Part shown: in pieces, positions 1-64,000 of the stretch
Position numbering within the stretch: the stretch's first letter is position 1
Layout: each line of letters opens with the position of its first letter
From: Pseudoalteromonas espejiana DSM 9414
Lineage (GTDB): Bacteria > Pseudomonadota > Gammaproteobacteria > Enterobacterales > Alteromonadaceae
NCBI RefSeq assembly: GCF_002221525.1
Contig: NZ_CP011028.1
Coordinates: 2,181,001-2,245,000 of the forward strand
Direction of reading: 5' to 3'
DNA: 64,000 nt
Position numbers and translations under genes: made by a program
The notes under the pieces: model-generated
Told to the model about the DNA's origin: nothing
The model's database searches: none
What the model saw: the letters and a program-made list of their open reading frames with translations, nothing else

Positions 1-1043
1 CAGCAGTAAATGTAAACTTTAAACCTGAGTATATTGAGCCTAAAGCCGGTGCTGCTGATTTTAGACGCGTTGTTTACAATAATGCGGTGTACTGGCAACT
101 TAGCTTAACGGTTATTTTAAATAATATTGATCAGTCAGAGCAGGCCCGTTTTATTTTATTAAAACGAAACGATGCGCTCTTGCGCCTTATGGATGGCTTT
201 AAGCAAACCTTAGTAGACTGGATGTTTATTATGGGTATTGCGATTGCAGCCTTAATGGCGATTGGCTTTATTTGGAGTGGCAGACCGCTGCAACGCCTAG
301 ATAAAGAAATAAAAGCGATTGAATCGGGCGATATTCAAGAGATTAAAGGCCTTTACCCTGTTGAGTTACAAACAATTAAGTCTGACCTAAATTTATTACT
401 TGAGTCGCAACAACGACAAAAAGAGCGTTACAGAGCCTCTTTAAGCGATTTAGCACATGCACTTAAAACACCACTTGCCGTTTTAAAATCAAGCCCGCTT
501 GCAAACGATGCCGATGCACAAGAGCAACTTGATAGAATTAATGTGATGATCGAACATCAGTTAAAACGCGCTGCAACGGGTGCATCTGACACATGGAAAA
601 AACAAACCCCAGTTAAGCCTGTGGTTGATTCTATTTTAAGTGCCATGTCTAAAGTGTACCGCGATAAAGACATTATATTTAATTGCACAGTAACCGATAA
701 AGATTACTTTTTAGGGGACCAAACCGACTTAATGGAATTATTGGGTAACTTAATTGATAACGCCTGTAAAGCATGTCGCTCGCAAGTAGAAGTACAAGTA
801 ATCCAAAGCAAAACACTGTGCATTGGTATAAGTGACGACGGCCCTGGTGTACCAGAGGATAAACGCGAGTCTTTATTAACCCGAGGAACGCGCCTTGATA
901 CATACGAAAGCGGGCACGGTGTCGGAATGGCTATCGTATCTGACTTAGTTAAATCGTATAACGGTAATTTAACTATTAATAAGTCTGATACGTTAGGCGG
1001 TGCACAATTTATTTTAGAGTTTGATTACAATGACAAAAAGTAG
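1..1043 (+). CDS. PhoQ-like sensor histidine kinase, 5' partial
   Basis: The frame is open to the first base of the window, so the gene starts upstream and only its C-terminal part is here. A GTG at 87 is internal, not the start. A membrane segment (WMFIMGIAIAALMAIGFIW) is followed by a HAMP-like linker, then the H box DLAHALKTPLAVL with the phospho-accepting His. The ATPase domain has an N box (LLGNLIDNACKAC), a G1 box (DDGPGVP) and a G2 box (GHGVGMAIV). The AHALKTPLAVL wording is typical of PhoQ-type kinases, which sense divalent cations or envelope stress and phosphorylate an OmpR-family regulator. That partner would lie upstream, outside the window. The sensor domain is mostly missing, so the ligand cannot be judged. 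Confidence 0.85.
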   Translation, partial: AVNVNFKPEYIEPKAGAADFRRVVYNNAVYWQLSLTVILNNIDQSEQARFILLKRNDALLRLMDGFKQTLVDWMFIMGIAIAALMAIGFIWSGRPLQRLDKEIKAIESGDIQEIKGLYPVELQTIKSDLNLLLESQQRQKERYRASLSDLAHALKTPLAVLKSSPLANDADAQEQLDRINVMIEHQLKRAATGASDTWKKQTPVKPVVDSILSAMSKVYRDKDIIFNCTVTDKDYFLGDQTDLMELLGNLIDNACKACRSQVEVQVIQSKTLCIGISDDGPGVPEDKRESLLTRGTRLDTYESGHGVGMAIVSDLVKSYNGNLTINKSDTLGGAQFILEFDYNDKK

Positions 1044-1434
1044 TATTTCGGTTGCGCTTGTTAGCTTTATAACCTTCTCAGGGCATGTGTATGCTCAGCA
1101 AGGGTGCCAACTTGAGCACAATGCAACGCCAAGCCAAACTAAGCTTTATACACAGTGCTTGGATACGAAAATAAATCAAGCAAAGTATACTCAGGGTACA
1201 TGGATTCAAAAGCGTAAGTACGAGCTAACAAAGTTAGAAGAGCAAAGCGGTAATACTCAAGTACTATCATTATTTTTAAGAAGCGTTAGCAACCACGAAA
1301 AATACATAGAGGCGAGCTGCCAATGGCGATATATATTAAAACTGCCCAATGCAAGCAAAGCCGCAATTGACTATAAACTGTGTGAGTTAGACCTTATTGA
1401 GCAATTTACTAACGTATTAAAAACACCTATTTAA
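1030..1434 (+). CDS. small periplasmic protein, LprI/DUF1311-like
   Basis: Predicted 134-residue exported protein. An N-terminal signal peptide ends near VYAQQ. The mature part has four cysteines (GCQL, QCLD, SCQW, LCEL), suggesting two disulfides in the periplasm. The spacing of CQ-type motifs and the helical, charged character recall the LprI/DUF1311 lysozyme-inhibitor-like family, but the match is weak and the function is not assigned. The ATG at 1030 is chosen over the in-frame TTG at 1021. It overlaps the end of the kinase gene by 14 bases, so the two are probably one transcript and this protein may belong to the same envelope-sensing unit. Confidence 0.6.
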   Translation: MTKSSISVALVSFITFSGHVYAQQGCQLEHNATPSQTKLYTQCLDTKINQAKYTQGTWIQKRKYELTKLEEQSGNTQVLSLFLRSVSNHEKYIEASCQWRYILKLPNASKAAIDYKLCELDLIEQFTNVLKTPI

Positions 1435-1449
1435 ATAGGTGAAATTTAT

Positions 1450-1483
1450 AAAGCGATTAATGAGTTTCATTAATCGCTTTTTT
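1450..1483 (+). terminator. Rho-independent terminator after the kinase operon
   Basis: A 14-bp stem (AAAGCGATTAATGA with its complement) around a short loop is followed by a run of T. It lies between two convergent genes and can serve the + strand operon. Confidence 0.8.
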
Positions 1484-1490
1484 GTGTGTA

Positions 1491-2522
1491 TTAATTTTTA
1501 ATATTTTCCCCTGTGCCAAGCAACGTCGCTACCCAGCGTCCTTCGTCACTTGCCTCAAGCGCAATTTTTACAATCATCGTTAGCGGAACCGACAGCAACA
1601 TACCCACAGTGCCGAGCAGCCAGCCCCAAAATATTAACGACAAAAATACCACCAAGGTAGAAAGCCCTAGCCCTTTGCCCATAAATTTTGGCTCTACAAT
1701 ATTACCCATTACAGTGTTAATTGTTAAATAACCGGCCCCTACAAGCCCCGCTGTTAATGGTCCTTGTGTAATAAGTGCTAATAGCACGGCAGGCACAGCT
1801 GCAATGATAGAGCCGATATTAGGAATGTAATTAAACATAAAGGCAAGCACGCCCCAAAGTACAAAGTAATCAACATCTAAAATCCATAAGTAAAAGGCAG
1901 CAATTATCCCCGTGCCTAAACTAACTAAGGTTTTAATAGCTAAGTAAGAGTTAATAGAAACCAAAAACCGGTCAATTTGCTCCATTTTGCGATCAGGGTC
2001 GGCCAACGCCATATGAATTTTTTTGCTAAGCGTGGGGCCTTCAAATAACATAAATACAACTGTTAAAATAATCAGAAACATATTTGCCATAACCCCACCT
2101 AAGCCAGTGAGCATATTAGTGGCTACATCAACCATTTTACCAGGATCAAACATTGATAGAATTTGATCTCTATCGATTAAAATATTGTATTGCGAGGCTA
2201 AATCCACCAGCCATACAAACTCTTCTTGAAGCTTTGCTTTATATTCAGGAAGTTGTTGTGAAAAGTCGTTAACTGATTGCCCCACAAGCCCACCTAGGCT
2301 TACCCCAAGGCCAACAATAATAAGCACCACAAGTACAACAGCAATCCCTTTGGGGATGCGGTAGCGACCAAAAAAACTGATTAACGGGTTGCATACTATG
2401 GCTATAAAAGCTGCCAAAATAAACGGGATTATTATCACGCTCGCGGCTTTAATGCCGGCTAACACAACCACTAGAGCTGCAAAAATGATTAAGCTTTTAT
2501 TTACGCCAGTTAAACTTGCCAA
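1491..2522 (-). CDS. AI-2E family (PerM/UPF0118) membrane permease
   Basis: 343-residue polytopic inner-membrane protein. Hydrophobic segments lie at about residues 8-45, 60-85, 145-165, 205-235, 240-265 and 270-325, with a hydrophilic stretch after the second pair, as in the UPF0118/AI-2E exporter family. The C-terminal part carries the family pattern FMFNYIPNIGSIIAAVPAVLLAL. Members have been linked to autoinducer-2 export or Na+(Li+)/H+ antiport; the substrate cannot be told from sequence. The start is a TTG preceded by AAGGA about eight bases upstream. No ATG fits the N-terminus. It stands alone, convergent with the preceding operon. Confidence 0.85.
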   Translation of the reverse strand: MASLTGVNKSLIIFAALVVVLAGIKAASVIIIPFILAAFIAIVCNPLISFFGRYRIPKGIAVVLVVLIIVGLGVSLGGLVGQSVNDFSQQLPEYKAKLQEEFVWLVDLASQYNILIDRDQILSMFDPGKMVDVATNMLTGLGGVMANMFLIILTVVFMLFEGPTLSKKIHMALADPDRKMEQIDRFLVSINSYLAIKTLVSLGTGIIAAFYLWILDVDYFVLWGVLAFMFNYIPNIGSIIAAVPAVLLALITQGPLTAGLVGAGYLTINTVMGNIVEPKFMGKGLGLSTLVVFLSLIFWGWLLGTVGMLLSVPLTMIVKIALEASDEGRWVATLLGTGENIKN

Positions 2523-2692
2523 CGCTTCAATCCTTTTGTTTTAAAATTCGCCTTAGTGTAAGGCAAAAACTAATTAAATGAAATATTTACAAAGTGATCG
2601 TTGTTTTTAAAATCACGTAATAATTTGCAATAACAGATTTTAAATAGTATACATTTTAAACACTTCGTGTACTTATATTTGGTAAGGTTACT

Positions 2693-3586
2693 ATGCATAT
2701 ATTTTTTACAGGTGCCACTGGGTTAATTGGCAAACACTTAACCCCTTTTTTATTACATCATCACAAAGTAACCGTACTTAGCCGCAACAAAACTAAAGCA
2801 CATGTGCTATTAGGCCATAATATTGATGTTGTTACCGCCGTGGTAGATATTGATTTTAACAATATTGATGTTGTTATTAACCTCGCCGGCGAACCAATCG
2901 TTAATAAACGCTGGACCCAATCACAAAAGCAAATTATTAGAGACTCTCGCATAAAGCTCACTGAACATATTAGTGATGCCATTGTAAAGTGTGCTACACC
3001 TCCCACCACGTTTATATCTGGCAGTGCTATTGGATACTACGGCAGGCAAGGCGATACGCCTGTTGATGAAACCACCCATAAAGTACATGATGAGTTTAGC
3101 CATCAACTATGCAAAGATTGGGAGCACGCTGCGCTTAAAGCACAAAGTGATAAAACCCGAGTTTGCTTATTACGCACGGGTATTGTGTTAAGCAAACAAG
3201 GCGGTGCACTAAGCAAAATGCTACCTGCGTTTAAGTTTTTTTTAGGCGGCCCGATTGGCGATGGTAAGCAAGGTATGTCGTGGATACATATTGATGACAT
3301 GATTCAGCTTATTTTATTTATTATTAAACATAAAGAGGTGTCTGGGCCCGTTAATGCAACTGCGCCAGCTCCTGTAAGTAATAAAGTATTTAGTAAAAGC
3401 TTAGCAAGTGCCCTTTCTCGCCCTGCAGCACTCACAATGCCTGCGGGCGTATTAAAAGTGTTAATGGGTGAAATGTCTGATTTGCTTATTACAGGCCAAT
3501 ATGTGATCCCTAAAGTGGCGCTGGATCATAACTACCGGTTTCACTTTACTGATATTGATTCAGCCCTCAGCAGCTTGATTAAATAG
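2693..3586 (+). CDS. TIGR01777 family NAD(P)-dependent epimerase (YfcH-like)
   Basis: 297-residue atypical short-chain dehydrogenase. The N-terminal nucleotide-binding motif is FTGATGLIGKHL, followed by NLAGEP, the family-typical GSAIGYYG with the active-site Tyr, and a C-terminal DUF1731-like region. Length and motifs match YfcH/SULA-like proteins of the TIGR01777 family, whose physiological substrate is unknown. The ATG at 2693 follows a GGTAAGG-type ribosome-binding site. The gene appears monocistronic: its 3' end has an imperfect hairpin and the next gene begins after a 133-base gap. Confidence 0.85.
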   Translation: MHIFFTGATGLIGKHLTPFLLHHHKVTVLSRNKTKAHVLLGHNIDVVTAVVDIDFNNIDVVINLAGEPIVNKRWTQSQKQIIRDSRIKLTEHISDAIVKCATPPTTFISGSAIGYYGRQGDTPVDETTHKVHDEFSHQLCKDWEHAALKAQSDKTRVCLLRTGIVLSKQGGALSKMLPAFKFFLGGPIGDGKQGMSWIHIDDMIQLILFIIKHKEVSGPVNATAPAPVSNKVFSKSLASALSRPAALTMPAGVLKVLMGEMSDLLITGQYVIPKVALDHNYRFHFTDIDSALSSLIK

Positions 3587-3612
3587 GTGTATTCAGCATA
3601 GATACACCTAAA
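3585..3612 (+). terminator. possible weak terminator
   Basis: AGGTGTAT and ATACACCT form an 8-bp stem over the stop codon region, followed by an A-rich rather than T-rich tract, so termination would be weak. Confidence 0.35.
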
Positions 3613-3719
3613 AACGGTTATAAAACTACTACTTTAAGCTAGCTTGTTATAATTAATACAAGCCTTAGTATTTAGCCAAAGTTTAAAATAGTCATTTAAT
3701 AATAAAAGTACCCTTCCCT

Positions 3720-4895
3720 ATGCTGCACTTGCCCACCGTTATAAGCCTTTCTTTTATTTTGAACCTGATAATCGGGCTGTATTTTGTTTCGGTGTACAAA
3801 TATAGAAGACAAACCAGTTTTTTATACTTTGGGCTTTCGTGTTTTTCTTTCACAGTAGCGATTGTACTAGCCAGTTTACGCCTTGTTGTTAGCTTACCCA
3901 TAATAACGCACTACGTGGCTGATATATTTATTATTAGCTGCCCGCTTTTATTAGCATGGGGATTAAATTGCCTTAATACGCAAACACAATTAAAACTAAA
4001 AAAAAGCGTCTTCGTTTTTACTGTAATTGCAGGGCTATTACTTGCTACTTACCATTCAATGCTCGGAAAATTTATTACAAGTATCAGTGTCGCTGGCGCA
4101 TTTTTATATGCATCAGTAATTGTGAATAAAACCTGCTTTGTTGCTAAATTTCAGCAGCGCCTGCTTATAACCTGCTTAAGCGTTCATGCTTTAATTATGC
4201 TGTTTCAAAGTGGTTTAATCATAGCTCCCTTCATCGTTGAAATGAATATAACTACTGAGCCACAATTACAAATAATTTTAGCCATACACTTAATTTTAGC
4301 CACCACTGCTGCATTAATATTACCATTTTTAGTTTCTGCTAATGCCGAGCATAACTTAAGTACGCTCGCTAACCACGACCCACTCACACAATTGCTAAAC
4401 AGCCGCGGCTTTTACTCCATAGCTAATAATTTATTTAATAAAAATAATAGCGAGCAATCTTTAGCCGTTATTATGCTTGATATAGATTTTTTTAAGCGGG
4501 TAAATGATGAGTTCGGGCATGATGCAGGCGACGAAGCGCTAAAATGGGTTTCGCAGCACTTAAAAGAATTATTTTCAAAAACCGCGATCACAGCGCGTGT
4601 AGGCGGTGAAGAGTTTGCAATTTTGCTCAACCACAGTAGCTTAAACGACGCGCAATTAGCCGCCGAGAAGCTTAGAAAAAATATTAAGCAATATCCATTT
4701 AACTATTATGGCAATGCAATTTATTTAAGAGTAAGCGCAGGTGTTGCCTGTAGCAATGCTAATACCGCTTCATTTAAATCATTGTTAAATATTGCCGATA
4801 AGCACTTATACGTAGCCAAAAAAACCGGCAGAGATAAAGTTATTTATAACTCAGAGTTAAACCCGTTTGTGCATAAGCAAACTGTATCCATATAA
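3720..4895 (+). CDS. membrane-anchored diguanylate cyclase
   Basis: 391 residues. The N-terminal half (about residues 1-215) contains six to seven hydrophobic segments with no recognisable soluble sensor domain. The C-terminal GGDEF domain begins near DPLTQLLNSRGF and has the signature RVGGEEF, so it should make cyclic di-GMP from GTP. LDIDFFKRVNDEFGHDAGDEALK supplies the metal and GTP contacts. No RxxD inhibitory site is seen just before GGEEF, so product feedback may be absent. The gene stands alone and ends in a strong terminator shared with the convergent GH3 gene. Confidence 0.88.
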   Translation: MLHLPTVISLSFILNLIIGLYFVSVYKYRRQTSFLYFGLSCFSFTVAIVLASLRLVVSLPIITHYVADIFIISCPLLLAWGLNCLNTQTQLKLKKSVFVFTVIAGLLLATYHSMLGKFITSISVAGAFLYASVIVNKTCFVAKFQQRLLITCLSVHALIMLFQSGLIIAPFIVEMNITTEPQLQIILAIHLILATTAALILPFLVSANAEHNLSTLANHDPLTQLLNSRGFYSIANNLFNKNNSEQSLAVIMLDIDFFKRVNDEFGHDAGDEALKWVSQHLKELFSKTAITARVGGEEFAILLNHSSLNDAQLAAEKLRKNIKQYPFNYYGNAIYLRVSAGVACSNANTASFKSLLNIADKHLYVAKKTGRDKVIYNSELNPFVHKQTVSI

Positions 4896-4922
4896 AAAAA
4901 GCCCTTCAATAGAAGGGCTTTG
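4894..4922 (+). terminator. bidirectional terminator
   Basis: A-rich tract, then GCCCTTC, loop AAT, AGAAGGGC and TTT. The A/T flanks on both sides suit the convergent cyclase and GH3 genes. Confidence 0.85.
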
Positions 4923-4945
4923 ACATACACACTAAACTTTTAAAA

Positions 4946-7498
4946 CTAGTCACACTTAAGCGTTGCATCATCCGCTTTATTTGGCACAAACTGAATATTT
5001 GCAACCGATACAGAAGCTTTAACATTTGCATGTAAGCTAAATGGGCTGGTGAGGCTTGCAAAATCGACCCCTTTATCAGCATAACAACGTAAATCTACCG
5101 ATACCGACTGCCATGTGTTTTCAATTGATTTATTAACCATTTCTGTCAGCGCAATCGCTCCACCACACTCACCTGAGCAGGTCATGGCAAGCTTTATATC
5201 GTCTGTTAGTGGCTCATTAAGTTTAATATCAAAGCTAATTACGCCATTGGCTTCTAGGTAAGTAATGGTGTCTTCTGCAAAACTTGTTACTATTTCGGCA
5301 CTGGCTGGCTGCTTACCGCTAAAGTTAAATTGGCGGGCATCTTCTTGTACTGTTTTATCTTCTGTACGGTATTTAAGTGCACCAAGCTGATGCGTACTAC
5401 TTGATACATCTAACAGCTCGTCGCCCGACTTAAGTAATAAACGCCAAGGGGCCACAGGGGCACCCACTAAAATATCCATATTGGTAAGCGCTGAATTATC
5501 TAATTTAGAGTCTTCGTCTAAATCATCGGCCAATACATTTTTATCGCCATAAGTTAAGCCAAAGCCGTACGGTAATAATGGGCTGTAATCGTCATCACCT
5601 TTATTAACGGTGGCTTGTACTGCAGTTTTTGGCCACGAAAAAGAAAGCTTACCGCTAAAGTTATGTTGAATAGTGCCATCTTTAGCTTTTAAAATAACAT
5701 CAGCAATACCTGCGCCTTCTGTACCTGGCAACCAAGCCGCTACAAACGCATCAGATGCATTTAGCTCGCTATTAACCCACATAGGGCGACCCGATATAAA
5801 TACCGACACAACCGGTATGCCTTGTGCTTTTAATGACGTTAAAAGTGCTAAAGATTTTTTATTACCGCGTTCAAACTCTAGGTTATCCCTATCGCCATGG
5901 CCTTCTGCGTATGGCTCTTCGCCAAATACAACAATGGCTACATCTGGACGTTGCTCAAACGAACCATCAGCACTTAATATGGCTTTACCACCTGCGGCTG
6001 AGATTTGATCTTCAAGCCCTTTGTAAATTGATGTTGCCCCAGGGAAATCAGCATTTTTATTATTTGTACCCTGCCATGTTATACTCCACCCGCCCGACTG
6101 CTTGCCTATGTTATCGGCGCCATCGCCCGCAACAAGTACGGTTTGATTTGCTGAAAGTGGTAATATGTTGTTTTTATTTTTAAGTAATACCAGTGACTCA
6201 CGAACCGCTTGACGCGCAACATCGCGGTGTTGCTGTGCACCAATTAGCTCTGTTTTACCCGAAAACTGACGCTTAGCTGGGCTTGGCTTATCAAATAAGC
6301 CGGCACGTAATTTAACGCGTAAAATTCTTGCTACCGCATCATCAATACGCGACATGCTGATTTCACCAGACTTAACTTGCGCAATTGTGTTCTCGTACAA
6401 AGGCTTCCAAGCACCGGTTGGTACCATAAAAATATCAAGCCCTGCATTAACCGCTTGCGCGCAGCTTTCGTTTGTACAGCCTTCAATTTGGCCATGGCCA
6501 TTCCAGTCACCAACAACAAACCCATCAAAACCCATACGTGTTTTTAGTACGTCCGTTAATAAGTATTTATTACCGTGGTTTTTAACGCCGTTCCAGCTAT
6601 TAAAAGACGCCATTACCGATTGACTACCTGCCGATAACCCACCAACGTAACCTTGGGCGTGTATATCAAACAAATCTTGTTCGCTGTCGATATTATTACC
6701 TTGGTCATCGCCATCTACCGTTCCGCCATCACCTAAAAAGTGCTTAACGGTACTAATAACGCGCTTATCACTTAAAAAGTCGCCATCAGCTTTGCCTTGT
6801 AAACCATTTACAATGGCAGCAGAGTAATCACGTACTATTTGAGGGTCTTCAGAGTATCCTTCGTACGTTCTTCCCCAGCGATCATCGCGAACAACAGCAA
6901 CAGTAGGAGCAAATACCCAGTCAATACCTGTTGCCATTACTTCTACCGCGGTAATAGATGCAATTTGCTCTATTAATTCAGGATTATTAGCCGCGCCTAA
7001 ACCAATGTTATGTGGAAATAAGGTCGCGCCAATTACATTATTATGACCATGTACCGCATCAGTGCCCCACATTGTCGGAATGTTAGTGCCATCAAGCGAG
7101 TCATCTACAGAGGCTTGGTAAAAACTCTCTGCCAGTGCAACCCAATCCATAGGTGTTGCGTGTTTGTCGCCATTAGGAAATGCACCACCACCGTTAAGGT
7201 ATGAACCAAAGCCATATTTGCGCATGTCTTCAACGGTAATATCACGAATTTCTGGTTGAATCATTTGCGCTACTTTTTGCTCAAGTGTCATCGTTTTTAA
7301 ATAATCCGCAATTTTGGCTTCAATTGCTGGGTCTTGTTTTACGGCAATATTAAGTTTTGGCCAAATTTGCTCTGTTTTAGATAACGCATTATTAGTTTCA
7401 GGGGTTGTTGTCGCTTCATTTGAACAAGCCGATAGACTACCTAGTGATGCAATTAAAGTGGCAAGTGCTATTTTGTTAAGTGTAAAAGGGGTTTTCAT
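4946..7498 (-). CDS. GH3 exo-beta-glucanase/beta-glucosidase lipoprotein (ExoP-like), copy 1
   Basis: 850-residue glycoside hydrolase family 3 enzyme, expected to release glucose from the non-reducing ends of beta-1,3/1,4-glucans. A lipoprotein signal ends in the lipobox LSAC, placing it in the envelope. The (beta/alpha)8 domain has GTDAVHGHNNV, KHFLGDGG, and GFDGFVVGDWNGHG with the Asp nucleophile. The second domain has FGEEPYAEGHGD, the usual region of the acid/base Glu. A C-terminal beta-sandwich of about 180 residues recalls the Pseudoalteromonas ExoP enzyme. The start is the ATG at 7498, behind AGGAGA; the open frame continues upstream into the MFS gene but lacks a ribosome-binding site there. 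Stop and start overlap the MFS gene as TAATG, implying translational coupling. It is closely similar to the GH3 at 40719-43286. Confidence 0.93.
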   Translation of the reverse strand: MKTPFTLNKIALATLIASLGSLSACSNEATTTPETNNALSKTEQIWPKLNIAVKQDPAIEAKIADYLKTMTLEQKVAQMIQPEIRDITVEDMRKYGFGSYLNGGGAFPNGDKHATPMDWVALAESFYQASVDDSLDGTNIPTMWGTDAVHGHNNVIGATLFPHNIGLGAANNPELIEQIASITAVEVMATGIDWVFAPTVAVVRDDRWGRTYEGYSEDPQIVRDYSAAIVNGLQGKADGDFLSDKRVISTVKHFLGDGGTVDGDDQGNNIDSEQDLFDIHAQGYVGGLSAGSQSVMASFNSWNGVKNHGNKYLLTDVLKTRMGFDGFVVGDWNGHGQIEGCTNESCAQAVNAGLDIFMVPTGAWKPLYENTIAQVKSGEISMSRIDDAVARILRVKLRAGLFDKPSPAKRQFSGKTELIGAQQHRDVARQAVRESLVLLKNKNNILPLSANQTVLVAGDGADNIGKQSGGWSITWQGTNNKNADFPGATSIYKGLEDQISAAGGKAILSADGSFEQRPDVAIVVFGEEPYAEGHGDRDNLEFERGNKKSLALLTSLKAQGIPVVSVFISGRPMWVNSELNASDAFVAAWLPGTEGAGIADVILKAKDGTIQHNFSGKLSFSWPKTAVQATVNKGDDDYSPLLPYGFGLTYGDKNVLADDLDEDSKLDNSALTNMDILVGAPVAPWRLLLKSGDELLDVSSSTHQLGALKYRTEDKTVQEDARQFNFSGKQPASAEIVTSFAEDTITYLEANGVISFDIKLNEPLTDDIKLAMTCSGECGGAIALTEMVNKSIENTWQSVSVDLRCYADKGVDFASLTSPFSLHANVKASVSVANIQFVPNKADDATLKCD

Positions 7499-8772
7499 TA
7501 TAGAGTCTCCTGAGCTTGAACTGGTTTGCTTCCGCTTAAACCATAAAACACGATAAATATGTAACATAAAATAGGTAAAATATACGAAAGTTGAACACCC
7601 ACATTATCAGCAAGCGCCCCTTGTAAAAGTGGCACTATTGCCCCGCCTACAATCGCCAAGCACAAAATGCCAGAGCCCTGCGCGGTATGCTTACCAAGTC
7701 CATTTAACGCTAAACTAAAAATAGTGGGGAACATAATAGAATTGAATAAACCAACCAATAAAATTGACCACATAGCTAACTGACCCGACGTACTCATAGC
7801 AATAACCACTAAAATAATAGCCATGCTTGCGTTAAAGCCAAGTACTTTACCAGCGGGTAATTTTTGCATTACAGCAGCACCAATAAAGCGCCCTACCATA
7901 GCACCACCAAAATAATAAGTGATGTAATGAGCGGCAACATGCTCTTTTAAACCGGCTATATTTTCTTGTGCTAAAAAGCTGACTAAAAAGCTGCCAATAG
8001 CTACCTCTGCACCTACATACATAAATATACCCACAGCACCGAGTGTTAAGTGGCGGTATTGCCATGCACTGCCCTCAATTGTATCTGACTTTTGTGCGGC
8101 TTCTTTTTGCTCACTCATTATGTCTGGTAATTTAAGCCATGCAAAAATACCGGCTAGTAAAATAAGCATGCCTGCTAAAAGTAAATAAGGAAGTTGTACC
8201 GACTCTGCATTTTGCGCCGGTGTTAAAAACGCCTCAGAGGCAGAGTCAAGAATCAAAAATGCACCAAATGTAGGGGCAACCGTCGTGCCTAGCGCATTAA
8301 ATGCTTGCGTTAAGGTAAGGCGAGAAGACGCTGTTTTAGGCGCGCCCAATAAACTAACATATGGGTTAGCAGAGACCTGCAGCAATGTTATTCCGCTTGC
8401 TAACACAAACAAAGCAAACAAAAACACCGGATAATTGTGCATAGCGGCTGCGGGGTAAAAAAGTATGCAGCCTAATGCTGCAATGAGCAGCCCAACCACT
8501 ATTCCTTTTTTATAACCAAGCTTTTTAACAATATAGCCACTAGGCAAAGACATTAAAAAGTAAGCGCCAAAAAAGCAAAATTGCACAAGCATGGCTTGCA
8601 CATAAGTAAGGTTAAATACTGCTTTTAAGTGCGGTATTAAAATATCATTTAAGCAGGTTATAAACCCCCACATAAAAAATAATGTAGTTAAAGACGTTAA
8701 TGCAAAACCATAGTTTTTATCTTGGTAGCTTTGCGACTGTGTGTGTGTCGTCAATGGTGCTGAACTTGCCAT
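7498..8772 (-). CDS. GluP/FucP-family MFS sugar:H+ symporter
   Basis: 424 residues with about 12 hydrophobic segments. The sequence resembles the glucose/galactose (GluP) branch of the FucP family: [19 protein letters not shown] in the first helix region, [16 protein letters not shown], and [13 protein letters not shown]. It would import the glucose or short sugars released by the downstream GH3 enzyme, whose start codon overlaps its stop codon. The ATG at 8772 faces an intergenic region that also carries the divergent GH1 gene and a LacI-type operator. The paralogous cluster at 40-47 kb has no counterpart of this gene. Confidence 0.9.
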
Positions 8773-8888
8773 GTGCTCTCCGCAATTTATTATTATAAAT
8801 TAATACAAAAATCGTTATTAATAATTGCCCAGTAACACAGCAGTATTAAAGAGTTGACCTTCGTATCAATTAACACTAATCTAAAAAT

Positions 8889-8902
8889 GTAAGCGCTTTC
8901 AC
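8889..8902. promoter_or_regulatory. LacI-family operator, cluster 1
   Basis: TGTAAGCGCTTTCA is a near-perfect palindrome centred on GCGC, the shape of LacI-family sites. It lies between the divergent MFS-GH3 and GH1-GPH transcription units, about 115 bases from the MFS start and 130 from the GH1 start. It is most likely bound by the LacI protein encoded at 11816. The outer bases differ from the TGGAAGCGCTTCCA sites of cluster 2. Confidence 0.75.
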
Positions 8903-9030
8903 GTGTAATTAAATACGAACATGTAACATATTTCAACAAGTTTTATTTTTTTATAAACCCGCGCTACAGCTTCATCGCAGTAAATACAGTGGCTATTTAT
9001 GCATTTAAGGTTTAAAAAGGTTTGTTACTA

Positions 9031-10362
9031 ATGACAAAATTATCGTTACCATCTCATTCACCTCTATTAACAAAAAACTTTGTTTATGGTGTGGCTACGG
9101 CATCATTTCAAATTGAAGGCGGGTTTGAACATCGCCTCCCCTGCATTTGGGACACCTTTTGCGATACCCCAAATAAAATAGCCGATAGTTCAAACGGTCA
9201 TGTTGCTTGCGATCATTACAACCAGTGGCAAAACGACATTGAATTAATAGACTCGTTAGGTGTTGATGCGTATAGACTTTCTATTTCTTGGCCGCGTGTT
9301 ATTACCTTATCGGGTGAGCTCAACCCTGTGGGCGTAAAGTTTTATACTGATATTCTTGATGAGCTTAACAAACGCAATATTAAAGCCTTTGTTACTCTTT
9401 ACCATTGGGATTTACCACAGCACCTAGAAGACGATGGTGGCTGGTTAAATCGTAAAACAGCATACGCGTTTGCACAGTATGTAAAGCTTATTACATCAGC
9501 ATTTGGTAATCGTGTGTTTTCATATGCAACGCTTAACGAGCCATTTTGCAGTGCATTTTTAGGTTACGAGGTGGGTATACATGCCCCAGGGTTAGTCGGT
9601 AAACAGTACGGTAAAAAATCGGCGCACCATTTATTACTTGCCCATGGTTTAGCAATGGATGTGCTAAAGCAAACTTCTCCGGATACACAAAATGGCATTG
9701 TCCTTAATTTTACACCTTGCTATCCATTGACCCAATCACAAGAGGACATTGACGCTGCAAGTTATGCCGATGATTATTTAAATCAATGGTACATGAAACC
9801 AATAATGGACGGTCAATACCCTGGCATTATTGAGCAGCTACCACAAAGCCATAAACCAGACATACACCCTGGTGATATGGAAATTATTTCACAGTCTATT
9901 GATTACTTAGGTATTAACTTTTATACCCGCCAAGTATATAAAGCCCATCCGAGTGATATATACGAGCCACTTGCGCCACAAGGCCCGTTAACCGACATGG
10001 GCTGGGAAATTTACCCACAATCGTTTACCGATTTACTAATAACTCTCAATAAAACTTATACTTTGCCGCCTATTTACATTACTGAAAATGGCGCAGCAAT
10101 GCCCGACACCATTAACAATGGCGAAGTAAACGATTTAGACCGATTAAACTATTACAACAGCCACTTAAATGCGGTGCATAATGCCTCAGAGCAAGGTGTT
10201 AATATTATTGGTTACTTTGCTTGGAGCTTAATGGATAATTTTGAATGGGCAGAAGGCTATTTAAAACGCTTTGGCATTGTTTACGTTGATTATAAAACTC
10301 AGCAACGTACTATAAAAGCCAGTGGCCAAGCTTATAAAAACTTAATACAAAGCCGTAAGTAA
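9031..10362 (+). CDS. GH1 beta-glucosidase, copy 1
   Basis: 443-residue glycoside hydrolase family 1 enzyme without a signal peptide, so cytoplasmic. It should hydrolyse beta-glucosides such as cellobiose or laminaribiose to glucose. The N-terminal GVATASFQIEGG signature is present, the acid/base Glu lies in TLNEPF and the nucleophile Glu in YITENGAAM. WSLMDNFEWAEGYLKRFG supplies the sugar-binding Glu and Trp. The ATG at 9031, about ten bases after AAAAGG, is preferred to a TTG nine bases upstream that would touch the ribosome-binding site. It leads the GH1-GPH-LacI unit and has a close paralogue at 43511. Confidence 0.95.
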   Translation: MTKLSLPSHSPLLTKNFVYGVATASFQIEGGFEHRLPCIWDTFCDTPNKIADSSNGHVACDHYNQWQNDIELIDSLGVDAYRLSISWPRVITLSGELNPVGVKFYTDILDELNKRNIKAFVTLYHWDLPQHLEDDGGWLNRKTAYAFAQYVKLITSAFGNRVFSYATLNEPFCSAFLGYEVGIHAPGLVGKQYGKKSAHHLLLAHGLAMDVLKQTSPDTQNGIVLNFTPCYPLTQSQEDIDAASYADDYLNQWYMKPIMDGQYPGIIEQLPQSHKPDIHPGDMEIISQSIDYLGINFYTRQVYKAHPSDIYEPLAPQGPLTDMGWEIYPQSFTDLLITLNKTYTLPPIYITENGAAMPDTINNGEVNDLDRLNYYNSHLNAVHNASEQGVNIIGYFAWSLMDNFEWAEGYLKRFGIVYVDYKTQQRTIKASGQAYKNLIQSRK

Positions 10363-10423
10363 CCAATGAAATCTATTCGATTAATCGCATAAATAAAAAA
10401 TTAAAAAGCGAGAACCTAAAATC

Positions 10424-11752
10424 ATGATAAGTGTAAAAGAAAAAATAGCCTATGGCCTTGGCGATACGGCAAGTAATATTATTTTTCAAACAGTTATGAT
10501 GTTTTTAATGCTTTACTACACAGACGTAGTAGGCCTTTCTCCCGCGGTTGTGGGTACCATGTTTTTAGTGGTTAGGTTATTTGATGCTGTTACCGACCCA
10601 GTAATGGGTAACTTAGCCGATAAAACACAGTCTCGCTTTGGCCATTTTAGGCCTTATTTATTATGGCTGGCGCTGCCCTTTGCGCTTATTAGTATTTTAG
10701 CTTTTACAACCCCTGATTTGCAGGGCACTGAAAAAATTGTATACGCCTTTACAACCTACACCTTACTTATGGTTGCTTATACCGCCATTAATATACCTTA
10801 TTGTGCGCTTGGCGGCGTGCTTACCAACAATGTGAAAGAACGTGTAAGCGTGCAATCTTACCGCTTTGTATTTGGTATGTTAGGTGGCGTTATTGTAGCC
10901 GGCTGTACTATGCCTATGGTCGAATATTTTGGCCAAGGCGACAGTGCAAAAGGCTACCAATACACCATGACAGTCATGAGCCTTTTAGGCTTGGTGCTAT
11001 TTTTACTTTGCTTTTTTGGCACTAAAGAACGTGTACAGCAACCTTTAGATCAAAACCTCTCTCTTGCTAAAAGTTTAAAAACTTTAGTAAAAAACGATCA
11101 ATGGCGTGTGTTATGTGGCGCAGCATTGTTTTTACTTACAGGGCAAGTATTGCGCTTAACCCTAGGCGTTTATTACGTAAAGTATTATTTAGGCGAAGAG
11201 GAGCTAATAACCTCATTTATGACCTTAGGGGTTGTAGCCAGTATGATTGGTTGTGCGTTAGCACAGCCTTTAGCTAAACGTTTTTGTAAAATAAAAGCCT
11301 ACATTAGCCTGCAATTAATTGCTGCAGGCATTTGTATTGCCAGTTACTTTATTACCCCAGATAACATAACACTTGCTTTTGCTGCGTTTATTTTATGGAA
11401 GTTCTTTTTAGATATGGCTACACCTTTACTGTGGGCAAAAATGGCCGACACCATTGACTACGGACACCATAAAACGGGCGTAAGAATTACCGGTTTAGTG
11501 TATTCAGGCGTTATATTTTTTATAAAAATGGGCGTCGCCCTTGGCGGTGCAATTGCAGGGTGGTTATTAAGTTTTTATAATTATCAGGCGCAAACACTAC
11601 AAAGTATAGAAACCCAGCAAGGCATTTTGCTATCGTTTACCATTATTCCTGCTTTTGGCTCTTTGTTGGTCGCATTTATTATGCGTAAATATACGCTTAG
11701 TAACACACAATTAGCGTCTATTCAGGCGTCACTAAAAACTAGTACTAGTTAA
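10424..11752 (+). CDS. GPH-family glycoside:cation symporter, copy 1
   Basis: 442-residue inner-membrane transporter of the glycoside-pentoside-hexuronide family (MelB/XynB type). Twelve hydrophobic segments are visible. Family signatures include YGLGDTASNIIFQ near the start and DAVTDPVMGNLADKTQSRFGHFRPYLLW in the first cytoplasmic loop. It should co-transport a beta-glucoside with Na+ or H+ for the GH1 enzyme encoded 61 bases upstream. The LacI regulator follows after 63 bases, so the three genes probably form one operon. The GPH protein at 44872 is a paralogue with an extra segment in the middle. Confidence 0.9.
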   Translation: MISVKEKIAYGLGDTASNIIFQTVMMFLMLYYTDVVGLSPAVVGTMFLVVRLFDAVTDPVMGNLADKTQSRFGHFRPYLLWLALPFALISILAFTTPDLQGTEKIVYAFTTYTLLMVAYTAINIPYCALGGVLTNNVKERVSVQSYRFVFGMLGGVIVAGCTMPMVEYFGQGDSAKGYQYTMTVMSLLGLVLFLLCFFGTKERVQQPLDQNLSLAKSLKTLVKNDQWRVLCGAALFLLTGQVLRLTLGVYYVKYYLGEEELITSFMTLGVVASMIGCALAQPLAKRFCKIKAYISLQLIAAGICIASYFITPDNITLAFAAFILWKFFLDMATPLLWAKMADTIDYGHHKTGVRITGLVYSGVIFFIKMGVALGGAIAGWLLSFYNYQAQTLQSIETQQGILLSFTIIPAFGSLLVAFIMRKYTLSNTQLASIQASLKTSTS

Positions 11753-11815
11753 CATTTGGCGGGTGCGCTATTATTTGCCCGCCAAAATAAAGGATATAAG
11801 TGAGTTAACAATAAC

Positions 11816-12820
11816 ATGGCCACAATATATGAAGTGTCGGAACTTGCTGGCGTATCGTTAGCCACTGTTTCACGGGTAATGAACAAAAACACCCGCGTAA
11901 GTGAAAAAACCACCAAAAAAGTGCTTGATGCCATGCAGCAGCTTGGTTACAAGCCTAACTCTATTGCACAATCCCTTGCTTCAAACAGAACCAACAGTGT
12001 AGGTATTTTAGTTTCGGAGCTCCACGGCCCTTTCTTTGCACAAATGATGGCGGGGATTGAATCTGCACTTCGCGCTGCAGGCAAGCACGTTATTATCACC
12101 ACAGGCCACAGTGAAGACGACAAAGAACAAGACGGAATAGAGTTTTTAATTAGCCGTAAGTGTGATGCGCTCATACTCCATGTAGAGTCAGTTTCTGATG
12201 AATACCTGATTGAGCTCAGTAAAGGAAAAACGCCTATTTACTTAATCAACCGCTACGTAGACGAGCTTAAAGACAACTGTATAAGCCTTGATAACGAACT
12301 CGGTGGCTATTTAGCAAGTAAATCAATTGTAGAGCAAGGTCATACTAATATTGCCTATATTGCCGGCCCTCAAGTTAAAGCTGATGCTCGCAACCGTTTA
12401 AAGGGACATAAAAAAGCCCTGCATGAAAAAAACATCCCCTTTAACGATGCGCTATTTTACGAAGGTGATTTTAACGAAATTGGCGGCAGTAAAGGCTTAG
12501 AATACTTATTAAATACACAGCTTCCCTTTAGCGCTTTAGTATGTGCCAACGATGAAATGGCATCAGGTGCTATGAAATACGCCCGTGAACACGGCTTTAA
12601 CTTGCCAGAAGACTTATCGGTAATAGGTTTTGATAACGTAATATTCGCCAATTACCTCTACCCTACTCTCACCACAATAGATAACCCAGTGGAAGAAATG
12701 GGAGAAATGGCCGCAAAAATGGTACTTCAAAACGTGTATCAGTTTAAAAACTTAAATATAAACCGAGTATTTGAGCCAACATTAATAACCCGCGACTCTA
12801 CTCAAGCGTTTTTAAAATAA
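11816..12820 (+). CDS. LacI-family transcriptional regulator, cluster 1
   Basis: 334 residues. The N-terminal helix-turn-helix is IYEVSELAGVSLATVSRVMN, followed by the hinge SIAQSLASNRTNSVGILV and a periplasmic-binding-protein-like ligand domain (HGPFFAQMMAGIE, ALVCANDEMASGAM, VIGFDNVIFANYLYPTLTTIDNP). It is expected to repress the flanking glucan genes until a glucoside inducer binds, acting at the palindrome near 8889-8902. It is very similar to the regulator at 46470. Recognition helix and hinge differ at a few positions (SLATVSRVMN against SLSTVSRVLN; IAQSLASN against IARSLASS), which may account for the different operators. Confidence 0.92.
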   Translation: MATIYEVSELAGVSLATVSRVMNKNTRVSEKTTKKVLDAMQQLGYKPNSIAQSLASNRTNSVGILVSELHGPFFAQMMAGIESALRAAGKHVIITTGHSEDDKEQDGIEFLISRKCDALILHVESVSDEYLIELSKGKTPIYLINRYVDELKDNCISLDNELGGYLASKSIVEQGHTNIAYIAGPQVKADARNRLKGHKKALHEKNIPFNDALFYEGDFNEIGGSKGLEYLLNTQLPFSALVCANDEMASGAMKYAREHGFNLPEDLSVIGFDNVIFANYLYPTLTTIDNPVEEMGEMAAKMVLQNVYQFKNLNINRVFEPTLITRDSTQAFLK

Positions 12821-12830
12821 AACACAGCAA

Positions 12831-12856
12831 AAAACGGCGCCTTAAGCGCCGTTTTA
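12831..12856 (+). terminator. bidirectional terminator
   Basis: AAAACGGCGC, loop CTTAA, GCGCCGTTTT: a 10-bp stem with A/T tracts on both sides, between convergent genes. Confidence 0.9.
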
Positions 12857-12867
12857 TAGTTTGTATT

Positions 12868-13536
12868 TTACTTGGCAATCCAAGGCGTTACTTTAACTAC
12901 ATTACTAATATTGCCAAGTGAGGTAGAGTCATCTTCCCAATTGTCTTCAACGGCAAAATAACACACTGACTTTTCGCATTTAATGCTGTTGTCGTTAAGG
13001 TTTAACGGCGTTTTAAACGTAACCGCTACACCTTTTTGCTCAGGCAATAAAAACCACATTAATTTACTTACAAAAAAGCCCGACAAATCAGTTAATAACT
13101 CATCTAACTCTTGGTTAATAGTATAAAGCGACTGCTTAGTAAGGCTAAGCCCTTCAAGCTCATTCGCTTCAATTTGCAGTTTAAGTTGGCAATCGTGATT
13201 TGGGTTTTGCGGCTCGACAACAATTACTGCTTTGTCGCTATCAAGCTGTTTATCAAACGGTAAAAGTAATTGAGCTTTATCGGTAAAGTTAAGCGGGTAT
13301 TCGTTATTTTCAGTTAAAATAGTGCCGTTTTTTATTGCACAGGCTTCGTTACTGGCTATATCGCTAATGTAAAAATTTACGCGGGCATATTGAAAGTCCC
13401 CTTTATTTACAACCTTTAACCTATCGTAAAAGCCATCGTACGACATAACAAATTCTTTAGCGTTAACGTTTAGCGCTAAAGTACTTAGCAATAATAGCGA
13501 TAGCGCTTTAGTGCTGTTTAAAATACCTTTATTCAT
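12868..13536 (-). CDS. secreted DUF2987-like protein
   Basis: 222 residues with a signal peptide ending near NVNA. The mature N-terminus (EFVMSYDGFYDRLKVVNKGDFQYARVNFYI) recalls the DUF2987 family of marine gammaproteobacteria. Two cysteine pairs (ACAIK with HDCQL, and IKCEKSVCYF) suggest disulfides in the periplasm. No function is known. The ATG at 13536 is preferred over an adjacent TTG. It overlaps the end of bax by eight bases (ATGAATAA), so the two genes are probably translationally coupled. Confidence 0.65.
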   Translation of the reverse strand: MNKGILNSTKALSLLLLSTLALNVNAKEFVMSYDGFYDRLKVVNKGDFQYARVNFYISDIASNEACAIKNGTILTENNEYPLNFTDKAQLLLPFDKQLDSDKAVIVVEPQNPNHDCQLKLQIEANELEGLSLTKQSLYTINQELDELLTDLSGFFVSKLMWFLLPEQKGVAVTFKTPLNLNDNSIKCEKSVCYFAVEDNWEDDSTSLGNISNVVKVTPWIAK

Positions 13537-14338
13537 CAAAGTACGCTCTATTTTGGTTGATCATGGTGTTTAGCTCTTCTATGTAGGCTTCGCCGCGCTC
13601 AGAGTAAGACATTAAGCCATGCGTTAAGGCTGTCGCTGCAATCGGCTTTTGTTGACGACGTAAATCTTCGCGAATTGCGCGTAATTCTTTATAAGCATTA
13701 TGAGTATTAATATTTCTAAAATACGAGCTTACTGCTGCGCGTACCGACTTAAACGCAGCAACTTCGTGCGCTGCTCCGCTGTTTCGGCGCCTAGGCACCA
13801 TGCCGCAGCCTTTTGAATAACACCACTGACCAAAAAAGTTAAGGCCAATGCGTGCAAAACGCGATGTCCCCCACGCAGACTCATTAGCCGCTTGCATTAG
13901 CGCAAGCTCCTTGGGAATAATATCTACACGGCGAAGTGCTTGGCTGAGCATTAAACCATTAACGGTTTCTGGTAATCCGTAGAGCTTTAAAATTTTAACA
14001 ATATCGCGCTGTTGTTTAGCTTCTAGAGGCTCATTGTATTCAAGCATCATGCGCGCTATTTCTAATTTAGCGCGTTGCTGGAGTATTTTTTTATTTTCAG
14101 CCTCAACATGTGGGCGAAAAAAATCAAAAAAGGCCTGTTTTTTTTGTTTAACATCAGCAAATTCAGAAAACTTAGGTATTTTAACATTGTGCAAAGGTTT
14201 TTCTTTTTTCTGCACTTTTTTAGGTTGCTCACTAGTGGCTTGTTCATCAACCTCTAGCTCATCACTTTGCATAAAGGGGTATGCAAGTGCCCAAACAAAA
14301 AACACGGTTAATAAAAACTGAAAAATGGTCTTTAGCAT
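13529..14338 (-). CDS. bax: Bax-like peptidoglycan glucosaminidase
   Basis: 269 residues. One N-terminal membrane anchor (TIFQFLLTVFFVWALAYPF) is followed by a Lys/Glu-rich linker. The C-terminal glucosaminidase domain contains LALMQAANESAWGTSRFARIGLNFFGQWCYSKGCGMVPRR, where the Glu of ANESAWG is the expected catalytic acid. The domain ends in SYSERGEAYIEELNTMI, as in Bax proteins. It would cleave N-acetylglucosaminyl bonds of peptidoglycan on the periplasmic side. The ATG at 14338, behind GAGAGA, is chosen over an ATG 12 bases upstream that lacks a ribosome-binding site. A DUF2987-like gene overlaps its 3' end. Confidence 0.85.
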   Translation of the reverse strand: MLKTIFQFLLTVFFVWALAYPFMQSDELEVDEQATSEQPKKVQKKEKPLHNVKIPKFSEFADVKQKKQAFFDFFRPHVEAENKKILQQRAKLEIARMMLEYNEPLEAKQQRDIVKILKLYGLPETVNGLMLSQALRRVDIIPKELALMQAANESAWGTSRFARIGLNFFGQWCYSKGCGMVPRRRNSGAAHEVAAFKSVRAAVSSYFRNINTHNAYKELRAIREDLRRQQKPIAATALTHGLMSYSERGEAYIEELNTMINQNRAYFDE

Positions 14339-14514
14339 GTATTCTCTCATTCAAACTACGAATTATGCATGGCTAATACGCACACATACGAGTGTCCATT
14401 ATACCTAAGCCACCTTATAAACGCGAATAAGCAAATTTGTTCATTAGCAATTTATAAACGCAAAGGTATACTGAGCTAATACCGTGTTTAATAACGTTTT
14501 GTGAGTAAAGCAGT

Positions 14515-15807
14515 ATGGATAAGCAATGGCAAAGCCGAATAATAGATCAGTATAAACACCGCCCTAACGATAACCGTTCGCCTTGGCAGGTAGACCGCTC
14601 GCGAATTATTCATGCCGCTGCTTTTAGGCGTTTACAAGCAAAAACCCAAATTATGGGAATTGGCTTAAACGACTTTTATCGCACTCGCTTAACTCACTCA
14701 TTAGAAGTGTCGCAAATTGGTACCGGTATTTTGCGCCATTTAAGAGCACAACATAGTAGTTTTGAGCATTTTCCATCAACGGGCCTACTAGAAACCTTGT
14801 GTTTAGCGCACGATATTGGCCACCCACCGTTTGGTCACGGTGGCGAAATAGCCCTTAATTACATGATGCGAGAGCACGGCGGTTTTGAAGGCAACGCACA
14901 AACATTACGTATTGTTGCAAAGCTTGAGCCCTACTCGAACGGCCACGGTATGAACCTTACACGCCGCACTTTGCTTGGGTTTATTAAATACCCGGCATTT
15001 ATAAATGATTTATGGCACACCATTCCAGAGGTAAATAACACACGCTCGTTTATTAAAGCCGATGACTGGCGACCTGCAAAAGGGTTATATAAAGACGATG
15101 AACAAATATTCGACTGGATCATAGCCCCATTAAGTGACGCAGATAAAACCCTATTAACCAGCCATATTAATGTTGATAAATACCGCGCTAAAACACGCTA
15201 TAAATCACTCGACAGCGCCATAATGGAACACGCCGACGATATAGCCTACGCAGTTCACGACCTAGAAGATGCCATAGCCACTAAAGTACTTACCTTAGAT
15301 GATTGGCAAACCCATGCCCTACCGCATTTAAAAGCGCTTAATTTTAAGTGGCTCAATAACTTACTCGATTCACTTACCCAGCGCTTATTCTCAAAAAACG
15401 ACTTTGAACGAAAAGACGCCATAGGCGAGCTGGTTAATACCTTTATTATTCATATACATTTAGATACTCAAAACGATGCATTTGAATGCCCTATTTTAAA
15501 GTACACCGCTAAGTTAGATACTCAGTACGATCACGTATTACAAATACTAAAGCGCTTTGTGTTTCAGCGCTTAATACGTGACCCAGAAATGCAGCAAATA
15601 GAGTTTAAAGGTCAAAACTTACTTATTGAACTATTCACCGCGTTTGCAAGCGACCCACTGCGTTTATTACCCGAAACCACGCAAGCACTTTATATAGAGG
15701 CACAAAAACAAGACCAAGGTATGCGTATAATATGCGATTACTTAAGCGGCATGAGCGACGAATATGCGTATAAAACGTATCAGCGATTATTCTCACCTAT
15801 GCAGTAG
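14515..15807 (+). CDS. dGTPase-like dNTP triphosphohydrolase
   Basis: 430-residue HD-domain protein. The family N-terminus SPWQVDRSRIIHAAAFRRLQAKTQI precedes RTRLTHSLEVSQIG (first metal His), LAHDIGHPPFGHGGE (HD pair) and the later MEHADDIAYAVHDLEDA (last metal Asp). These are the dGTPase/SAMHD1-like metal ligands, so it should convert dNTPs to deoxynucleosides and triphosphate. Family members control dNTP pools, and some restrict phages. Nothing in the neighbourhood suggests a defence island, so a housekeeping role is more likely. Transcribed divergently from bax and ends in a terminator shared with the convergent peptidase. Confidence 0.9.
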   Translation: MDKQWQSRIIDQYKHRPNDNRSPWQVDRSRIIHAAAFRRLQAKTQIMGIGLNDFYRTRLTHSLEVSQIGTGILRHLRAQHSSFEHFPSTGLLETLCLAHDIGHPPFGHGGEIALNYMMREHGGFEGNAQTLRIVAKLEPYSNGHGMNLTRRTLLGFIKYPAFINDLWHTIPEVNNTRSFIKADDWRPAKGLYKDDEQIFDWIIAPLSDADKTLLTSHINVDKYRAKTRYKSLDSAIMEHADDIAYAVHDLEDAIATKVLTLDDWQTHALPHLKALNFKWLNNLLDSLTQRLFSKNDFERKDAIGELVNTFIIHIHLDTQNDAFECPILKYTAKLDTQYDHVLQILKRFVFQRLIRDPEMQQIEFKGQNLLIELFTAFASDPLRLLPETTQALYIEAQKQDQGMRIICDYLSGMSDEYAYKTYQRLFSPMQ

Positions 15808-15876
15808 CAGTCCCAATAAAGTAGCGCGATAATTCTTAATTAAGCGAGTTAATTTAGTACCCATAAGCAATATTAT

Positions 15877-15912
15877 AAAGACCGAGTAAATTAAATTGAC
15901 TCGGCCTTTTTG
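15877..15912 (+). terminator. terminator between dGTPase-like gene and peptidase
   Basis: CCGAGT and ACTCGG arms with a 12-base loop, followed by CCTTTTT. Confidence 0.7.
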
Positions 15913-15931
15913 CTTAAGCTATTTAGTGTTT

Positions 15932-18088
15932 TTATAAAGACTCAATACCCATGTTATATAAAGTAAAACCAAATATATCAGCGTATTGCTCAATAACCTT
16001 ACTGGTTGGTGTGCCACCGCCGTGCCCTGCATTTGTTTCTATGCGAATAAGCATTGGATTACTACCCGTTTGTTTTGCTTGAAGTTCAGCGGCAAATTTA
16101 AACGAATGTGAAGGCACAACGCGGTCATCGTGATCGCCCGTGGTGATCATAGTAGCAGGATACTCAACACCTGCTTTTACATTATGAAGTGGTGAGTAGC
16201 CTTTAATGTATTCAAACATTTCTTTACTTTGCTCACTGGTGCCATAGTCGTATGCCCAGCCAGCACCTGCGGTAAATGTATGATAGCGCACTATATCAAG
16301 TACACCTACAGCAGGAAGCGCCACTTGAAATAAGTCAGGACGCTGCGTCATTACTGCGCCAACCAATAAGCCACCGTTAGAGCCACCACGAAGTGCTAAA
16401 CGCTTTTTAGAGGTGTACTTTTTATCTTTTAAGTACTCAGCTGCGGCAATAAAGTCATCAAACACATTTTGCTTTTGCAGCTTTGTACCTGCATTATGCC
16501 AATCTTTACCGTATTCACCGCCACCACGAATATTAGCAACGGCATACACGCCACCTTGCTCAAGCCACACAGCATTAATCGGGCTAAAACTTGGTGTTAA
16601 ACTAATATTAAAACCACCGTAACCATATAAAATAGTTGGGTTTGAACCATCAAGTTTAATGCCTTTTTTATAGGTGATAATCATCGGTATTTTAGTGCCA
16701 TCTTTTGATTTGTAAAAAACTTGCTCAGACGTGTAATCATCGCTATTAAAATCAATAGCTGATTTACGATATACGCTGGACTCGCCTGTATTTACATCAA
16801 ATGTATAGGTTGTGCCCGGTGTTGTGTAATTAGTAAACGAGTAATAAAGTGTTGTTTGATCTTTTTTACCTCTAAAGCCGCGCGCAGTGCCTATACTAGG
16901 CAAACTTATTTCACGAATAACCTCGCCTTTTTTGTTGTACTGTTTGACCTGTGAAATAGCATCAACCATGTAGTTGGCAAAAAAGGTATCACCACCTTTT
17001 GTAAGGTTTAATACATTTTTGGTTTCTTCAATTAAATCGACCCAATTATCAGGCGTTGGATTTAGAGCATCTACTGTCACTACTTTTTTGTTTGGTGCGT
17101 TAAGGTTAGTAACTATAAATAGTTTGCTACCTTCGTTATCAATCACAGTTGTATCTGAATCCGTATTACCAACAACAGTTATAAACTCGCTATTCTCTTT
17201 TGTTAAATCTTTTATAAATAGCTTATTGCCTGAAGTAGACATACTGGCTGAAATAAGTAAATAACGACCATCATGGGTTACATCGGCGCCAACATAACGG
17301 TGTTTTTGCGCATCAGTTTCACCAAACACTACATTGTCGGTAGATTGCTTTGTCCCTAATTTATGATAATACGCTTTATGTTGATCAGTTTTAGCCGAAA
17401 GCTCACTGCCTTTAGGCTTTTCGTAACTTGAATAATAAAAGCCCTCGTTACCTAGCCAATCAATACCACTAAATTTAACATCAACAAGTGCTTCTTCAAC
17501 TTGCTCTTTAGTATGAGTATCAATAATAATAATTTTTCGCCAATCACTGCCACCTTCAGATAATTGATACGCTAATAATGAGCCATCTTTAGAAAACGAT
17601 AAGCCCGACATAGACGTCGTGCCATCTTCGCTAAACTTGTTAGGGTCTAAAAATACTTCAACTTCACCGCCCTCTTTACTGCGATACAATATTGACTGAT
17701 TTTGTAGGCCATCATTTTTGTAAAAATAAGTGTAATCGCCTTCTGTAAAAGGTGCGCCAACTTTTTCATAGTCCATTAGTTTTTCAAGGCGCTGCTTTAA
17801 CTTATCGCGATAAGGTATTTGCTCTAAATAAGAAAACGTTAAATTGTTTTGCGTTTTAACCCAATCAGCGGTTTCTTCGCTCATATCATCTTCTAGCCAG
17901 CGGTAAGGGTCTGCAATATTTTCCTCAAAATAGGTATCTACTACGTCACCTTTTTTTGTTTCTGGGTATATAACTGCGTTAACTTGTTTCATAGGTGGTT
18001 TTACTTCTTCTTGCGTTACCGTATTGGTTGGCTCTGAACAGCCACTAAGTGCTACAAGTAGAGCACATGCTAGAGTATGTTTAAACAT
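15932..18088 (-). CDS. prolyl oligopeptidase lipoprotein (S9A)
   Basis: 718 residues. The lipoprotein signal ends in the lipobox LSGC, so the enzyme is envelope-anchored. The N-terminal beta-propeller begins at [13 protein letters not shown], the S9A family signature. The C-terminal alpha/beta-hydrolase domain has the Ser nucleophile in [13 protein letters not shown], Asp in [12 protein letters not shown] and His in NAGHGGG. It should cut short peptides after proline. Length is normal for the family. The gene is monocistronic, convergent with the dGTPase-like gene and divergent from the small DUF962 gene. Confidence 0.93.
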
Positions 18089-18243
18089 TAGGAGTTCCGT
18101 TCTTAGTTTATTTTGATCAAAACTAGGTTTTTAAATTACTTGTGTCTATTTTAATGCGTTAAAAAACATACATTGCTGTAAACAAATGTAAAAGTAGGCT
18201 TTAATAAGCAGTACAGTTAATAATAAAAATAAGAGCAACCATA

Positions 18244-18555
18244 ATGCACACACCAAATACCTTTAACTCTTTTAAAGCGTTTTACCCTTATTATTTAAAA
18301 GAGCACCGCAACGTAACTTGCAGGCGTTTACACTTTGTTGGCAGCACATTAGTGCTTGTTGTTATAGCCATTGCTCTGTTTAAGCAGCTGTATGGTTTGC
18401 TTTGGTTGTTACCATTAATTGGCTATGGATTTGCGTGGATTGGGCATTTCTTTTTTGAAAAAAATCGACCGGCAACTTTTAAGCACCCTTTTTATAGCTT
18501 GTGCGGAGATTGGGTAATGTATAAAGATATATTAACGGGCAAGATTAAATTTTAA
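18244..18555 (+). CDS. DUF962 (Mpo1-like) small membrane protein
   Basis: 103 residues with two hydrophobic segments (LVLVVIAIALF and LLWLLPLIGYGFAWI). The conserved histidine motifs of the DUF962/YGL010w family are present: HRNVTCRRLHFVG and WIGHFFFEKNRPATFKHP, followed by YSLCGDWVM. Yeast Mpo1 of this family is an iron-dependent dioxygenase acting on 2-hydroxy fatty acids; the bacterial role is not established. A longer relative is encoded at 31754-32257. Confidence 0.85.
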   Translation: MHTPNTFNSFKAFYPYYLKEHRNVTCRRLHFVGSTLVLVVIAIALFKQLYGLLWLLPLIGYGFAWIGHFFFEKNRPATFKHPFYSLCGDWVMYKDILTGKIKF

Positions 18556-18624
18556 TTTATTTTAATACCAATTAATTATAAAAATTAAATCCATCCTTTT
18601 AATTTTGCATAGTAAACAACGCAT

Positions 18625-18678
18625 AAATAAACCGCCCTTAAATGTTAATTTTAATTAACATTTAAGGGCGGTTTATTT
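18625..18678 (+). terminator. long perfect inverted repeat, probable terminator
   Basis: Two 24-base arms, perfectly complementary (left 18625-18648, right 18655-18678), separated by TTTTAA. The core is AACCGCCCTTAAATG. It follows the DUF962 gene by 70 bases. The remaining 320 bases up to the TonB receptor contain no gene and no LacI-type palindrome; they presumably hold the receptor promoter. Confidence 0.75.
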
Positions 18679-19001
18679 GCTCAATTAAAAGTAATGCTTG
18701 GCAGCTTGCTATTTTAAAGCACTTAAACTCATCTTACCTGTTAATTAAAGGTAAACCCTGAACCTCCACTCATTTCTTATACGCATCAACACCTTACAAA
18801 AATATGCATACTTATAACCTTTAATAGCGTTTATCTATATAAATGGAGTGTTGTAATTATATACCGCTGATTTTTAATTGAATGTTATTCAATTGACTCA
18901 CTTTGTTAATACCGTATATGTTCGTAACGCGGCTTGTATTAAATATAAGCATGTATAAAAACAAAAATTACATCAACGGGTAATTAAATGAGGGAAATAA
19001 C

Positions 19002-21569
19002 ATGAACAAAAACTTACCTTTTAGGTTAAGCAGTTTAAAAGTAAGTACCACACTGGCTATGGGTGCATCGTTGTCATTATTGGGGGCTTTTTCGGCCACC
19101 GCAGCAGAGCAACAAACCAGTGTAGAAAAAAATATAGAGCAAATTAGCGTTATAGGCTCGCGTAGAATAGGAAGAACGGTTGAAGATAGTCCGGTGCCTA
19201 TCGATATTATTGGCGCTGAGTCTCTTAAAAATACCGGCCTTACCGAAACAAATGCATTATTGAGTACTTTGTTACCAAGCTTTAATTTTCCTCAGGCGTC
19301 ACTTACCGATGGTAGCGACCACGTACGCCCTGCTCAACTGCGCGGGCTAGCTCCTGATCATACCTTAGTTTTAGTTAATGGTAAGCGTCGCCATAGCAGT
19401 GCATTACTTAACTTAAATGGCTCCACTGGGCGTGGGTCTTCGTCTGTTGATTTAAATGCGATACCTGCAAACGCAATTGAACGAATTGAAGTATTACGCG
19501 ATGGCGCAGCAGCGCAGTACGGCTCTGATGCAATAGCGGGTGTTATTAATATTGTACTTAAAAGCGCCAGTAGTGGCGGCTCAGTGGCAGCTATATATGG
19601 TGCAAACGTAACCGAAATGGATGGCGTACCGCAGCTTGAATCGGTATCTGAGGGTAGCGATGGCAATCTTGCATTTACTGAAGGTGGCGACCGCTCATTA
19701 ACCGACGGTCAAACACTCACTTTGCAAGGTAATATTGGTTTAGAGCTTGGCGAGAATGGATTTTTAAATATTTCGACCGAATACCGCGACCGCCATTCAA
19801 CTAATCGCTCAGATTACGATCAACGCGAAAACTACGACCGCTTAGACGATGGCTCGCTTGACCCCCGTGAGTTTACTGTAAATAGATATAACCACAATTT
19901 TGGTAATGGTGATGTTGAAGATTTATCAGTGTTTTATAACGCAGGTTATCAGCTAACTAATGACGCCGAATTATACTCATTTGGCTCTTACTCTAAACGC
20001 GAAGGTGAAGGCGCAGGTTTTTATCGTCGTGCAAGCGACAGCCGTAATATTCAAGAAGTTTACCCAGATGGCTTTTTACCTGTGATCACCTCTGATATAA
20101 ACGACTATTCGTTAGCTTTAGGTGTAAAAGGCTTTGTAAGCGATTGGAATTACGATGTATCTGCTGTTTACGGCGAAGATGAATTTGAATTTGGCGTAAC
20201 CAATAGTTTAAACACCTCTTATGGCCCTACGAGCCAAACTACTTTTGATGCAGGTACACTCACTTATGATCAACTCACATTAAATGTTGATTTTAGTCGC
20301 GAAATTGATGCCGACTTCCTAGCAAGCGGCATTAATGTTGCTCTTGGTGCAGAGTACCGACGCGAAGGTTATCAAATTCAAGCTGGCGAAGAAGCGTCAT
20401 ACGCACAAGGAACATTTGGACCAGGCGGCTTAGTTACCGGTGAAGATGGCCCATTTGGCGCTGCCGGCGCACAGGTATTTCCGGGCTTTACTCCCGAATC
20501 AGAAGGCGATAACAGCCGCCACAATGTGAGCTTTTATGTTGATTTAGAAGCCTACATAACAGATGACTGGAACTTAACCGTTGCTGCCCGTTACGAGGAT
20601 TACTCAGATTTTGGCGACACACTAAACGGTAAAATAGCAACGCGTTATACATTAACTGAAGATCTTGCTATTCGCGCATCGGCTTCGACTGGTTTTAGGG
20701 CGCCGTCATTACAACAACAATACTTTACCTCAGTTGCCACTGTATTTGTTGATGGAGTACCTACAGAAACAGGAACTTTTGCTCCAGGCAGCGACGTAGC
20801 ACAAGCACTTGGTTCTCCGGGGCTAGATGCAGAAGAAGCCACTAACTACGGCGTTGGTTTTACCTGGTCTACCGACTTTAACTTCAGCTTATCGGTAGAT
20901 TACTACCAAATTTTAATTGATGACCGTATTGTACTGTCTAACAACTTGTCGGGCGATGCTATTGAAGAGCTACTAGCAGGCACTGGCGCTAACCAAGGGC
21001 GGTTTTTCTTAAATGCGATAGATAGTAAAACCCGTGGTGTTGATGTGGTTGCATCGTATAACCTTGCTACCGATGGCTATGGCGATATTGCCTTTAACCT
21101 AGGCTATAACTACGGTAAAAACGAAGTAACAAATATTATTGACCCACCAGCCGAGCTACAAGGCGCAGGCTTTGATCAAGACAACTTATTCTCAGGCACT
21201 GAGCTTCGCCGTTTTGAGGTAAGTACGCCGCGTAATAAATACAATTTAAGTGCCACGTGGACCAACGATGATATTCGCACCACGCTAAGAACAACCCGCT
21301 ACGGTGAAACGCAAGACCCTTCATCTACGGCTGAGCTTAACGAAGTGCTAAAACCAAAATGGATCACCGACTTAGACGTCGCTTATGCAGCCACCGATAG
21401 CTTAACGCTTAGTTTAGGGGCCAATAATATTTTTGATGTGTACCCAGACGCAACACGTGAAAACGTTGAAGAACTAACAACCTTCTCGCGCTTGTTTGCA
21501 TATTCAAGCTTTTCGCCGTACGGATTTAACGGACGCTACGTATACGGTAAAGTAGAAATGAAGTTTTAA
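19002..21569 (+). CDS. TonB-dependent outer-membrane receptor
   Basis: 855 residues. A long signal peptide ends near FSATAA, and a TonB-box-like IEQISVIGSRR follows at about residues 44-54. The plug domain has the conserved VLVNGKRRHSSALLN and IERIEVLRDGAAAQYGSDAIAGVINIV. The beta-barrel runs to the C-terminus, with the terminal aromatic in YGKVEMKF. Such receptors import siderophores, cobalamin, metals or oligosaccharides using TonB energy. The substrate is not clear here, since no transport or enzyme gene accompanies it. It is not closely similar to the receptor at 34236. A strong terminator follows. Confidence 0.9.
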   Translation: MNKNLPFRLSSLKVSTTLAMGASLSLLGAFSATAAEQQTSVEKNIEQISVIGSRRIGRTVEDSPVPIDIIGAESLKNTGLTETNALLSTLLPSFNFPQASLTDGSDHVRPAQLRGLAPDHTLVLVNGKRRHSSALLNLNGSTGRGSSSVDLNAIPANAIERIEVLRDGAAAQYGSDAIAGVINIVLKSASSGGSVAAIYGANVTEMDGVPQLESVSEGSDGNLAFTEGGDRSLTDGQTLTLQGNIGLELGENGFLNISTEYRDRHSTNRSDYDQRENYDRLDDGSLDPREFTVNRYNHNFGNGDVEDLSVFYNAGYQLTNDAELYSFGSYSKREGEGAGFYRRASDSRNIQEVYPDGFLPVITSDINDYSLALGVKGFVSDWNYDVSAVYGEDEFEFGVTNSLNTSYGPTSQTTFDAGTLTYDQLTLNVDFSREIDADFLASGINVALGAEYRREGYQIQAGEEASYAQGTFGPGGLVTGEDGPFGAAGAQVFPGFTPESEGDNSRHNVSFYVDLEAYITDDWNLTVAARYEDYSDFGDTLNGKIATRYTLTEDLAIRASASTGFRAPSLQQQYFTSVATVFVDGVPTETGTFAPGSDVAQALGSPGLDAEEATNYGVGFTWSTDFNFSLSVDYYQILIDDRIVLSNNLSGDAIEELLAGTGANQGRFFLNAIDSKTRGVDVVASYNLATDGYGDIAFNLGYNYGKNEVTNIIDPPAELQGAGFDQDNLFSGTELRRFEVSTPRNKYNLSATWTNDDIRTTLRTTRYGETQDPSSTAELNEVLKPKWITDLDVAYAATDSLTLSLGANNIFDVYPDATRENVEELTTFSRLFAYSSFSPYGFNGRYVYGKVEMKF

Positions 21570-21602
21570 CCGAACTAAACCCTTTAAAATACTTAAAAAC
21601 AC

Positions 21603-21628
21603 AAAAGCCACCTAATCGGTGGCTTTTT
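21603..21628 (+). terminator. bidirectional terminator
   Basis: AAAAGCCACC and GGTGGCTTTTT arms around a short loop, between the receptor gene and the convergent ilvE. Confidence 0.88.
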
Positions 21629-21649
21629 AATGCAAGCTGATAAAATCAA

Positions 21650-22645
21650 TTAGATTTTAGTTAACCAGCCGTGCTTATCTTCACTTTTACCCCATTGAAT
21701 ATCGTTCAATGCTTGGCGTAAGCGTGCTGTAGTTGGGCCAGGTTCGCCACTGCCTACTTTGTATTCTTTATCGTTATGAATAAACGTGCCTACTGGCGTT
21801 AATACCGCAGCCGTGCCCGAAAGTGCAGCCTCTGTGCCTGGTTTTGCTGCACGTTCTAGTAGCTCAGTTACGCTAAAGTTACGCTCACTTACCGTCATGC
21901 CTAAATCTTTAGCTATGGTTAAAATACTATTACGTGTTACACCGTGTAAAAACGTGCTATCAAGCGCTTTAGTAATAATTTCGTTGCCATCAATTAAAAT
22001 AAAGTTTGCAGCGCCGGTTTCTTGTACGTCGCCACCTGGGCAAAATAAGATTTGATCTGCTTGGTACTTTTCACGTGCTGCGCTTATTGGAGCTAACGCA
22101 CTGGCGTAGTTACCACCACTTTTAACCATACCCATATGAGGTGCACAGCGCATACCGTCTTCTTCTAATAATACTCGCAGTGCAGTTGCTCCGCCGGAGA
22201 AGTAATCCCCTACTGGCGATAGTAACGTGTACAAAAGTGAACTCATTGAAGGCGCCGCTGCTTTACCGATAGCAGCCTCTGTACCTATATGCGTAGGACG
22301 AATATACATAGAACCTGGTGGTAATGGTGTTTCATCAGCGTATTCTTTAACAATGTCGATAATCATGTTTTTAAGCATGTCGCCATCAAAACTAGGTAAA
22401 CTTAATAACGCCGAACTTTGCTGCATGCGCGCAATGTTTGCATCCATTCTGAAAATATAAATAGAGCCGTCTTCGTGTCTAAACGCTTTTAAGCCCTCAA
22501 AACAGGTGCTTGAATAATGAAGGACGTGTGCACCCGCATGAAGTTCAAGTTTATCAGAAGGGACGATTGAGCTTTCGCTCCATTGGTTATCAGAAAAACG
22601 AGCTTGAATCATCTGCGGCATAAACACAGTACCGAATGCGGCCAT
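21650..22645 (-). CDS. ilvE: branched-chain amino acid aminotransferase
   Basis: 331-residue PLP enzyme of fold type IV, converting branched 2-oxo acids and glutamate to valine, leucine or isoleucine. The motifs HYSSTCFEGLKAFR, MYIRPTHIG, and MVKSGGNYASALAP (with the PLP-binding Lys) are visible, followed by QETGAANFILID and the C-terminal GSGEPGPTTARLRQAL. These match the long eukaryote-like class II BCAT. The ATG at 22645, after AAGAGAGA, starts MAAFGTVFMPQ. An in-frame ATG 48 bases upstream has no ribosome-binding site. The gene stands alone. Confidence 0.92.
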   Translation of the reverse strand: MAAFGTVFMPQMIQARFSDNQWSESSIVPSDKLELHAGAHVLHYSSTCFEGLKAFRHEDGSIYIFRMDANIARMQQSSALLSLPSFDGDMLKNMIIDIVKEYADETPLPPGSMYIRPTHIGTEAAIGKAAAPSMSSLLYTLLSPVGDYFSGGATALRVLLEEDGMRCAPHMGMVKSGGNYASALAPISAAREKYQADQILFCPGGDVQETGAANFILIDGNEIITKALDSTFLHGVTRNSILTIAKDLGMTVSERNFSVTELLERAAKPGTEAALSGTAAVLTPVGTFIHNDKEYKVGSGEPGPTTARLRQALNDIQWGKSEDKHGWLTKI

Positions 22646-22791
22646 TTTAATCTCTCTTGTGTGGTCTATTTTTCTCCATTGTATGACATTCACACATCAT
22701 TTAACCATAGCTAAAGTAAGGCTTTTTTAATTAACCAAAAGAATTTTTTGCAAGTACTGTTTATAAATTAAACATATTGCTAAGCGCATAC

Positions 22792-22830
22792 AAAAAAGCC
22801 GATTAATGCCTGCTTATTAATCGGCTTTTT
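22792..22830 (-). terminator. terminator of the desaturase operon
   Basis: AAAAAGCCGATTAAT and ATTAATCGGCTTTTT form a 15-bp stem just past the desaturase stop codon. Flanking A and T tracts allow use on either strand. Confidence 0.9.
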
Positions 22831-22843
22831 AAGTGCTTTTTAT

Positions 22844-23896
22844 TTATTTGAATGAGTACCTAATAATGCGTTTTAATACCGAGCCATACTGTTTAAAAAA
22901 GCCACCGGTATGATAATCAATACCGTGCTTTTGCATAACAGCTTGTACTTGTGGTGCCACTTCTTGATAGCGCGACGACGGCATATCAGGAAATAAATGA
23001 TGCTCTATTTGGCAGCTCAAATGCCCAGTTAAAACATGAAACCAATTTGGCCCTTTAATATTAGACGAGCCCAACACTTGGCGATAATACCACTGCCCTT
23101 GGCTTTCGTTTATACAGTCTTCTTGTTTAAAGGTTTCGGTGTCTTCGGTAAAGTGACCACAAAAAATAATGGTTGAGGTCCATAAATTACGAATTAAGTT
23201 TGCCACTAAATTACCCGCTAATACCCATAAAAATAAAGGCCCTGCAAGTAACGGGAATACAGCATAATCTTTAATTAACTGGCGAGCACCCTTACTAAAA
23301 AAACGTTGTTTTAAAGTAGCGTGCGATACACCCCCTTCGCGGTTTTCTTTCTTTTTACCAATAAATACACGTTCGGCTGCAAGTTCGTGATACGACACAC
23401 CCCACTGAAACAGCACACTTAAATTAATATACGTAAAAAATTGCCACACATTTTTAAAACGCCATTTAAAGTCATCACTTAAACGTAATAGCCCATACCC
23501 AAAGTCGCGGTCTTTACCAATAATATTAGTATATGTATGGTGCTCAAAGTTATGTACGCGGTGCCAGCTTTGCCCGTCGCAGGCTATATCCCACTCAAAA
23601 TGTTGTGAGTTAAGCTGTTTGTCGTTCATCCAATCGTATTGGCCGTGCATAACGTTGTGGCCAATTTCCATGTTGTCTAAAACTTTAGCAAGCGCTAATA
23701 ACAGTACACCAGCAACCCAAAGTAATGGCTGAATAAAACCAAGCATAAGTAAAATTCGCCCGCTCCATTCACACACTCGCTGTTTGCGTACAACAGAGCG
23801 AATGTAGTTTGCATCTTGTTGCCCTACTTTGCTAAGCGTATCCATTTTTATGCTATCTAAATCGCTTGCAAGCTGATCAAAGTTTATGTTTTTCAT
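22844..23896 (-). CDS. membrane fatty acid desaturase
   Basis: 350 residues with two to three long hydrophobic stretches and the three histidine boxes of membrane di-iron desaturases: GHNVMHGQYDW, HRVHNFEHHTY and CQIEHHLFPDMPSSRY. It should put a double bond into acyl chains, helping membrane fluidity in a cold-sea bacterium. Regiospecificity cannot be told; the third box QIEHH also occurs in front-end and acyl-CoA desaturases. Its start overlaps the stop of the upstream ferredoxin-reductase gene by four bases (ATGA). The pair resembles the Pseudomonas DesC/DesB-type arrangement. Electrons probably come from the partner reductase. Confidence 0.9.
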   Translation of the reverse strand: MKNINFDQLASDLDSIKMDTLSKVGQQDANYIRSVVRKQRVCEWSGRILLMLGFIQPLLWVAGVLLLALAKVLDNMEIGHNVMHGQYDWMNDKQLNSQHFEWDIACDGQSWHRVHNFEHHTYTNIIGKDRDFGYGLLRLSDDFKWRFKNVWQFFTYINLSVLFQWGVSYHELAAERVFIGKKKENREGGVSHATLKQRFFSKGARQLIKDYAVFPLLAGPLFLWVLAGNLVANLIRNLWTSTIIFCGHFTEDTETFKQEDCINESQGQWYYRQVLGSSNIKGPNWFHVLTGHLSCQIEHHLFPDMPSSRYQEVAPQVQAVMQKHGIDYHTGGFFKQYGSVLKRIIRYSFK

Positions 23897-24936
23897 AGTT
23901 GTAACTCCAAGTCGCTAACAGGCTGACTTACACACAGTTGAATTAATTGCTCGCCGTTATCACTAACCTCACCCGTTTTTAAATTGCGCACCACACCTGA
24001 CTTTTTAACACACTGGCATTGATGGCAAATACCAATACCGCAGCCACGTTTAACCGGTAATTGCTTTGCTTCAAATTGAGGTAATAAAGCATTATTGGCG
24101 CTTACTACATAGGCGCTGCTATTAACCTGTACGTTAAATTGGCTGTCGTCACTTAAGCTTGGCAACGCTAAACCAAAGGCTTCTTGGTAGTAAGTTAAGC
24201 CGTGTTTATGTGCATAACTTGCCACTACTTGCATAAAGTTTTGTGGTCCGCAGCAATACACATCAGGGTTTTCCCACGTGTTAATATTGCTTGTAATATC
24301 ACTCGCTTGATCACGTGTAAGCAATAAAAATGAAAAATGTGCATACTTAGCCGCCAACAGGCTTATTTCGTTACTGCATTGGTGCTGCGTAGCCTGCGCA
24401 TAATAAATAAGCGTCACTTTTTGAGAGGTATGTGCTAAATGCTCATCTAACATTGCAAGCATTGGGGTAATACCTGAGCCGCCTGCTATAAATGTGGCTG
24501 GCTTTTCAGCATTTTTATAAACAAAGTCGCCACTTGGCGCCGAAATATTACACCAACGCCCAATTTCAAGCGTATTTGCTAATTGCCCAGTAAAACGACC
24601 AACTTGACTAGTTTTAATAAGTAAACGTATTAACCCTGTGCTTTTATAAAATTGCGCGCTTGAGGCAACCGTAAATATACGTGTTAACAAACGCCCGTTA
24701 ATCTCAACCGTTAAACTAATATGCTGACCCGCTCTGTGAGCACGCCATAGCTTTTGTGGCTTTAAAGTAACACTTAAAAAATCGCCATTTAACAAAGCAA
24801 CTTGCTTTACTTGCGCTCTAAAAAGCCCTGCTCGCCATGCAGGTTTAAAAGTTTGCATAATGGGCTCTATATAACCTGCAAAACTTTGATGGTGTAAAAA
24901 CCATTTTGAAAATTGGTCTAATACTTTAGTAATCAT
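23893..24936 (-). CDS. flavin/iron-sulfur oxidoreductase (desaturase electron donor)
   Basis: 347 residues. The N-terminal FAD domain has RAHRAGQHISLTVEINGRLLTRIFTVAS. The NAD(P)H domain contains FIAGGSGITPMLAMLDEHL and VYCCGPQNFM. A C-terminal plant-type [2Fe-2S] ferredoxin domain has the ligands in CGIGICHQCQC and the distant LCVSQP. It should carry electrons from NAD(P)H to the di-iron centre of the desaturase encoded downstream with a four-base overlap. It is the first gene of the operon. Two FabR/DesT-like palindromes lie 40-83 bases upstream of its start. Confidence 0.9.
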   Translation of the reverse strand: MITKVLDQFSKWFLHHQSFAGYIEPIMQTFKPAWRAGLFRAQVKQVALLNGDFLSVTLKPQKLWRAHRAGQHISLTVEINGRLLTRIFTVASSAQFYKSTGLIRLLIKTSQVGRFTGQLANTLEIGRWCNISAPSGDFVYKNAEKPATFIAGGSGITPMLAMLDEHLAHTSQKVTLIYYAQATQHQCSNEISLLAAKYAHFSFLLLTRDQASDITSNINTWENPDVYCCGPQNFMQVVASYAHKHGLTYYQEAFGLALPSLSDDSQFNVQVNSSAYVVSANNALLPQFEAKQLPVKRGCGIGICHQCQCVKKSGVVRNLKTGEVSDNGEQLIQLCVSQPVSDLELQL

Positions 24937-24975
24937 TGCTAATTAATCTCTTGGCTTATAAATCACCTAACTTTG

Positions 24976-24993
24976 AACTTACATGCGTACGCT
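24976..24993. promoter_or_regulatory. second, weaker FabR/DesT-like operator
   Basis: AACTTACATGCGTACGCT read on the other strand is AGCGTACGCATGTAAGTT. It agrees at 13 of 16 defined positions with the inverted repeat AGCGTACA-NN-TGTACGCT, recalled as the FabR-type consensus. Its centre is 26 bases from that of the better site at 25002-25019. Confidence 0.5.
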
Positions 24994-25001
24994 CAAACTT
25001 C

Positions 25002-25019
25002 AGCGCACAAGTGTACGCT
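25002..25019. promoter_or_regulatory. FabR/DesT-like operator upstream of the desaturase operon
   Basis: AGCGCACAAGTGTACGCT is an 18-base inverted repeat with one mismatch between the arms (AGCGTACA against AGCGCACA). It matches the pattern recalled for FabR, a TetR-family repressor of unsaturated fatty acid genes, and the position suits the desaturase operon promoter. Its regulator is not in this window. The rest of the 356-base gap to 25292 is AT-rich, with no gene seen. Confidence 0.7.
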
Positions 25020-25292
25020 CAAAAAAAATAATTTCAATAGCATTAGAGTAATTATTCAGTTTTTTAGTGTGATTTTTATACAACATTTAACGTTAACACT
25101 TATTGTTAACACCTGAGTTTGCACGCAGATAATTAATATTTTTAAACACTTCAACCTAGCAAATAGCACACAAGGCATTGCCTTTATGTTTGAAATTTAT
25201 GTAGTTTTTAGTACAACGCAACATTTAGCAAAATGTACAGCAGCATGCTAATGTAGGTATTACTTGCTTATTTATTAGATAGGACAATAACC

Positions 25293-26441
25293 GTGTTTTT
25301 ACCCATAAAAACGATTGCTAAAACAGTATCAACAGCGTTAATAGCTGTACTGGTTTCAATGCCAGTAGCGGCTGTTGATTACAAAACCCTCGATGTATTA
25401 CCCCTTAATGTAAAAGCAGTAAATGTGGCTAAAGAAGTTAATATTCCATGGGCTATTGAACCGTTAGCCAATGGTGATTTATTAATATCAGAGCGTACCG
25501 GCACACTTTATTTATTACCTAAAAACTCATCTAACTTAACTAAGGTCTCGGGTTTGCCACAAATTGATGCCAACGGGCAAGGCGGTTTACTCGATTTAGC
25601 TCTACACAACGACTCAAACAATAGCCAATGGATTTACATTAGTTATTCAAGCAAAACGGGCAGCAAAAGTGGCAGCAATACAGCTTTAATGCGCGCACAG
25701 TTAAGTGATGACCACACACAACTTTTGAACACACAAATGCTTTATAAAGGCGAGCACAACAGTACTAAAGGCCAACACTACGGCAGCCGTATTGTGTTTG
25801 ATGATGAAGGTTATGTTTACTTTTCAATTGGTGATAGAGGCGCACGTAATATAAATCCACAAGATCTCACTCGTGATGGCGGTAAAATATATCGCCTACA
25901 CGAAGATGGCCGCATACCAAGTGATAATCCATTTATTGATCAAAAAAATGCCAAACCTGCAATTTGGTCATACGGACATCGTAATCCTCAAGGTATGTGG
26001 TTTGATAAAGCAACACGTACTTTTTGGTCGCATGAGCACGGTCCGCGCGGCGGCGATGAATTAAACATAATCAACTCCGGTGTTAATTATGGGTGGCCAG
26101 TAGTTAGTTATGGCGTTAATTACAGCGGAACCTCGTTTACCGATTTACACGAAAAAGACGGCATGCAATCGCCTGTATTACACTGGACTCCTTCTATTGC
26201 CCCCTCCGATATGCTGTATGTAACGAGTGATAAATACCCAAAGCTGAAAGGTAAGCTATTACTCGCATCAATGAAGTTTTCTTTTATTAGCGCACTGGAA
26301 CTCTCAAAGGGCAAGGTTGTTAAGCAATATAAAATACTCGATGGAATAGGCAGAGTGCGCAGTTTAGCGCAAGGCGCTGATGGGTATATTTATTTAGGCA
26401 TAGATGGCCAAGGTATTAAACGCTTAGAGCCCAAGCTATAA
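25293..26441 (+). CDS. PQQ-dependent aldose sugar dehydrogenase-like protein (YliI/Asd family)
   Basis: 382 residues. A signal peptide ends near PVAAVD. The rest is a six-bladed beta-propeller of the glucose/sorbosone dehydrogenase family: VNIPWAIEPLANGDLLISERTG at the first blade, GQGGLLDLALH with the catalytic-region His, SRIVFDDEGYVYFSIGDRG, WSYGHRNPQGMWFD, and EHGPRGGDELNIINSGVNYGWP. It should oxidise aldose sugars in the periplasm with PQQ and Ca2+. No PQQ biosynthesis gene is in the window. The start is GTG with AGGA eight bases upstream. Monocistronic. Confidence 0.85.
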   Translation: MFLPIKTIAKTVSTALIAVLVSMPVAAVDYKTLDVLPLNVKAVNVAKEVNIPWAIEPLANGDLLISERTGTLYLLPKNSSNLTKVSGLPQIDANGQGGLLDLALHNDSNNSQWIYISYSSKTGSKSGSNTALMRAQLSDDHTQLLNTQMLYKGEHNSTKGQHYGSRIVFDDEGYVYFSIGDRGARNINPQDLTRDGGKIYRLHEDGRIPSDNPFIDQKNAKPAIWSYGHRNPQGMWFDKATRTFWSHEHGPRGGDELNIINSGVNYGWPVVSYGVNYSGTSFTDLHEKDGMQSPVLHWTPSIAPSDMLYVTSDKYPKLKGKLLLASMKFSFISALELSKGKVVKQYKILDGIGRVRSLAQGADGYIYLGIDGQGIKRLEPKL

Positions 26442-26578
26442 GCCATTAAATAATCAAAGTATATCTAATGAGGCGTTTACTTTATTTTATAGGGTAAGCG
26501 CCTTGCCACTAAAAGAACTTTTTACCTCTTTGCAGCGTATGGTAATAGTATAACTGCTATCCATTAAAGTGAATCACC

Positions 26579-26758
26579 ATGTTTTCAATATTCAAATCAG
26601 ACCCAACAAAAAAATTGCGTAAAGAGTACGACGCAAAATTAGAACAAGGCATGCAGGCACAGCGTAAAGGCGACATTAAAAGCTACGCCATGTTAAGCGC
26701 AGAAGCCGAAAAAATCTGGAGTGAAATAGAAGCGCTTGAAGCTAAAAAAGCCAAGTAA
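26579..26758 (+). CDS. small DUF6435-like protein
   Basis: 59 codons starting MFSIFKSDPTKKLRKEYDAK and ending EALEAKKAK. The product is highly charged and helical, with no signal peptide or membrane segment. It resembles the short DUF6435 proteins of marine gammaproteobacteria (about 55-60 residues, SDPxKKLxKxY), whose function is unknown. The frame is compact, with normal codon use for the neighbourhood, and the preceding 137-base gap can hold a promoter. Confidence 0.75.
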   Translation: MFSIFKSDPTKKLRKEYDAKLEQGMQAQRKGDIKSYAMLSAEAEKIWSEIEALEAKKAK

Positions 26759-27028
26759 ACTCGTCTTAAACGTGTCTGCCCTGTTTAAAAGCAGCAAGAC
26801 GCGTTTAGTAAATAATTCATCACCTTTTGTTTTAAAGCCTCCACCAGCCAAAAATCACCTTTTATAACATGCTTACATAAACAAGTGTGCTTAAGGCGAT
26901 TACTCACGTTATTGCCACTGTTTTTAATGAATATTAAATGATTTAAAAAGTGTTTTGGTTTTCATTTTTAAAAATTTAGTTGCTGCATTTACTAAAACGA
27001 TGGCGTTTTTCCTCCTAAGTCAGAAAAT

Positions 27029-27173
27029 GAGGACACTTTCCTCTTTTCAGCCTGTTATAAAAAGAACACACCGACTTAAAGTTTAATACTCGCAATGTGT
27101 TACAGTATTTGTTATTAATATTAAAAATAATAAAGAGGACATACTTTGCTCATAAAAAGAGGAAAGTGTCCTC
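27029..27173. repeat. 145-bp element with perfect 19-bp inverted terminal arms
   Basis: The left arm GAGGACACTTTCCTCTTTT (27029-27047) is the exact reverse complement of the right arm (27155-27173). Each arm is itself a small hairpin (GAGGA/TCCTC). The interior has a further AACACA/TGTGTT pair and no reading frame. No clear target duplication flanks it. It ends ten bases before the first cassette junction, in a gene-free stretch from 26759 to 27206. It could be a MITE, a structured leader or part of a recombination site. Confidence 0.7.
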
Positions 27174-27206
27174 TGATAAAGTTGTTAGGGCTCAAGGAGT
27201 AGCACG

Positions 27207-27632
27207 TTGTATCGTTCTATAATTGCATTGATTTTGATGGTCTCTGTCAGTAGCGCTTTCGCGTGTAGTTGCATAGAGCGATCACCTGAAGAATATTTTA
27301 AAAGTGCTAATACCATTCTTTTTGGGCGCATAATGAAACTCGAAATTGTCTTTGATAATGATAATCGTCCATATCAAAAAATCACTTTAAATAATGAGAA
27401 AATGATTAAAGGTAATCAAACTAAGGTTATTTATTCTGCTATGGATAGAAATGGGTGCAACGGAATGTCATTTATGTTGGGTAAAGAGTATGTCGCATTT
27501 ACAGATTCTGCGGGTTGGATTACTGGGTATTGTGGTGGTACACAAGCAATTTGGCCAAATATGAAACATAGCAAAGAGTTCTTAAAGACTATTCAACAAT
27601 TAAGCCCTAACAAGCCAATCAAGCGGGACTAA
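27207..27632 (+). CDS. cassette 1: small exported Cys-rich protein
   Basis: 141 residues. The signal peptide ends at SSAFACSC, and the mature N-terminus CSCIERSPEEYFKSANTILFGRI recalls the start of NTR/TIMP-like secreted proteins (a CSC motif followed by a beta-barrel), although the match is short. Two further cysteines (GCNG, GYCGG) would allow disulfides. The start is a TTG at 27207, seven bases after AAGGAG; no ATG fits. The stop codon falls inside the following attC site, as is common for cassette genes. Function unknown. Confidence 0.7.
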   Translation: MYRSIIALILMVSVSSAFACSCIERSPEEYFKSANTILFGRIMKLEIVFDNDNRPYQKITLNNEKMIKGNQTKVIYSAMDRNGCNGMSFMLGKEYVAFTDSAGWITGYCGGTQAIWPNMKHSKEFLKTIQQLSPNKPIKRD

Positions 27633-27705
27633 AAACAGTTTGCTCGGTTTCGCTTCGCTACACATTTTAGCAAACAATTTTTAGCCCCTTATTGGGGCGT
27701 TATAA
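27605..27705 (+). other. attC site 1
   Basis: R'' is CCCTAAC (27605-27611) and R' is GTTATAA (27699-27705), with internal arms GTTTGCT/AGCAAAC and the typical ending TTAGCCCCTTATTGGGGC. About 101 bp. Confidence 0.85.
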
Positions 27706-27723
27706 GTCACGGAAGCTACTTTA

Positions 27724-28065
27724 ATGAATGTTGAGTTTCAATCATGGATTGAGAGCATTACCGAAAGGCCATCTCTTGAAGCAATAAATATTGGCTTGTT
27801 TCAGTCGCAAGATTCGTTCACCGCCTATCTTATTGGCTCAAATGTATACGATCCCAATAATGATGATTGGGCTTGCGAAGAAGATTTTATCCCGTTAAAC
27901 AAGTATCTAGTGTTGAATGTTGATCTAACCGAATGGCATTCAGTCCAACAATTAATAGTGAAGTCGGTGCAAAAAATAATAAACTCAGGCCAACAAACAA
28001 TTCTTAACTGTGCACCAAATGTCACGGTTGGTTTTGATGACGGCGAATTAGAAAAGGTTAAGTGA
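27724..28065 (+). CDS. cassette 2: hypothetical acidic cytoplasmic protein
   Basis: 113 residues, acidic, without signal peptide or membrane segment. A central block VYDPNNDDWACEEDFIPLNKYLVL is the most distinctive part; similar DWACxEDF stretches occur in unassigned small bacterial proteins, some thought to be immunity-like. That is only a resemblance, and no family is assigned. The ATG at 27724 follows GGAAG. The gene is preceded by attC 1 and followed within two bases by the R'' end of attC 2. Confidence 0.65.
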   Translation: MNVEFQSWIESITERPSLEAINIGLFQSQDSFTAYLIGSNVYDPNNDDWACEEDFIPLNKYLVLNVDLTEWHSVQQLIVKSVQKIINSGQQTILNCAPNVTVGFDDGELEKVK

Positions 28066-28066
28066 C

Positions 28067-28180
28067 TTATAACAATCACATTAAGTCGCTCGCAGGCTCG
28101 CTGGGACAGTAACACGTGGGCTCTGTCGCTTCGCTCGGATTTTAGCCCACGTGTTACTGCCCCTTATGTGGGTGTTAGAT
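28067..28180 (+). other. attC site 2
   Basis: R'' TTATAAC (28067-28073) and R' GTTAGAT (28174-28180). The interior folds through CACGTGGGCT/AGCCCACGTG arms and ends in CTGCCCCTTATGTGGGT. About 114 bp. Confidence 0.9.
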
Positions 28181-28196
28181 TTCGAACGAGGGTCAT

Positions 28197-28883
28197 ATGA
28201 CTATCACAGAAAAAATAGCAATTATCGTTTCAGGATTATCTTTAATTTTGGTAGTTCTATCTATGTTAAAGAACTACTTCAAAAATGAAGACTTTAGGTC
28301 TGCATTTAAAAATTACGTTGATCCGTCCACTAAGCTTACGGTTAGAGCAAAGGCATGTAGCAAAATTATCGAGATTGTTTTAGTGGATACCATGCCGCTT
28401 GGGAAATACAACAGAAAAGCAATTCTTTTGATGAATTCGGCATTGATAACTTCAGTATCAACTCTTTACAGCAAAAGCGATGCTAGTTCAGCAGAAAAGA
28501 AACGTTCCAATACAATCGTAGGTGTGATGCTGCTCGAAAGACTCAAAAAATCTGCCAAGCTACAGTTGGTCTTGTCCTTATGCCTAGTCATAAACTTGTT
28601 GGTTTCGTTTCTGCCGACAATTGATTTTAGCTATTTTTTGCTCGCTATTGCTTCTTTACTACTTCTTTGTACACATGCAGACCAGCAACTTATCGAATAT
28701 AGGATGAAAAAAGGCTGGTATGGCAAAAATGAGTATGAAACCAAAGAGATAATTAATTTTATCATTAGTCATTCAAATAAAGATGACTTCAATGATTCAG
28801 GGGGATTGAAACGAGTAATTCCTTTGCCTGAGATTGAACCTGAATCTGAAAAAGCAAGCGGTTTTGGCGGAGCGACGGTATGA
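28197..28883 (+). CDS. cassette 3, gene A: membrane protein of unknown function
   Basis: 228 residues. One membrane segment lies at residues 6-25 (IAIIVSGLSLILVVLSML) and a hydrophobic pair at about 120-160 (LVLSLCLVINLLVSFLPTID, FLLAIASLLLLCTH). The soluble part between them (about 26-118) is rich in Lys and Ser. The C-terminal tail after residue 165 is hydrophilic and ends in GFGGATV. No known family is recognised. Its stop overlaps the start of gene B by four bases (ATGA), so the two are co-translated and travel as one cassette. This two-gene arrangement suggests a functional pair. Confidence 0.7.
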   Translation: MTITEKIAIIVSGLSLILVVLSMLKNYFKNEDFRSAFKNYVDPSTKLTVRAKACSKIIEIVLVDTMPLGKYNRKAILLMNSALITSVSTLYSKSDASSAEKKRSNTIVGVMLLERLKKSAKLQLVLSLCLVINLLVSFLPTIDFSYFLLAIASLLLLCTHADQQLIEYRMKKGWYGKNEYETKEIINFIISHSNKDDFNDSGGLKRVIPLPEIEPESEKASGFGGATV

Positions 28884-29329
28884 ATCAAGAATCTGTAACT
28901 GAGTTTATTAGAAAGTCGATTAACATTCTATTTGTGTCAAATCCGCGAGGTACAAGTCTTGGTGTTTTAATTGGTGTGATTTTGGATGCTCTTCTAGGAT
29001 TAGCATCGCCAATTTTAAAAACTGTGGAGGCTTTAAATTTTGGTGCAATTAAAATGTGGCATTTAATTGGTCTTGGCGTAGTTTCTATGAATTTACCCTG
29101 TTATCTACGTAGAAAAGAAGTCGATCAATCTATAGTAAAAGCAATTGAATATATTGAAGAGCAAAAGAAAAATGGATCAATCTCTGATTGGCAGGCAAAT
29201 CAGATGTACGTAAACCTTCATAACAAAGTTCTAGAAAGCGTCACTTTAGATCTGGCTACTCAGGAAACTACGAGTAGTCTCGACGAGCTTGTTACGCAGC
29301 CTCAATCTGAGGAAAAATCTAACAAGTAA
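28880..29329 (+). CDS. cassette 3, gene B: membrane protein of unknown function
   Basis: 149 residues. Two hydrophobic segments (about residues 24-44, LGVLIGVILDALLGLASPIL, and 55-75, WHLIGLGVVSMNLPC) are followed by a helical, charged C-terminal tail (VDQSIVKAIEYIEEQKKNGSISDWQANQMYVNLHNKVLES). No family is recognised. Its start overlaps the end of gene A by four bases. Its stop codon is inside attC 3. Confidence 0.7.
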   Translation: MNQESVTEFIRKSINILFVSNPRGTSLGVLIGVILDALLGLASPILKTVEALNFGAIKMWHLIGLGVVSMNLPCYLRRKEVDQSIVKAIEYIEEQKKNGSISDWQANQMYVNLHNKVLESVTLDLATQETTSSLDELVTQPQSEEKSNK

Positions 29330-29375
29330 AGCCACGGGACACAGCAAAGCTGCGCCCGTGCTTTAAGCGTTATGC
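29317..29375 (+). other. attC site 3 (short)
   Basis: R'' ATCTAAC (29317-29323), R' GTTATGC (29369-29375). Arms AAAGCCACGGG and CCCGTGCTTT form a compact 59-bp site, near the lower size limit of known attC. Confidence 0.9.
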
Positions 29376-29392
29376 ATTTAGAAGGTGGTTTA

Positions 29393-29800
29393 ATGGTTCG
29401 TGCTCTTAAAATTTTAATCTTTGGACTATTTAGTGGACCAATTCTAGCGGAGTTAATCGGCTTCATATCCCCTTTTGTTATGTTACGCGATGAAGAATTA
29501 GGATATCAGTTCCAAGACTCAGCTTATTACATCGGAGCATTTTCGAGTGTGTTTTTTTCAATAGCATTGCTGTTTGCTGCTTTTAATACGTCAAAGGTTT
29601 CCTATAAAATTGGAAGCTCTGTCATAGCTTTACTTTACATAATGTCCTCGTATTATGTTTTTCTCGACAGTGAGAGCCTAATGGAAACGATAATCTATGA
29701 CTTAAATTATTTGTGTGGCGTGGCGAGTTTAACTTTAGGGGCCTTTATCGCCTTACACTGTTTTAAAAACACAAATCACTCTGTATATAAACATGCATAA
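29393..29800 (+). CDS. cassette 4: four-helix membrane protein of unknown function
   Basis: 135 residues with four hydrophobic segments: LIFGLFSGPILAELIGFISPF, YIGAFSSVFFSIALLFAAF, IGSSVIALLYIMSSYYVFL and LCGVASLTLGAFIALHCF. No family is recognised. The start is taken as the ATG at 29393, directly after GAAGGTGG. An in-frame ATG at 29372 lies inside the attC R' sequence, and using it would place the Shine-Dalgarno within the gene. Its stop is just upstream of attC 4. Confidence 0.65.
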   Translation: MVRALKILIFGLFSGPILAELIGFISPFVMLRDEELGYQFQDSAYYIGAFSSVFFSIALLFAAFNTSKVSYKIGSSVIALLYIMSSYYVFLDSESLMETIIYDLNYLCGVASLTLGAFIALHCFKNTNHSVYKHA

Positions 29801-29902
29801 CAACTCAATAAACTCACTCACTTCGTTCGCTGGGACGCATACACGCAGGGCGGCTTCGCCATTATGCCCTACGTGCCTGCGCCCGTTATTGAAAAGTTAT
29901 AT
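29795..29902 (+). other. attC site 4
   Basis: R'' GCATAAC (29795-29801) and R' GTTATAT (29896-29902). Nested arms AACTCAATAA/TTATTGAAAA and CACGCAGGGC/GCCCTACGTG span about 108 bp. Confidence 0.9.
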
Positions 29903-29942
29903 TGCTAAAAAAGTACAGTGAGTTTTCAGCATCGGAGAATAA

Positions 29943-30380
29943 ATGAAAAAGGAACTTACAGATATATTTGAAGTTGACTCAGTTCTAAAGACTCTCGTTC
30001 TTTGCGTGCTCACAATAGGTTCGTATTTAATCTATAAACTTTACCGTTTTTCAAACCAAATCAACAAGCATACAGAGCTTAAAATATCTAAATATTTTAT
30101 CCTTACTACTGTAATTTTATTTGGCATTTCATTAGCTAGTTTAATTTATGGTTTAGTTAATATTCACGATTTATCCATTTTAAAAAGCTCAATTGTTATT
30201 CATTTGGTTTCAAGTGTTTTTGATGTAACGTGGATAGTTATGGTCCGCAATCGTATAAATCAAATTTCAGGTTCAAGTAAAGGTGACATACTTTGGTTAA
30301 ATCCATTCATTACATCAATTTTTCATGTAATCTATATGCAACATAAAATTAATCAAAGCTTGGTTAAAACCGCAATATAA
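29943..30380 (+). CDS. cassette 5: membrane protein, DUF4234-like topology
   Basis: 145 residues with three to four hydrophobic segments (LKTLVLCVLTIGSYLIYKLY, YFILTTVILFGISLASLIYGL, IVIHLVSSVFDVTWIVMV). The N-terminal LTIGSYLIYKLYRFSNQINKH and the later LNPFITSIFHVIYMQHKIN recall DUF4234-type membrane proteins, but this is weak and the function is unknown. The ATG at 29943 follows CGGAGA. The stop codon is within the truncated attC 5. Confidence 0.65.
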   Translation: MKKELTDIFEVDSVLKTLVLCVLTIGSYLIYKLYRFSNQINKHTELKISKYFILTTVILFGISLASLIYGLVNIHDLSILKSSIVIHLVSSVFDVTWIVMVRNRINQISGSSKGDILWLNPFITSIFHVIYMQHKINQSLVKTAI

Positions 30381-30410
30381 CAAGCAATTAAAGCGGGACT
30401 TTGCTCCTCC
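30375..30410 (+). other. truncated attC site 5 (left half only)
   Basis: R'' ATATAAC (30375-30381) is followed by AAGCAATTAAAGCGGGAC, similar to the start of attC 1. No GTTRRRY follows before the GNAT gene at 30418. The array therefore ends in a broken site. Confidence 0.75.
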
Positions 30411-30417
30411 CCCCCTT

Positions 30418-30873
30418 TTAATAGGCATCACGATTATTTTTGCCATACACATTCTCAGGGTTTATTTGCATTAGCAATGCTGGGTTATCTATCGCTTTAA
30501 ACCCATATTGCGCATAAAGGCCATGGGCATCAGAAGTGGCTAATAAAAAACGCCTAAGCCCTTGCAGATCAGGGTGTTCTACTATCGTTTTAACCAATAA
30601 CTTGCTCAAGCCATTACCTTGCAAATCTGGGGCAATAAATACATCCGCTAAATAGGCAAAAGTGGCGTTGTCGGTTACTACGCGGGCAAAGCCAACTTGC
30701 TCGTTATGAGCGCTGTAAACACCAAAGCACATTGAGTTATCAATTGCTTTTTGCATTACGCTTTTAGGTATTCCTTTTGCCCAATAAGTTTGCGAAATAA
30801 ATTGATAAATAACGTTAAAATCAAGCTTAGCTTTATTAGTACTCACTGAGTATTTTTGAATGTTAAGGCCCAT
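30418..30873 (-). CDS. GNAT-family N-acetyltransferase
   Basis: 151-residue single-domain GNAT protein. The acetyl-CoA binding motif A is FIAPDLQGNGLSKLLVKTIV (Q/RxxGxG/A as QGNGLS), and motif B is LYAQYGFKAIDNP. The substrate is unknown. It lies four bases downstream of the SDR gene on the same strand, so the two are likely co-transcribed. Its 3' end abuts the cassette array, whose last attC is truncated there. Confidence 0.85.
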   Translation of the reverse strand: MGLNIQKYSVSTNKAKLDFNVIYQFISQTYWAKGIPKSVMQKAIDNSMCFGVYSAHNEQVGFARVVTDNATFAYLADVFIAPDLQGNGLSKLLVKTIVEHPDLQGLRRFLLATSDAHGLYAQYGFKAIDNPALLMQINPENVYGKNNRDAY

Positions 30874-30877
30874 TACT

Positions 30878-31669
30878 TTACCTGTAGTTAGCTTTAGCAG
30901 TCAGCTTATTAAAAAGTGCAGGAAAGAAGCGCTTAATAGTCGGCGCCCATCCACTAATTCCCTGCCCTATTACAACTTCATCTTTTTTATTGCTAATTGC
31001 GCTTATCATTTTTTTAGCGGCTAGGCTTACGTTCATGCCATTTTCTATTGAGTGCTCTGGCTTGTTTTGCGCTATGCCTTGCTCGTTTAACGAATTATGT
31101 GCAATGGCTGTTTTAATAGAACCTGGGCAAATAGTTAAGCAATGAATGTTGTGCTCAGCAAGCTCTGCACGCAAGCAATCCATAAAACCCACTACCGCAT
31201 ATTTTGAGCCTGAATAGCCCGTTCTAAATTTAGAGCCTACTTTACCCGCAACGCTACTAATAGAGACGATTGAACCGCTTCGCCTTGCCACCATAGTAGG
31301 CGCTACCGCTTTAGTGAGTGCAATGAGGCCAAAATAGTTAACTTCCATCAACTGGCGGTAAACATTAAATTCGTTTTCTAAAAATAAGCTGCGCTGCGAT
31401 ACCCCACCGTTATTAATTAAAATATCGATAGCAGGTAATGTGTCGAGTAAATCAGTAACCTGAGCCAAAACAGCCTCAGGTGCTGACAAATCAAGAGGCA
31501 AAATAAGGTGCCCATCGCCGTTTAAACTTTGCTTTAGTTCGTTAAGTTTATCAACGCTTCTAGCTGATAAAATAATGTTGGCGCCCAGTGCTGCAAACTG
31601 TATTGCGAGTTCCTTGCCAATACCTGACGATGCGCCTGTGATCCACACTGATTTATTTTTATAGTCCAT
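30878..31669 (-). CDS. short-chain dehydrogenase/reductase
   Basis: 263 residues of the classical SDR fold. The cofactor motif is TGASSGIGKELA, followed by NNGG (the NNAG position) and the catalytic Ser and Tyr-Lys in SISSVAGKVGSKFRTGYSGSKYA. The C-terminal part has an extension usual for DltE/DHRS7-like SDRs. The substrate is unknown. First gene of a probable two-gene unit with the GNAT gene. Confidence 0.87.
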   Translation of the reverse strand: MDYKNKSVWITGASSGIGKELAIQFAALGANIILSARSVDKLNELKQSLNGDGHLILPLDLSAPEAVLAQVTDLLDTLPAIDILINNGGVSQRSLFLENEFNVYRQLMEVNYFGLIALTKAVAPTMVARRSGSIVSISSVAGKVGSKFRTGYSGSKYAVVGFMDCLRAELAEHNIHCLTICPGSIKTAIAHNSLNEQGIAQNKPEHSIENGMNVSLAAKKMISAISNKKDEVVIGQGISGWAPTIKRFFPALFNKLTAKANYR

Positions 31670-31753
31670 GTGTTTAGCCTTTTTTATTTTGTCAGGTGCA
31701 AATACCCACCGTGTTAAGTTAATGCTTATTTATAAAAAGATTTACCCTTTATA

Positions 31754-32257
31754 TTATGCCTTTGTGGGGCCTGCTATATCGTTAACTTCGTCTTCTAATT
31801 TTTTATAAAACCCCATTAAAAACAAAAGCTCAACAGTTACATACAACGGGCCAATAATTAAACCGATTAAATCATCTACAAAAGCCGGTTTTTTACCTTC
31901 GTAATAATGGCCAATAAACTGCAGCACCCAGCCAAATACAAACACGCCCACACCAATACTTAACCAAGGCCAAAAAGCCATAGCCGCTATAGGCTGCGCG
32001 GCAACCAGTAATAGTGTAAATAACACGCCCATAATAAACCCAAGCGAAAAGCTGAGCATAAAATAGTAAACCACCGATGCAAGTACAAATAGCTGTGCGC
32101 CATCTATAACTACACTACCGAGTGGAATTTGAATGCGTGCTAGCAAACACAGTGCAGCAAATACAATTAAAGGAATACCAAAAAAGTGGGTAAGAACATT
32201 TCGTTTTGAACGATGATACATGCCATATGTACCAAGTTGTTGTTGTAAGGTCTTCAT
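31754..32257 (-). CDS. Mpo1-like (DUF962) membrane protein
   Basis: 167 residues with four or five hydrophobic segments. The DUF962/YGL010w family motifs are visible: YHRSKRNVLTHFFGIPLIVF near the N-terminus and FIGHYYEGKKPAFVDDLIGLIIGPLYV near the C-terminus. Yeast Mpo1 is a dioxygenase of 2-hydroxy fatty acids that binds iron through such histidines. It is longer and closer to Mpo1 than the 103-residue DUF962 protein at 18244. It faces the SDR gene in tandem, with an 84-base gap. Confidence 0.87.
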   Translation of the reverse strand: MKTLQQQLGTYGMYHRSKRNVLTHFFGIPLIVFAALCLLARIQIPLGSVVIDGAQLFVLASVVYYFMLSFSLGFIMGVLFTLLLVAAQPIAAMAFWPWLSIGVGVFVFGWVLQFIGHYYEGKKPAFVDDLIGLIIGPLYVTVELLFLMGFYKKLEDEVNDIAGPTKA

Positions 32258-32328
32258 GTGTGTGCCTTTTTAGTGTTTTTAATACTATATCAGGCTTTTA
32301 AAAAATTACTCTGTCGGGTAACCGACAT

Positions 32329-33015
32329 TTATAAGTAGCAAAGCTGCTTTAATGCATTGGGATTTAAAATAGTTACTTTGTTATATCCCAGCTCAATTAA
32401 GTTTTCAGAGGCTAGCTTTTTGAGTATTTGATTGGCGGTTTGACGTGTTAGGTAGGTCATATCAGCTAATTGCTGTTGCGATAAATTAAGGGTATGGCCA
32501 TGAGCGTTGGCTAAATGAGCACACAGTAATAAAAGTCGCTTTGCTACACGTTGATCTGCGCTTAATAAAGCGTGATCTTCTATTGTGGTAAACATAACTC
32601 GCAGTTTTTGGGCTAGTAACTGGCCAAAATCTTGCCAATAATGCGGATGCTGATTTAACAATTGCTCTAATGCGCGCTGTGGAATAAAACATAGCGCAAC
32701 ATCTGTTTGTGCATAAACATCGTGGGTACGCACACCTTGATCAAACAAAGTCACTTCACCAAACCAAAGCGAGGCATCAATAAAACTTAAAACCGCTTCT
32801 TTACCATTATTACTTACACCGCTGATGCGCATAACGCCGCTCAATACAGCATAAATGCCGTTGTGTTTATCGCCGCGTAAAAAAAGTGATTGGTGCGCAC
32901 TCAGCGTTAAGCACTTTGCGTTGCTTAATAAAAACTGCTTTAGGTATTCGTCGCGCTCACAAAACCAGTGGCCTTGTGTAATCACATTAAGCTGCGCTTT
33001 GGTTAATCCGCTCAT
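32329..33015 (-). CDS. Crp/Fnr-family transcriptional regulator
   Basis: 228 residues. An N-terminal cyclic-nucleotide-binding-like beta-roll (LFLRGDKHNGIYAVLSGVMRISG) precedes a C-terminal winged helix (LSQQQLADMTYLTRQTANQILKKLASENLIELG). It lacks the N-terminal cysteine cluster of Fnr, and the cAMP-contact pattern of Crp is not clear, so the effector is unknown. Its start overlaps the end of the upstream lipoprotein gene by four bases (ATGA). Confidence 0.85.
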   Translation of the reverse strand: MSGLTKAQLNVITQGHWFCERDEYLKQFLLSNAKCLTLSAHQSLFLRGDKHNGIYAVLSGVMRISGVSNNGKEAVLSFIDASLWFGEVTLFDQGVRTHDVYAQTDVALCFIPQRALEQLLNQHPHYWQDFGQLLAQKLRVMFTTIEDHALLSADQRVAKRLLLLCAHLANAHGHTLNLSQQQLADMTYLTRQTANQILKKLASENLIELGYNKVTILNPNALKQLCYL

Positions 33016-33668
33016 TGCATTGTATTTATATGAGGTTGTTGCTCAACAGCTAACGCTTTTGGCAGGTCTAAATTACTGGCTATTACAAAGTCGTTATAAG
33101 CTTCGTTACCCGAAAAAAACTCGGCAATAAGTGATTCATTTTTATATACATTGACAGTAACACCACTGCCCATGCCACCAGAATTTATTATGTAGTAGTA
33201 ATAATTACCTTTATTAAAAAACAAAATGCTCTCGCCTACTTTCCCTATTTGGCGATAATAGCTACCAAATGGTTGTGCTTTAGTGGCTGTGTATTCTAAA
33301 CCTACATTTTGCAAAGTACCATAACGATAGGTAATTGCAGAGTTATTATTAGCCACACATACAGATAAAATATTTGGAGTGGGTGTAAGTGTATAAGTTA
33401 CTTTTTCACTTGGGTTTCGTATTACCTTTTGCATTTTTGCGTTTATATACGCTGTTTCACTGCGTTTACAGTGACTAGGGACTACCCCTTCTATCAGCCC
33501 ATCCACTACAACTTGGGTGTCTTGTTTAGGTTTAGTCGGTAAATTAGCGTTAGAGTTTTGCGCCGCTATTGGCGCTTTGGTACTGCTAAATAATCCGGGG
33601 TCTTCATCGCAACCGTTTAAAAACAGCACAGGGATACAATAGCAAAAAGAGATCAATTTAAAACTCAT
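33012..33668 (-). CDS. hypothetical lipoprotein
   Basis: 218 residues. The signal sequence ends in a lipobox-like FLNGC, so the protein should be membrane-anchored. A low-complexity linker (KAPIAAQNSNANLPTKPKQDT) is followed by a beta-rich domain with two further cysteines (SHCKRS, SVCVAN). No family is recognised. It overlaps the downstream Crp/Fnr gene by four bases and is probably co-transcribed with it; a link between the envelope protein and the regulator is only inferred. Confidence 0.65.
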   Translation of the reverse strand: MSFKLISFCYCIPVLFLNGCDEDPGLFSSTKAPIAAQNSNANLPTKPKQDTQVVVDGLIEGVVPSHCKRSETAYINAKMQKVIRNPSEKVTYTLTPTPNILSVCVANNNSAITYRYGTLQNVGLEYTATKAQPFGSYYRQIGKVGESILFFNKGNYYYYIINSGGMGSGVTVNVYKNESLIAEFFSGNEAYNDFVIASNLDLPKALAVEQQPHINTMQ

Positions 33669-34098
33669 ACTAATTCCATCTAATACAACTTAATCTTAAA
33701 ATAGCGACAAATCTGAGCAGTAGCAACCTTAAACAGCAGTTAGTTTTATAAATCATTTTTTGCACTACTTTGTGCAAATATTCTTTTACTATTTAGTGAC
33801 TTATTTAATTATTATTTACACGTTTACTGGTTTATTTACGAACAATTCATAAACTAATTAATACTAGCCGTGCTGTTCTTAAAAACGGTATAGTTTTGCA
33901 TTTTGCTAACGTTTTTTGCAGATAAATATTAAAGTATCTCCACTTTCACCTTCGCCCTTTCTATCTAACACAATAAATTAAGAGATAAGTCAAAGTGCAG
34001 GCTCCATTCACTTGGGTTTAAAACACAAATATAAAACAATTTGTTCTCATTTTGTTAAAACAAATATTGACCCGTTAAGAAAATTAAACTAGCATTTC

Positions 34099-34112
34099 TG
34101 GAAGCGCTTCCA
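34099..34112. promoter_or_regulatory. LacI-family operator 1 of the TonB receptor
   Basis: TGGAAGCGCTTCCA, a perfect 14-base palindrome. It lies in the gene-free 567-base region 33669-34235, otherwise AT-rich with no gene seen. Confidence 0.85.
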
Positions 34113-34138
34113 CAAAGGCGATTTTTAATTACCTTTTC

Positions 34139-34152
34139 TGGAAGCGCTTCCA
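34139..34152. promoter_or_regulatory. LacI-family operator 2 of the TonB receptor
   Basis: A second identical TGGAAGCGCTTCCA exactly 40 bases after the first, embedded in the same 19-base context (TTCTGGAAGCGCTTCCACA). The 40-base phasing would suit looping or cooperative binding. The receptor start is 84 bases downstream. Confidence 0.85.
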
Positions 34153-34235
34153 CACATTTGACAATGTTGTTAATTACACAAAAACAGTTCCATACTGGCT
34201 GTTAATAATAATGATAAAAGTACGAGGGAAACCGA

Positions 34236-37205
34236 ATGGCTAACCATATTGTAAGAAAAACAAAGATAGCGACCAGCATATCTCTGATTTTAAGCGCATC
34301 TGTATCTTTAGAGTTGCTTGCACAAGAAGAAGCAAACCAAGACGTTGAAGTAATTCAGGTCACTGGCTTTAAAAGCAGTATTAAAGAATCAACTCGTTTA
34401 AAACGCGACGCAGCAGGTGTGGTAGACGCCATTTCTGCTGAGGATATTGGTAAGTTCCCCGATACCAATTTAGCCGAATCGCTACAGCGTATTACCGGTG
34501 TGTCGATTGATCGCTCAAACGGTGAAGGATCTAAAGTGACCGTTCGTGGTTTTGGCCCCGATTACAATATGGTAACCCTTAACGGTCGTTCTATGCCGGC
34601 AGCTTCTTTGCCAGCGGGTGGCGGTACACCAAGCTCTCGTGCTTTTGACTTTGCTAACTTAGCGTCTGATAGCGTTAAATCGGTAGAAGTATATAAAACA
34701 GGTAAAGCGAGTATTGCATCTGGTGGTATTGGCGCAACAATTAATATTAATACTGCCCGTCCGCTCGACAACCCTGGATTTGTTTCAAGTATTGGAGTTA
34801 AAGCACTTCACGATACAACTAATCGCGTAGGCGATGATATTACACCTGAGCTTTCGGGTATTATTAGCTGGACCGACAGCGAAGCTAAATTTGGCGCATC
34901 GTTAACGGCAAGCATGCAACAACGCGATAGCTCATCAACTGGCGCATTTGTAAATCAGTGGAATACATCGGCATATGACGGCACTATTCCTCAAGCGGCT
35001 GACGATATTGTACTTACTAACGCACCAGAGATTGGCCAGCTTTATTCAATGCCATCAGATTTGCGTTATACCATAGCCGACAGAGAACGCACGCGTACAA
35101 ACGCCCAATTAACGCTGCAATATAGCCCTATTGATGACTTAACAGCTACGCTTGATTACACCTACTCTAAACAAGATTTATTTGAAGAGCGTGCTGAGCA
35201 ATCAATATGGATGGATAACTACAAAAGCGCACTCACCTTTGACGACAACACTGTAAAAACCCCAATTTATTACCGAGAAGAACGCCGCGATCAACAAACT
35301 CGCGACTTAGGCTTAGCGTTTCAAGAGCTTAATCAAGTAAATAAAAATGACTCAATCGGCTTAAATGTAGAGTACTACTTTAACTCAGAGTTGAGCTTTA
35401 TGTTTGATGCACATAACTCAGAAGCCACCAGTAAACCTGATGCGCCATACGGCAGCTGGGTTAATGCAGGCCTTGGCGCAAACGTAGTTAACGCACAAGA
35501 AGTGGACTTTAGCCGTGAGCTACCTTCTATGAGCATCGATTTTAACGACTGCCGTAGAGATAACTTAAATTGTAATAACACCTTAGATCCATCAGACGTG
35601 GGTACGTCTATTTTAGACTCAAACTTTGCAAGCCAAGAGTCTGAGGTAACCGAATTTAGGCTACATGGTAAATACGAGCTTGAAAACGGTGCAATTGACT
35701 TTGGTATAGAGTCTCGCTCTATGCAAAGCCATTCACTACAATCACTAACTCGTAACACTATGGGTAACTGGGGTATTGAAAACCCAGGTGAGCTGCCAGA
35801 GGGTTACTTAAACCCTACCAACTTTTTAGCTGAGTTTGATGATTACGATACATCAGGTTCATTTAATCAAGGGTATACGGGCAGCGCTTCACAAATAGGT
35901 TATTGGGCAGGCGAGCAATACGGCTTTAACTTTGCAGCCGATGGCGCATTTGCCACAAACCGCTCTATTGAAGAAGACATAACTGCCGCGTTCGTGCAAT
36001 TTAGTTACACAGGTTACATTGGCGATATGCCCTATAACCTAGTTATTGGCGCACGCCAAGAGTCAACCGACATTACCTCAACAGCTAATATCGATTTACC
36101 AAATGCAGTAGCATGGGAAGGTAATAACGATTTCAATGTACGCTTTGGCTCAAACAAAGAAGATTTCACGCTTAAATCTAGCTACGATCACTTTTTACCA
36201 AGCTTAGACTTTGACATAGAAGTAATCGAAAACGTTAAAGCGCGCTTTTCTTACAGTACAACAATTGCCCGTCCAACGTATGATAACTTAAGCTCTGCCG
36301 CTACTGTGGGTGTACCTGGCGGTCCAACAATTTTGGCCGGTTCGTCGCCCGCCACGGCTTCAACTGGTAACCCTGGTTTAGTGCCGCTTGAGTCAGATAA
36401 CATTGATGTATCGGCTGAGTGGTACTTTGCAGAAACAAGTTATGTGTCGGTTGGTTATTACACAAAAGATATCGAAAACTTTATTGGTTTAACACCCATG
36501 ACGCAAAATTACTATGGTTTACGTGATGCAACTGCGGGCCCTCGTGCACAAGCTGCTATTGCAGAGCTGGAATCTCGCGGGTTAGCTATTACCGATTCAA
36601 ACTTATTTCAAATGGTTGCCGCCACCGAAAATGGCGTAGATTTTGACTCTATGACCTACGAAGAGTTTGAAGCCGCATACGATGTTATTGCTAACAGCGA
36701 TGACCCACTACTCGAATTTACGGCACAAGTACCTACTAACAATAAAAACGCCACTATTGATGGTTTTGAAATTGCATTTCAACACTTTTTTGGTGAAAGC
36801 GGCTTTGGCGTTCAAGCAAACTACACTACCGTTAATGGCGATATAGACTTTGATGTAAACGCAGACCCAACTACTACGCAATTTGCACTAGTGGGTTTAA
36901 GCGATACAGCTAACTTTATTGCTATGTACGAAAACGATGACTTTCAAGCCCGTGTTGCCTATAACTGGCGTGATAAGTTTTTAAATAGCGCTGCACGTTA
37001 CGTTAACGAGCCAGGTTTTACTGAAGAGTATTATCAAATCGACTTTAACGTTGCTTACAACTACAGCGAACAGCTTTCGTTTTTTGTTGAAGGTATAAAT
37101 ATTACTGAGCAAAACAGCCGCGAACATGGCCGAACTTCAGTGCAATTATGGAACCTGCAGCAACTAGGCGCACGCTACAATATTGGTATGCGTTACAACT
37201 TCTAA
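34236..37205 (+). CDS. TonB-dependent receptor for glucan oligosaccharides (TIGR01782 type)
   Basis: 989 residues. A signal peptide ends near SLELLAQ, then the TonB-box region EVIQVTGFKSSIKEST. The plug has SAEDIGKFPDTNLAESLQRITGVSIDRSNGEG and VTVRGFGPDYNMVTLNGRSMP, typical of the TIGR01782 carbohydrate-linked receptors of Xanthomonas, Caulobacter and Alteromonads. The long barrel ends in LGARYNIGMRYNF. Two perfect LacI operators precede it, and the same palindrome stands before the GH3/GH1 pair at 43 kb. It should bring beta-glucan oligosaccharides across the outer membrane, with substrate inferred from context. Followed by a terminator and two halogenase-like genes. Confidence 0.92.
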   Translation: MANHIVRKTKIATSISLILSASVSLELLAQEEANQDVEVIQVTGFKSSIKESTRLKRDAAGVVDAISAEDIGKFPDTNLAESLQRITGVSIDRSNGEGSKVTVRGFGPDYNMVTLNGRSMPAASLPAGGGTPSSRAFDFANLASDSVKSVEVYKTGKASIASGGIGATININTARPLDNPGFVSSIGVKALHDTTNRVGDDITPELSGIISWTDSEAKFGASLTASMQQRDSSSTGAFVNQWNTSAYDGTIPQAADDIVLTNAPEIGQLYSMPSDLRYTIADRERTRTNAQLTLQYSPIDDLTATLDYTYSKQDLFEERAEQSIWMDNYKSALTFDDNTVKTPIYYREERRDQQTRDLGLAFQELNQVNKNDSIGLNVEYYFNSELSFMFDAHNSEATSKPDAPYGSWVNAGLGANVVNAQEVDFSRELPSMSIDFNDCRRDNLNCNNTLDPSDVGTSILDSNFASQESEVTEFRLHGKYELENGAIDFGIESRSMQSHSLQSLTRNTMGNWGIENPGELPEGYLNPTNFLAEFDDYDTSGSFNQGYTGSASQIGYWAGEQYGFNFAADGAFATNRSIEEDITAAFVQFSYTGYIGDMPYNLVIGARQESTDITSTANIDLPNAVAWEGNNDFNVRFGSNKEDFTLKSSYDHFLPSLDFDIEVIENVKARFSYSTTIARPTYDNLSSAATVGVPGGPTILAGSSPATASTGNPGLVPLESDNIDVSAEWYFAETSYVSVGYYTKDIENFIGLTPMTQNYYGLRDATAGPRAQAAIAELESRGLAITDSNLFQMVAATENGVDFDSMTYEEFEAAYDVIANSDDPLLEFTAQVPTNNKNATIDGFEIAFQHFFGESGFGVQANYTTVNGDIDFDVNADPTTTQFALVGLSDTANFIAMYENDDFQARVAYNWRDKFLNSAARYVNEPGFTEEYYQIDFNVAYNYSEQLSFFVEGINITEQNSREHGRTSVQLWNLQQLGARYNIGMRYNF

Positions 37206-37216
37206 AGGTAATACAA

Positions 37217-37250
37217 AGCAAAGCCGTTAGTTTTTACTAGCGGCTTTTTT
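37217..37250 (+). terminator. terminator/attenuator after the receptor gene
   Basis: AAAGCCGTTAGT and ACTAGCGGCTTTTTT arms around TTTT. It separates the receptor from the halogenase-like genes and may reduce, not abolish, read-through. Confidence 0.8.
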
Positions 37251-37300
37251 GTATTTAAAACGATATAGTTTATGTGTTATCAAGTTTAGGGTTTTAACTC

Positions 37301-38851
37301 ATGACCAAACCAATAAAAAAGATAGTCATTTTAGGTGGCGGCACAGCCGGCTGGCTAAGCGCGGGTTTATTAGCTGCTGAGCATCCACATTTAAGTGTCA
37401 CGTTAATTGAGTCAGCAAATGTGCCAATACTAGGTGTAGGCGAAGGCACGTGGCCTTCAATGCGTAACACGTTGCAGCGTATTGGCATTAAAGAAATTGA
37501 TTTTATAACCCAATGCGACGCCTCCTTTAAGCAAGGTTCTAAATTTATAAATTGGCGCAACCTCAACGAGGGAGAAAACTACTACCACCCTTTTATGAAC
37601 CCTCAAGGCTACGAGCACACTAATTTACACGCAAGTTGGCAACGCATAGCGCCCACCCAAAAGTTTGCTGATGTAGTTAATATGCAGAGTTTTGTATGCC
37701 AAGCAGCGCTTGCGCCAAAGCAATTACAAACCCCAGAATATGCAGCCGTTACTAACTATGGCTACCACTTAGATGCAGGTAAATTTGCCGAGTTTTTAAA
37801 AAAACACTGTGTTAAACACTTAAACGTTACGCATATTACTAACGATGTAACCGAGGTTATTAATGACGATAAGGATTATATAGCCTCATTAAAAACCAAT
37901 AATAATGGCAATATAACAGGAGATTTATTTTTAGATTGCTCAGGCTCTCGTGCGCGTTTAATTGGGGAGCATTTTAAAAGTGAATTTATAGCGCAAGATC
38001 ATATTTTATTTAACAACAGTGCTATTGCTGCGCAAAGTCCTAACTCTCACCCTACTCAAAATATTGCCTCAGCAACGCTCTCTACTGCGCAAAGTAACGG
38101 CTGGATTTGGGATATAGCCCTGCCCACACGCCGTGGTACAGGTTATGTGTTTAGTAGTAAATACCAAAGTGATGAAAGCGCAACTGATACTTTAAAAAGC
38201 TATATAGCTAAAAGTACCAGCGAGCAACAAGCTGAGCAGCTTAATTACCGTGTATTAAAATTCAGCCCTGGATACAGGCAAAAATTTTGGATTAAAAACT
38301 GTGTTGCCGTGGGTATGTCGGCTGGTTTTTTAGAACCACTTGAAGCCTCTGCACTTGCCATGGTTGAACTTTCAATTAGCATGATAAGCGAGCAACTACC
38401 ACAAAACCGCACGCATATGAGCCAGCTTGAAACACGTTTTAATGACCGCTTTAGCACACGTTGGGAACGTGTTGTCGAATTTTTAAAACTCCATTATGTG
38501 CTAAGCGAACGCGACGATACCCCCTACTGGCAAAACATTCGCGATTTAACAACTACACCAGAGCGCCTACAAAACTTACTTAAACTGTGGCAATTTCAGC
38601 CCCCTAGCCGCTTTGACTTTATTGAAAACGAAGAAGTATTTTCATCAAGTAGTTACCAGTATGTTTTATACGGCATGGGCTTTAATACACAAACACCTCA
38701 AGCACAAAACGCGTTTACCAGCGCACAAGCTGGCGATTATTTTTATCAGCAAAACCGTGAAAAAATAGCGCAATACTTAAAAGGCTTACCGAGTAACCGC
38801 GAGCTTTTAAATTATCTTTTATCTAATAATAGGCAGCCACATAATGACTAA
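37301..38851 (+). CDS. tryptophan-halogenase-like flavoprotein 1
   Basis: 516 residues of the flavin-dependent tryptophan halogenase family. The FAD motif is VILGGGTAGWLSAGLLA, then GVGEGTWPSMRNTL, SFKQGSKFINW (position of the catalytic Lys) and SNGWIWDIALPTRRGTGYVFSSKY (W-x-W-x-I). FLEPLEASALAMVELS closes the FAD domain. Similar genes recur beside TIGR01782 receptors in glucan loci. Their substrate is unknown, and a role in halogenating tryptophan is not implied. The second motif reads WIWDIALP rather than WxWxIP, so this copy may be altered in activity. Overlaps the next gene by eight bases. Confidence 0.85.
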   Translation: MTKPIKKIVILGGGTAGWLSAGLLAAEHPHLSVTLIESANVPILGVGEGTWPSMRNTLQRIGIKEIDFITQCDASFKQGSKFINWRNLNEGENYYHPFMNPQGYEHTNLHASWQRIAPTQKFADVVNMQSFVCQAALAPKQLQTPEYAAVTNYGYHLDAGKFAEFLKKHCVKHLNVTHITNDVTEVINDDKDYIASLKTNNNGNITGDLFLDCSGSRARLIGEHFKSEFIAQDHILFNNSAIAAQSPNSHPTQNIASATLSTAQSNGWIWDIALPTRRGTGYVFSSKYQSDESATDTLKSYIAKSTSEQQAEQLNYRVLKFSPGYRQKFWIKNCVAVGMSAGFLEPLEASALAMVELSISMISEQLPQNRTHMSQLETRFNDRFSTRWERVVEFLKLHYVLSERDDTPYWQNIRDLTTTPERLQNLLKLWQFQPPSRFDFIENEEVFSSSSYQYVLYGMGFNTQTPQAQNAFTSAQAGDYFYQQNREKIAQYLKGLPSNRELLNYLLSNNRQPHND

Positions 38852-40331
38852 AACAAATGCTGTTAAAAACGTAGTAATAGCGGGAGGCGGTACTGCAGGC
38901 TGGATGGCTGCGGCTGCACTTACAAAACTAATTGGCAAAAATATACACGTTACCCTTGTTGAATCTGACGATATTGGCACTGTAGGCGTTGGCGAGGCAA
39001 CAATTCCGCCTATTCGTACGTTTCATAAATTGCTAGGTATAAATGAGCAATCTTTTATGAAAGCCACTCAAGCAAGCTTTAAATTAGGTATTAGCTTTGA
39101 AAACTGGGGCGATGAAAACACGCGTTATATTCACTCATTTGGCGTAACGGGCAAAGAATGTTGGGCGGGTGAGTTTCATCACTTTTGGCTACAAGGCAAA
39201 AATTTAGGAATAAACAACCCTTTTGGCGATTACTGTTACGAGCTGCAGGCGGCTAAAGCCGGTAAATTTGCGTTTAACCAACAAAACCCTATTAACTACG
39301 CCTACCATATGGATGCTACCCGCTACGCGCAGTTTTTACGTGACTTTTCAGAGCCATTAGGTGTAAAGCGTGTTGAAGGTAAAATACAAAAAGTAGTAAA
39401 AAATGCTAAAACAGGCCACATAGAATCATTACTTTTAAATAGTGGCGAGCAAATAAACGGCGACTTTTTTATAGATTGCACCGGCTTTAGAGGCTTATTA
39501 ATAGAGCAAGCATTGCATACGGGCTACGAAGATTGGTCGCACTTATTACCATGCAATAGCGCCATTGCAGTACAAACAAAATCAACCAGCGATACCGTAT
39601 TGCCACTTACCCGCTCTATTGCCCATAAAAGTGGTTGGCAATGGCGTATACCGCTGCAAAATCGTGTAGGCAATGGGTTAGTGTATTGCAGTCAATATAT
39701 GGATGACGAACAAGCTAAAGCGTTATTGCTAAATAACATTGAAGGTGAAGCGGTTACTGAACCCCGTGTTATTAAATTTAAAACTGGGCGTCGCTTAAAA
39801 GGCTGGAACAAAAACTGCCTTGCGCTTGGTCTTGCTAGTGGATTTGTTGAACCACTTGAGTCCACCAGCATTCATTTAATTATGTCGGGTATTATTCGTT
39901 TTATGCGTTTATTTCCGTTTAATGGCATTACCAATCCCGCTATTGACGAATACAACAAACAACTTAAAAGCGAAATTGAAAATATTCGCGATTTTATTGT
40001 TCTGCACTACAAAGTAACTAATCGCTATGACAGCGAATTTTGGCAACACTGTAGCGCCATGGAAGTGCCAAAAACACTTAAGCATAAAATTGATTTGTTT
40101 AAACAAACTGGCCGTGTATTTTTAGACGATGGTGATATTTTTAGAGTCGACTCTTGGGTGCAAGTTATGCTTGGACAAGGTATTGGGCCTGAACAGCACC
40201 ACTTAATAGCCAGCATGATGAACAATGAAGAACTCACCCGTTTTTTACACGGTATTAAACAGCAAATAGAACAGCGCGTTAGCCAATTACCGCCGCATCA
40301 TGAATTTTTAAAACAATACTGCCCTGCTTAA
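38844..40331 (+). CDS. tryptophan-halogenase-like flavoprotein 2
   Basis: 495 residues, same family as the preceding gene but clearly diverged. FAD motif VVIAGGGTAGWMAAAALTK, GVGEATIPPIRTFH, SFKLGISFENWGDE with the expected catalytic Lys, and GWQWRIPLQNRVGNGLVYCSQY with the intact WxWxIP halogenase motif. FVEPLESTSIHLIMSGIIRFM follows. Because its start overlaps the stop of halogenase-like 1, the two are co-translated; they may form a hetero-pair. The product is unknown. A MITE sits just beyond its stop, inside what was probably its terminator. Confidence 0.87.
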   Translation: MTKTNAVKNVVIAGGGTAGWMAAAALTKLIGKNIHVTLVESDDIGTVGVGEATIPPIRTFHKLLGINEQSFMKATQASFKLGISFENWGDENTRYIHSFGVTGKECWAGEFHHFWLQGKNLGINNPFGDYCYELQAAKAGKFAFNQQNPINYAYHMDATRYAQFLRDFSEPLGVKRVEGKIQKVVKNAKTGHIESLLLNSGEQINGDFFIDCTGFRGLLIEQALHTGYEDWSHLLPCNSAIAVQTKSTSDTVLPLTRSIAHKSGWQWRIPLQNRVGNGLVYCSQYMDDEQAKALLLNNIEGEAVTEPRVIKFKTGRRLKGWNKNCLALGLASGFVEPLESTSIHLIMSGIIRFMRLFPFNGITNPAIDEYNKQLKSEIENIRDFIVLHYKVTNRYDSEFWQHCSAMEVPKTLKHKIDLFKQTGRVFLDDGDIFRVDSWVQVMLGQGIGPEQHHLIASMMNNEELTRFLHGIKQQIEQRVSQLPPHHEFLKQYCPA

Positions 40332-40344
40332 AGCTCCTCTTTAA

Positions 40345-40359
40345 AAAAAGCCCTCATTA
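40345..40359 (+). terminator. left half of a terminator split by a MITE
   Basis: AAAAAAAGCCCTCATTA here and TTAGGGCTTT at 40671-40680 would join, without the MITE and one TTA, into GCCCT-CATT-AGGGC followed by TTT: a small terminator hairpin after the halogenase genes. Confidence 0.5.
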
Positions 40360-40670
40360 GGGCGCGTTGTTCTTTGGTGGTTGAATTTGCAGCAGTATGT
40401 TTGGTTTTTAGGCAAGGCAGAGCCTATGTAGTGTGGTTATTCCCCATAAATAGGCAATAACGTAGCATAAATGCCAAACATGCGCTGCCCGAAGGGTTCT
40501 GCCTAGGGGCGATAAACTCTTTGTTGCCTACATGGATTTAGGTAAGGGGCTTGAGCAGGACGCGGAAGCTTTGCTCGGTTTTTACTTAGCCCACTAGGTT
40601 ATAAACCTCTCGCCGCGATTAAATTGCCCCTAGATTGAACAAATTTCAATCCACAAAGATCAACACGCCC
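40360..40670. mobile_element. MITE-like element, copy 1
   Basis: 311 bp beginning GGGCGCGTTGTTCTTTGG and ending CCACAAAGATCAACACGCCC. The right end, reverse-complemented (GGGCGTGTTGATCTTTGTGG), matches the left end with few changes: terminal inverted repeats of about 17-30 bp. TTA flanks both sides, a plausible 3-bp target duplication. No transposase frame. A second copy lies at 55219-55483. Confidence 0.8.
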
Positions 40671-40718
40671 TTAGGGCTTTGAGACAACACACAATAAACT
40701 TAACTTATAAACACGCTA

Positions 40719-43286
40719 TTACTCACACTTTATTTTTGCTGTTTCAGCGCTTTGTGGTTTAAAGCTAATATCTGCAACTGAAACGCTAAACTTTCCTGCC
40801 GTTTTAATAATAAACGGGCTGGTTACTCTGGCAAAATCAACGCCCTTTTTAGCAAAACACGTTAAATCTATACTCATGGTTTGCCATGTATTTAAGGCTG
40901 AATTTTTAAGCTCATTAGTTATATTAAGCTCGCCACCACAGCCTTGCTCGCATTTCATACCTAGTTGTACTTGCTCTGTTGGCATTGTATTTATTTTATA
41001 GCTAAAACTAAGCGCTGAATTGGCCTCAATGTAAGCTACTTTGTCTTCAGTAAAGTTACTGTTAATTTCGATATAGCTTGCGTTAGAGCCTATAAAATTA
41101 AACGCCATCGCATCTTCTTGAATGGTTTTATCTTCAGTACGATAAGTAATGCCGCCAAGCTTTACACTGTTGCTAGCCACTTGATGCTGCTTGTTATTAG
41201 AGTTTAAAAACAAACGCCACGGCGTTTTAAAGCTACCATTAAATATAGACAGCGGCTCAAGGTTGCTTACATCAACACCTGAGTCTTCATTTAGGTTATT
41301 GGCAAGTGTACTTTTATCTTTATAGGTTAACCCAAATCCATAAGGTAGTAGCGGTGCATAATGTTCATCGCCCTTATTTACAGCCGTTTGTAGTGGCGAT
41401 TTAGGCCAAGAGAACGATAACTTACCTTTAAAGTCATGTTGTACTTGCCCATTTACATCCGCTAGTAAAACATCAGCAACACCTTGGCCTTCAGTGCCAG
41501 GAAGCCATGCAGCTACAAACGCATCAGATGCATTTAGCTCGCTATTAACCCACATTGGTCTGCCCGATATAAACACAGATACAACCGGGATATTTTGTTG
41601 TTTTAACGCTTTTAAAATTTTAAGTGAGCGTTTATTACCTCGTTCAAACTCAAGGTTGTCTTTATCACCATGCCCCTCTGCGTATGGCTCTTCGCCAAAT
41701 ACAACAATGGCTACATCGGGTTTAGTATCAAACGTGCCATTTGGGCTTAAAATAGCGTTACCGCCTGCTGTATCTATTTGCGCTTTTAATCCGGCATATA
41801 TAGAGGTGGCTCCAGGAAAGTCTTCATTTTTATTGTTGGTGCCTTGCCACGTAATGCTCCAACCGCCCGATTGTTTACCAATATTATTGGCCGCATCGCC
41901 TGCTATAAGTATATTGCTTGATGGGTTAATCGGTAATATATGGTTATTGTTTTTAAGCAGTACTAAAGACTCTTGCACCGCTTGGCGGGCAATATCACGA
42001 TGAGCTGGCGCACCAATTAGCGCTAATTTACCTGAGAATTTACGCTTAGCGGGGCTTGGTTTTTCAAATAAACCTGCGCGTAATTTAACACGTAAAATAC
42101 GCGCGACGGCATCATCTATTCTAGCCATAGGTATAGTACCCGCTTTTACTTGCGCTATTGTATTGTTATAAAGTGGTTTCCAAGCACTTGTAGGCACCAT
42201 AAAAATATCAAGCCCGGCATTGACCGCTTGTGGGCAGCTTTCGTTAGTACAGCCAGCAACTTGCCCGTGGCCGTTCCAATCTCCCACTACAAAGCCATCA
42301 AAACCCATTTTGGTTTTGAGTACATCAGTAAGTAGGTATTTATTGCCGTGATTTTTTTTACCATGCCAGCTATTAAACGACGCCATAACAGACTGGCTAC
42401 CTGCCGTTAAGCCACCTATATAACCTTGGGCATGTATGTTGTACAAATCTTTTTCGGTATCAATATTATTACCTTGATCGTCGCCATCCACTGTACCGCC
42501 GTCACCTAAAAAGTGTTTAACAGTGCTAATTACGCGTTTATCACTTAAAAAGTCGCCATCGGCTCTACCTTGTAAGCCATTTACAATAGCGGCTGAATAC
42601 TCGCGAACAATTGCAGGGTCCTCTGAATAGCCTTCGTAGGTTCTGCCCCAGCGATCATCGCGCACTACAGCTACGGTAGGTGCAAACACCCAATCAATGC
42701 CTGTAGCCATTACTTCTACCGCTGTTGCCGCTGCAATTTGCTCTATAAGCGCAGAGTTATTAGCAGCACCCAAACCAATATTATGTGGAAATAACGTCGC
42801 ACCAATGACGTTATTATGCCCATGTACGGCATCGGTGCCCCACATGGTAGGGATTTTACTGCCATCAAACGTATCATCAACCGATGCTTGATACATATTC
42901 TCTGCGAGCGCTATCCAATCAGCAGGAGTAGCATGCTTATTAGCATCAGGAAACGAGCCTCCACCATTTAAATAAGATCCAAACCCATATTTGCGCATAT
43001 CTTCAACGGTTATATCGCGAATTTCTGGTTGGATCATTTGCGCTACTTTTTGCTCAAGCGTCATCGACTTTAAATAATCAGCAATTGTATTTTCAATCTC
43101 AGCGCTTTTTTGTACTTTGCTTTTAAGTGTTGGCCAAAGTGTTATATCGCCCTGCTCATGCTCCGAGGCGTTAATATGATTGTTACTAACTTGCGTTTGC
43201 TGTTTATTACAGGCTGTTAAAACGCATATTCCTCCCACTAAAAGGAGAAGTATTTTTAATGCTTTTGTGTTTAAGCTTTTTCTCAT
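40719..43286 (-). CDS. GH3 exo-beta-glucanase/beta-glucosidase lipoprotein (ExoP-like), copy 2
   Basis: 855 residues, close paralogue of the GH3 at 4946. The signal ends in the lipobox LTAC. The GH3 domain has GTDAVHGHNNV, KHFLGDGG and GFDGFVVGDWNGHG with the Asp nucleophile; FGEEPYAEGHGDKDN marks the second domain. The C-terminal beta-sandwich of about 180 residues is more diverged than the catalytic part between the two copies. It should trim beta-1,3/1,4-glucan oligosaccharides in the envelope after uptake by the TonB receptor. It is divergent from the GH1-GPH-LacI genes and shares with them a region carrying two LacI operators. Confidence 0.93.
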   Translation of the reverse strand: MRKSLNTKALKILLLLVGGICVLTACNKQQTQVSNNHINASEHEQGDITLWPTLKSKVQKSAEIENTIADYLKSMTLEQKVAQMIQPEIRDITVEDMRKYGFGSYLNGGGSFPDANKHATPADWIALAENMYQASVDDTFDGSKIPTMWGTDAVHGHNNVIGATLFPHNIGLGAANNSALIEQIAAATAVEVMATGIDWVFAPTVAVVRDDRWGRTYEGYSEDPAIVREYSAAIVNGLQGRADGDFLSDKRVISTVKHFLGDGGTVDGDDQGNNIDTEKDLYNIHAQGYIGGLTAGSQSVMASFNSWHGKKNHGNKYLLTDVLKTKMGFDGFVVGDWNGHGQVAGCTNESCPQAVNAGLDIFMVPTSAWKPLYNNTIAQVKAGTIPMARIDDAVARILRVKLRAGLFEKPSPAKRKFSGKLALIGAPAHRDIARQAVQESLVLLKNNNHILPINPSSNILIAGDAANNIGKQSGGWSITWQGTNNKNEDFPGATSIYAGLKAQIDTAGGNAILSPNGTFDTKPDVAIVVFGEEPYAEGHGDKDNLEFERGNKRSLKILKALKQQNIPVVSVFISGRPMWVNSELNASDAFVAAWLPGTEGQGVADVLLADVNGQVQHDFKGKLSFSWPKSPLQTAVNKGDEHYAPLLPYGFGLTYKDKSTLANNLNEDSGVDVSNLEPLSIFNGSFKTPWRLFLNSNNKQHQVASNSVKLGGITYRTEDKTIQEDAMAFNFIGSNASYIEINSNFTEDKVAYIEANSALSFSYKINTMPTEQVQLGMKCEQGCGGELNITNELKNSALNTWQTMSIDLTCFAKKGVDFARVTSPFIIKTAGKFSVSVADISFKPQSAETAKIKCE

Positions 43287-43384
43287 TGTTATGGACCTGT
43301 GTTGTCTGGGTGTGTTTTTATAATGTAATTTGCTTATTTAAATATAACTATTGACCTGTTTAACAATAGCCTCTAACCTAAATA

Positions 43385-43398
43385 TGGAAGCGCTTCCT
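43385..43398. promoter_or_regulatory. LacI-family operator, GH3 side
   Basis: TGGAAGCGCTTCCT, one base from a perfect palindrome, 99 bases from the GH3 start. Confidence 0.82.
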
Positions 43399-43442
43399 GA
43401 AAGTTATTTAATACTATACTCAGCGATTAATCAAATTAATTA

Positions 43443-43456
43443 TGGAAGCGCTTCCA
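43443..43456. promoter_or_regulatory. LacI-family operator, GH1 side
   Basis: TGGAAGCGCTTCCA, a perfect palindrome, 55 bases before the GH1 start and 58 bases from the other site. The same sequence stands twice before the TonB receptor at 34 kb, tying both units to one regulator. Confidence 0.85.
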
Positions 43457-43510
43457 ACTTTAACTTTATAAAAGCAAATTTACTAAAAATAAAGCAGGGG
43501 TTTTCGCTTA

Positions 43511-44839
43511 ATGAAACAATTATCTTTACCTAGTGGCTCACCACTTTTAGCCAAACACTTTACTTATGGTGTGGCCACAGCGTCTTTTCAAATTGAGGGT
43601 GGCGCAGCAGATCGTCTCCCCTGCATTTGGGATACCTTTTGTAGTAAAGAAGGTAAAATTGTTGATAATTCAAATGGTGATGTTGCCTGTGAGCATTACA
43701 CTCGTTGGCAAGACGATATAGATTTAATTGAGTCGCTAGGTGTAGACGCCTACAGGCTTTCTATTTCTTGGCCGCGTGTAATGACCAAAACAGGCCATTT
43801 AAACCCTAAAGGCGTTAAATTTTACACCGATATTTTAGATGAGCTAAAACGTCGTAATATTAAAGCATTTGTTACTTTGTACCACTGGGATTTACCACAA
43901 CATATTGAAGACGAAGGCGGCTGGCTTAACCGAAACACGGCTTACGAATTTGCACATTACACAGATTTAATTACCCAAGCCTTTGGTGAACGAGTACATT
44001 CTTACGCAACACTAAACGAGCCATTTTGTAGCTCTTATTTAGGCTACGAAATTGGCGTACATGCACCGGGTATTGTTGGGCGAGAATACGGGCGAAAAGC
44101 TGCCCATCATTTACTACTTGGCCACGGATTAGCGATGCAAGTGCTTGCTAAAAATAGCCCTAATTCACTCAACGGTATTGTGCTTAACTTTACGCCTTGT
44201 TACCCGGTTACCCAATGCGAAGAAGATTTAAACGCCACTGCATTTGCTGATGACTACATAAATCAATGGTATATGCAGCCAGTAATGCAAGGTCAATACC
44301 CTGATATTATTAACCAATTACCTAAAGCCCAGCGCCCTGATATTTTACAAGGTGATATGGACATTATTGCACAGCCACTTGATTATTTAGGCGTGAATTT
44401 TTATACCCGTATGCATTACCAAGCAAGCGAAACAGACTTTTATCATGAGCTACCACACAAAGCCCCAATGACCGATATTGGCTGGGAAATTTACCCTAAA
44501 GCCCTTACAGAGTTACTTGTATCGTTAAACGAAAAATACACCCTACCGCCTATTTATATTACCGAAAATGGCGCAGCCATGGCTGACGAATTTAAAGACG
44601 GTGAGGTGAAAGACAACGATCGTATTGACTATTACCACGAACACTTAAATGCTCTACATAATGCAACGGTACAAGGCGTTAAAGTAGATGGTTACTTTGC
44701 GTGGAGCCTGATGGATAATTTTGAATGGGCAGAAGGGTATTTAAAACGCTTTGGTATAGTACATGTAGATTACGATACCCAAACTCGCACCGTTAAAGCC
44801 AGCGGTAAAGCGTATAAAAAATTAATAACTAGCCGCTAA
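43511..44839 (+). CDS. GH1 beta-glucosidase, copy 2
   Basis: 442 residues, no signal peptide, cytoplasmic. The GH1 N-terminal signature GVATASFQIEGG, acid/base Glu in TLNEPF and nucleophile Glu in YITENGAAM are all present, with WSLMDNFEWAEGYLKRFG near the end. It is highly similar along its whole length to the enzyme at 9031, with no gap of note. It should split imported beta-glucosides to glucose. The ATG at 43511 has GCAGGGG about eleven bases upstream. First gene of a GH1-GPH-LacI operon facing the GH3 gene. Confidence 0.95.
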   Translation: MKQLSLPSGSPLLAKHFTYGVATASFQIEGGAADRLPCIWDTFCSKEGKIVDNSNGDVACEHYTRWQDDIDLIESLGVDAYRLSISWPRVMTKTGHLNPKGVKFYTDILDELKRRNIKAFVTLYHWDLPQHIEDEGGWLNRNTAYEFAHYTDLITQAFGERVHSYATLNEPFCSSYLGYEIGVHAPGIVGREYGRKAAHHLLLGHGLAMQVLAKNSPNSLNGIVLNFTPCYPVTQCEEDLNATAFADDYINQWYMQPVMQGQYPDIINQLPKAQRPDILQGDMDIIAQPLDYLGVNFYTRMHYQASETDFYHELPHKAPMTDIGWEIYPKALTELLVSLNEKYTLPPIYITENGAAMADEFKDGEVKDNDRIDYYHEHLNALHNATVQGVKVDGYFAWSLMDNFEWAEGYLKRFGIVHVDYDTQTRTVKASGKAYKKLITSR

Positions 44840-44871
44840 ATTAGCGGCTAATAACAATAAGAACACACACT

Positions 44872-46398
44872 GTGAACAAACTCCCTTTATACGAAAAAGT
44901 CGGTTATGCCATGGGTGACGCGGGTGCTAATTTAGTATGGCGCGGCGCATTGGCCTATTTAGCGGTATTTTATACCGACACCTTTGGCATATCGGCTGCA
45001 GCGGCCGCCATGCTGTTTTTAGTGGTTAGATTATCTGATGGTGTAACCGATATAATTATGGGCATGATTGCCGATAGAACGCAGTCGCGCTTTGGAAAAT
45101 TTAGGCCGTGGATACTCTACTCCGCGCCCTTTTTAGGTTTGTTTATGGTGCTGTGCTTTACCACACCAAACTTTAACGAAACTAATAAACTTATTTATGC
45201 CTACGTTACTTATATTGGTTTAACACTTGCTTATACAGTCAGTAACGTACCCTACTCTGCACTTATGGGCGTAATGACCCCCGATGACACCCAGCGTACT
45301 AAGCTATCAGGATTCAGATTTGCAGGCGCGTTTACAGGCGGGTTATTAGTGATGGGTTTTTTACCCGATTTAGTCGCTTACTTTGGAGGCGGTGATAACG
45401 CCAAGGGCTATCAGCTCACTATGTATTTGTTCGCAAGTTTACTTATTGCGCTTATGGTTATTACCTTTGTAAGCACTAAAGAGCGTGTAATAGCCCCAGC
45501 TTCAGAGCAAGGGTGTTTAAAATTAGAACTGTTTGATTTAACTAAAAACCTGCCATTTATAATATTACCTTTGTTATCAACAACACTGTTTTTTTATTAT
45601 CGCGATTTATACAGCGGGTTATTTTTTGCTTTAGTTATGGCAGCAATGACTGTTGTTATAAAAAAACTACTTAATAAAAACAAACAAAACCTAACCGGTT
45701 CGCAGCGCGATATGGTCGATTTACTAACAAATAAACCGTGGTTAGTTTTATTGGGTATTGGCTTTTTAACCATGATGTTTAACGGCATAAAATACGGTGT
45801 TATTGCTTATTACTTTAAGTACCACGTTGCTGATGAACTAATGGCCGGGCAATATTTTATTGCCTTATTAATAGTATCTATATTTGGTGCACTTGCTACA
45901 GGCAAGCTGGCTGAAATGATGGGCAAACGCAATTTATTTATTGCATCGTTGTTGCTAAGCGGCTTATTAACCACTGCATTTTATTGGGTGCCTAGCAATA
46001 ATATTGTCGCTGTATTTACTTTTGGCTGCGCGGCTGAATTTTTTGCAGCCATGATGCCTACTTTGTTTTTTAGCATGCTAGGAGATTCTGCAGATTACTC
46101 TGAGTGGAAAAATAAACGACGTGCAACCGGGCTTATTTATTCAGCAGGTACCTTTGTGCAAAAAACGGGTGGTGGTTTTGCTGGGGCACTCGTATTAGTG
46201 GTACTTGCAGGCTATGGATATAACGGTATGGATGAGCTTACAATTAACCAAGCCCTACCCGCTATGCAGTTACTAATGAGCTGGATCCCAGCTGCTTTTG
46301 CTTTTTTAGGCGCCGCGTTGATGCTTATTTATCCGCTTACACCTGCAATGACCCAAAAAATAACAGAAGATTTAGCAATTAGGCGCAGTAATGTGTAA
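44872..46398 (+). CDS. GPH-family glycoside:cation symporter, copy 2, with internal insertion
   Basis: 508-residue paralogue of the symporter at 10424. The start is GTG, 32 bases after the GH1 stop. Family signatures YAMGDAGANLVWRG and DGVTDIIMGMIADRTQSRFGKFRPWILY are present. Compared with copy 1, about 65 residues are inserted in the central loop (about residues 205-285), including two hydrophobic stretches (FIILPLLSTTLFFYY, GLFFALVMAAMTVVI) and a basic tail (KKLLNKNKQN). This adds two membrane passes between the two six-helix halves, as in some 14-helix GPH transporters. Substrate expected to be a beta-glucoside. Confidence 0.9.
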   Translation: MNKLPLYEKVGYAMGDAGANLVWRGALAYLAVFYTDTFGISAAAAAMLFLVVRLSDGVTDIIMGMIADRTQSRFGKFRPWILYSAPFLGLFMVLCFTTPNFNETNKLIYAYVTYIGLTLAYTVSNVPYSALMGVMTPDDTQRTKLSGFRFAGAFTGGLLVMGFLPDLVAYFGGGDNAKGYQLTMYLFASLLIALMVITFVSTKERVIAPASEQGCLKLELFDLTKNLPFIILPLLSTTLFFYYRDLYSGLFFALVMAAMTVVIKKLLNKNKQNLTGSQRDMVDLLTNKPWLVLLGIGFLTMMFNGIKYGVIAYYFKYHVADELMAGQYFIALLIVSIFGALATGKLAEMMGKRNLFIASLLLSGLLTTAFYWVPSNNIVAVFTFGCAAEFFAAMMPTLFFSMLGDSADYSEWKNKRRATGLIYSAGTFVQKTGGGFAGALVLVVLAGYGYNGMDELTINQALPAMQLLMSWIPAAFAFLGAALMLIYPLTPAMTQKITEDLAIRRSNV

Positions 46399-46469
46399 AT
46401 TAACTTTTAATCACAACTTATGTTTTATAAATTTTTATTTAAAACAAATGCGTACAAGCTAGGATATAA

Positions 46470-47471
46470 ATGGCGACTATTTATCAAGTATCAGAAATGG
46501 CAGGTGTGTCTTTATCAACTGTATCTAGGGTGCTTAACGACAACGACTACGTAAGTAAAAAAACGAAAAAAAAGGTATTAGAGGCGATGAAAGAGCTCGG
46601 CTATCAGCCAAGTTCTATTGCACGCTCTTTAGCATCAAGCCGCACTAACAGTGTAGGCATTTTAGTGTCTGAGTTAGACGGCCCGTTTTTTGGACAAATG
46701 ATGTCGGCCATTGAAGAGCAATTACGTATAGCTGGTAAACACGTAATTATTACGCCCGGCCACAGTGATGAAAAAAAAGAAAAAAACGGTTTTGAATTTT
46801 TAATTAGCCGTAATTGCGACGCCATTATTGCTCACGTAGAAGCGGTATCTAACGAGTATTTAATTGAGCTCAGTAAAGGTAAAACCCCTATTTATTTAAT
46901 GAGTCGCTACGTTAAAGAAATAGAGCAAAACTGCATTAGTCTCGATAATGTTATGGGTGGCTACCTTGCAACAAAAGCCATGATCAATAAAGGACATAAA
47001 CGTATTGCTTATATTGCCGGCCCACAATTTAAAGAAGATGCCTCAGATCGTTTAAAAGGTCACAAAAAGGCGCTTGCAGAATATAACCTCACCTTTGACG
47101 AAAGCTTGTATTATGTAGGCGACTTTAAAGAAACCGGTGGCAGCGATGGCCTACGTCATTTTATTCAACATAAAGCGCAAATTACGGCTCTTGTGTGCGC
47201 CAATGACGAAATGGCATCGGGTGCAATGAAATATGCCCGCGAGCATGGCTTTAATTTACCTAAAGATTTAGCAATAATTGGTTTTGATAACGTTATTTTT
47301 ACCAACTACCTTTACCCTACGCTTACCACAATAGATAACCCAGTACCCGAAATGGGCCGTGCAGCTGCAAATTTAGTGCTTAAAGATATTTATAAAAAAA
47401 GCGGCATAACGGTTAATCAGGTATTTGAGCCTAAGCTAATTTTACGAGATTCAACTCCCGATATTAGCTAG
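46470..47471 (+). CDS. LacI-family transcriptional regulator, cluster 2
   Basis: 333 residues, close paralogue of the regulator at 11816. Helix-turn-helix IYQVSEMAGVSLSTVSRVLN, hinge SIARSLASSRTNSVGILV, then the ligand-binding domain (DGPFFGQMMSAIEEQL, ALVCANDEMASGAM, IIGFDNVIFTNYLYPTLTTIDNP). It is the natural candidate for binding the TGGAAGCGCTTCCA sites before the TonB receptor and between GH3 and GH1, giving a regulon of receptor, halogenase-like proteins, both glycosidases, transporter and itself. A terminator follows at 47512. Confidence 0.92.
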   Translation: MATIYQVSEMAGVSLSTVSRVLNDNDYVSKKTKKKVLEAMKELGYQPSSIARSLASSRTNSVGILVSELDGPFFGQMMSAIEEQLRIAGKHVIITPGHSDEKKEKNGFEFLISRNCDAIIAHVEAVSNEYLIELSKGKTPIYLMSRYVKEIEQNCISLDNVMGGYLATKAMINKGHKRIAYIAGPQFKEDASDRLKGHKKALAEYNLTFDESLYYVGDFKETGGSDGLRHFIQHKAQITALVCANDEMASGAMKYAREHGFNLPKDLAIIGFDNVIFTNYLYPTLTTIDNPVPEMGRAAANLVLKDIYKKSGITVNQVFEPKLILRDSTPDIS

Positions 47472-47511
47472 CGCTAAAGCTCTGCCTTATTATTTTATTC
47501 TCATCATTATT

Positions 47512-47536
47512 AAGCCCCAATTCTAGTTGGGGTTTT
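47512..47536 (+). terminator. terminator of the cluster 2 operon
   Basis: AAGCCCCAA, loop TTCTAG, TTGGGGTTTT. Confidence 0.85.
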
Positions 47537-47672
47537 AACCATTATTGCTAACAAATATAAAACAATAACCACGTAAAAATACTACAAAAAGTGTTCAAGA
47601 ACTAAAAATAGCCTACTAATGGAGAATAGTTTCGTCAACCAAAATTATGCTTTTAAGCTACAACATTGATTC

Positions 47673-47710
47673 GGTATTTGGTAATTGGTATTTGGTATTT
47701 GGTATTTGGT
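47673..47710 (+). repeat. heptamer tandem repeat
   Basis: Five units of GGTATTT (the second reads GGTAATT) plus GGT. It lies in the 546-base gap 47472-48017, which otherwise holds only the terminator and, presumably, the promoter of the kinase gene. Confidence 0.9.
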
Positions 47711-48017
47711 CCAATGCTGAGCGCGCGATTTCTTGATGCGTCAAACGGTATTTTGTTTTACTGAGCAGGCTGCCTAATTAGCATCTGTATTTACATGTTT
47801 ATTAAAAGTATTACTAATATACATGTCGGAACGTACCTATTGTAGGTTGTTATAAATATGCTTAACAAACACACTTCTTCATCTGATTTATTTATTATTG
47901 TTATTAAAAGCGCAAATATCCGCTTTAAAAATCACACACATATCTGCAATAACCTGCTACTCTAAGGTTAACCTTTTGTTAAACCACATTAAGAGCAATG
48001 GCTTTAAGGGATCGTAA

Positions 48018-49538
48018 ATGCCAAGTATTGAGTCTTATATAGGCACTCCATCAACAACAGATAATAAGCTTTGGAGTGTTTTTTTAGATAGCGACATTCA
48101 GACTAACTTAGACAGTATTTGCGATTTAGTACTGAGTATTTTTGATGCAAAATCGTGCACTATTATCGCCAACTTTCCGCAAAGTAGAGTTAATTTATCG
48201 CAACGCGGTGATGTTACAAATGTGTGTGACGCTGATTTAAAACACGATCAATTTGTAGAGAGCTTAATTAATGAAAGTCAAAGCGCAGGCTCTGAGGGGG
48301 ATACAAAAGCCTACCGCCTAGTGTCACCAATCATTCTTCCATCTAATTTAAAGTTTGGTTGGTTAATCGTAGAAAGAATAAGTACGCAACCTTTAACTAG
48401 CAAAGAGGTGTCTGTTTTTGGTGTATTACAAAAAGATATAGTTAATCATTTAGTGCAACGTAAGCAAATAGTTGAACAAAAAAAAGCGGCCGAATTACAA
48501 GCTACTATCACGCAATTAAATCGTGATTTTATTTTTATTAAAGATGAAAATTTTAAGATTGTTTACGCTAATGATGCCTTTATAAATTCTTACCCTCCCA
48601 GTATGCATGACAAAGTAATCGGATATACAACCGTTGAGTCATTTGAAGCAAAAGAAGCCGACCTATTCTTAGAACAAGATAAAATAGCCTTTGAAAAGGG
48701 CTTAAGTAAAGTGGTTGAAAACATACACATGCCCAATGGCAACCGTATAATCGTAGAAACCACTAAAAAGCGCTTTGAAGATAAATCTGGCGCACCTCTT
48801 ATACTATGTGTGTGTAGAGACTTGACCGAAAAAGAAGGCTTAATTAATAGACTTAAAAAAGCCAACCGCGAGCTTGATGAATTTACAAGTATTGCTTCTC
48901 ACGATTTGCGCGCACCACTAAATGCAATTAAACGATTACTAGAATGGATTTCAGACGATTGTGAAACCCTACTACCAGATGAACATTTAGAAAACTTTCA
49001 GTTAGTGATTAGTCGCGCTAATAGAATGCAAACCTTACTGGAAGATTTATTAAAATACGCAAAAATTGACCAGTGCGATGTAACGCTAAGCACCACAACT
49101 TTAGAAGCTGTTTATCAAGATGTTGCACAGTTACTAGATATACCCAGCTCTATGACTATCAATATTGACTCGGGCAATAGTCAAATTAATATCCCAGCCG
49201 TCCCTTTTAAAACGGTTATATTAAACTTGCTAAGTAATGCCATAAAACACAATGATAAAACGCATGGCATAATTAATATTTCTTTGCGCCCAGCATTACA
49301 TTATTACGTGATTGAAGTAACAGACAATGGCCCCGGCATTGAGCCTAAATATTTTTCGTTGATTTTTCAGCTATTTCAAACTCTTCGCTCAAGAGACGAA
49401 GTTGAGGGTACAGGTATTGGGTTGTCTGTCGTTAAAAAGCATGTAACTAATTTTGGAGGCAAAGTAGATGTTAGCTCAAATGGAAAAACAGGCACAACGT
49501 TCACCATTTTTTGGCCTAAGCAACACTTAAACTCATAA
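48018..49538 (+). CDS. PAS-domain histidine kinase
   Basis: 506 residues, no membrane segment, so cytoplasmic. Residues 1-160 form a GAF-like region; a PAS domain follows (LNRDFIFIKDENFKIVYANDAFINSYPP). The H box is FTSIASHDLRAPLNAIKRL. The ATPase domain has NLLSNAIKHND, DNGPGIEPKYFSLIFQLFQ and GTGIGLSVVKKHV. This phytochrome-like SHDLRAPL type often phosphorylates stand-alone receiver proteins. The likely partner is the receiver-GGDEF-EAL protein encoded 82 bases downstream on the same strand. Confidence 0.9.
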   Translation: MPSIESYIGTPSTTDNKLWSVFLDSDIQTNLDSICDLVLSIFDAKSCTIIANFPQSRVNLSQRGDVTNVCDADLKHDQFVESLINESQSAGSEGDTKAYRLVSPIILPSNLKFGWLIVERISTQPLTSKEVSVFGVLQKDIVNHLVQRKQIVEQKKAAELQATITQLNRDFIFIKDENFKIVYANDAFINSYPPSMHDKVIGYTTVESFEAKEADLFLEQDKIAFEKGLSKVVENIHMPNGNRIIVETTKKRFEDKSGAPLILCVCRDLTEKEGLINRLKKANRELDEFTSIASHDLRAPLNAIKRLLEWISDDCETLLPDEHLENFQLVISRANRMQTLLEDLLKYAKIDQCDVTLSTTTLEAVYQDVAQLLDIPSSMTINIDSGNSQINIPAVPFKTVILNLLSNAIKHNDKTHGIINISLRPALHYYVIEVTDNGPGIEPKYFSLIFQLFQTLRSRDEVEGTGIGLSVVKKHVTNFGGKVDVSSNGKTGTTFTIFWPKQHLNS

Positions 49539-49620
49539 ACTATAAAGAAAAAACATAAGTTATTTGTAGCACCCAATGAATTAAATTTGTAAAGTGACAC
49601 CTGCCATATTTAGGAATTGT

Positions 49621-51333
49621 ATGTATATATTAATAGTGGATGACGACTTAGTCGATCGCAAGTTGATTAAAAAGATGCTGCTTTCAAACGGTGATCAGTA
49701 TCACAATATAACGGAAGTGACCTCTGTTGATGAAGGTTTATTCGCTATTGATAGGACCCATTTTGATGTAATTTTACTCGATTACAGCATGCCAAAAGAA
49801 AATGGTATTAAACTCCTGAGTGAAATGCGCGCCAAACCTAATTTAGGTAATACCGCCATAGTAATGATAAGCGCCTCTGAAAATGAAGTACTTGCACTTA
49901 AATGTATAGAAGCGGGTGCGCAAGACTTTTTACCAAAAAACAGCATAACCAGCGAAAGCTTAAATAAAGCCATTTTATTTGCACAAAAGCGCTTTGAAGC
50001 AGAGCAAAGAATGCATGAAAGTTACCTAGCCGTAAAGCGTATGGCGCAGCGTGATCAGCTCACGGGGTTGTCTAATCGCTATCATTTTGAAGAGCTTTTA
50101 AAAACCACCATTGAAAGCAATAAGCGCAGTAAAACAAGCGCAGCTTTGCTCGCACTCGATTTAGACAACTTTAAACATATAAATGATACATTAGGTCATA
50201 ACATTGGCGATGAAGTACTTAAGCAAGTTGTAAGAAGAATTAATAACTGTTTACGCCGTGATGAAGGCTTTGCCAGATTAGGCGGTGACGAATTTGCTGT
50301 AATTATTGGTGGCGTTGCTGAATTTACCCAAATAGGAAAAATAGCCGAGCGTATACTTAAACATGTTGCTGAGCCTTATTTAATAGAAAATACAATTATC
50401 AATTGTGGTGTGAGCATAGGCAGCGCAATTTACCCTAGCGATGCCACAGAGTCGGCTAATCTACTAAAATGCGCTGATATAGCCATGTATCGCTCTAAAC
50501 AAAACGGTAAAGGAAGAATTAGCTTTTACAAAGAACAATACCAATACGAATTTAGCCGCAGAGTAGAGATTCAAAATAAAATTAAAGAAAACATTAAAAA
50601 CAATGCGTTTAGGCTGTTTTACCAACCCGTTTTTAGCACTGCAACCAATAAAGTAACTGGCGTTGAAGCCCTCATCCGCTGGCCAGAAGAAGAGCCTTAC
50701 TATACGCCTGATGAGTTCATTCCTATTAGTGAACAATGCCGGTTAGTTGACCAGCTTGGTGAATGGGTTATTGCAACTGCATTGGCACAGTTAGCTATTT
50801 GGCAACAGCAGGCTGAGTCTTTTTCAATGTCTATTAATATTTCGCCTGTACAACTACAAAATGATCGTTTGTTAGCTTACTTTATTAATTGTATAGATAA
50901 GTACCAACTAAAACCGGCTAATATTATTTTAGAAATAACAGAAACGGCCTTTATTGAAGACGACTTAAAAATAACCAACACGTTAAATGCGCTCTCCGAA
51001 AAGGGCTTTAGAATTGCACTTGATGACTTTGGCATGGGCTACTCATCTATAGCGCACTTAACTTCATACCCTATTGATATAGTTAAGCTTGATAAAAGCT
51101 TACAAACAAATGGTGGCCCAAAAGCAAAACACGCTAAAGTAATAGAGGGTTTATCGTTAATGTTAAAAGCTATGGGTTTTGCTGTAGTTGCAGAAGGCGT
51201 AGAAACCCAAGAGCAGTACTTATTTTGTAACGAGTTAGATATAAATCATGTACAGGGGTTTTTATTTTCTAAAGCCCTACCCGCCGAGGAAGTGCAATTA
51301 CTATTTAACAAAACTAATTTAGTTAATAGCTAA
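49621..51333 (+). CDS. response regulator with GGDEF and EAL domains
   Basis: 570 residues. The receiver domain (1-125) has DDD near the N-terminus and the phospho-Asp in ILLDYSMPKENG. The GGDEF domain (about 145-305) has ARLGGDEFAVIIGG. The EAL domain (about 320-565) has GVEALIRWP, LDDFGMGYSSIAHL, IDIVKLDKS and AEGVETQEQ, all metal and catalytic residues of an active cyclic di-GMP phosphodiesterase. Both output domains look intact; an exact RxxD I-site is not seen (RRDE at that place). The ATG at 49621, behind AGGAA, is chosen over an in-frame start 27 bases upstream. Presumably controlled by the preceding kinase. Confidence 0.9.
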   Translation: MYILIVDDDLVDRKLIKKMLLSNGDQYHNITEVTSVDEGLFAIDRTHFDVILLDYSMPKENGIKLLSEMRAKPNLGNTAIVMISASENEVLALKCIEAGAQDFLPKNSITSESLNKAILFAQKRFEAEQRMHESYLAVKRMAQRDQLTGLSNRYHFEELLKTTIESNKRSKTSAALLALDLDNFKHINDTLGHNIGDEVLKQVVRRINNCLRRDEGFARLGGDEFAVIIGGVAEFTQIGKIAERILKHVAEPYLIENTIINCGVSIGSAIYPSDATESANLLKCADIAMYRSKQNGKGRISFYKEQYQYEFSRRVEIQNKIKENIKNNAFRLFYQPVFSTATNKVTGVEALIRWPEEEPYYTPDEFIPISEQCRLVDQLGEWVIATALAQLAIWQQQAESFSMSINISPVQLQNDRLLAYFINCIDKYQLKPANIILEITETAFIEDDLKITNTLNALSEKGFRIALDDFGMGYSSIAHLTSYPIDIVKLDKSLQTNGGPKAKHAKVIEGLSLMLKAMGFAVVAEGVETQEQYLFCNELDINHVQGFLFSKALPAEEVQLLFNKTNLVNS

Positions 51334-51341
51334 ATTAGTTT
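51311..51341. terminator. AT-rich terminator hairpin between convergent genes
   Basis: AAACTAATTTAG and CTAAATTAGTTT, 12-bp perfect arms around TTAATAG, overlap the stop codon of the GGDEF-EAL gene and face the convergent receiver gene. Confidence 0.5.
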
Positions 51342-51355
51342 AATCGGATAATTAG

Positions 51356-51787
51356 TTATCCATTTAAAACAGCAAGCACTTTTTCTTTAAGCTCTTGCGC
51401 ACTAAGGGCACCTTTTAACAAATAGCCAATAACAAATTCGTGCGCTAAAATTTTAACCCTATCTTCTTCGCGTTCAGAAGTGCTGAACATCATAATAACG
51501 CAAGAATTAAGCTCAATTGTTTTTCTTAGCTCACTAAATGCCTCTAAAAATTGAATACCATTTACTCTTGGCATGTTTATATCTAAAAAAATAATTATAG
51601 GGGGAAACCGACCTGGGTACTTTTTTTTATTTTCATCATACGCTATTAAAAATTCTAGAGCTTCTTGACCATCTGATTTTTCAAAAATTGTAAGCTCAAG
51701 TTGCGCTTCTTTTATGAGCCTTTTGAGTATGTACCTGTCTACCGCATCATCATCAATGATTAAAACTGGCGGATTGATATTGTTCAT
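51356..51787 (-). CDS. stand-alone response regulator receiver (Rcp1-like)
   Basis: 143 residues, one receiver domain. Acidic pocket IIDDDAVDR, phospho-Asp in IIFLDINMPRVNG, Ser in MMFSTS and Lys in YLLKGAL. There is no output domain, as in the Rcp1 class that works with SHDL-type kinases. Its start overlaps the stop of the upstream kinase gene by four bases (ATGA). Confidence 0.9.
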   Translation of the reverse strand: MNNINPPVLIIDDDAVDRYILKRLIKEAQLELTIFEKSDGQEALEFLIAYDENKKKYPGRFPPIIIFLDINMPRVNGIQFLEAFSELRKTIELNSCVIMMFSTSEREEDRVKILAHEFVIGYLLKGALSAQELKEKVLAVLNG

Positions 51788-53238
51788 ATTAATGTACTCA
51801 GTGGAAGTGTAATTTTAAAGGTAGACCCATGCGACGAACTTACAAAGTTTATAGTGCCTTTTAAAAATTCAACATGCTTTTTAACTAATGCTAAACCAAG
51901 CCCAGAGCCTTCACTCAAGTGAGGATGAAATCGTTTAAACATTTCAAAAACTTCGTTGTGAAACTTTTTAGAAATCCCTATACCGTTATCTTCAATTATT
52001 ATTGTAAAGTCGTTTTTATCAATAAAAATATCGCACTTAACAAATGAGAATGCTTTAGTTGAATCGTAGTACTTTAGAGCATTTGAGATTAAATTTTCTA
52101 TGATTTGTGTTAAACGTGTTTTATCCGTTTTTATACTTACAGGTACATTAACAAAGGTATTAAAATCGCAATTATTTTGTTTAATAAGCCAATATAAGCG
52201 CGTTTTAATATCTCCTATAATCTCATCAAAATTAATAACTTCACGCTCTTTAGTTGCAATGTCTGCTTTGGCTAATTTTAAAATATCGGTTACCAGTAGT
52301 TCCAGTTTTTCCATTTGATTAACGATTGTTTGCGTATTTTTTAAGGCCTCTTGTGTATCTGCATTTTTTATATCTTCTATCACAAATTTGGCTAATGATT
52401 TAGCCCCCGTTAACGGCGACTTTAGATCATGAGAGGCTCTGTAAGCAAACTGAGCAAGCTCATCATTTGCTTGCTGTAGTGATGCCGTTTGGGTTTTAAC
52501 AATAGCTTGTAAATGCTGACTGCTTTCTAGATTGAGTAAATCGTTTTCGATACGTTTTTTAGCTGCAAAAATGAGTGACTTTAGTTCATCTGGCGTATTA
52601 GTATCAAATTCATAATCTAAACTTTTATGGCTGTGAGACTGACTCAATAGTAGCGAGGTTAAGTTACGAATTGAGCTGGAAATAGTACGTGATAAGTAAG
52701 TAATAGACCCTATATTAAACAAAGAAATAATAATAACTAACGGAATAAAGCTGATAAAAATAAACGACACAGTTTTAGTTATTGGAGCCTCAAATGCCTC
52801 TGAATTTTTATTAAACTGCTGCAATGCAGCAACTAAGTATTGCAATATTTGTTCGCGAGAAAGTACCCCGTTTCTGTATTGTTCAAGTGAGTATAAAGCT
52901 TTATTTGCAAGTTCTACGTCTTGCTTACAAAGCAAAATTGCATGGCTTGTGTTTATCATTTTCATAATAAATAAATTGAGAGCGTTTGCCTCATTAATAC
53001 ATGTTTGTGGCTGCTCTCTTATTGCCAAAATGTCAGCTTCGAGGGTATCTATATCAATGTGGTTATTAAGGTTGATATGCTCGACCCTATTGGCAAGTTG
53101 ATTAATATATTTTAGGTGTAAAAAATTAAGCTGATGAAACCGAGCGCCTTTCGCAATTTCAAATGCAGCAAATACTGTAATGCTCACCTCTAAACAGGTT
53201 AACGCAACTATTAGTAGTAATTTTTTAGAGATATTCAT
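51784..53238 (-). CDS. membrane histidine kinase
   Basis: 484 residues. Two membrane segments (about residues 8-28 and 162-185) bracket a periplasmic helical sensor region of about 130 residues with two Cys. HAMP-like and coiled regions lead to the H box LAQFAYRASHDLKSPLTGAKSLAKF. The ATPase domain has ENLISNALKYYD, EDNGIGISKKFHNEVFEMFKRFH and GSGLGLALVKKHVEF. It is paired by a four-base overlap with the receiver gene. This pair is transcribed towards the other kinase/regulator pair and belongs to the same SHDL kinase class. Confidence 0.9.
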   Translation of the reverse strand: MNISKKLLLIVALTCLEVSITVFAAFEIAKGARFHQLNFLHLKYINQLANRVEHINLNNHIDIDTLEADILAIREQPQTCINEANALNLFIMKMINTSHAILLCKQDVELANKALYSLEQYRNGVLSREQILQYLVAALQQFNKNSEAFEAPITKTVSFIFISFIPLVIIISLFNIGSITYLSRTISSSIRNLTSLLLSQSHSHKSLDYEFDTNTPDELKSLIFAAKKRIENDLLNLESSQHLQAIVKTQTASLQQANDELAQFAYRASHDLKSPLTGAKSLAKFVIEDIKNADTQEALKNTQTIVNQMEKLELLVTDILKLAKADIATKEREVINFDEIIGDIKTRLYWLIKQNNCDFNTFVNVPVSIKTDKTRLTQIIENLISNALKYYDSTKAFSFVKCDIFIDKNDFTIIIEDNGIGISKKFHNEVFEMFKRFHPHLSEGSGLGLALVKKHVEFLKGTINFVSSSHGSTFKITLPLSTLI

Positions 53239-53347
53239 GTGGTGTGGCCAGTGTTTATAATTTTAATATGACTGGCTTTACACTCGCTATGTAACCACTC
53301 TTGAATAGTTTTTACTCATTGCTATTAACTATAAGTTTTAGCAGTGT

Positions 53348-53539
53348 TTATTTTTTAGGACCATTATTAGGGAGTTTATCTCCCACACTTCCATATGTAT
53401 CGAATATAATTAAAAATCGAGGCTTTTCATCGGTTTCTACGTTATGGTTTACGTAAAGTTCTATGTCTTCGGCGAAAACAGAAAGGCTGATAGTTGCAGC
53501 AATAAAAGACGCAACTACACGATTGAATTTGAATTTCAT
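53348..53539 (-). pseudogene. PilY1-like N-terminal stub
   Basis: 63 codons. The signal peptide (VVASFIAATISLSVFAEDIELYVN) and the following FLIIFDTYGSVGDKL look like the start of PilY1-type proteins, where the von Willebrand A motif is DxSGSM. Here it reads DTYGSV and the frame stops nine codons later. No remainder of PilY1 is recognisable downstream. A good ribosome-binding site (AAAGGA) precedes the ATG. Either a decayed gene start or a small secreted peptide gene derived from one. Confidence 0.5.
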
Positions 53540-53554
53540 TTTAAATCCTTTTAT

Positions 53555-53573
53555 CTACGCAAAAATTGCGTAG
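53555..53573. promoter_or_regulatory. hairpin upstream of the PilY1-like stub
   Basis: CTACGCAA, loop AAA, TTGCGTAG, just before the ribosome-binding site of the small gene at 53539. Could be an operator or a 5' leader hairpin. The rest of the gap 53574-53880 shows no gene. Confidence 0.45.
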
Positions 53574-53880
53574 TTCCTTTAAACGTACTCTTACTTATAG
53601 TTTTTAATTTTAGAAAAGTAACAGTCTACTAATTCAGCTATATAGTAATGTGCTCAAATACATAAGTATTAATACCAACTGAATCAACATAACTTTATTA
53701 CTTTAATCAAAATAGGCACAAATATAAAGTAATTTAACGTAAATAAGGTTTAAATCGCTGAGGTTTGAACATTAGTCATAATTGTAATCTTTAAAAATTA
53801 CTCTTTAACAAACAGCTTTTGAGAGGTGGGTAGCTTACTAATTGTGTAAAAAACACTATTAATTTATGTAATAAACACTA

Positions 53881-53918
53881 AAAAGCCGGTGTCAGGATTA
53901 ACCCAACACCGGCTTTTT
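53881..53918 (-). terminator. terminator after small secreted protein 1
   Basis: AAAAGCCGGTGT and ACACCGGCTTTTT arms, usable on both strands. Confidence 0.9.
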
Positions 53919-53936
53919 ACTCTAGCTTTTAAAAAC

Positions 53937-54347
53937 TTATAACGATAAGTCTTCTTTAGCACGAGTCAAATTATGAGATACCAGTGAGTTTTTAGAAATT
54001 TGTACTGCTTCGTACAAATCAGAAAGGCCTGCAGTATCTTTTTTAGCCATCATACGGGCTACGCCTCGGTTGCTTAGTGCAAACGATGTAAGTTCACGTA
54101 CTTTTAAACGTGGGCCGCGGCTTTCTTTTAATAAAGCAATGGCTTTTGTACATACCGCTTCAGCTTCATCGTATTTTTTTGATTCAACATTAAGTGCACA
54201 GCTATTAAATGGCTGTTCAAACTCTGGGGCTGCTGTTATTGAATCTTCAATAACCATTAATTTGTAATCACTTTGATCAGCCATTGCAGCAGCTGAGCAA
54301 GTTAAGAATGAGCCAAGAGCGATGGTTTTTAAAAGTGTACGTTTCAT
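53937..54347 (-). CDS. small secreted TPR-like protein, paralogue 1
   Basis: 136 residues. A signal peptide (TIALGSFLTCSAAAMA) is followed by SDYKLMVIE and then two helical repeats resembling tetratricopeptide units: FNSCALNVESKKYDEAEAVCTKAIALLKES and LSNRGVARMMAKKDTAGLSDLYEAVQISK. Two conserved cysteines (SCAL, VCTK) are likely disulfide-linked in the periplasm. Two close paralogues lie at 57854 and 60080. All three share a leader of about 130 bases with a TAGACT-TT-AGTCTA palindrome. This copy is the most diverged. No family name is known to me. Confidence 0.8.
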   Translation of the reverse strand: MKRTLLKTIALGSFLTCSAAAMADQSDYKLMVIEDSITAAPEFEQPFNSCALNVESKKYDEAEAVCTKAIALLKESRGPRLKVRELTSFALSNRGVARMMAKKDTAGLSDLYEAVQISKNSLVSHNLTRAKEDLSL

Positions 54348-54480
54348 GATTATCTTCCTGTTTGGTTAGTCGTACTTGTTGCCGACAACGTAACTTTAGA
54401 TAAATCCACCCTTCCCGACAAACGATAAAAACAAACCTAATAAGTGAATAAATCTAACCTATAGGCTTTAGTCTAATACC
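54348..54480 (-). promoter_or_regulatory. conserved leader, copy 1
   Basis: Shares with the leaders at 58262 and 60488 the palindrome (here with one changed base, 54462-54475) 115-128 bases from the start, an AATAAGTGA block, GACAAACGA, and the hairpin GTTGCCGACAAC at 54378-54389. Confidence 0.7.
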
Positions 54481-54584
54481 TGCGATAAAAGGTATGTAAT
54501 TTACTTATTAACAAGCTTAGTTACAGTTAATCGCTGTATCTGATTAACCTTTAGCTATTAATAGCTTACCTCAAAATAGCGTAA

Positions 54585-55127
54585 TTACTTAGCTGTTAGC
54601 TTTTCGTGTGGGCTTAAAAAAAACATCTTTTTCCAACCTTGCCTTTGCGTTGTAAAAAGCCACGGCATAGGCAAAAGCGATAATATAGAATAATGCACAT
54701 GGGGTTGTTTTCCTGCAGCATTACCGGTATCACCCAGTAAGCCAATTTGACTGTTTATGCTTACTACATCCCCTGCACTTACATTGTAGTCATTTAAGTG
54801 TGCAAAATAATGCACGCGCCATTTAGGCCCAAGTACCGCAACCACCTTACCACCTCGGGTTAACTCACCTGCAAATATAACAATACCGTTTATTGAGGCA
54901 ACAACGGGCGTGTTTTTAGTGCCAAAAATATCGATGCCTTTGTGTACACCCGACCTACCCCATGGCTCATACCAAAACGTGTTGTGGTTCCAATCTTTGC
55001 TTGTAGCGCCTTTTACTGGAATCGTCATTTTTTCGGGTATTAGTAAACCTACTATTAATAAAATAATGATTGCGGCCAAAACCCACTTAAATACTTTCAA
55101 AGTTTTATCCTTAATATTAATAGTCAT
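54585..55127 (-). CDS. M23-family (LytM) metallopeptidase
   Basis: 180 residues. One N-terminal membrane segment (VFKWVLAAIIILLIVGLLI) anchors a periplasmic LytM domain. The zinc ligands are in GVHKGIDIFG (HxxxD) and HVHY, with an additional His in VHYFAHLND. This is the full ligand set, so it may be an active peptidoglycan endopeptidase. No coiled coil or LysM domain is present. It is flanked by paralogue 1 and the MITE. Confidence 0.88.
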   Translation of the reverse strand: MTINIKDKTLKVFKWVLAAIIILLIVGLLIPEKMTIPVKGATSKDWNHNTFWYEPWGRSGVHKGIDIFGTKNTPVVASINGIVIFAGELTRGGKVVAVLGPKWRVHYFAHLNDYNVSAGDVVSINSQIGLLGDTGNAAGKQPHVHYSILSLLPMPWLFTTQRQGWKKMFFLSPHEKLTAK

Positions 55128-55218
55128 TAATTTAAATTATTAACCATAATAAATGAACGTATTGTGAGTCGTATTTACGGTGCATTATTTGAATGAAATA
55201 CCCGACTAACATGTGCTA

Positions 55219-55483
55219 GGGCGTGTTGACCTTTCGTGATTGATTTTGCAGCAGTATGTTTGGTTTTTTAGGCAAGGCAGAGCCTGTGAAGTGTGGTTAT
55301 TCCCCATAAATAGGCGATAACGCAGCATAAAGACCAAACATGCGCTGCCCTTTGGGTTCTTTCTAGGGACGATTAACTCTTTGTTGCTCGGTTTTTACTT
55401 AGCCCACTAGGTTACAAACCTCACGCCGTGATTTAATCGCCCCTAGATTGAACAAATTTCAATCCACAAAGATCAACACGCCC
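55219..55483. mobile_element. MITE-like element, copy 2
   Basis: 265 bp, beginning GGGCGTGTTGACCTTTCG and ending CCACAAAGATCAACACGCCC. Aligns along its length with copy 1 at 40360, but lacks about 50 bases in the middle (the stretch after CTCTTTGTTG in copy 1). Flanks are CTA and TTG, so no clean target duplication is left. Its right end forms the 3' end of the YrhK-like gene. Confidence 0.78.
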
Positions 55484-55711
55484 TTGGCTTATCAACTTCA
55501 AAACAGGTTTTATAAGCAATTGCGCACTGCCGGCTATAAATAACCACGTACCGCTTTCTATTAATGAGTCATTTAAAAAGAAAAAACTACCAATTAAAAA
55601 CCACACTGCAATCAAAAAATCGTTAAATGCTCCCAGCGCTTCATAACGACGTTGGATGGTAATATGCTCTTGCCCTAAGTCTAAATTAAGCTGATTTTTG
55701 CTATCCATCAA
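55433..55711 (-). CDS. YrhK-like membrane protein with MITE-derived C-terminus
   Basis: 92 residues. The region RRYEALGAFNDFLIAVWFLIGSFFFLNDSLIESGTWLFIAGSAQLLIKPVLKLI contains two hydrophobic segments and resembles the YrhK domain. From about residue 75 on (ISQGRVDLCGLKFVQSRGD) the frame runs into the MITE terminal repeat, which provides the last residues and the stop codon. The native C-terminus has therefore been replaced. Since the YrhK domain looks nearly complete, the protein may still work. Function unknown. Confidence 0.7.
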   Translation of the reverse strand: MMDSKNQLNLDLGQEHITIQRRYEALGAFNDFLIAVWFLIGSFFFLNDSLIESGTWLFIAGSAQLLIKPVLKLISQGRVDLCGLKFVQSRGD

Positions 55712-55803
55712 TACTGCTCACTTTTTTTACTGTGTAATTAAAAAACTGTTTTTACAAAAAATAGGCTTATCTGCACAATACAATATCAAATTGCACACAA
55801 TAA

Positions 55804-55835
55804 AAAACGCTGACTGAAATATCAGACAGCGTTTT
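55804..55835 (-). terminator. terminator of the SPFH operon
   Basis: AAAACGCTG and CAGCGTTTT arms, 59 bases past the SPFH stop codon. Confidence 0.8.
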
Positions 55836-55893
55836 GATTTGTATAGTCTTTATAACCTAAAGCTAAGCATAACTTTTATATTTGATAAATCGT

Positions 55894-57237
55894 TTATTTT
55901 TTCTCTTTTTCTAAACGCTTTTTAAGACTTAAAGCGGCATCAGCAGCGAGTAAACGCATAAATTCAGAGCCGTTGCTTTGCTCGCCTTGCCCTGCACCAC
56001 CAATAACAATTTCAGGTACTAGGCGGCTATTGCCTAAACTTGTAAATAAAGCAGTTTGAATTTTAACCTCAGCTTTTAATGTTTCATCAAAAACATATTT
56101 AGGATCAAGCGCTGCCGACTTAGCACGTAAACGTGCCTCAGCTAACACATCCATACCAAGTGCTTCTAAACGTTGTTGTTTTAATATCTCTTCTTGCTCT
56201 TTTGCAAGCTCCGCTTTAACCGCTACACGTTGCTGCGCTGAAATAATCGCATTGGCTTTAATACGCTCAGCATCAATTTGCTCTTTAATTTTAAGCTTTT
56301 CAGATTCTGCTCGTTGCTTAGCAATGGCTTGCTCACCTAGTGCAACCTCTGTACGCGCTTGTTGCTCTGCTTTTTTAAGGTTTTGACGCGCAAGCGCTTC
56401 ATCTGCTGCCGCTTGCTTTTGCGCCTCTAGACGTGCGTTTACTTTACTTTCGTAGTCAATATCAATAATGCTCGCATCAACTACCGTAATACCGTAAGCG
56501 CCTAAAATAGGTGCGTTACGCAGTGCGTTGCCTTCGCTGTCTTTTTTAATATTAATAGTAACGCGTTGCTGTTTACTCAAATTACTTAAATCGTCAGTTT
56601 TATCACGCTCACCAGTACTAATAATTTGCTCAGTCACAAAAATACCGTTGGTTAGCTGATCAGAAAAATCTTGGCTTAATTGGCCATTACCACCTGAGTA
56701 ATGTTGCTCTACCGACATCATACGTGCAGACGCTTTAACATTTTCAGTTGTGGCACGCATTAGTAGGTTAGAAATTAGGGTTTCTTGTGAGCCAAATTCT
56801 TCGTGTATTTTAAGTAAACCACGTAATGCGCCAGACTCACTAGCTGGCACATTGCCCGGTAATCTAAAACGCGACACACCACGGGCACCACCGGTTGTTG
56901 TATCTAAAAAACGAATAGGAATTAACGGTACAATCGCGCTTGCTGTTGCACTACTATCGCCAGTAAAGTTTATAGAAATTACTTTTTTATAGGCCGAGGT
57001 AGTACCAAATGCTTTTAGATAAGGGCCAGCCTGATTTATCACCGTTAAATTACCAGTAAATGCTGATTGGTGTACTAATCGCTCATCTGCTTCGTTCCAC
57101 GATATAACCTGCGATGTAAGCGTGGCAATAACCGCTAATACAACAACAATTGACGACACCACAATGACATTACGGCGGCCAAAACGGCTTATAAACGACT
57201 CATTTTTTTCTGCTGGGATTACTTTTTCGTTATCCAT
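55894..57237 (-). CDS. SPFH/band 7 (prohibitin-like) membrane protein
   Basis: 447 residues. An N-terminal membrane anchor (VIVVSSIVVVLAVIATLTSQVIS) precedes a divergent SPFH domain (about 50-260). A long Ala/Glu/Lys-rich coiled coil (about 265-370: ARLEAQKQAAADEALARQNLKKAEQQ and onward) is followed by a short C-terminal domain. Such proteins form membrane scaffold rings and often partner with small membrane or NfeD-like proteins. Its start overlaps the upstream small-protein gene by eight bases (ATGGATAA), suggesting a complex of the two. Confidence 0.85.
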   Translation of the reverse strand: MDNEKVIPAEKNESFISRFGRRNVIVVSSIVVVLAVIATLTSQVISWNEADERLVHQSAFTGNLTVINQAGPYLKAFGTTSAYKKVISINFTGDSSATASAIVPLIPIRFLDTTTGGARGVSRFRLPGNVPASESGALRGLLKIHEEFGSQETLISNLLMRATTENVKASARMMSVEQHYSGGNGQLSQDFSDQLTNGIFVTEQIISTGERDKTDDLSNLSKQQRVTINIKKDSEGNALRNAPILGAYGITVVDASIIDIDYESKVNARLEAQKQAAADEALARQNLKKAEQQARTEVALGEQAIAKQRAESEKLKIKEQIDAERIKANAIISAQQRVAVKAELAKEQEEILKQQRLEALGMDVLAEARLRAKSAALDPKYVFDETLKAEVKIQTALFTSLGNSRLVPEIVIGGAGQGEQSNGSEFMRLLAADAALSLKKRLEKEKK

Positions 57238-57568
57238 TATTATTACTCTCCATGTTTAATTTTTTCTTAACAAAGTAAATAATTTCTTGCTCGCTTAAAT
57301 GCGCACAAAAACTACCTGAACGATGCAATTCAATAAATGTTGCAAGGATCTCTTCTTTGCCTTTTATTGTTTTATGCTCGTCTGCTTGGGCTTGGTTTTT
57401 ATCAGTAAGTTGAGTAATAAGATCATCCACAATGGTATCTTTATCAAATAACACATTGTATTCTTTTGTTTTTCTTACTCGGCTTGTGCGTACATTGCTA
57501 TAAATGACATAAATAGCTAAACACAAAATAATAACCAATGTACTCAACCCAACAATATAAAAAATCAT
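57230..57568 (-). CDS. small membrane protein, SPFH partner
   Basis: 112 residues: one N-terminal membrane segment (FYIVGLSTLVIILCLAIYVIYS) and a hydrophilic, mostly helical tail (KEYNVLFDKDTIVDDLITQLTDKNQ to SEQEIIYFVKKKLNME). No family is recognised. The eight-base overlap with the SPFH gene indicates co-translation, and it may anchor or regulate the SPFH assembly. Confidence 0.75.
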   Translation of the reverse strand: MIFYIVGLSTLVIILCLAIYVIYSNVRTSRVRKTKEYNVLFDKDTIVDDLITQLTDKNQAQADEHKTIKGKEEILATFIELHRSGSFCAHLSEQEIIYFVKKKLNMESNNNG

Positions 57569-57789
57569 AATTCCTACTTATATTTAGTTGAATAATCACC
57601 TTAATCACAAGTGTAAATTTTTTTCACAAATGTTAATGCGTGATTTTACAGAATAACCGTCTAAAAAACAGGTAAAAAATAAAACATTAGCTAATAGCTA
57701 AATACTAAATCTATCTAAAGAAGAGTCTGGGTATTAATTTTTTTGCAAATGAGGGTCCGCAAACAATGGTAAACTTTTATATCGTGCAC

Positions 57790-57829
57790 AAAAAAGCCCC
57801 TGCAGGTTATACCTTGCAGGGGCCTTTTT
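57790..57829 (-). terminator. terminator after small secreted protein 2
   Basis: AAAAAAGCCCCTGCA(A)GG-type arms with a GC-rich 10-bp stem around GTTATACC, and A/T tracts on both sides. The gap 57569-57789 shows no gene. Confidence 0.88.
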
Positions 57830-57853
57830 GAAACTTGCGCTAGCTAGAGCTTT

Positions 57854-58261
57854 TTATAAAGAAAGCTCTTCTTTAGCGCGAGTTAAGTTATGCGTTACCA
57901 TTGAATTTTCAGAAACCTGAACTGCTTCGTATAAATCGGCAAGAGCTGCTGTATCGTTATGCGCTTTTAATCGTGCAACACCACGGTTGCTTAACGCGTA
58001 AGATGTAAGCTGGCGTACTTTAAATTTAGGGCCTTCAGCATCTTTTAAAAGTGCGATAGCTTTTGTACAAATTTCTTCAGCTTGAGCGTAATTTTTAGAT
58101 TTAACGTTAAGTGCGCAGCTATTGAATGACTCTTCAAGTGGCAATGGCGCAGTAGCGGTTTTGATAACCATTAGTTTGTAGTCACTTGAATCAGCCATTA
58201 CAGCTGCTGAGCAAGTTAGTAATGAGCCAAGAGCGATGGTTTTTAAAAGTGTACGTTTCAT
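57854..58261 (-). CDS. small secreted TPR-like protein, paralogue 2
   Basis: 135 residues, almost the same design as the proteins at 53937 and 60080: signal peptide to AAVMADS, SDYKLMVIKTATAPLPLEES, then SFNSCALNVKSKNYAQAEEICTKAIALLKDAEGPKFKVRQLTSYALSNRGVARLKAHNDTAALADLYEAVQ split over two TPR-like hairpins. It is closest to paralogue 3. The conserved Cys pair is present. The start ATG lies next to AGGAAAGG in the leader. Confidence 0.82.
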   Translation of the reverse strand: MKRTLLKTIALGSLLTCSAAVMADSSDYKLMVIKTATAPLPLEESFNSCALNVKSKNYAQAEEICTKAIALLKDAEGPKFKVRQLTSYALSNRGVARLKAHNDTAALADLYEAVQVSENSMVTHNLTRAKEELSL

Positions 58262-58392
58262 GGTTTGCCTTTCCTAATTAAGTTAGTCGTGCTTGTTGCC
58301 GACAACTGAACTTTAGAGTATTAGCTCAACAGCGACAAACGAGAAAAACAAACGTAATAAGTGAAGAAAATTAACCTATAGACTTTAGTCTA
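58262..58392 (-). promoter_or_regulatory. conserved leader, copy 2
   Basis: Contains the perfect inverted repeat TAGACT-TT-AGTCTA at 58379-58392, 118-131 bases before the start codon, and the hairpin GTTGCCGACAAC at 58295-58306. Nearly identical blocks stand before the other two paralogues. Confidence 0.75.
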
Positions 58393-58539
58393 ATACGTGA
58401 GCTAATTTGTTATAAAATCGAGTAACAATTAGCCCTTATTAGCAACTGATTCCTAAACAAAATTTAAGTAACACCAGTAAAAAACCCTATTTTTTGTAAC
58501 ATTATCTGTATAAATAAAATACAGCTAATTTATTTAAGC

Positions 58540-59805
58540 TTACTTACGAATACTTTTAGCAACTTTGCCAACACTTAACCCCTGGATCAAAATAGAAAAC
58601 ACCACCACAGCATAAGTTAAGGTAAGTAAAACATTTCGCTCTGCACCATCAGGAAGCTGCAAAACAAGCGCCACCGAAATACCGCCGCGCAATCCTCCCC
58701 ACGTTAATACCTTCCACGCACCATTGGGTAATGCTAATTGCTTATTAAAAGTGGTGGTTGTTATACCCACTACAATTAAGCGTGCTAATAAAGCAATTAA
58801 TATAGTTAACACAGCAGCGGCTAATAAATTGCCCGAATAGGCAATCATTACAACTTCAAGCCCAATTAAAACAAATAAAATGGCATTTAAAATTTCGTCA
58901 ATAAGCTCCCAAAATAAATCAACGTAATGACGTGTTTTATCACTCATGGCTAAATTACGGCCATGGTTACCCACCATTAACCCCATCATAACCATCGCAA
59001 GTGGCCCCGATAGGTGCCAATGGCTTGCCAGCGCATAACCACCAATAACACCTGCAAGAGTAAGTAATACCTCTTCTTGGTAGCTATCTATACTTTTAAG
59101 TAAGTAATATAAAATGCCGCCAAGTGTTAAGCCAAAAATAATTCCACCACCCGCTTCAACGGCTAACGTATGCGCTACAGAATAGGTTGTAGGAATATCA
59201 CCACTTGATAAAATACCCAGTAATAAAACAAATACCACCACCCCTATTCCGTCATTAAATAACGACTCACCCGCTATCACAGTTTCAATACTTTTAGGCG
59301 CGCCGGCTGAGCGTAAAATACCCATAACAGCAATCGGATCGGTTGGCGAAATTAACGCGCCAAATAATAAACACCAAATAAACGATAAATCAAAGCCAAG
59401 TAATGGCAGTAATAAATAAAGCGCACCAGCAATAATAACGGTAGATACAAGCGTACCCATACATGCCAAAATACCAATTGGTAATTTATAACGCCTTAAA
59501 TCGCTTACATTCACATGTAGCGCCCCGGCAAATAGCAACATAGAAAGCATGCCATCAAGTAAAACCTCCGTAAAATTAAGCTGATCGAGTAGGCTCACCT
59601 CATAATCTATCAGATCATCAAACCCTAAAAAGCCCAAAAATATCGCAGTAATAGAAACCAGCATAGAAATAACCATCACACCAATTGTGGTTGGCAAGCC
59701 AATAAAGCGATGATTCACATAGGTGAGTAAGGCAGTAATCGATAAAAATATCGCGCTAATTTCAAATATAGTTAAAGTGCCTGAAGAGACGACGGTAGGT
59801 TCCAT
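58540..59805 (-). CDS. CPA1-family Na+/H+ antiporter
   Basis: 421 residues with about 12 hydrophobic segments. Motifs of the CPA1 antiporters are visible: ALISPTDPIAVMGILRSAG, VIAGESLFNDGIGVVVFVLL (with the ND pair of the ion site), GPLAMVMMGLMVGNHG and TWGGLRGGISVALVLQLP. There is no large C-terminal cytoplasmic tail, so regulation through one is unlikely. It should exchange cytoplasmic Na+ for H+, useful in seawater. It sits between paralogues 2 and 3 of the small secreted family, which may have spread around it. Confidence 0.9.
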   Translation of the reverse strand: MEPTVVSSGTLTIFEISAIFLSITALLTYVNHRFIGLPTTIGVMVISMLVSITAIFLGFLGFDDLIDYEVSLLDQLNFTEVLLDGMLSMLLFAGALHVNVSDLRRYKLPIGILACMGTLVSTVIIAGALYLLLPLLGFDLSFIWCLLFGALISPTDPIAVMGILRSAGAPKSIETVIAGESLFNDGIGVVVFVLLLGILSSGDIPTTYSVAHTLAVEAGGGIIFGLTLGGILYYLLKSIDSYQEEVLLTLAGVIGGYALASHWHLSGPLAMVMMGLMVGNHGRNLAMSDKTRHYVDLFWELIDEILNAILFVLIGLEVVMIAYSGNLLAAAVLTILIALLARLIVVGITTTTFNKQLALPNGAWKVLTWGGLRGGISVALVLQLPDGAERNVLLTLTYAVVVFSILIQGLSVGKVAKSIRK

Positions 59806-59989
59806 ATTAATTAATCCACAAATAGTAATTGGTTTTATTTTAAATACCCGTTCGCTTAATTAAGTGAGCTGCTTTTAGGTCGTAAAGCCTTTTACAAACA
59901 AAGAAAAAGCTTAGCTTTAGTCGCTATCACTTATTGCTTCTGTATTTTTTACCTTATGCATTTATGCTTTTTATAAATAGCAAAAACGC

Positions 59990-60029
59990 AAAAAAGCCAT
60001 ATAAGGGTTTAACCTAACATGGCTTTTTT
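59990..60029 (-). terminator. terminator after small secreted protein 3
   Basis: AAAAAAGCCAT and ATGGCTTTTTT arms with an 18-base loop. The rest of the gap 59806-60079 shows no gene. Confidence 0.8.
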
Positions 60030-60079
60030 GTACTCTCGCTTAATTAAAGTGTTTTATAAAGCACTTTATGAGCAATCTT

Positions 60080-60487
60080 TTATAAAGAAAGCTCTTCTTT
60101 AGCGCGATTTAAGTTGTGCGATACCATAGTGCTGTTAGACATTTGGTTAGCTTCGTATAAATCGGCTAATGCAGCAGTTTCGTTATTCGACTTTAAACGC
60201 GCTACACCACGATTACTTAAAGCGTAAGAGGTAAGCTGGCGTACTTTAAATTTAGGGCCATCTGCATCTTTTAAAAGTGCGATTGCTTTTGTACAAATTT
60301 CTTCAGCTTGAGCATAGTTTTTTGACTTAACATTAAGTGCACAGCTATTGAATGACTGCTCTAAAGGTTGCGGTGCCGTAGCCTGTTCGATAACCATTAA
60401 TTTGTAATCACTTGTATCAGCCATTACAGCAGCTGAGCAAGTAAATAAAGAGCCAAGAGCGATGGTTTTGATTAGTGAGCTTTTCAT
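60080..60487 (-). CDS. small secreted TPR-like protein, paralogue 3
   Basis: 135 residues. Signal peptide to AAVMADT, then SDYKLMVIEQATAPQPLEQSFNSCALNVKSKNYAQ in line with paralogue 2, the same Cys pair, and the C-terminus HNLNRAKEELSL common to all three. The signal peptide starts MKSSLIKTIALGSLFTC instead of MKRTLLKTIALGS. The charge pattern and TPR-like repeat (ALSNRGVARLKSNNETAALADLYEA) are kept, so all three copies appear under selection. Confidence 0.82.
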   Translation of the reverse strand: MKSSLIKTIALGSLFTCSAAVMADTSDYKLMVIEQATAPQPLEQSFNSCALNVKSKNYAQAEEICTKAIALLKDADGPKFKVRQLTSYALSNRGVARLKSNNETAALADLYEANQMSNSTMVSHNLNRAKEELSL

Positions 60488-60615
60488 GATTATATTCCTG
60501 TTGAGTTAGTCGTGCTTGTTGCCGACAACTGAACTTTAGAGAATTAACACAAAACCGACAAACGATTAAAACAAAACCAATAAGTGAAGAAAATTAACTT
60601 ATAGACTTTAGTCTA
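60488..60615 (-). promoter_or_regulatory. conserved leader, copy 3
   Basis: The palindrome TAGACT-TT-AGTCTA is at 60602-60615, 115-128 bases before the start, and the hairpin GTTGCCGACAAC at 60518-60529. Upstream of it, the remaining bases to sbcB at 60804 hold no gene and would carry the sbcB promoter. Confidence 0.75.
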
Positions 60616-60803
60616 ATACCAAACATATCGAACGACCACTGTAATTAGATTGATATAATGAGTATAACTAATTAATTTAAACGCCTTACCTATTGCAAAC
60701 CTATAAACTCCCTCGTCCATATGCCATAATCTAAATAATTCATTATTTTAGTAACTTGGCGCTCATTTAGGCGTTTTTAAGTTAACTACTCAGGGTTTTC
60801 AGC

Positions 60804-62249
60804 ATGGCATATCAAGAGCAAAATCAAGCAACTATTTACTGGCACGACTACGAGACCTGGGGGGCGAGCCCTCAAAAGGATAAGCCGAGCCAATTTGCAG
60901 GTATTCGTACCGATCTTGATTTAAATATAATTGGCGAGCCGCTTATTGAATATTGTAAGCCGCAGGCGGATTACTTACCTCACCCTGAGGCATGTTTAAT
61001 TACGGGTATAACTCCACAAGTGGCGATGAAAAAAGGCTTAGTTGAAGCTGACTTTATAGCAAAAATTCATGCCGAATTTAGTGCGCCAAACACCTGTGTG
61101 GCTGGTTATAACAGTATTCGCTTTGACGACGAAGTAAGTCGCTATAGCTTTTACCGTAACTTTTACGACCCATACGAGCGTGAATATAAAAACAATAATA
61201 GCCGCTGGGATATTATTGATTTAGTACGCGCTTGCTATGCACTTCGCCCTGAAGGCATTGAATGGCCGTTAAAAGAAGACGGTAGCCCAAGCTTTAAGCT
61301 TGAGCATTTAACAGTAGCTAATGGCATTGAACACGCTGCTGCGCACGATGCGCTAAGCGATGTAACCGCCACAATTGCACTGGCTAAACTAATAAAAGAA
61401 AAACAGCCAAAGCTTTATAACTTCTTTTTTGGGCTCCGCAATAAAAAAGCGCTCGGTGATTTAGTTGATGTATTTAACATGACGCCGCTTGTACATACTT
61501 CATCGCGTATTCCTGCAACGCAGGGTTGTACTACGTGGGTTGCGCCTATGAGCTTTCATCCGGTAAATAAAAACGCGGTTATTTGTTTTGATTTAACCCA
61601 AAGCCCGCAAGTGTTACTGGATTTAAACGTAGAAGAGCTACGTAAACGTTTATACACCAAACGCGTTGATTTAGCCGAGGGCGATTTACCTGTTGGTTTA
61701 AAGCTGGTGCATTTAAACAAGTGCCCTATTTTAGCGCCTGCTAAAACTTTATTACCAGAAAACGCAGCCCGTTTAGGAATTGACCGTGAGCAATGCCTTG
61801 CGAATTTAGCTATTTTAAAAGCCAATACCGAGCTTCGCGATAAAGTAACTGAAGTATTTAACGAAAAAGGCGATTACAGCGCGACTACTAACGTTGATTA
61901 CTTACTTTACGATGGTTTTACAAGCCACGCCGACAAAGCAAAATTTGCGATTATACGTGATGCTAAACCAGATGAGTTAGCGGGCTTAAATTTAGATTTT
62001 GAAGATAAAAAGTTTAATACATTACTCTTTAGATACCGTGCACGAAACTGGCCTGAAACACTAAACCAGCAAGAACTTGATCAATGGCGCCAGTATTGCC
62101 AAAACAAGCTAATGCACGGGGAAGATCAACCCTCAATTAGCGCACAAGATTTTATGATCACCCTTGAAAACTTGGCCCATGAGCACGACGACAGCGAAAA
62201 GAACCTGACCATTTTAAAGGCGCTTTATAACTACGCACAGAGCATGTAA
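60804..62249 (+). CDS. sbcB: exodeoxyribonuclease I
   Basis: 481 residues, close to the 475 of the E. coli enzyme. The DEDDh exonuclease domain has TIYWHDYETWGASPQKDKPSQFAGIRTD (motif I), GYNSIRFDDEVSRYSFYRNFYDPYEREY (motif II), and HAAAHDALSDVTATIALAKLI (motif III with the His). The SH3-like and C-terminal helical extensions of ExoI follow. It degrades single-stranded DNA 3' to 5' and serves recombination and mismatch repair. The gene stands alone with a strong terminator. Confidence 0.95.
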   Translation: MAYQEQNQATIYWHDYETWGASPQKDKPSQFAGIRTDLDLNIIGEPLIEYCKPQADYLPHPEACLITGITPQVAMKKGLVEADFIAKIHAEFSAPNTCVAGYNSIRFDDEVSRYSFYRNFYDPYEREYKNNNSRWDIIDLVRACYALRPEGIEWPLKEDGSPSFKLEHLTVANGIEHAAAHDALSDVTATIALAKLIKEKQPKLYNFFFGLRNKKALGDLVDVFNMTPLVHTSSRIPATQGCTTWVAPMSFHPVNKNAVICFDLTQSPQVLLDLNVEELRKRLYTKRVDLAEGDLPVGLKLVHLNKCPILAPAKTLLPENAARLGIDREQCLANLAILKANTELRDKVTEVFNEKGDYSATTNVDYLLYDGFTSHADKAKFAIIRDAKPDELAGLNLDFEDKKFNTLLFRYRARNWPETLNQQELDQWRQYCQNKLMHGEDQPSISAQDFMITLENLAHEHDDSEKNLTILKALYNYAQSM

Positions 62250-62283
62250 TTTGCTTTAGCCTTACTTGTAAAACGCATATAAA

Positions 62284-62321
62284 AACACGACGCTTTAGTG
62301 ATAAAGCGTCGCGTTTTTTTG
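62284..62321 (+). terminator. terminator of sbcB
   Basis: CGACGCTTTA, loop GTGA, TAAAGCGTCG, followed by a run of seven T. Confidence 0.9.
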
Positions 62322-62334
62322 TTTGAATTATTAT

Positions 62335-63180
62335 GGGCTTCGCCCATCACGCAAGCAAGCTTAGCGTCTACGGGTAAAACCCATATCTTCACCTTAGTGG
62401 TAGACGTTGAGCTTGCTCACGTGAAAAGCGCAGCTTTTAATTGCTTAGTAAAACACTACTCACAAAGAGGAGTGAATGAGGAGAAAATGAGAAAATATAA
62501 GCCAAAAATAGCTTTGGCTATTCACTTCCTCTAAAAGCGCAGCGCCTCATAAACTCTTTGTGAATAAATCACTTTACGGGCTTTATCCGTCACGCAAGCA
62601 AGCTTCGCGTCTACAGGTAAAACCCATATCTACACCTTGGTGGTAGACGTTGAGCTTGCTCACGTGAAAAGCGCAGCTTTTAATTGCTTAAATAAAACAC
62701 TATTCACAAAGAGAAGTGAATGAGGAGTAAATGAGAAAACATAAAGACCAACAACAATCTTTTTAGAACTATTACTGCCTCTAGAGCGAAGCGCCTCTTA
62801 CCCTCTTTGTGAATAAATCACTTTACGGGTTTTATCCGTCACGCAAGCAAGCTTCGCGTCTACAAGTAAAACCCATATCTACACCTTCGCGGTAGACGTT
62901 GAGCTTGCTCACGTGAAAAGCGCAGCTTTTAATTGCTTAAGTAAAACACTACTCACAAAGAGGAGTGAATGAGGAGAAAATGAGAAAACATAAGCCAAAA
63001 ATAGCTTTGGCTATTCACTTCCTCTAAAAGCGCAGCGCCTTATAACCTCTTTGTGAATTAATCACTTTACGGGCTTTGCCCATCACGCAAGCAAGCTTGG
63101 CATCTGCATGTAAAACCACATCTACACCTTAGTGGTAGACGTAGAGCTTGCTCACGTGAAAAGCGAAGCTTTTAATCTTT
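62335..63180. repeat. tandem array of ~244-bp structured repeats (3.4 copies)
   Basis: The marker CACGCAAGCAAGCTT recurs at 62348, 62591, 62840 and 63084, giving periods of 243, 249 and 244 bases. Each unit holds two imperfect inverted repeats: GCAAGCTTAGCGTCTAC with GTAGACGTTGAGCTTGC, and CTCACAAAGAG with CTCTTTGTGAA. Copies 1 and 3 share an AGCCAAAAATAGCTTTGGCT hairpin that copy 2 lacks. The last copy is partial. It fills the 945-base gap between sbcB and the dehydrogenase gene. No convincing reading frame; frames inside follow the repeat, not a protein. Confidence 0.9.
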
Positions 63181-63194
63181 TAAAATGTGAAACG

Positions 63195-64000
63195 TTATTT
63201 TTTATGCAGCGCTTCTATTCGTGCAAGTAAGCTTGAGGTATCGTATCGGCCGCCGCCAAGGGCTTGTACATCGGCGTAGTATTGATCGACCGTTGCAGTC
63301 ATCGGTAAAGTAGCGCCGTTGTTTTTAGCTTCATCAAGCGCAATACCTAAATCTTTACGCATCCAATCTACCGCAAAGCCAAACTCGTATTCACCTGCCC
63401 ACATTGTTTTGTAGCGGTTTTCCATTTGCCACGAGCCAGCTGCACCTTTTGAAATGGTTTCAATTACTTTTTCGCCATCAAGGCCTGCTTGCTTTGCAAA
63501 ATGTAGACCTTCTCCTAAGCCTTGCACAACACCTGCTATACAAATTTGATTAACCATTTTACATAATTGGCCAGAACCAACTTCGCCTAGCAACTGGCTA
63601 AAACGGCTAAATGCCGCCATTACAGGCTGTGCTTTTGCAAATACAGCTTCATTGCCACCGGCCATTACCGTTAAAACACCATTTTCGGCGCCAGCTTGGC
63701 CGCCAGATACTGGCGCATCTATAAAGTCGATATTTTGCAGAGCTGCCTTTGCTGCTACTTCGCGGGCTACCTCAGCAGAAGTTGTTGTATGATCAACTAA
63801 TATTGTGTGTGGCAGCATGCCCGCTAAAACACCATCATCACCGTATACTACCGAGCGTAAATCGTCATCGTTACCAACACACATAAAAACGATATCTGCG
63901 TTGCTGGCAGCCTCACGTGGAGTAGGTGCAAAGCGCCCGCTAAATTCTTCAGCCCATTTTTGAGCTTTTGCCTGAGTACGGTTATATACGCATACGCTGT
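63195..64000 (-). CDS. beta-hydroxyacid dehydrogenase (GarR/MmsB-like), 5' partial
   Basis: The frame stays open to the end of the window, so the start and the N-terminal NAD(P)-binding glycine motif are missing. Visible are VYNRTQAKAQKWAEEF, ADIVFMCVGND, FIDAPVSGGQAGAENGVLTVMAGG, and GSGQLCKMVNQICIAGVVQGLGEGL with the catalytic Lys. This is the 3-hydroxyisobutyrate/2-hydroxy-3-oxopropionate (tartronate semialdehyde) reductase family; which substrate is used cannot be decided here. It reads toward the tandem repeat array. Confidence 0.88.
   Translation of the reverse strand, partial: SVCVYNRTQAKAQKWAEEFSGRFAPTPREAASNADIVFMCVGNDDDLRSVVYGDDGVLAGMLPHTILVDHTTTSAEVAREVAAKAALQNIDFIDAPVSGGQAGAENGVLTVMAGGNEAVFAKAQPVMAAFSRFSQLLGEVGSGQLCKMVNQICIAGVVQGLGEGLHFAKQAGLDGEKVIETISKGAAGSWQMENRYKTMWAGEYEFGFAVDWMRKDLGIALDEAKNNGATLPMTATVDQYYADVQALGGGRYDTSSLLARIEALHKK

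Follow-up and report, generated by a model that had tools for sequence, protein, structure and literature searches.

A cassette array of Pseudoalteromonas espejiana that starts at a retained attI beside the remains of intI: the case for loading in trans

The gene cassette array found in the window (the whole 64-kb stretch of Pseudoalteromonas espejiana DNA analysed here) is a decayed integron, i.e., a cluster of attC sites lacking the integron integrase (CALIN), in which attI has been kept. Very probably, the integrase gene of an integron was lost at this locus while attI was retained, and the site was later loaded in trans by an integrase made elsewhere.

The existence of the array was first proposed by a reading of the letters alone (the sequence-only reading), which noticed that each of five cassette starts mirrors the end of its own attC and concluded that the cassettes were placed by site-specific insertion. 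Both points were confirmed by our analysis. Indeed, at G|TT junctions, the five starts (27184, 27699, 28174, 29369 and 29896) are complementary to their own R'' over 9, 12, 9, 9 and 10 nt, while the 20 mismatched start/R'' pairs show only 4–6 nt of complementarity, and, of the 120 possible pairings, all but the correct one fall short of the observed sum. As a control, the other plus-strand sites of the window (89 GTTRRRY and 1177 GTT) give matches of at most 8 nt. The covariance model search proposed in the same reading was carried out with a model built from 11 seed attC sites located near stop-free intI genes of other genomes, the window and its orthologous loci being excluded; seed sites were taken from a motif search, and overlong, short or doubtful ones were left out before model building. 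This independent model recovered the R''/L''/L'/R' architecture at all four complete sites on the plus strand, the fourth weakly: attC1 (27605–27705, 86.6 bits), attC2 (28067–28180, 48.9 bits), the short attC3 (29317–29375, 26.7 bits) and attC4 (29795–29902, 23.4 bits). The corresponding E-values were 2.6e-20, 6e-10, 8e-4 and 7e-3 over 334 kb, and 3.5e-22, 8e-12, 1.1e-5 and 9e-5 over 4.5 kb with filters off; the third and fourth sites were missed by the whole-genome model search. On score, attC4 is weak, and a terminator-like hairpin on the minus strand (18614–18690) reaches 22.2 bits; because of this terminator-like form, that match was not taken as an attC. The fourth site is backed by its position, by its matched pair and by a similar-looking attC end located ahead of a mobile cassette in genome G103. 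The halving of the last attC was also borne out, with only 8.9 bits for the half site at 30375–30433. Note that a home-made attC finder, including its folding version, was dropped since reversed or shuffled sequence matched about as often as real arrays.

The five cassettes, all on the plus strand, carry six genes. Cassette 1 (27185–27699) encodes a 141-aa protein (27207–27632) that looks secreted by eye, belongs to no family and has relatives in Pseudoalteromonas and Rheinheimera, and cassette 2 (27700–28174) encodes a 113-aa protein without family (27724–28065). Cassette 3 (28175–29369) contains two overlapping genes (28197–28883 and 28880–29329) that are membrane-protein-like by eye, the first of which resembles phrog_22270 (E=5.4e-13), and cassette 4 (29370–29896) contains an ORF of 142 aa (29372–29800). 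Cassette 5 (29897–30399), with its 10-nt pair, carries a DUF4234 gene (29943–30380) and ends in the truncated attC5 (30375–30399), in which R'' and L'' are retained. The view that all six genes are unassigned thus holds for nearly all of them and fails for this DUF4234 gene, whose Pfam match reaches 28.3 bits for a cut-off of 25.3. No match was obtained with PADLOC among the six cassette genes, nor with Rfam at gathering thresholds in the window. The array lies between two conserved, syntenic flanks, a DUF6435 gene on the left (26579–26758, plus strand; PF20027, E=4.8e-30) and a GNAT acetyltransferase gene on the right (30418–30873, minus strand; PF00583, E=1.9e-11).

What precedes cassette 1 changes the description of this array as an orphan without intI: no intact integrase gene lies in the window and the cassettes do stand without one, but the array begins at a conserved attI that adjoins the remains of a deleted intI. 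The leader of about 220–240 bp ahead of cassette 1 is homologous to the attI of intact Pseudoalteromonas integrons, with 81–88% identity and the same G|TT end when compared to the attI beside intI in locus L095, and is also homologous to the leader adjoining a full-length intI in L147. From this homology, the array would carry at its start the attI of a complete integron (26966–27184, plus strand), with G|TT, the crossover point, at its end and an imperfect palindrome inside it (27158–27174). A perfect stem of at least 4 occurs before G|TT in 10 of 16 intI-linked attI sites, with single p-values that are mostly weak, and the Shewanella attI, as quoted in PMC9892861, displays no palindrome under the same stem rule. 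A simple sigma-70 consensus scan found no promoter Pc in the leader. When the rest of the window served as control, the leader search gave 27186 as its sole match; another control set was not clean, since its four matches all lie between DUF6435 and SDR in other species, and one of them (L020, genome G022) has an attI-like GTT at its end.

Instead of an intact intI, only a scrap remains beside this attI (26850–26965). A stretch of ~100 nt (26850–26949, minus strand) is 70% identical over 107 nt to the intI of G103 and corresponds to about integrase residues 49–83, a range estimated from coordinates. When aligned with L095, an intact integron, the window showed by eye the start and first codons of the deleted gene at 26945–26965 (minus strand). 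In all 11 loci, the window among them, the scrap scores 26–47, compared to at most 22 in 1100 shuffles, for a stretch picked when the G103 match was already known. It is visible only at the DNA level: neither the window nor the hotspot loci gave a significant tblastn match to the G103 integrase. When the fetched hotspot loci were searched with an intact IntI by tblastn, no match was better than E=4. Among 10 loci, the degree of conservation varies along the sequence: in the last 80 bp of attI, blocks of 20 nt reach an identity of 0.88–0.97, compared to 0.79–0.83 for the intI scrap and 0.74–0.91 for the remaining attI. Moreover, the alignment among loci is unbroken across the intI/attI scar, so that a single ancestral loss of intI is the simplest reading.

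These observations bear directly on the idea that cassettes were inserted into an unspecialised chromosomal attG at a place where no integron was ever present. Such insertion is reportedly real, Loot et al. 2024 being said to have described it, and an intact intI is indeed absent here, but the target is no unrelated sequence: it is an attI homologue over about 240 bp, with the intI scrap adjoining. In addition, attG sites should vary, whereas among the matches listed an attI-type leader stands ahead of non-intI arrays at 8 of 9 loci in genome G000 (the ninth is L125) and at 9 of 9 loci in genome G008, hotspot L040 included. We therefore regard attG insertion as highly improbable for this locus.

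The comparison of this locus between strains, also suggested by the sequence-only reading, showed that relatives differ at exactly the first junction. The leader beside DUF6435 is common to 11 genomes, window included, with unrelated DNA behind it in each: when the first 500 nt past the junction were compared at E<=1e-3, none of the 11 showed DNA similarity to another. An exact pairing of the first insert with the attC belonging to it is seen in the window (9 nt), G008 (9 nt), P1-25 (11 nt) and G103 (9 nt), i.e., four different cassettes, although such an exact pair is present in only 4 of the 9 leader loci having attC. In two further loci (L170 and L172), the pair seems correct by eye apart from two changes, and in three others (L203, L169 and L146) the first insert has no pair to any detected attC, leaving its cassette status unproven there. 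attC is present in each of the 7 loci whose attI end is intact (1–12 matches) and, at E<=0.01, is not found in the 3 loci where attI has decayed or been lost (L167, L171 and L044), in a grouping made post hoc, after the sequences had been seen, and expressed as raw locus counts ignoring kinship. Note that EB27 and P. distincta have ATT and not GTT at the junction, yet one attC each. As for the integrase gene, the nearest intI match among 27 genomes with an orthologous SDR gene is 33 kb away.

At the level of the genus, intI matches (E<=1e-60) occur in 87 of 108 genomes, with one in G103. The search of the whole genome for intI and further attC, which had been recommended from the sequence, found both, although the window's own genome yielded a single intI, which is broken and lies about 389 kb off, at a locus whose attI type differs from that of the window. 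The attC sites of this genome are located on both contigs, and at least 7 further integrase-free arrays are headed by attI homologues, which brings the platforms of this kind to at least 8 with the window array. The five cassettes gave no match at E<=1e-20 in the other fetched arrays of G000. A junction-bounded cassette of 490 nt is identical in the site array of G103 and in its intI array (two copies), about 393 kb apart, with exact ends and different neighbours, which points to loading in trans; G103 is the only genome with a complete cassette common to both arrays. Two other near-identical stretches between the G103 arrays (763 and 422 nt) are not cassettes and were set aside, as they correspond to an IS110-family element at attC ends; its transposase matches PF02371 and PF01548 (G008 copy), and four G008 loci likewise have the element at attC ends.

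Could the site be a frozen relic, in which no cassette has moved since the loss of intI and the species differ through loss and through homologous exchange of whole arrays via the flanking genes? The broken intI of the window's own genome would fit, as would the several loci whose first insert is not a proven cassette. The right end even looks old and vertically kept, since the relative L041 shares the last cassette gene (protein 77% identical) and an attC end truncated in like manner to attC5. However, it is precisely at the first junction that the loci vary, four different cassettes being proven there; no genome was found with intI at the site that could act as donor; and the G103 cassette, which has exact ends and different neighbours, is identical to one of the remote intI array, so that we consider a relic of this kind unlikely.

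A similarly low probability is given to the proposal that the attI leader is a dispersed mobile unit, copied without intI, for which the site is one landing place among others. Several leaders that lack an integrase gene and belong to another type resemble one another more than they resemble the fetched intI-linked attI: L129 equals L132 over 517–521 bp at two G008 loci, and L121, L122 and L126 of G000 are 78–86% alike, compared to about 60–70% to the intI-linked ones. Nevertheless, at our site the intI scrap is attached in the correct order and orientation, as decay in place would leave it, and no transposon ends were identified, albeit without a systematic search.

The reading that we retain, an integron deprived of intI and loaded in trans, would proceed as follows. 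The integrase gene would have been deleted long ago at the site while attI stayed; an integrase supplied either by the chromosomal intI locus, some 390 kb distant, or by other integrons would act in trans; and this integrase would join circular cassettes to the integrase-less attI and sometimes remove them. We infer that IntI still binds and uses the window attI, and the supplier is presumably the intI at the canonical locus. As the only intI found in the window strain is broken, its array is probably frozen now unless an integrase is brought in, while the different cassettes at the exact site in relatives indicate that an integrase elsewhere in the cell seems to have continued loading the site. 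A broader proposal, to which we give slightly less than an even chance, is that Pseudoalteromonas harbours a distributed integron, in which a single integrase gene would supply numerous attI platforms that lack an integrase and are spread over both replicons, attI being kept by selection since loading in trans still pays; the window array would then be one such satellite, maintained across species.

CALINs have been proposed to be degraded integrons, and a large survey counted 2961 of them for 2760 complete integrons, i.e., about equal numbers (PMC9024848). With at least two attC sites and no nearby intI, the window array resembles them in its attC cassettes without integrase gene and differs in keeping attI and an identifiable intI scrap, with cassettes at attI that differ between species. 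According to the same source, attI is poorly described outside class 1 and escapes IntegronFinder there (PMC9024848). The closest case is the Shewanella prophage M16-3, where a CALIN is headed by a Shewanella-type attI, as in the window, with a complete integron in the same prophage (PMC9892861); as described there, it is a single prophage case with no strains compared, whereas the window represents a chromosomal site that is orthologous across 11 genomes and has many sister sites. Xanthomonas CALINs occupy conserved loci, read as positions of ancestral integron activity (PMC12444791), and are, as here, integrase-free, at fixed chromosomal places and apart from intI; unlike in the window array, an attI is not described for them in the passages of PMC12444791 consulted here. 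Finally, attG insertions, reportedly described by Loot et al. 2024, are also cassettes inserted by IntI outside an integron, although they target non-attI sequences, whereas here the cassettes stand at an attI that adjoins a remnant of intI. Among the papers listed by our literature search, none was seen to deal with attI-headed integrase-free arrays in Pseudoalteromonas. Thus, CALINs, including one prophage CALIN with its own attI, were already known, and the genus-wide arrangement of attI-headed satellites looks new.

Since a CALIN may originate either from integron decay or from attG insertion, our results suggest that an attI search ahead of CALINs can separate decayed but still served integrons from attG insertions, and the attI family described here, with several types that include intI-linked members, could seed an attI model. 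Altogether, the site offers a worked case whose steps are visible in the sequence (intI lost, attI kept, cassettes that differ by species), and suggests that an integron may lose its integrase yet remain a landing site.

Between the DUF6435 gene (26579-26758) and the GNAT gene (30418-30873) of this 4.5 Mb genome of two contigs, six plus-strand ORFs fit five cassettes (27185-30399), each of which starts with the reverse complement of the R'' end of its own attC over 9, 12, 9, 9 and 10 nt (n = 5). The sequence-only reading had held that such a matched pair per cassette is not due to chance, and the controls bear this out: mismatched start/R'' pairs (n = 20) share 4-6 nt only, the observed pairing sum is reached by 1 of 120 pairings, and control starts on the plus strand (89 other GTTRRRY and 1177 other GTT sites) show at most 8 nt of complementarity. 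The cassette array is real. Indeed, the four complete attC sites of that reading were all matched (86.6, 48.9, 26.7 and 23.4 bits) by a covariance model built on 11 seed attC sites that neighbour intI in other genomes of the genus; this model detected attC in 19 of the 20 regions that had been retrieved for an intI (the seeds came from seven of these). The fourth site scored barely above the best false match in the window (22.2 bits at 18614, rejected as a terminator-like hairpin), so that its matched pair and context carry weight. The fifth attC, beside the GNAT gene, is halved as had been described, with R'' and L'' alone retained, and a comparable truncated end precedes GNAT in a relative (L041).

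The earlier view that all six genes are unassigned stands for most of them, for which Pfam, NCBIfam, PADLOC and PHROGs gave weak matches at best, but not for the gene of cassette 5 (DUF4234, just over the cut-off) or the first gene of cassette 3 (phrog_22270, E = 5.4e-13). For the second gene of cassette 3 there is a weak match to phrog_17322, and the sequence of this cassette suggests two membrane proteins encoded as a unit. Three of the genes were used in a homologue search: that of cassette 1 has 9 homologues, one of which is probably the window's copy itself, that of cassette 4 has 2, and the first gene of cassette 3 has 25; the names shown were mostly ‘hypothetical protein’ or none.

The 240 bp preceding 27186 align at 81-82% with the region separating intI from the first cassette in the intact integron of G103, a relative (L095), both terminating at the same G|TT point, and homologous leaders adjoin intI in two more genomes, full-length in G015 and a fragment in G007; by this homology, the window leader is identified as an attI. 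Upstream of it, 26850-26949 aligns with part of intI (70% over 107 nt), and at 26945-26965 the alignment, read by eye, still shows the beginning of intI, its start codon and first few codons. Such a stretch is present in all 11 loci with the leader (window included), with scores of 26-47 when compared with 14 intI genes; shuffled controls (n = 1100) reach at most 22. It is invisible to protein-level search, and tblastn of an intact IntI against the fetched hotspot loci gave a best E of 4; the claim that the window has no intI thus holds for an intact gene and fails for this scrap. Since the intI/attI scar aligns unbroken among leader-bearing loci, a single loss of intI would explain it most simply.

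Other features of the leader may be mentioned here. The attI contains a perfect 19-nt inner inverted repeat (27029-27047 / 27155-27173, arms 107 nt apart), whose complementarity is kept non-strictly in relatives (by eye). A short palindrome lies 8-11 nt ahead of the G|TT point (window 27158-27174) and in 10 of 16 intI-linked leaders (L095, L096, L098-L100, L103, L105, L107, L108 and L039); its sequence differs between attI types while the palindromy stays, and it may bind the integrase or act as a hairpin. In addition, at the leaders L100 and L107, whose loci bear intI, a LexA-box-like CTGTATTTATATACAG was seen by eye to lie between intI and attI; it is absent from related integrase-free leaders.

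An intI match (E<=1e-60) occurs in 87 of 108 genomes of the genus, and none lies at the hotspot in the 27 genomes, out of 60 examined, that carry the orthologous neighbouring SDR gene (>=65% identity), the closest being 33 kb away (G005). The sequence-only reading had pointed to the rest of the genome for an intI, and a single match above the cut-off was indeed found there (L039, C1:1817985-1818900); it lies about 389 kb from DUF6435 and is split into two overlapping pieces that contain stop codons. The remaining integrase matches are below the cut-off and appear likewise in control genomes. As the intI of G103 lies at a similar distance (about 393 kb) and its integrase locus can be aligned with that of the window's genome (72% over 1452 nt), this distant locus is probably the ancestral integrase locus. 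Note that one attC cassette still adjoins the attI of the broken intI, and that, by eye, the 3' part of the latter contains a short repeat element whose ends are inverted. The single intI match at E<=1e-60 of another relative, G008 (L127, C2:597940-598611), is also interrupted, by an extra stretch of ~266 nt, in a genome with many attI-headed arrays.

The leader lies beside DUF6435 in 11 loci (window, G008, MMG007, P1-25, FUC4, H71, P. atlantica, EB27, P. distincta, G103 and G073), and the variation expected between strains at the predicted junctions was found behind the first one, no pair among the 11 showing DNA similarity over 500 nt past the junction. The first insert is a cassette by its exact start/attC pair in the window, G008, P1-25 and G103; P. 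distincta and H71 have a pair that seems correct apart from two changes, and none turned up in MMG007, EB27 and G073. Where the attI end is intact, attC matches (E<=0.01) number 4 in the window, 1 in G008, 2 in MMG007, 6 in P1-25, 2 in H71, 12 in G103 and 1 in G073; the loci with an ATT junction (EB27, P. distincta) have one each, and those with a decayed or lost attI (P. atlantica, FUC4, G032) have none at this threshold. The elements last before GNAT belong to several groups across loci. A short repeat element, TACCAATCGTGTTAAGT..., has been inserted ahead of the leader, right behind the DUF6435 gene, in five loci (L040-L044) and is missing there from the window. Within the DUF6435-SDR interval, sequence resembling another attI type was observed in G022 (L050) and, less complete, in G021 (L052), and P. 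fuliginea (L195) has a third one, there with two attC matches; integrons may therefore have settled at this place on more than one occasion, or its attI may have been switched.

The related attC sites anticipated elsewhere in the genome exist: at least 16 model matches (E<=1) were obtained, at least 14 of them outside the window and on both contigs, these being lower bounds because scoring covered 150 of 3074 candidates and 2 of the 4 window sites were missed. Leaving aside the intI locus, they make up nine loci, counting the one in the window. Eight are headed by a leader that ends at GTT and has homology to an intI-linked attI; the ninth (L125, a single weak attC) has no such leader in front, and the attC of L126 is weak as well (23.3 bits). 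In G008, the leader heads nine of nine (eight fetched loci away from intI plus the hotspot, from 15 of 24 attC matches listed). Besides the hotspot, attI-headed integrase-free arrays are thus L119-L124 and L126 in the window's genome and L128-L135 in G008, on both contigs. The leaders are of several types, and integrase-free ones of one type are closer to each other than to the fetched intI-linked members; as two loci of G008 (L129 and L132) even have an identical leader over 517-521 bp, attI leaders also seem to be copied.

In G103, the hotspot array and the intI array have a 490-nt stretch in common, without a single difference (490/490) and with two copies in the intI array; it contains a 118-codon ORF and an attC, with G|TT junctions at both ends and unlike neighbours in the two arrays. 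Such exact ends would not be expected from homologous recombination. This cassette is the first in the intI array and stands behind six attC sites in the hotspot array, which makes later insertions at the hotspot attI likely. A 410-nt segment (93%) of the G032 hotspot locus is shared with another array locus, and no complete cassette (>=150 nt, E<=1e-20) is common to the hotspot and other fetched loci in G000 (the window's genome), G007, G008, G010, G015, G038 and G073. Two longer matches between the G103 arrays were ruled out as shared cassettes, being an IS110-family element (PF02371, PF01548). This element, presumably akin to the IS1111-attC group, was located at the R' end of attC sites in the two G103 arrays as well as at four loci of G008 (L127-L129, L132, L140 and L145 in all).

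Altogether, the best reading of the hotspot array is an integron that would have lost its intI, retained its attI and been served in trans. Clusters of attC sites lacking an integron integrase (CALINs) are a known kind. For one bearing an attI, there is one precedent, in a Shewanella prophage, which has its own attI like the window array (PMC9892861). That is a single prophage case; the window site is orthologous across species, with varying contents and many sister sites. What is new, as far as literature searches show, would be an orthologous site whose contents are different in every species compared, together with the number of its sister sites.
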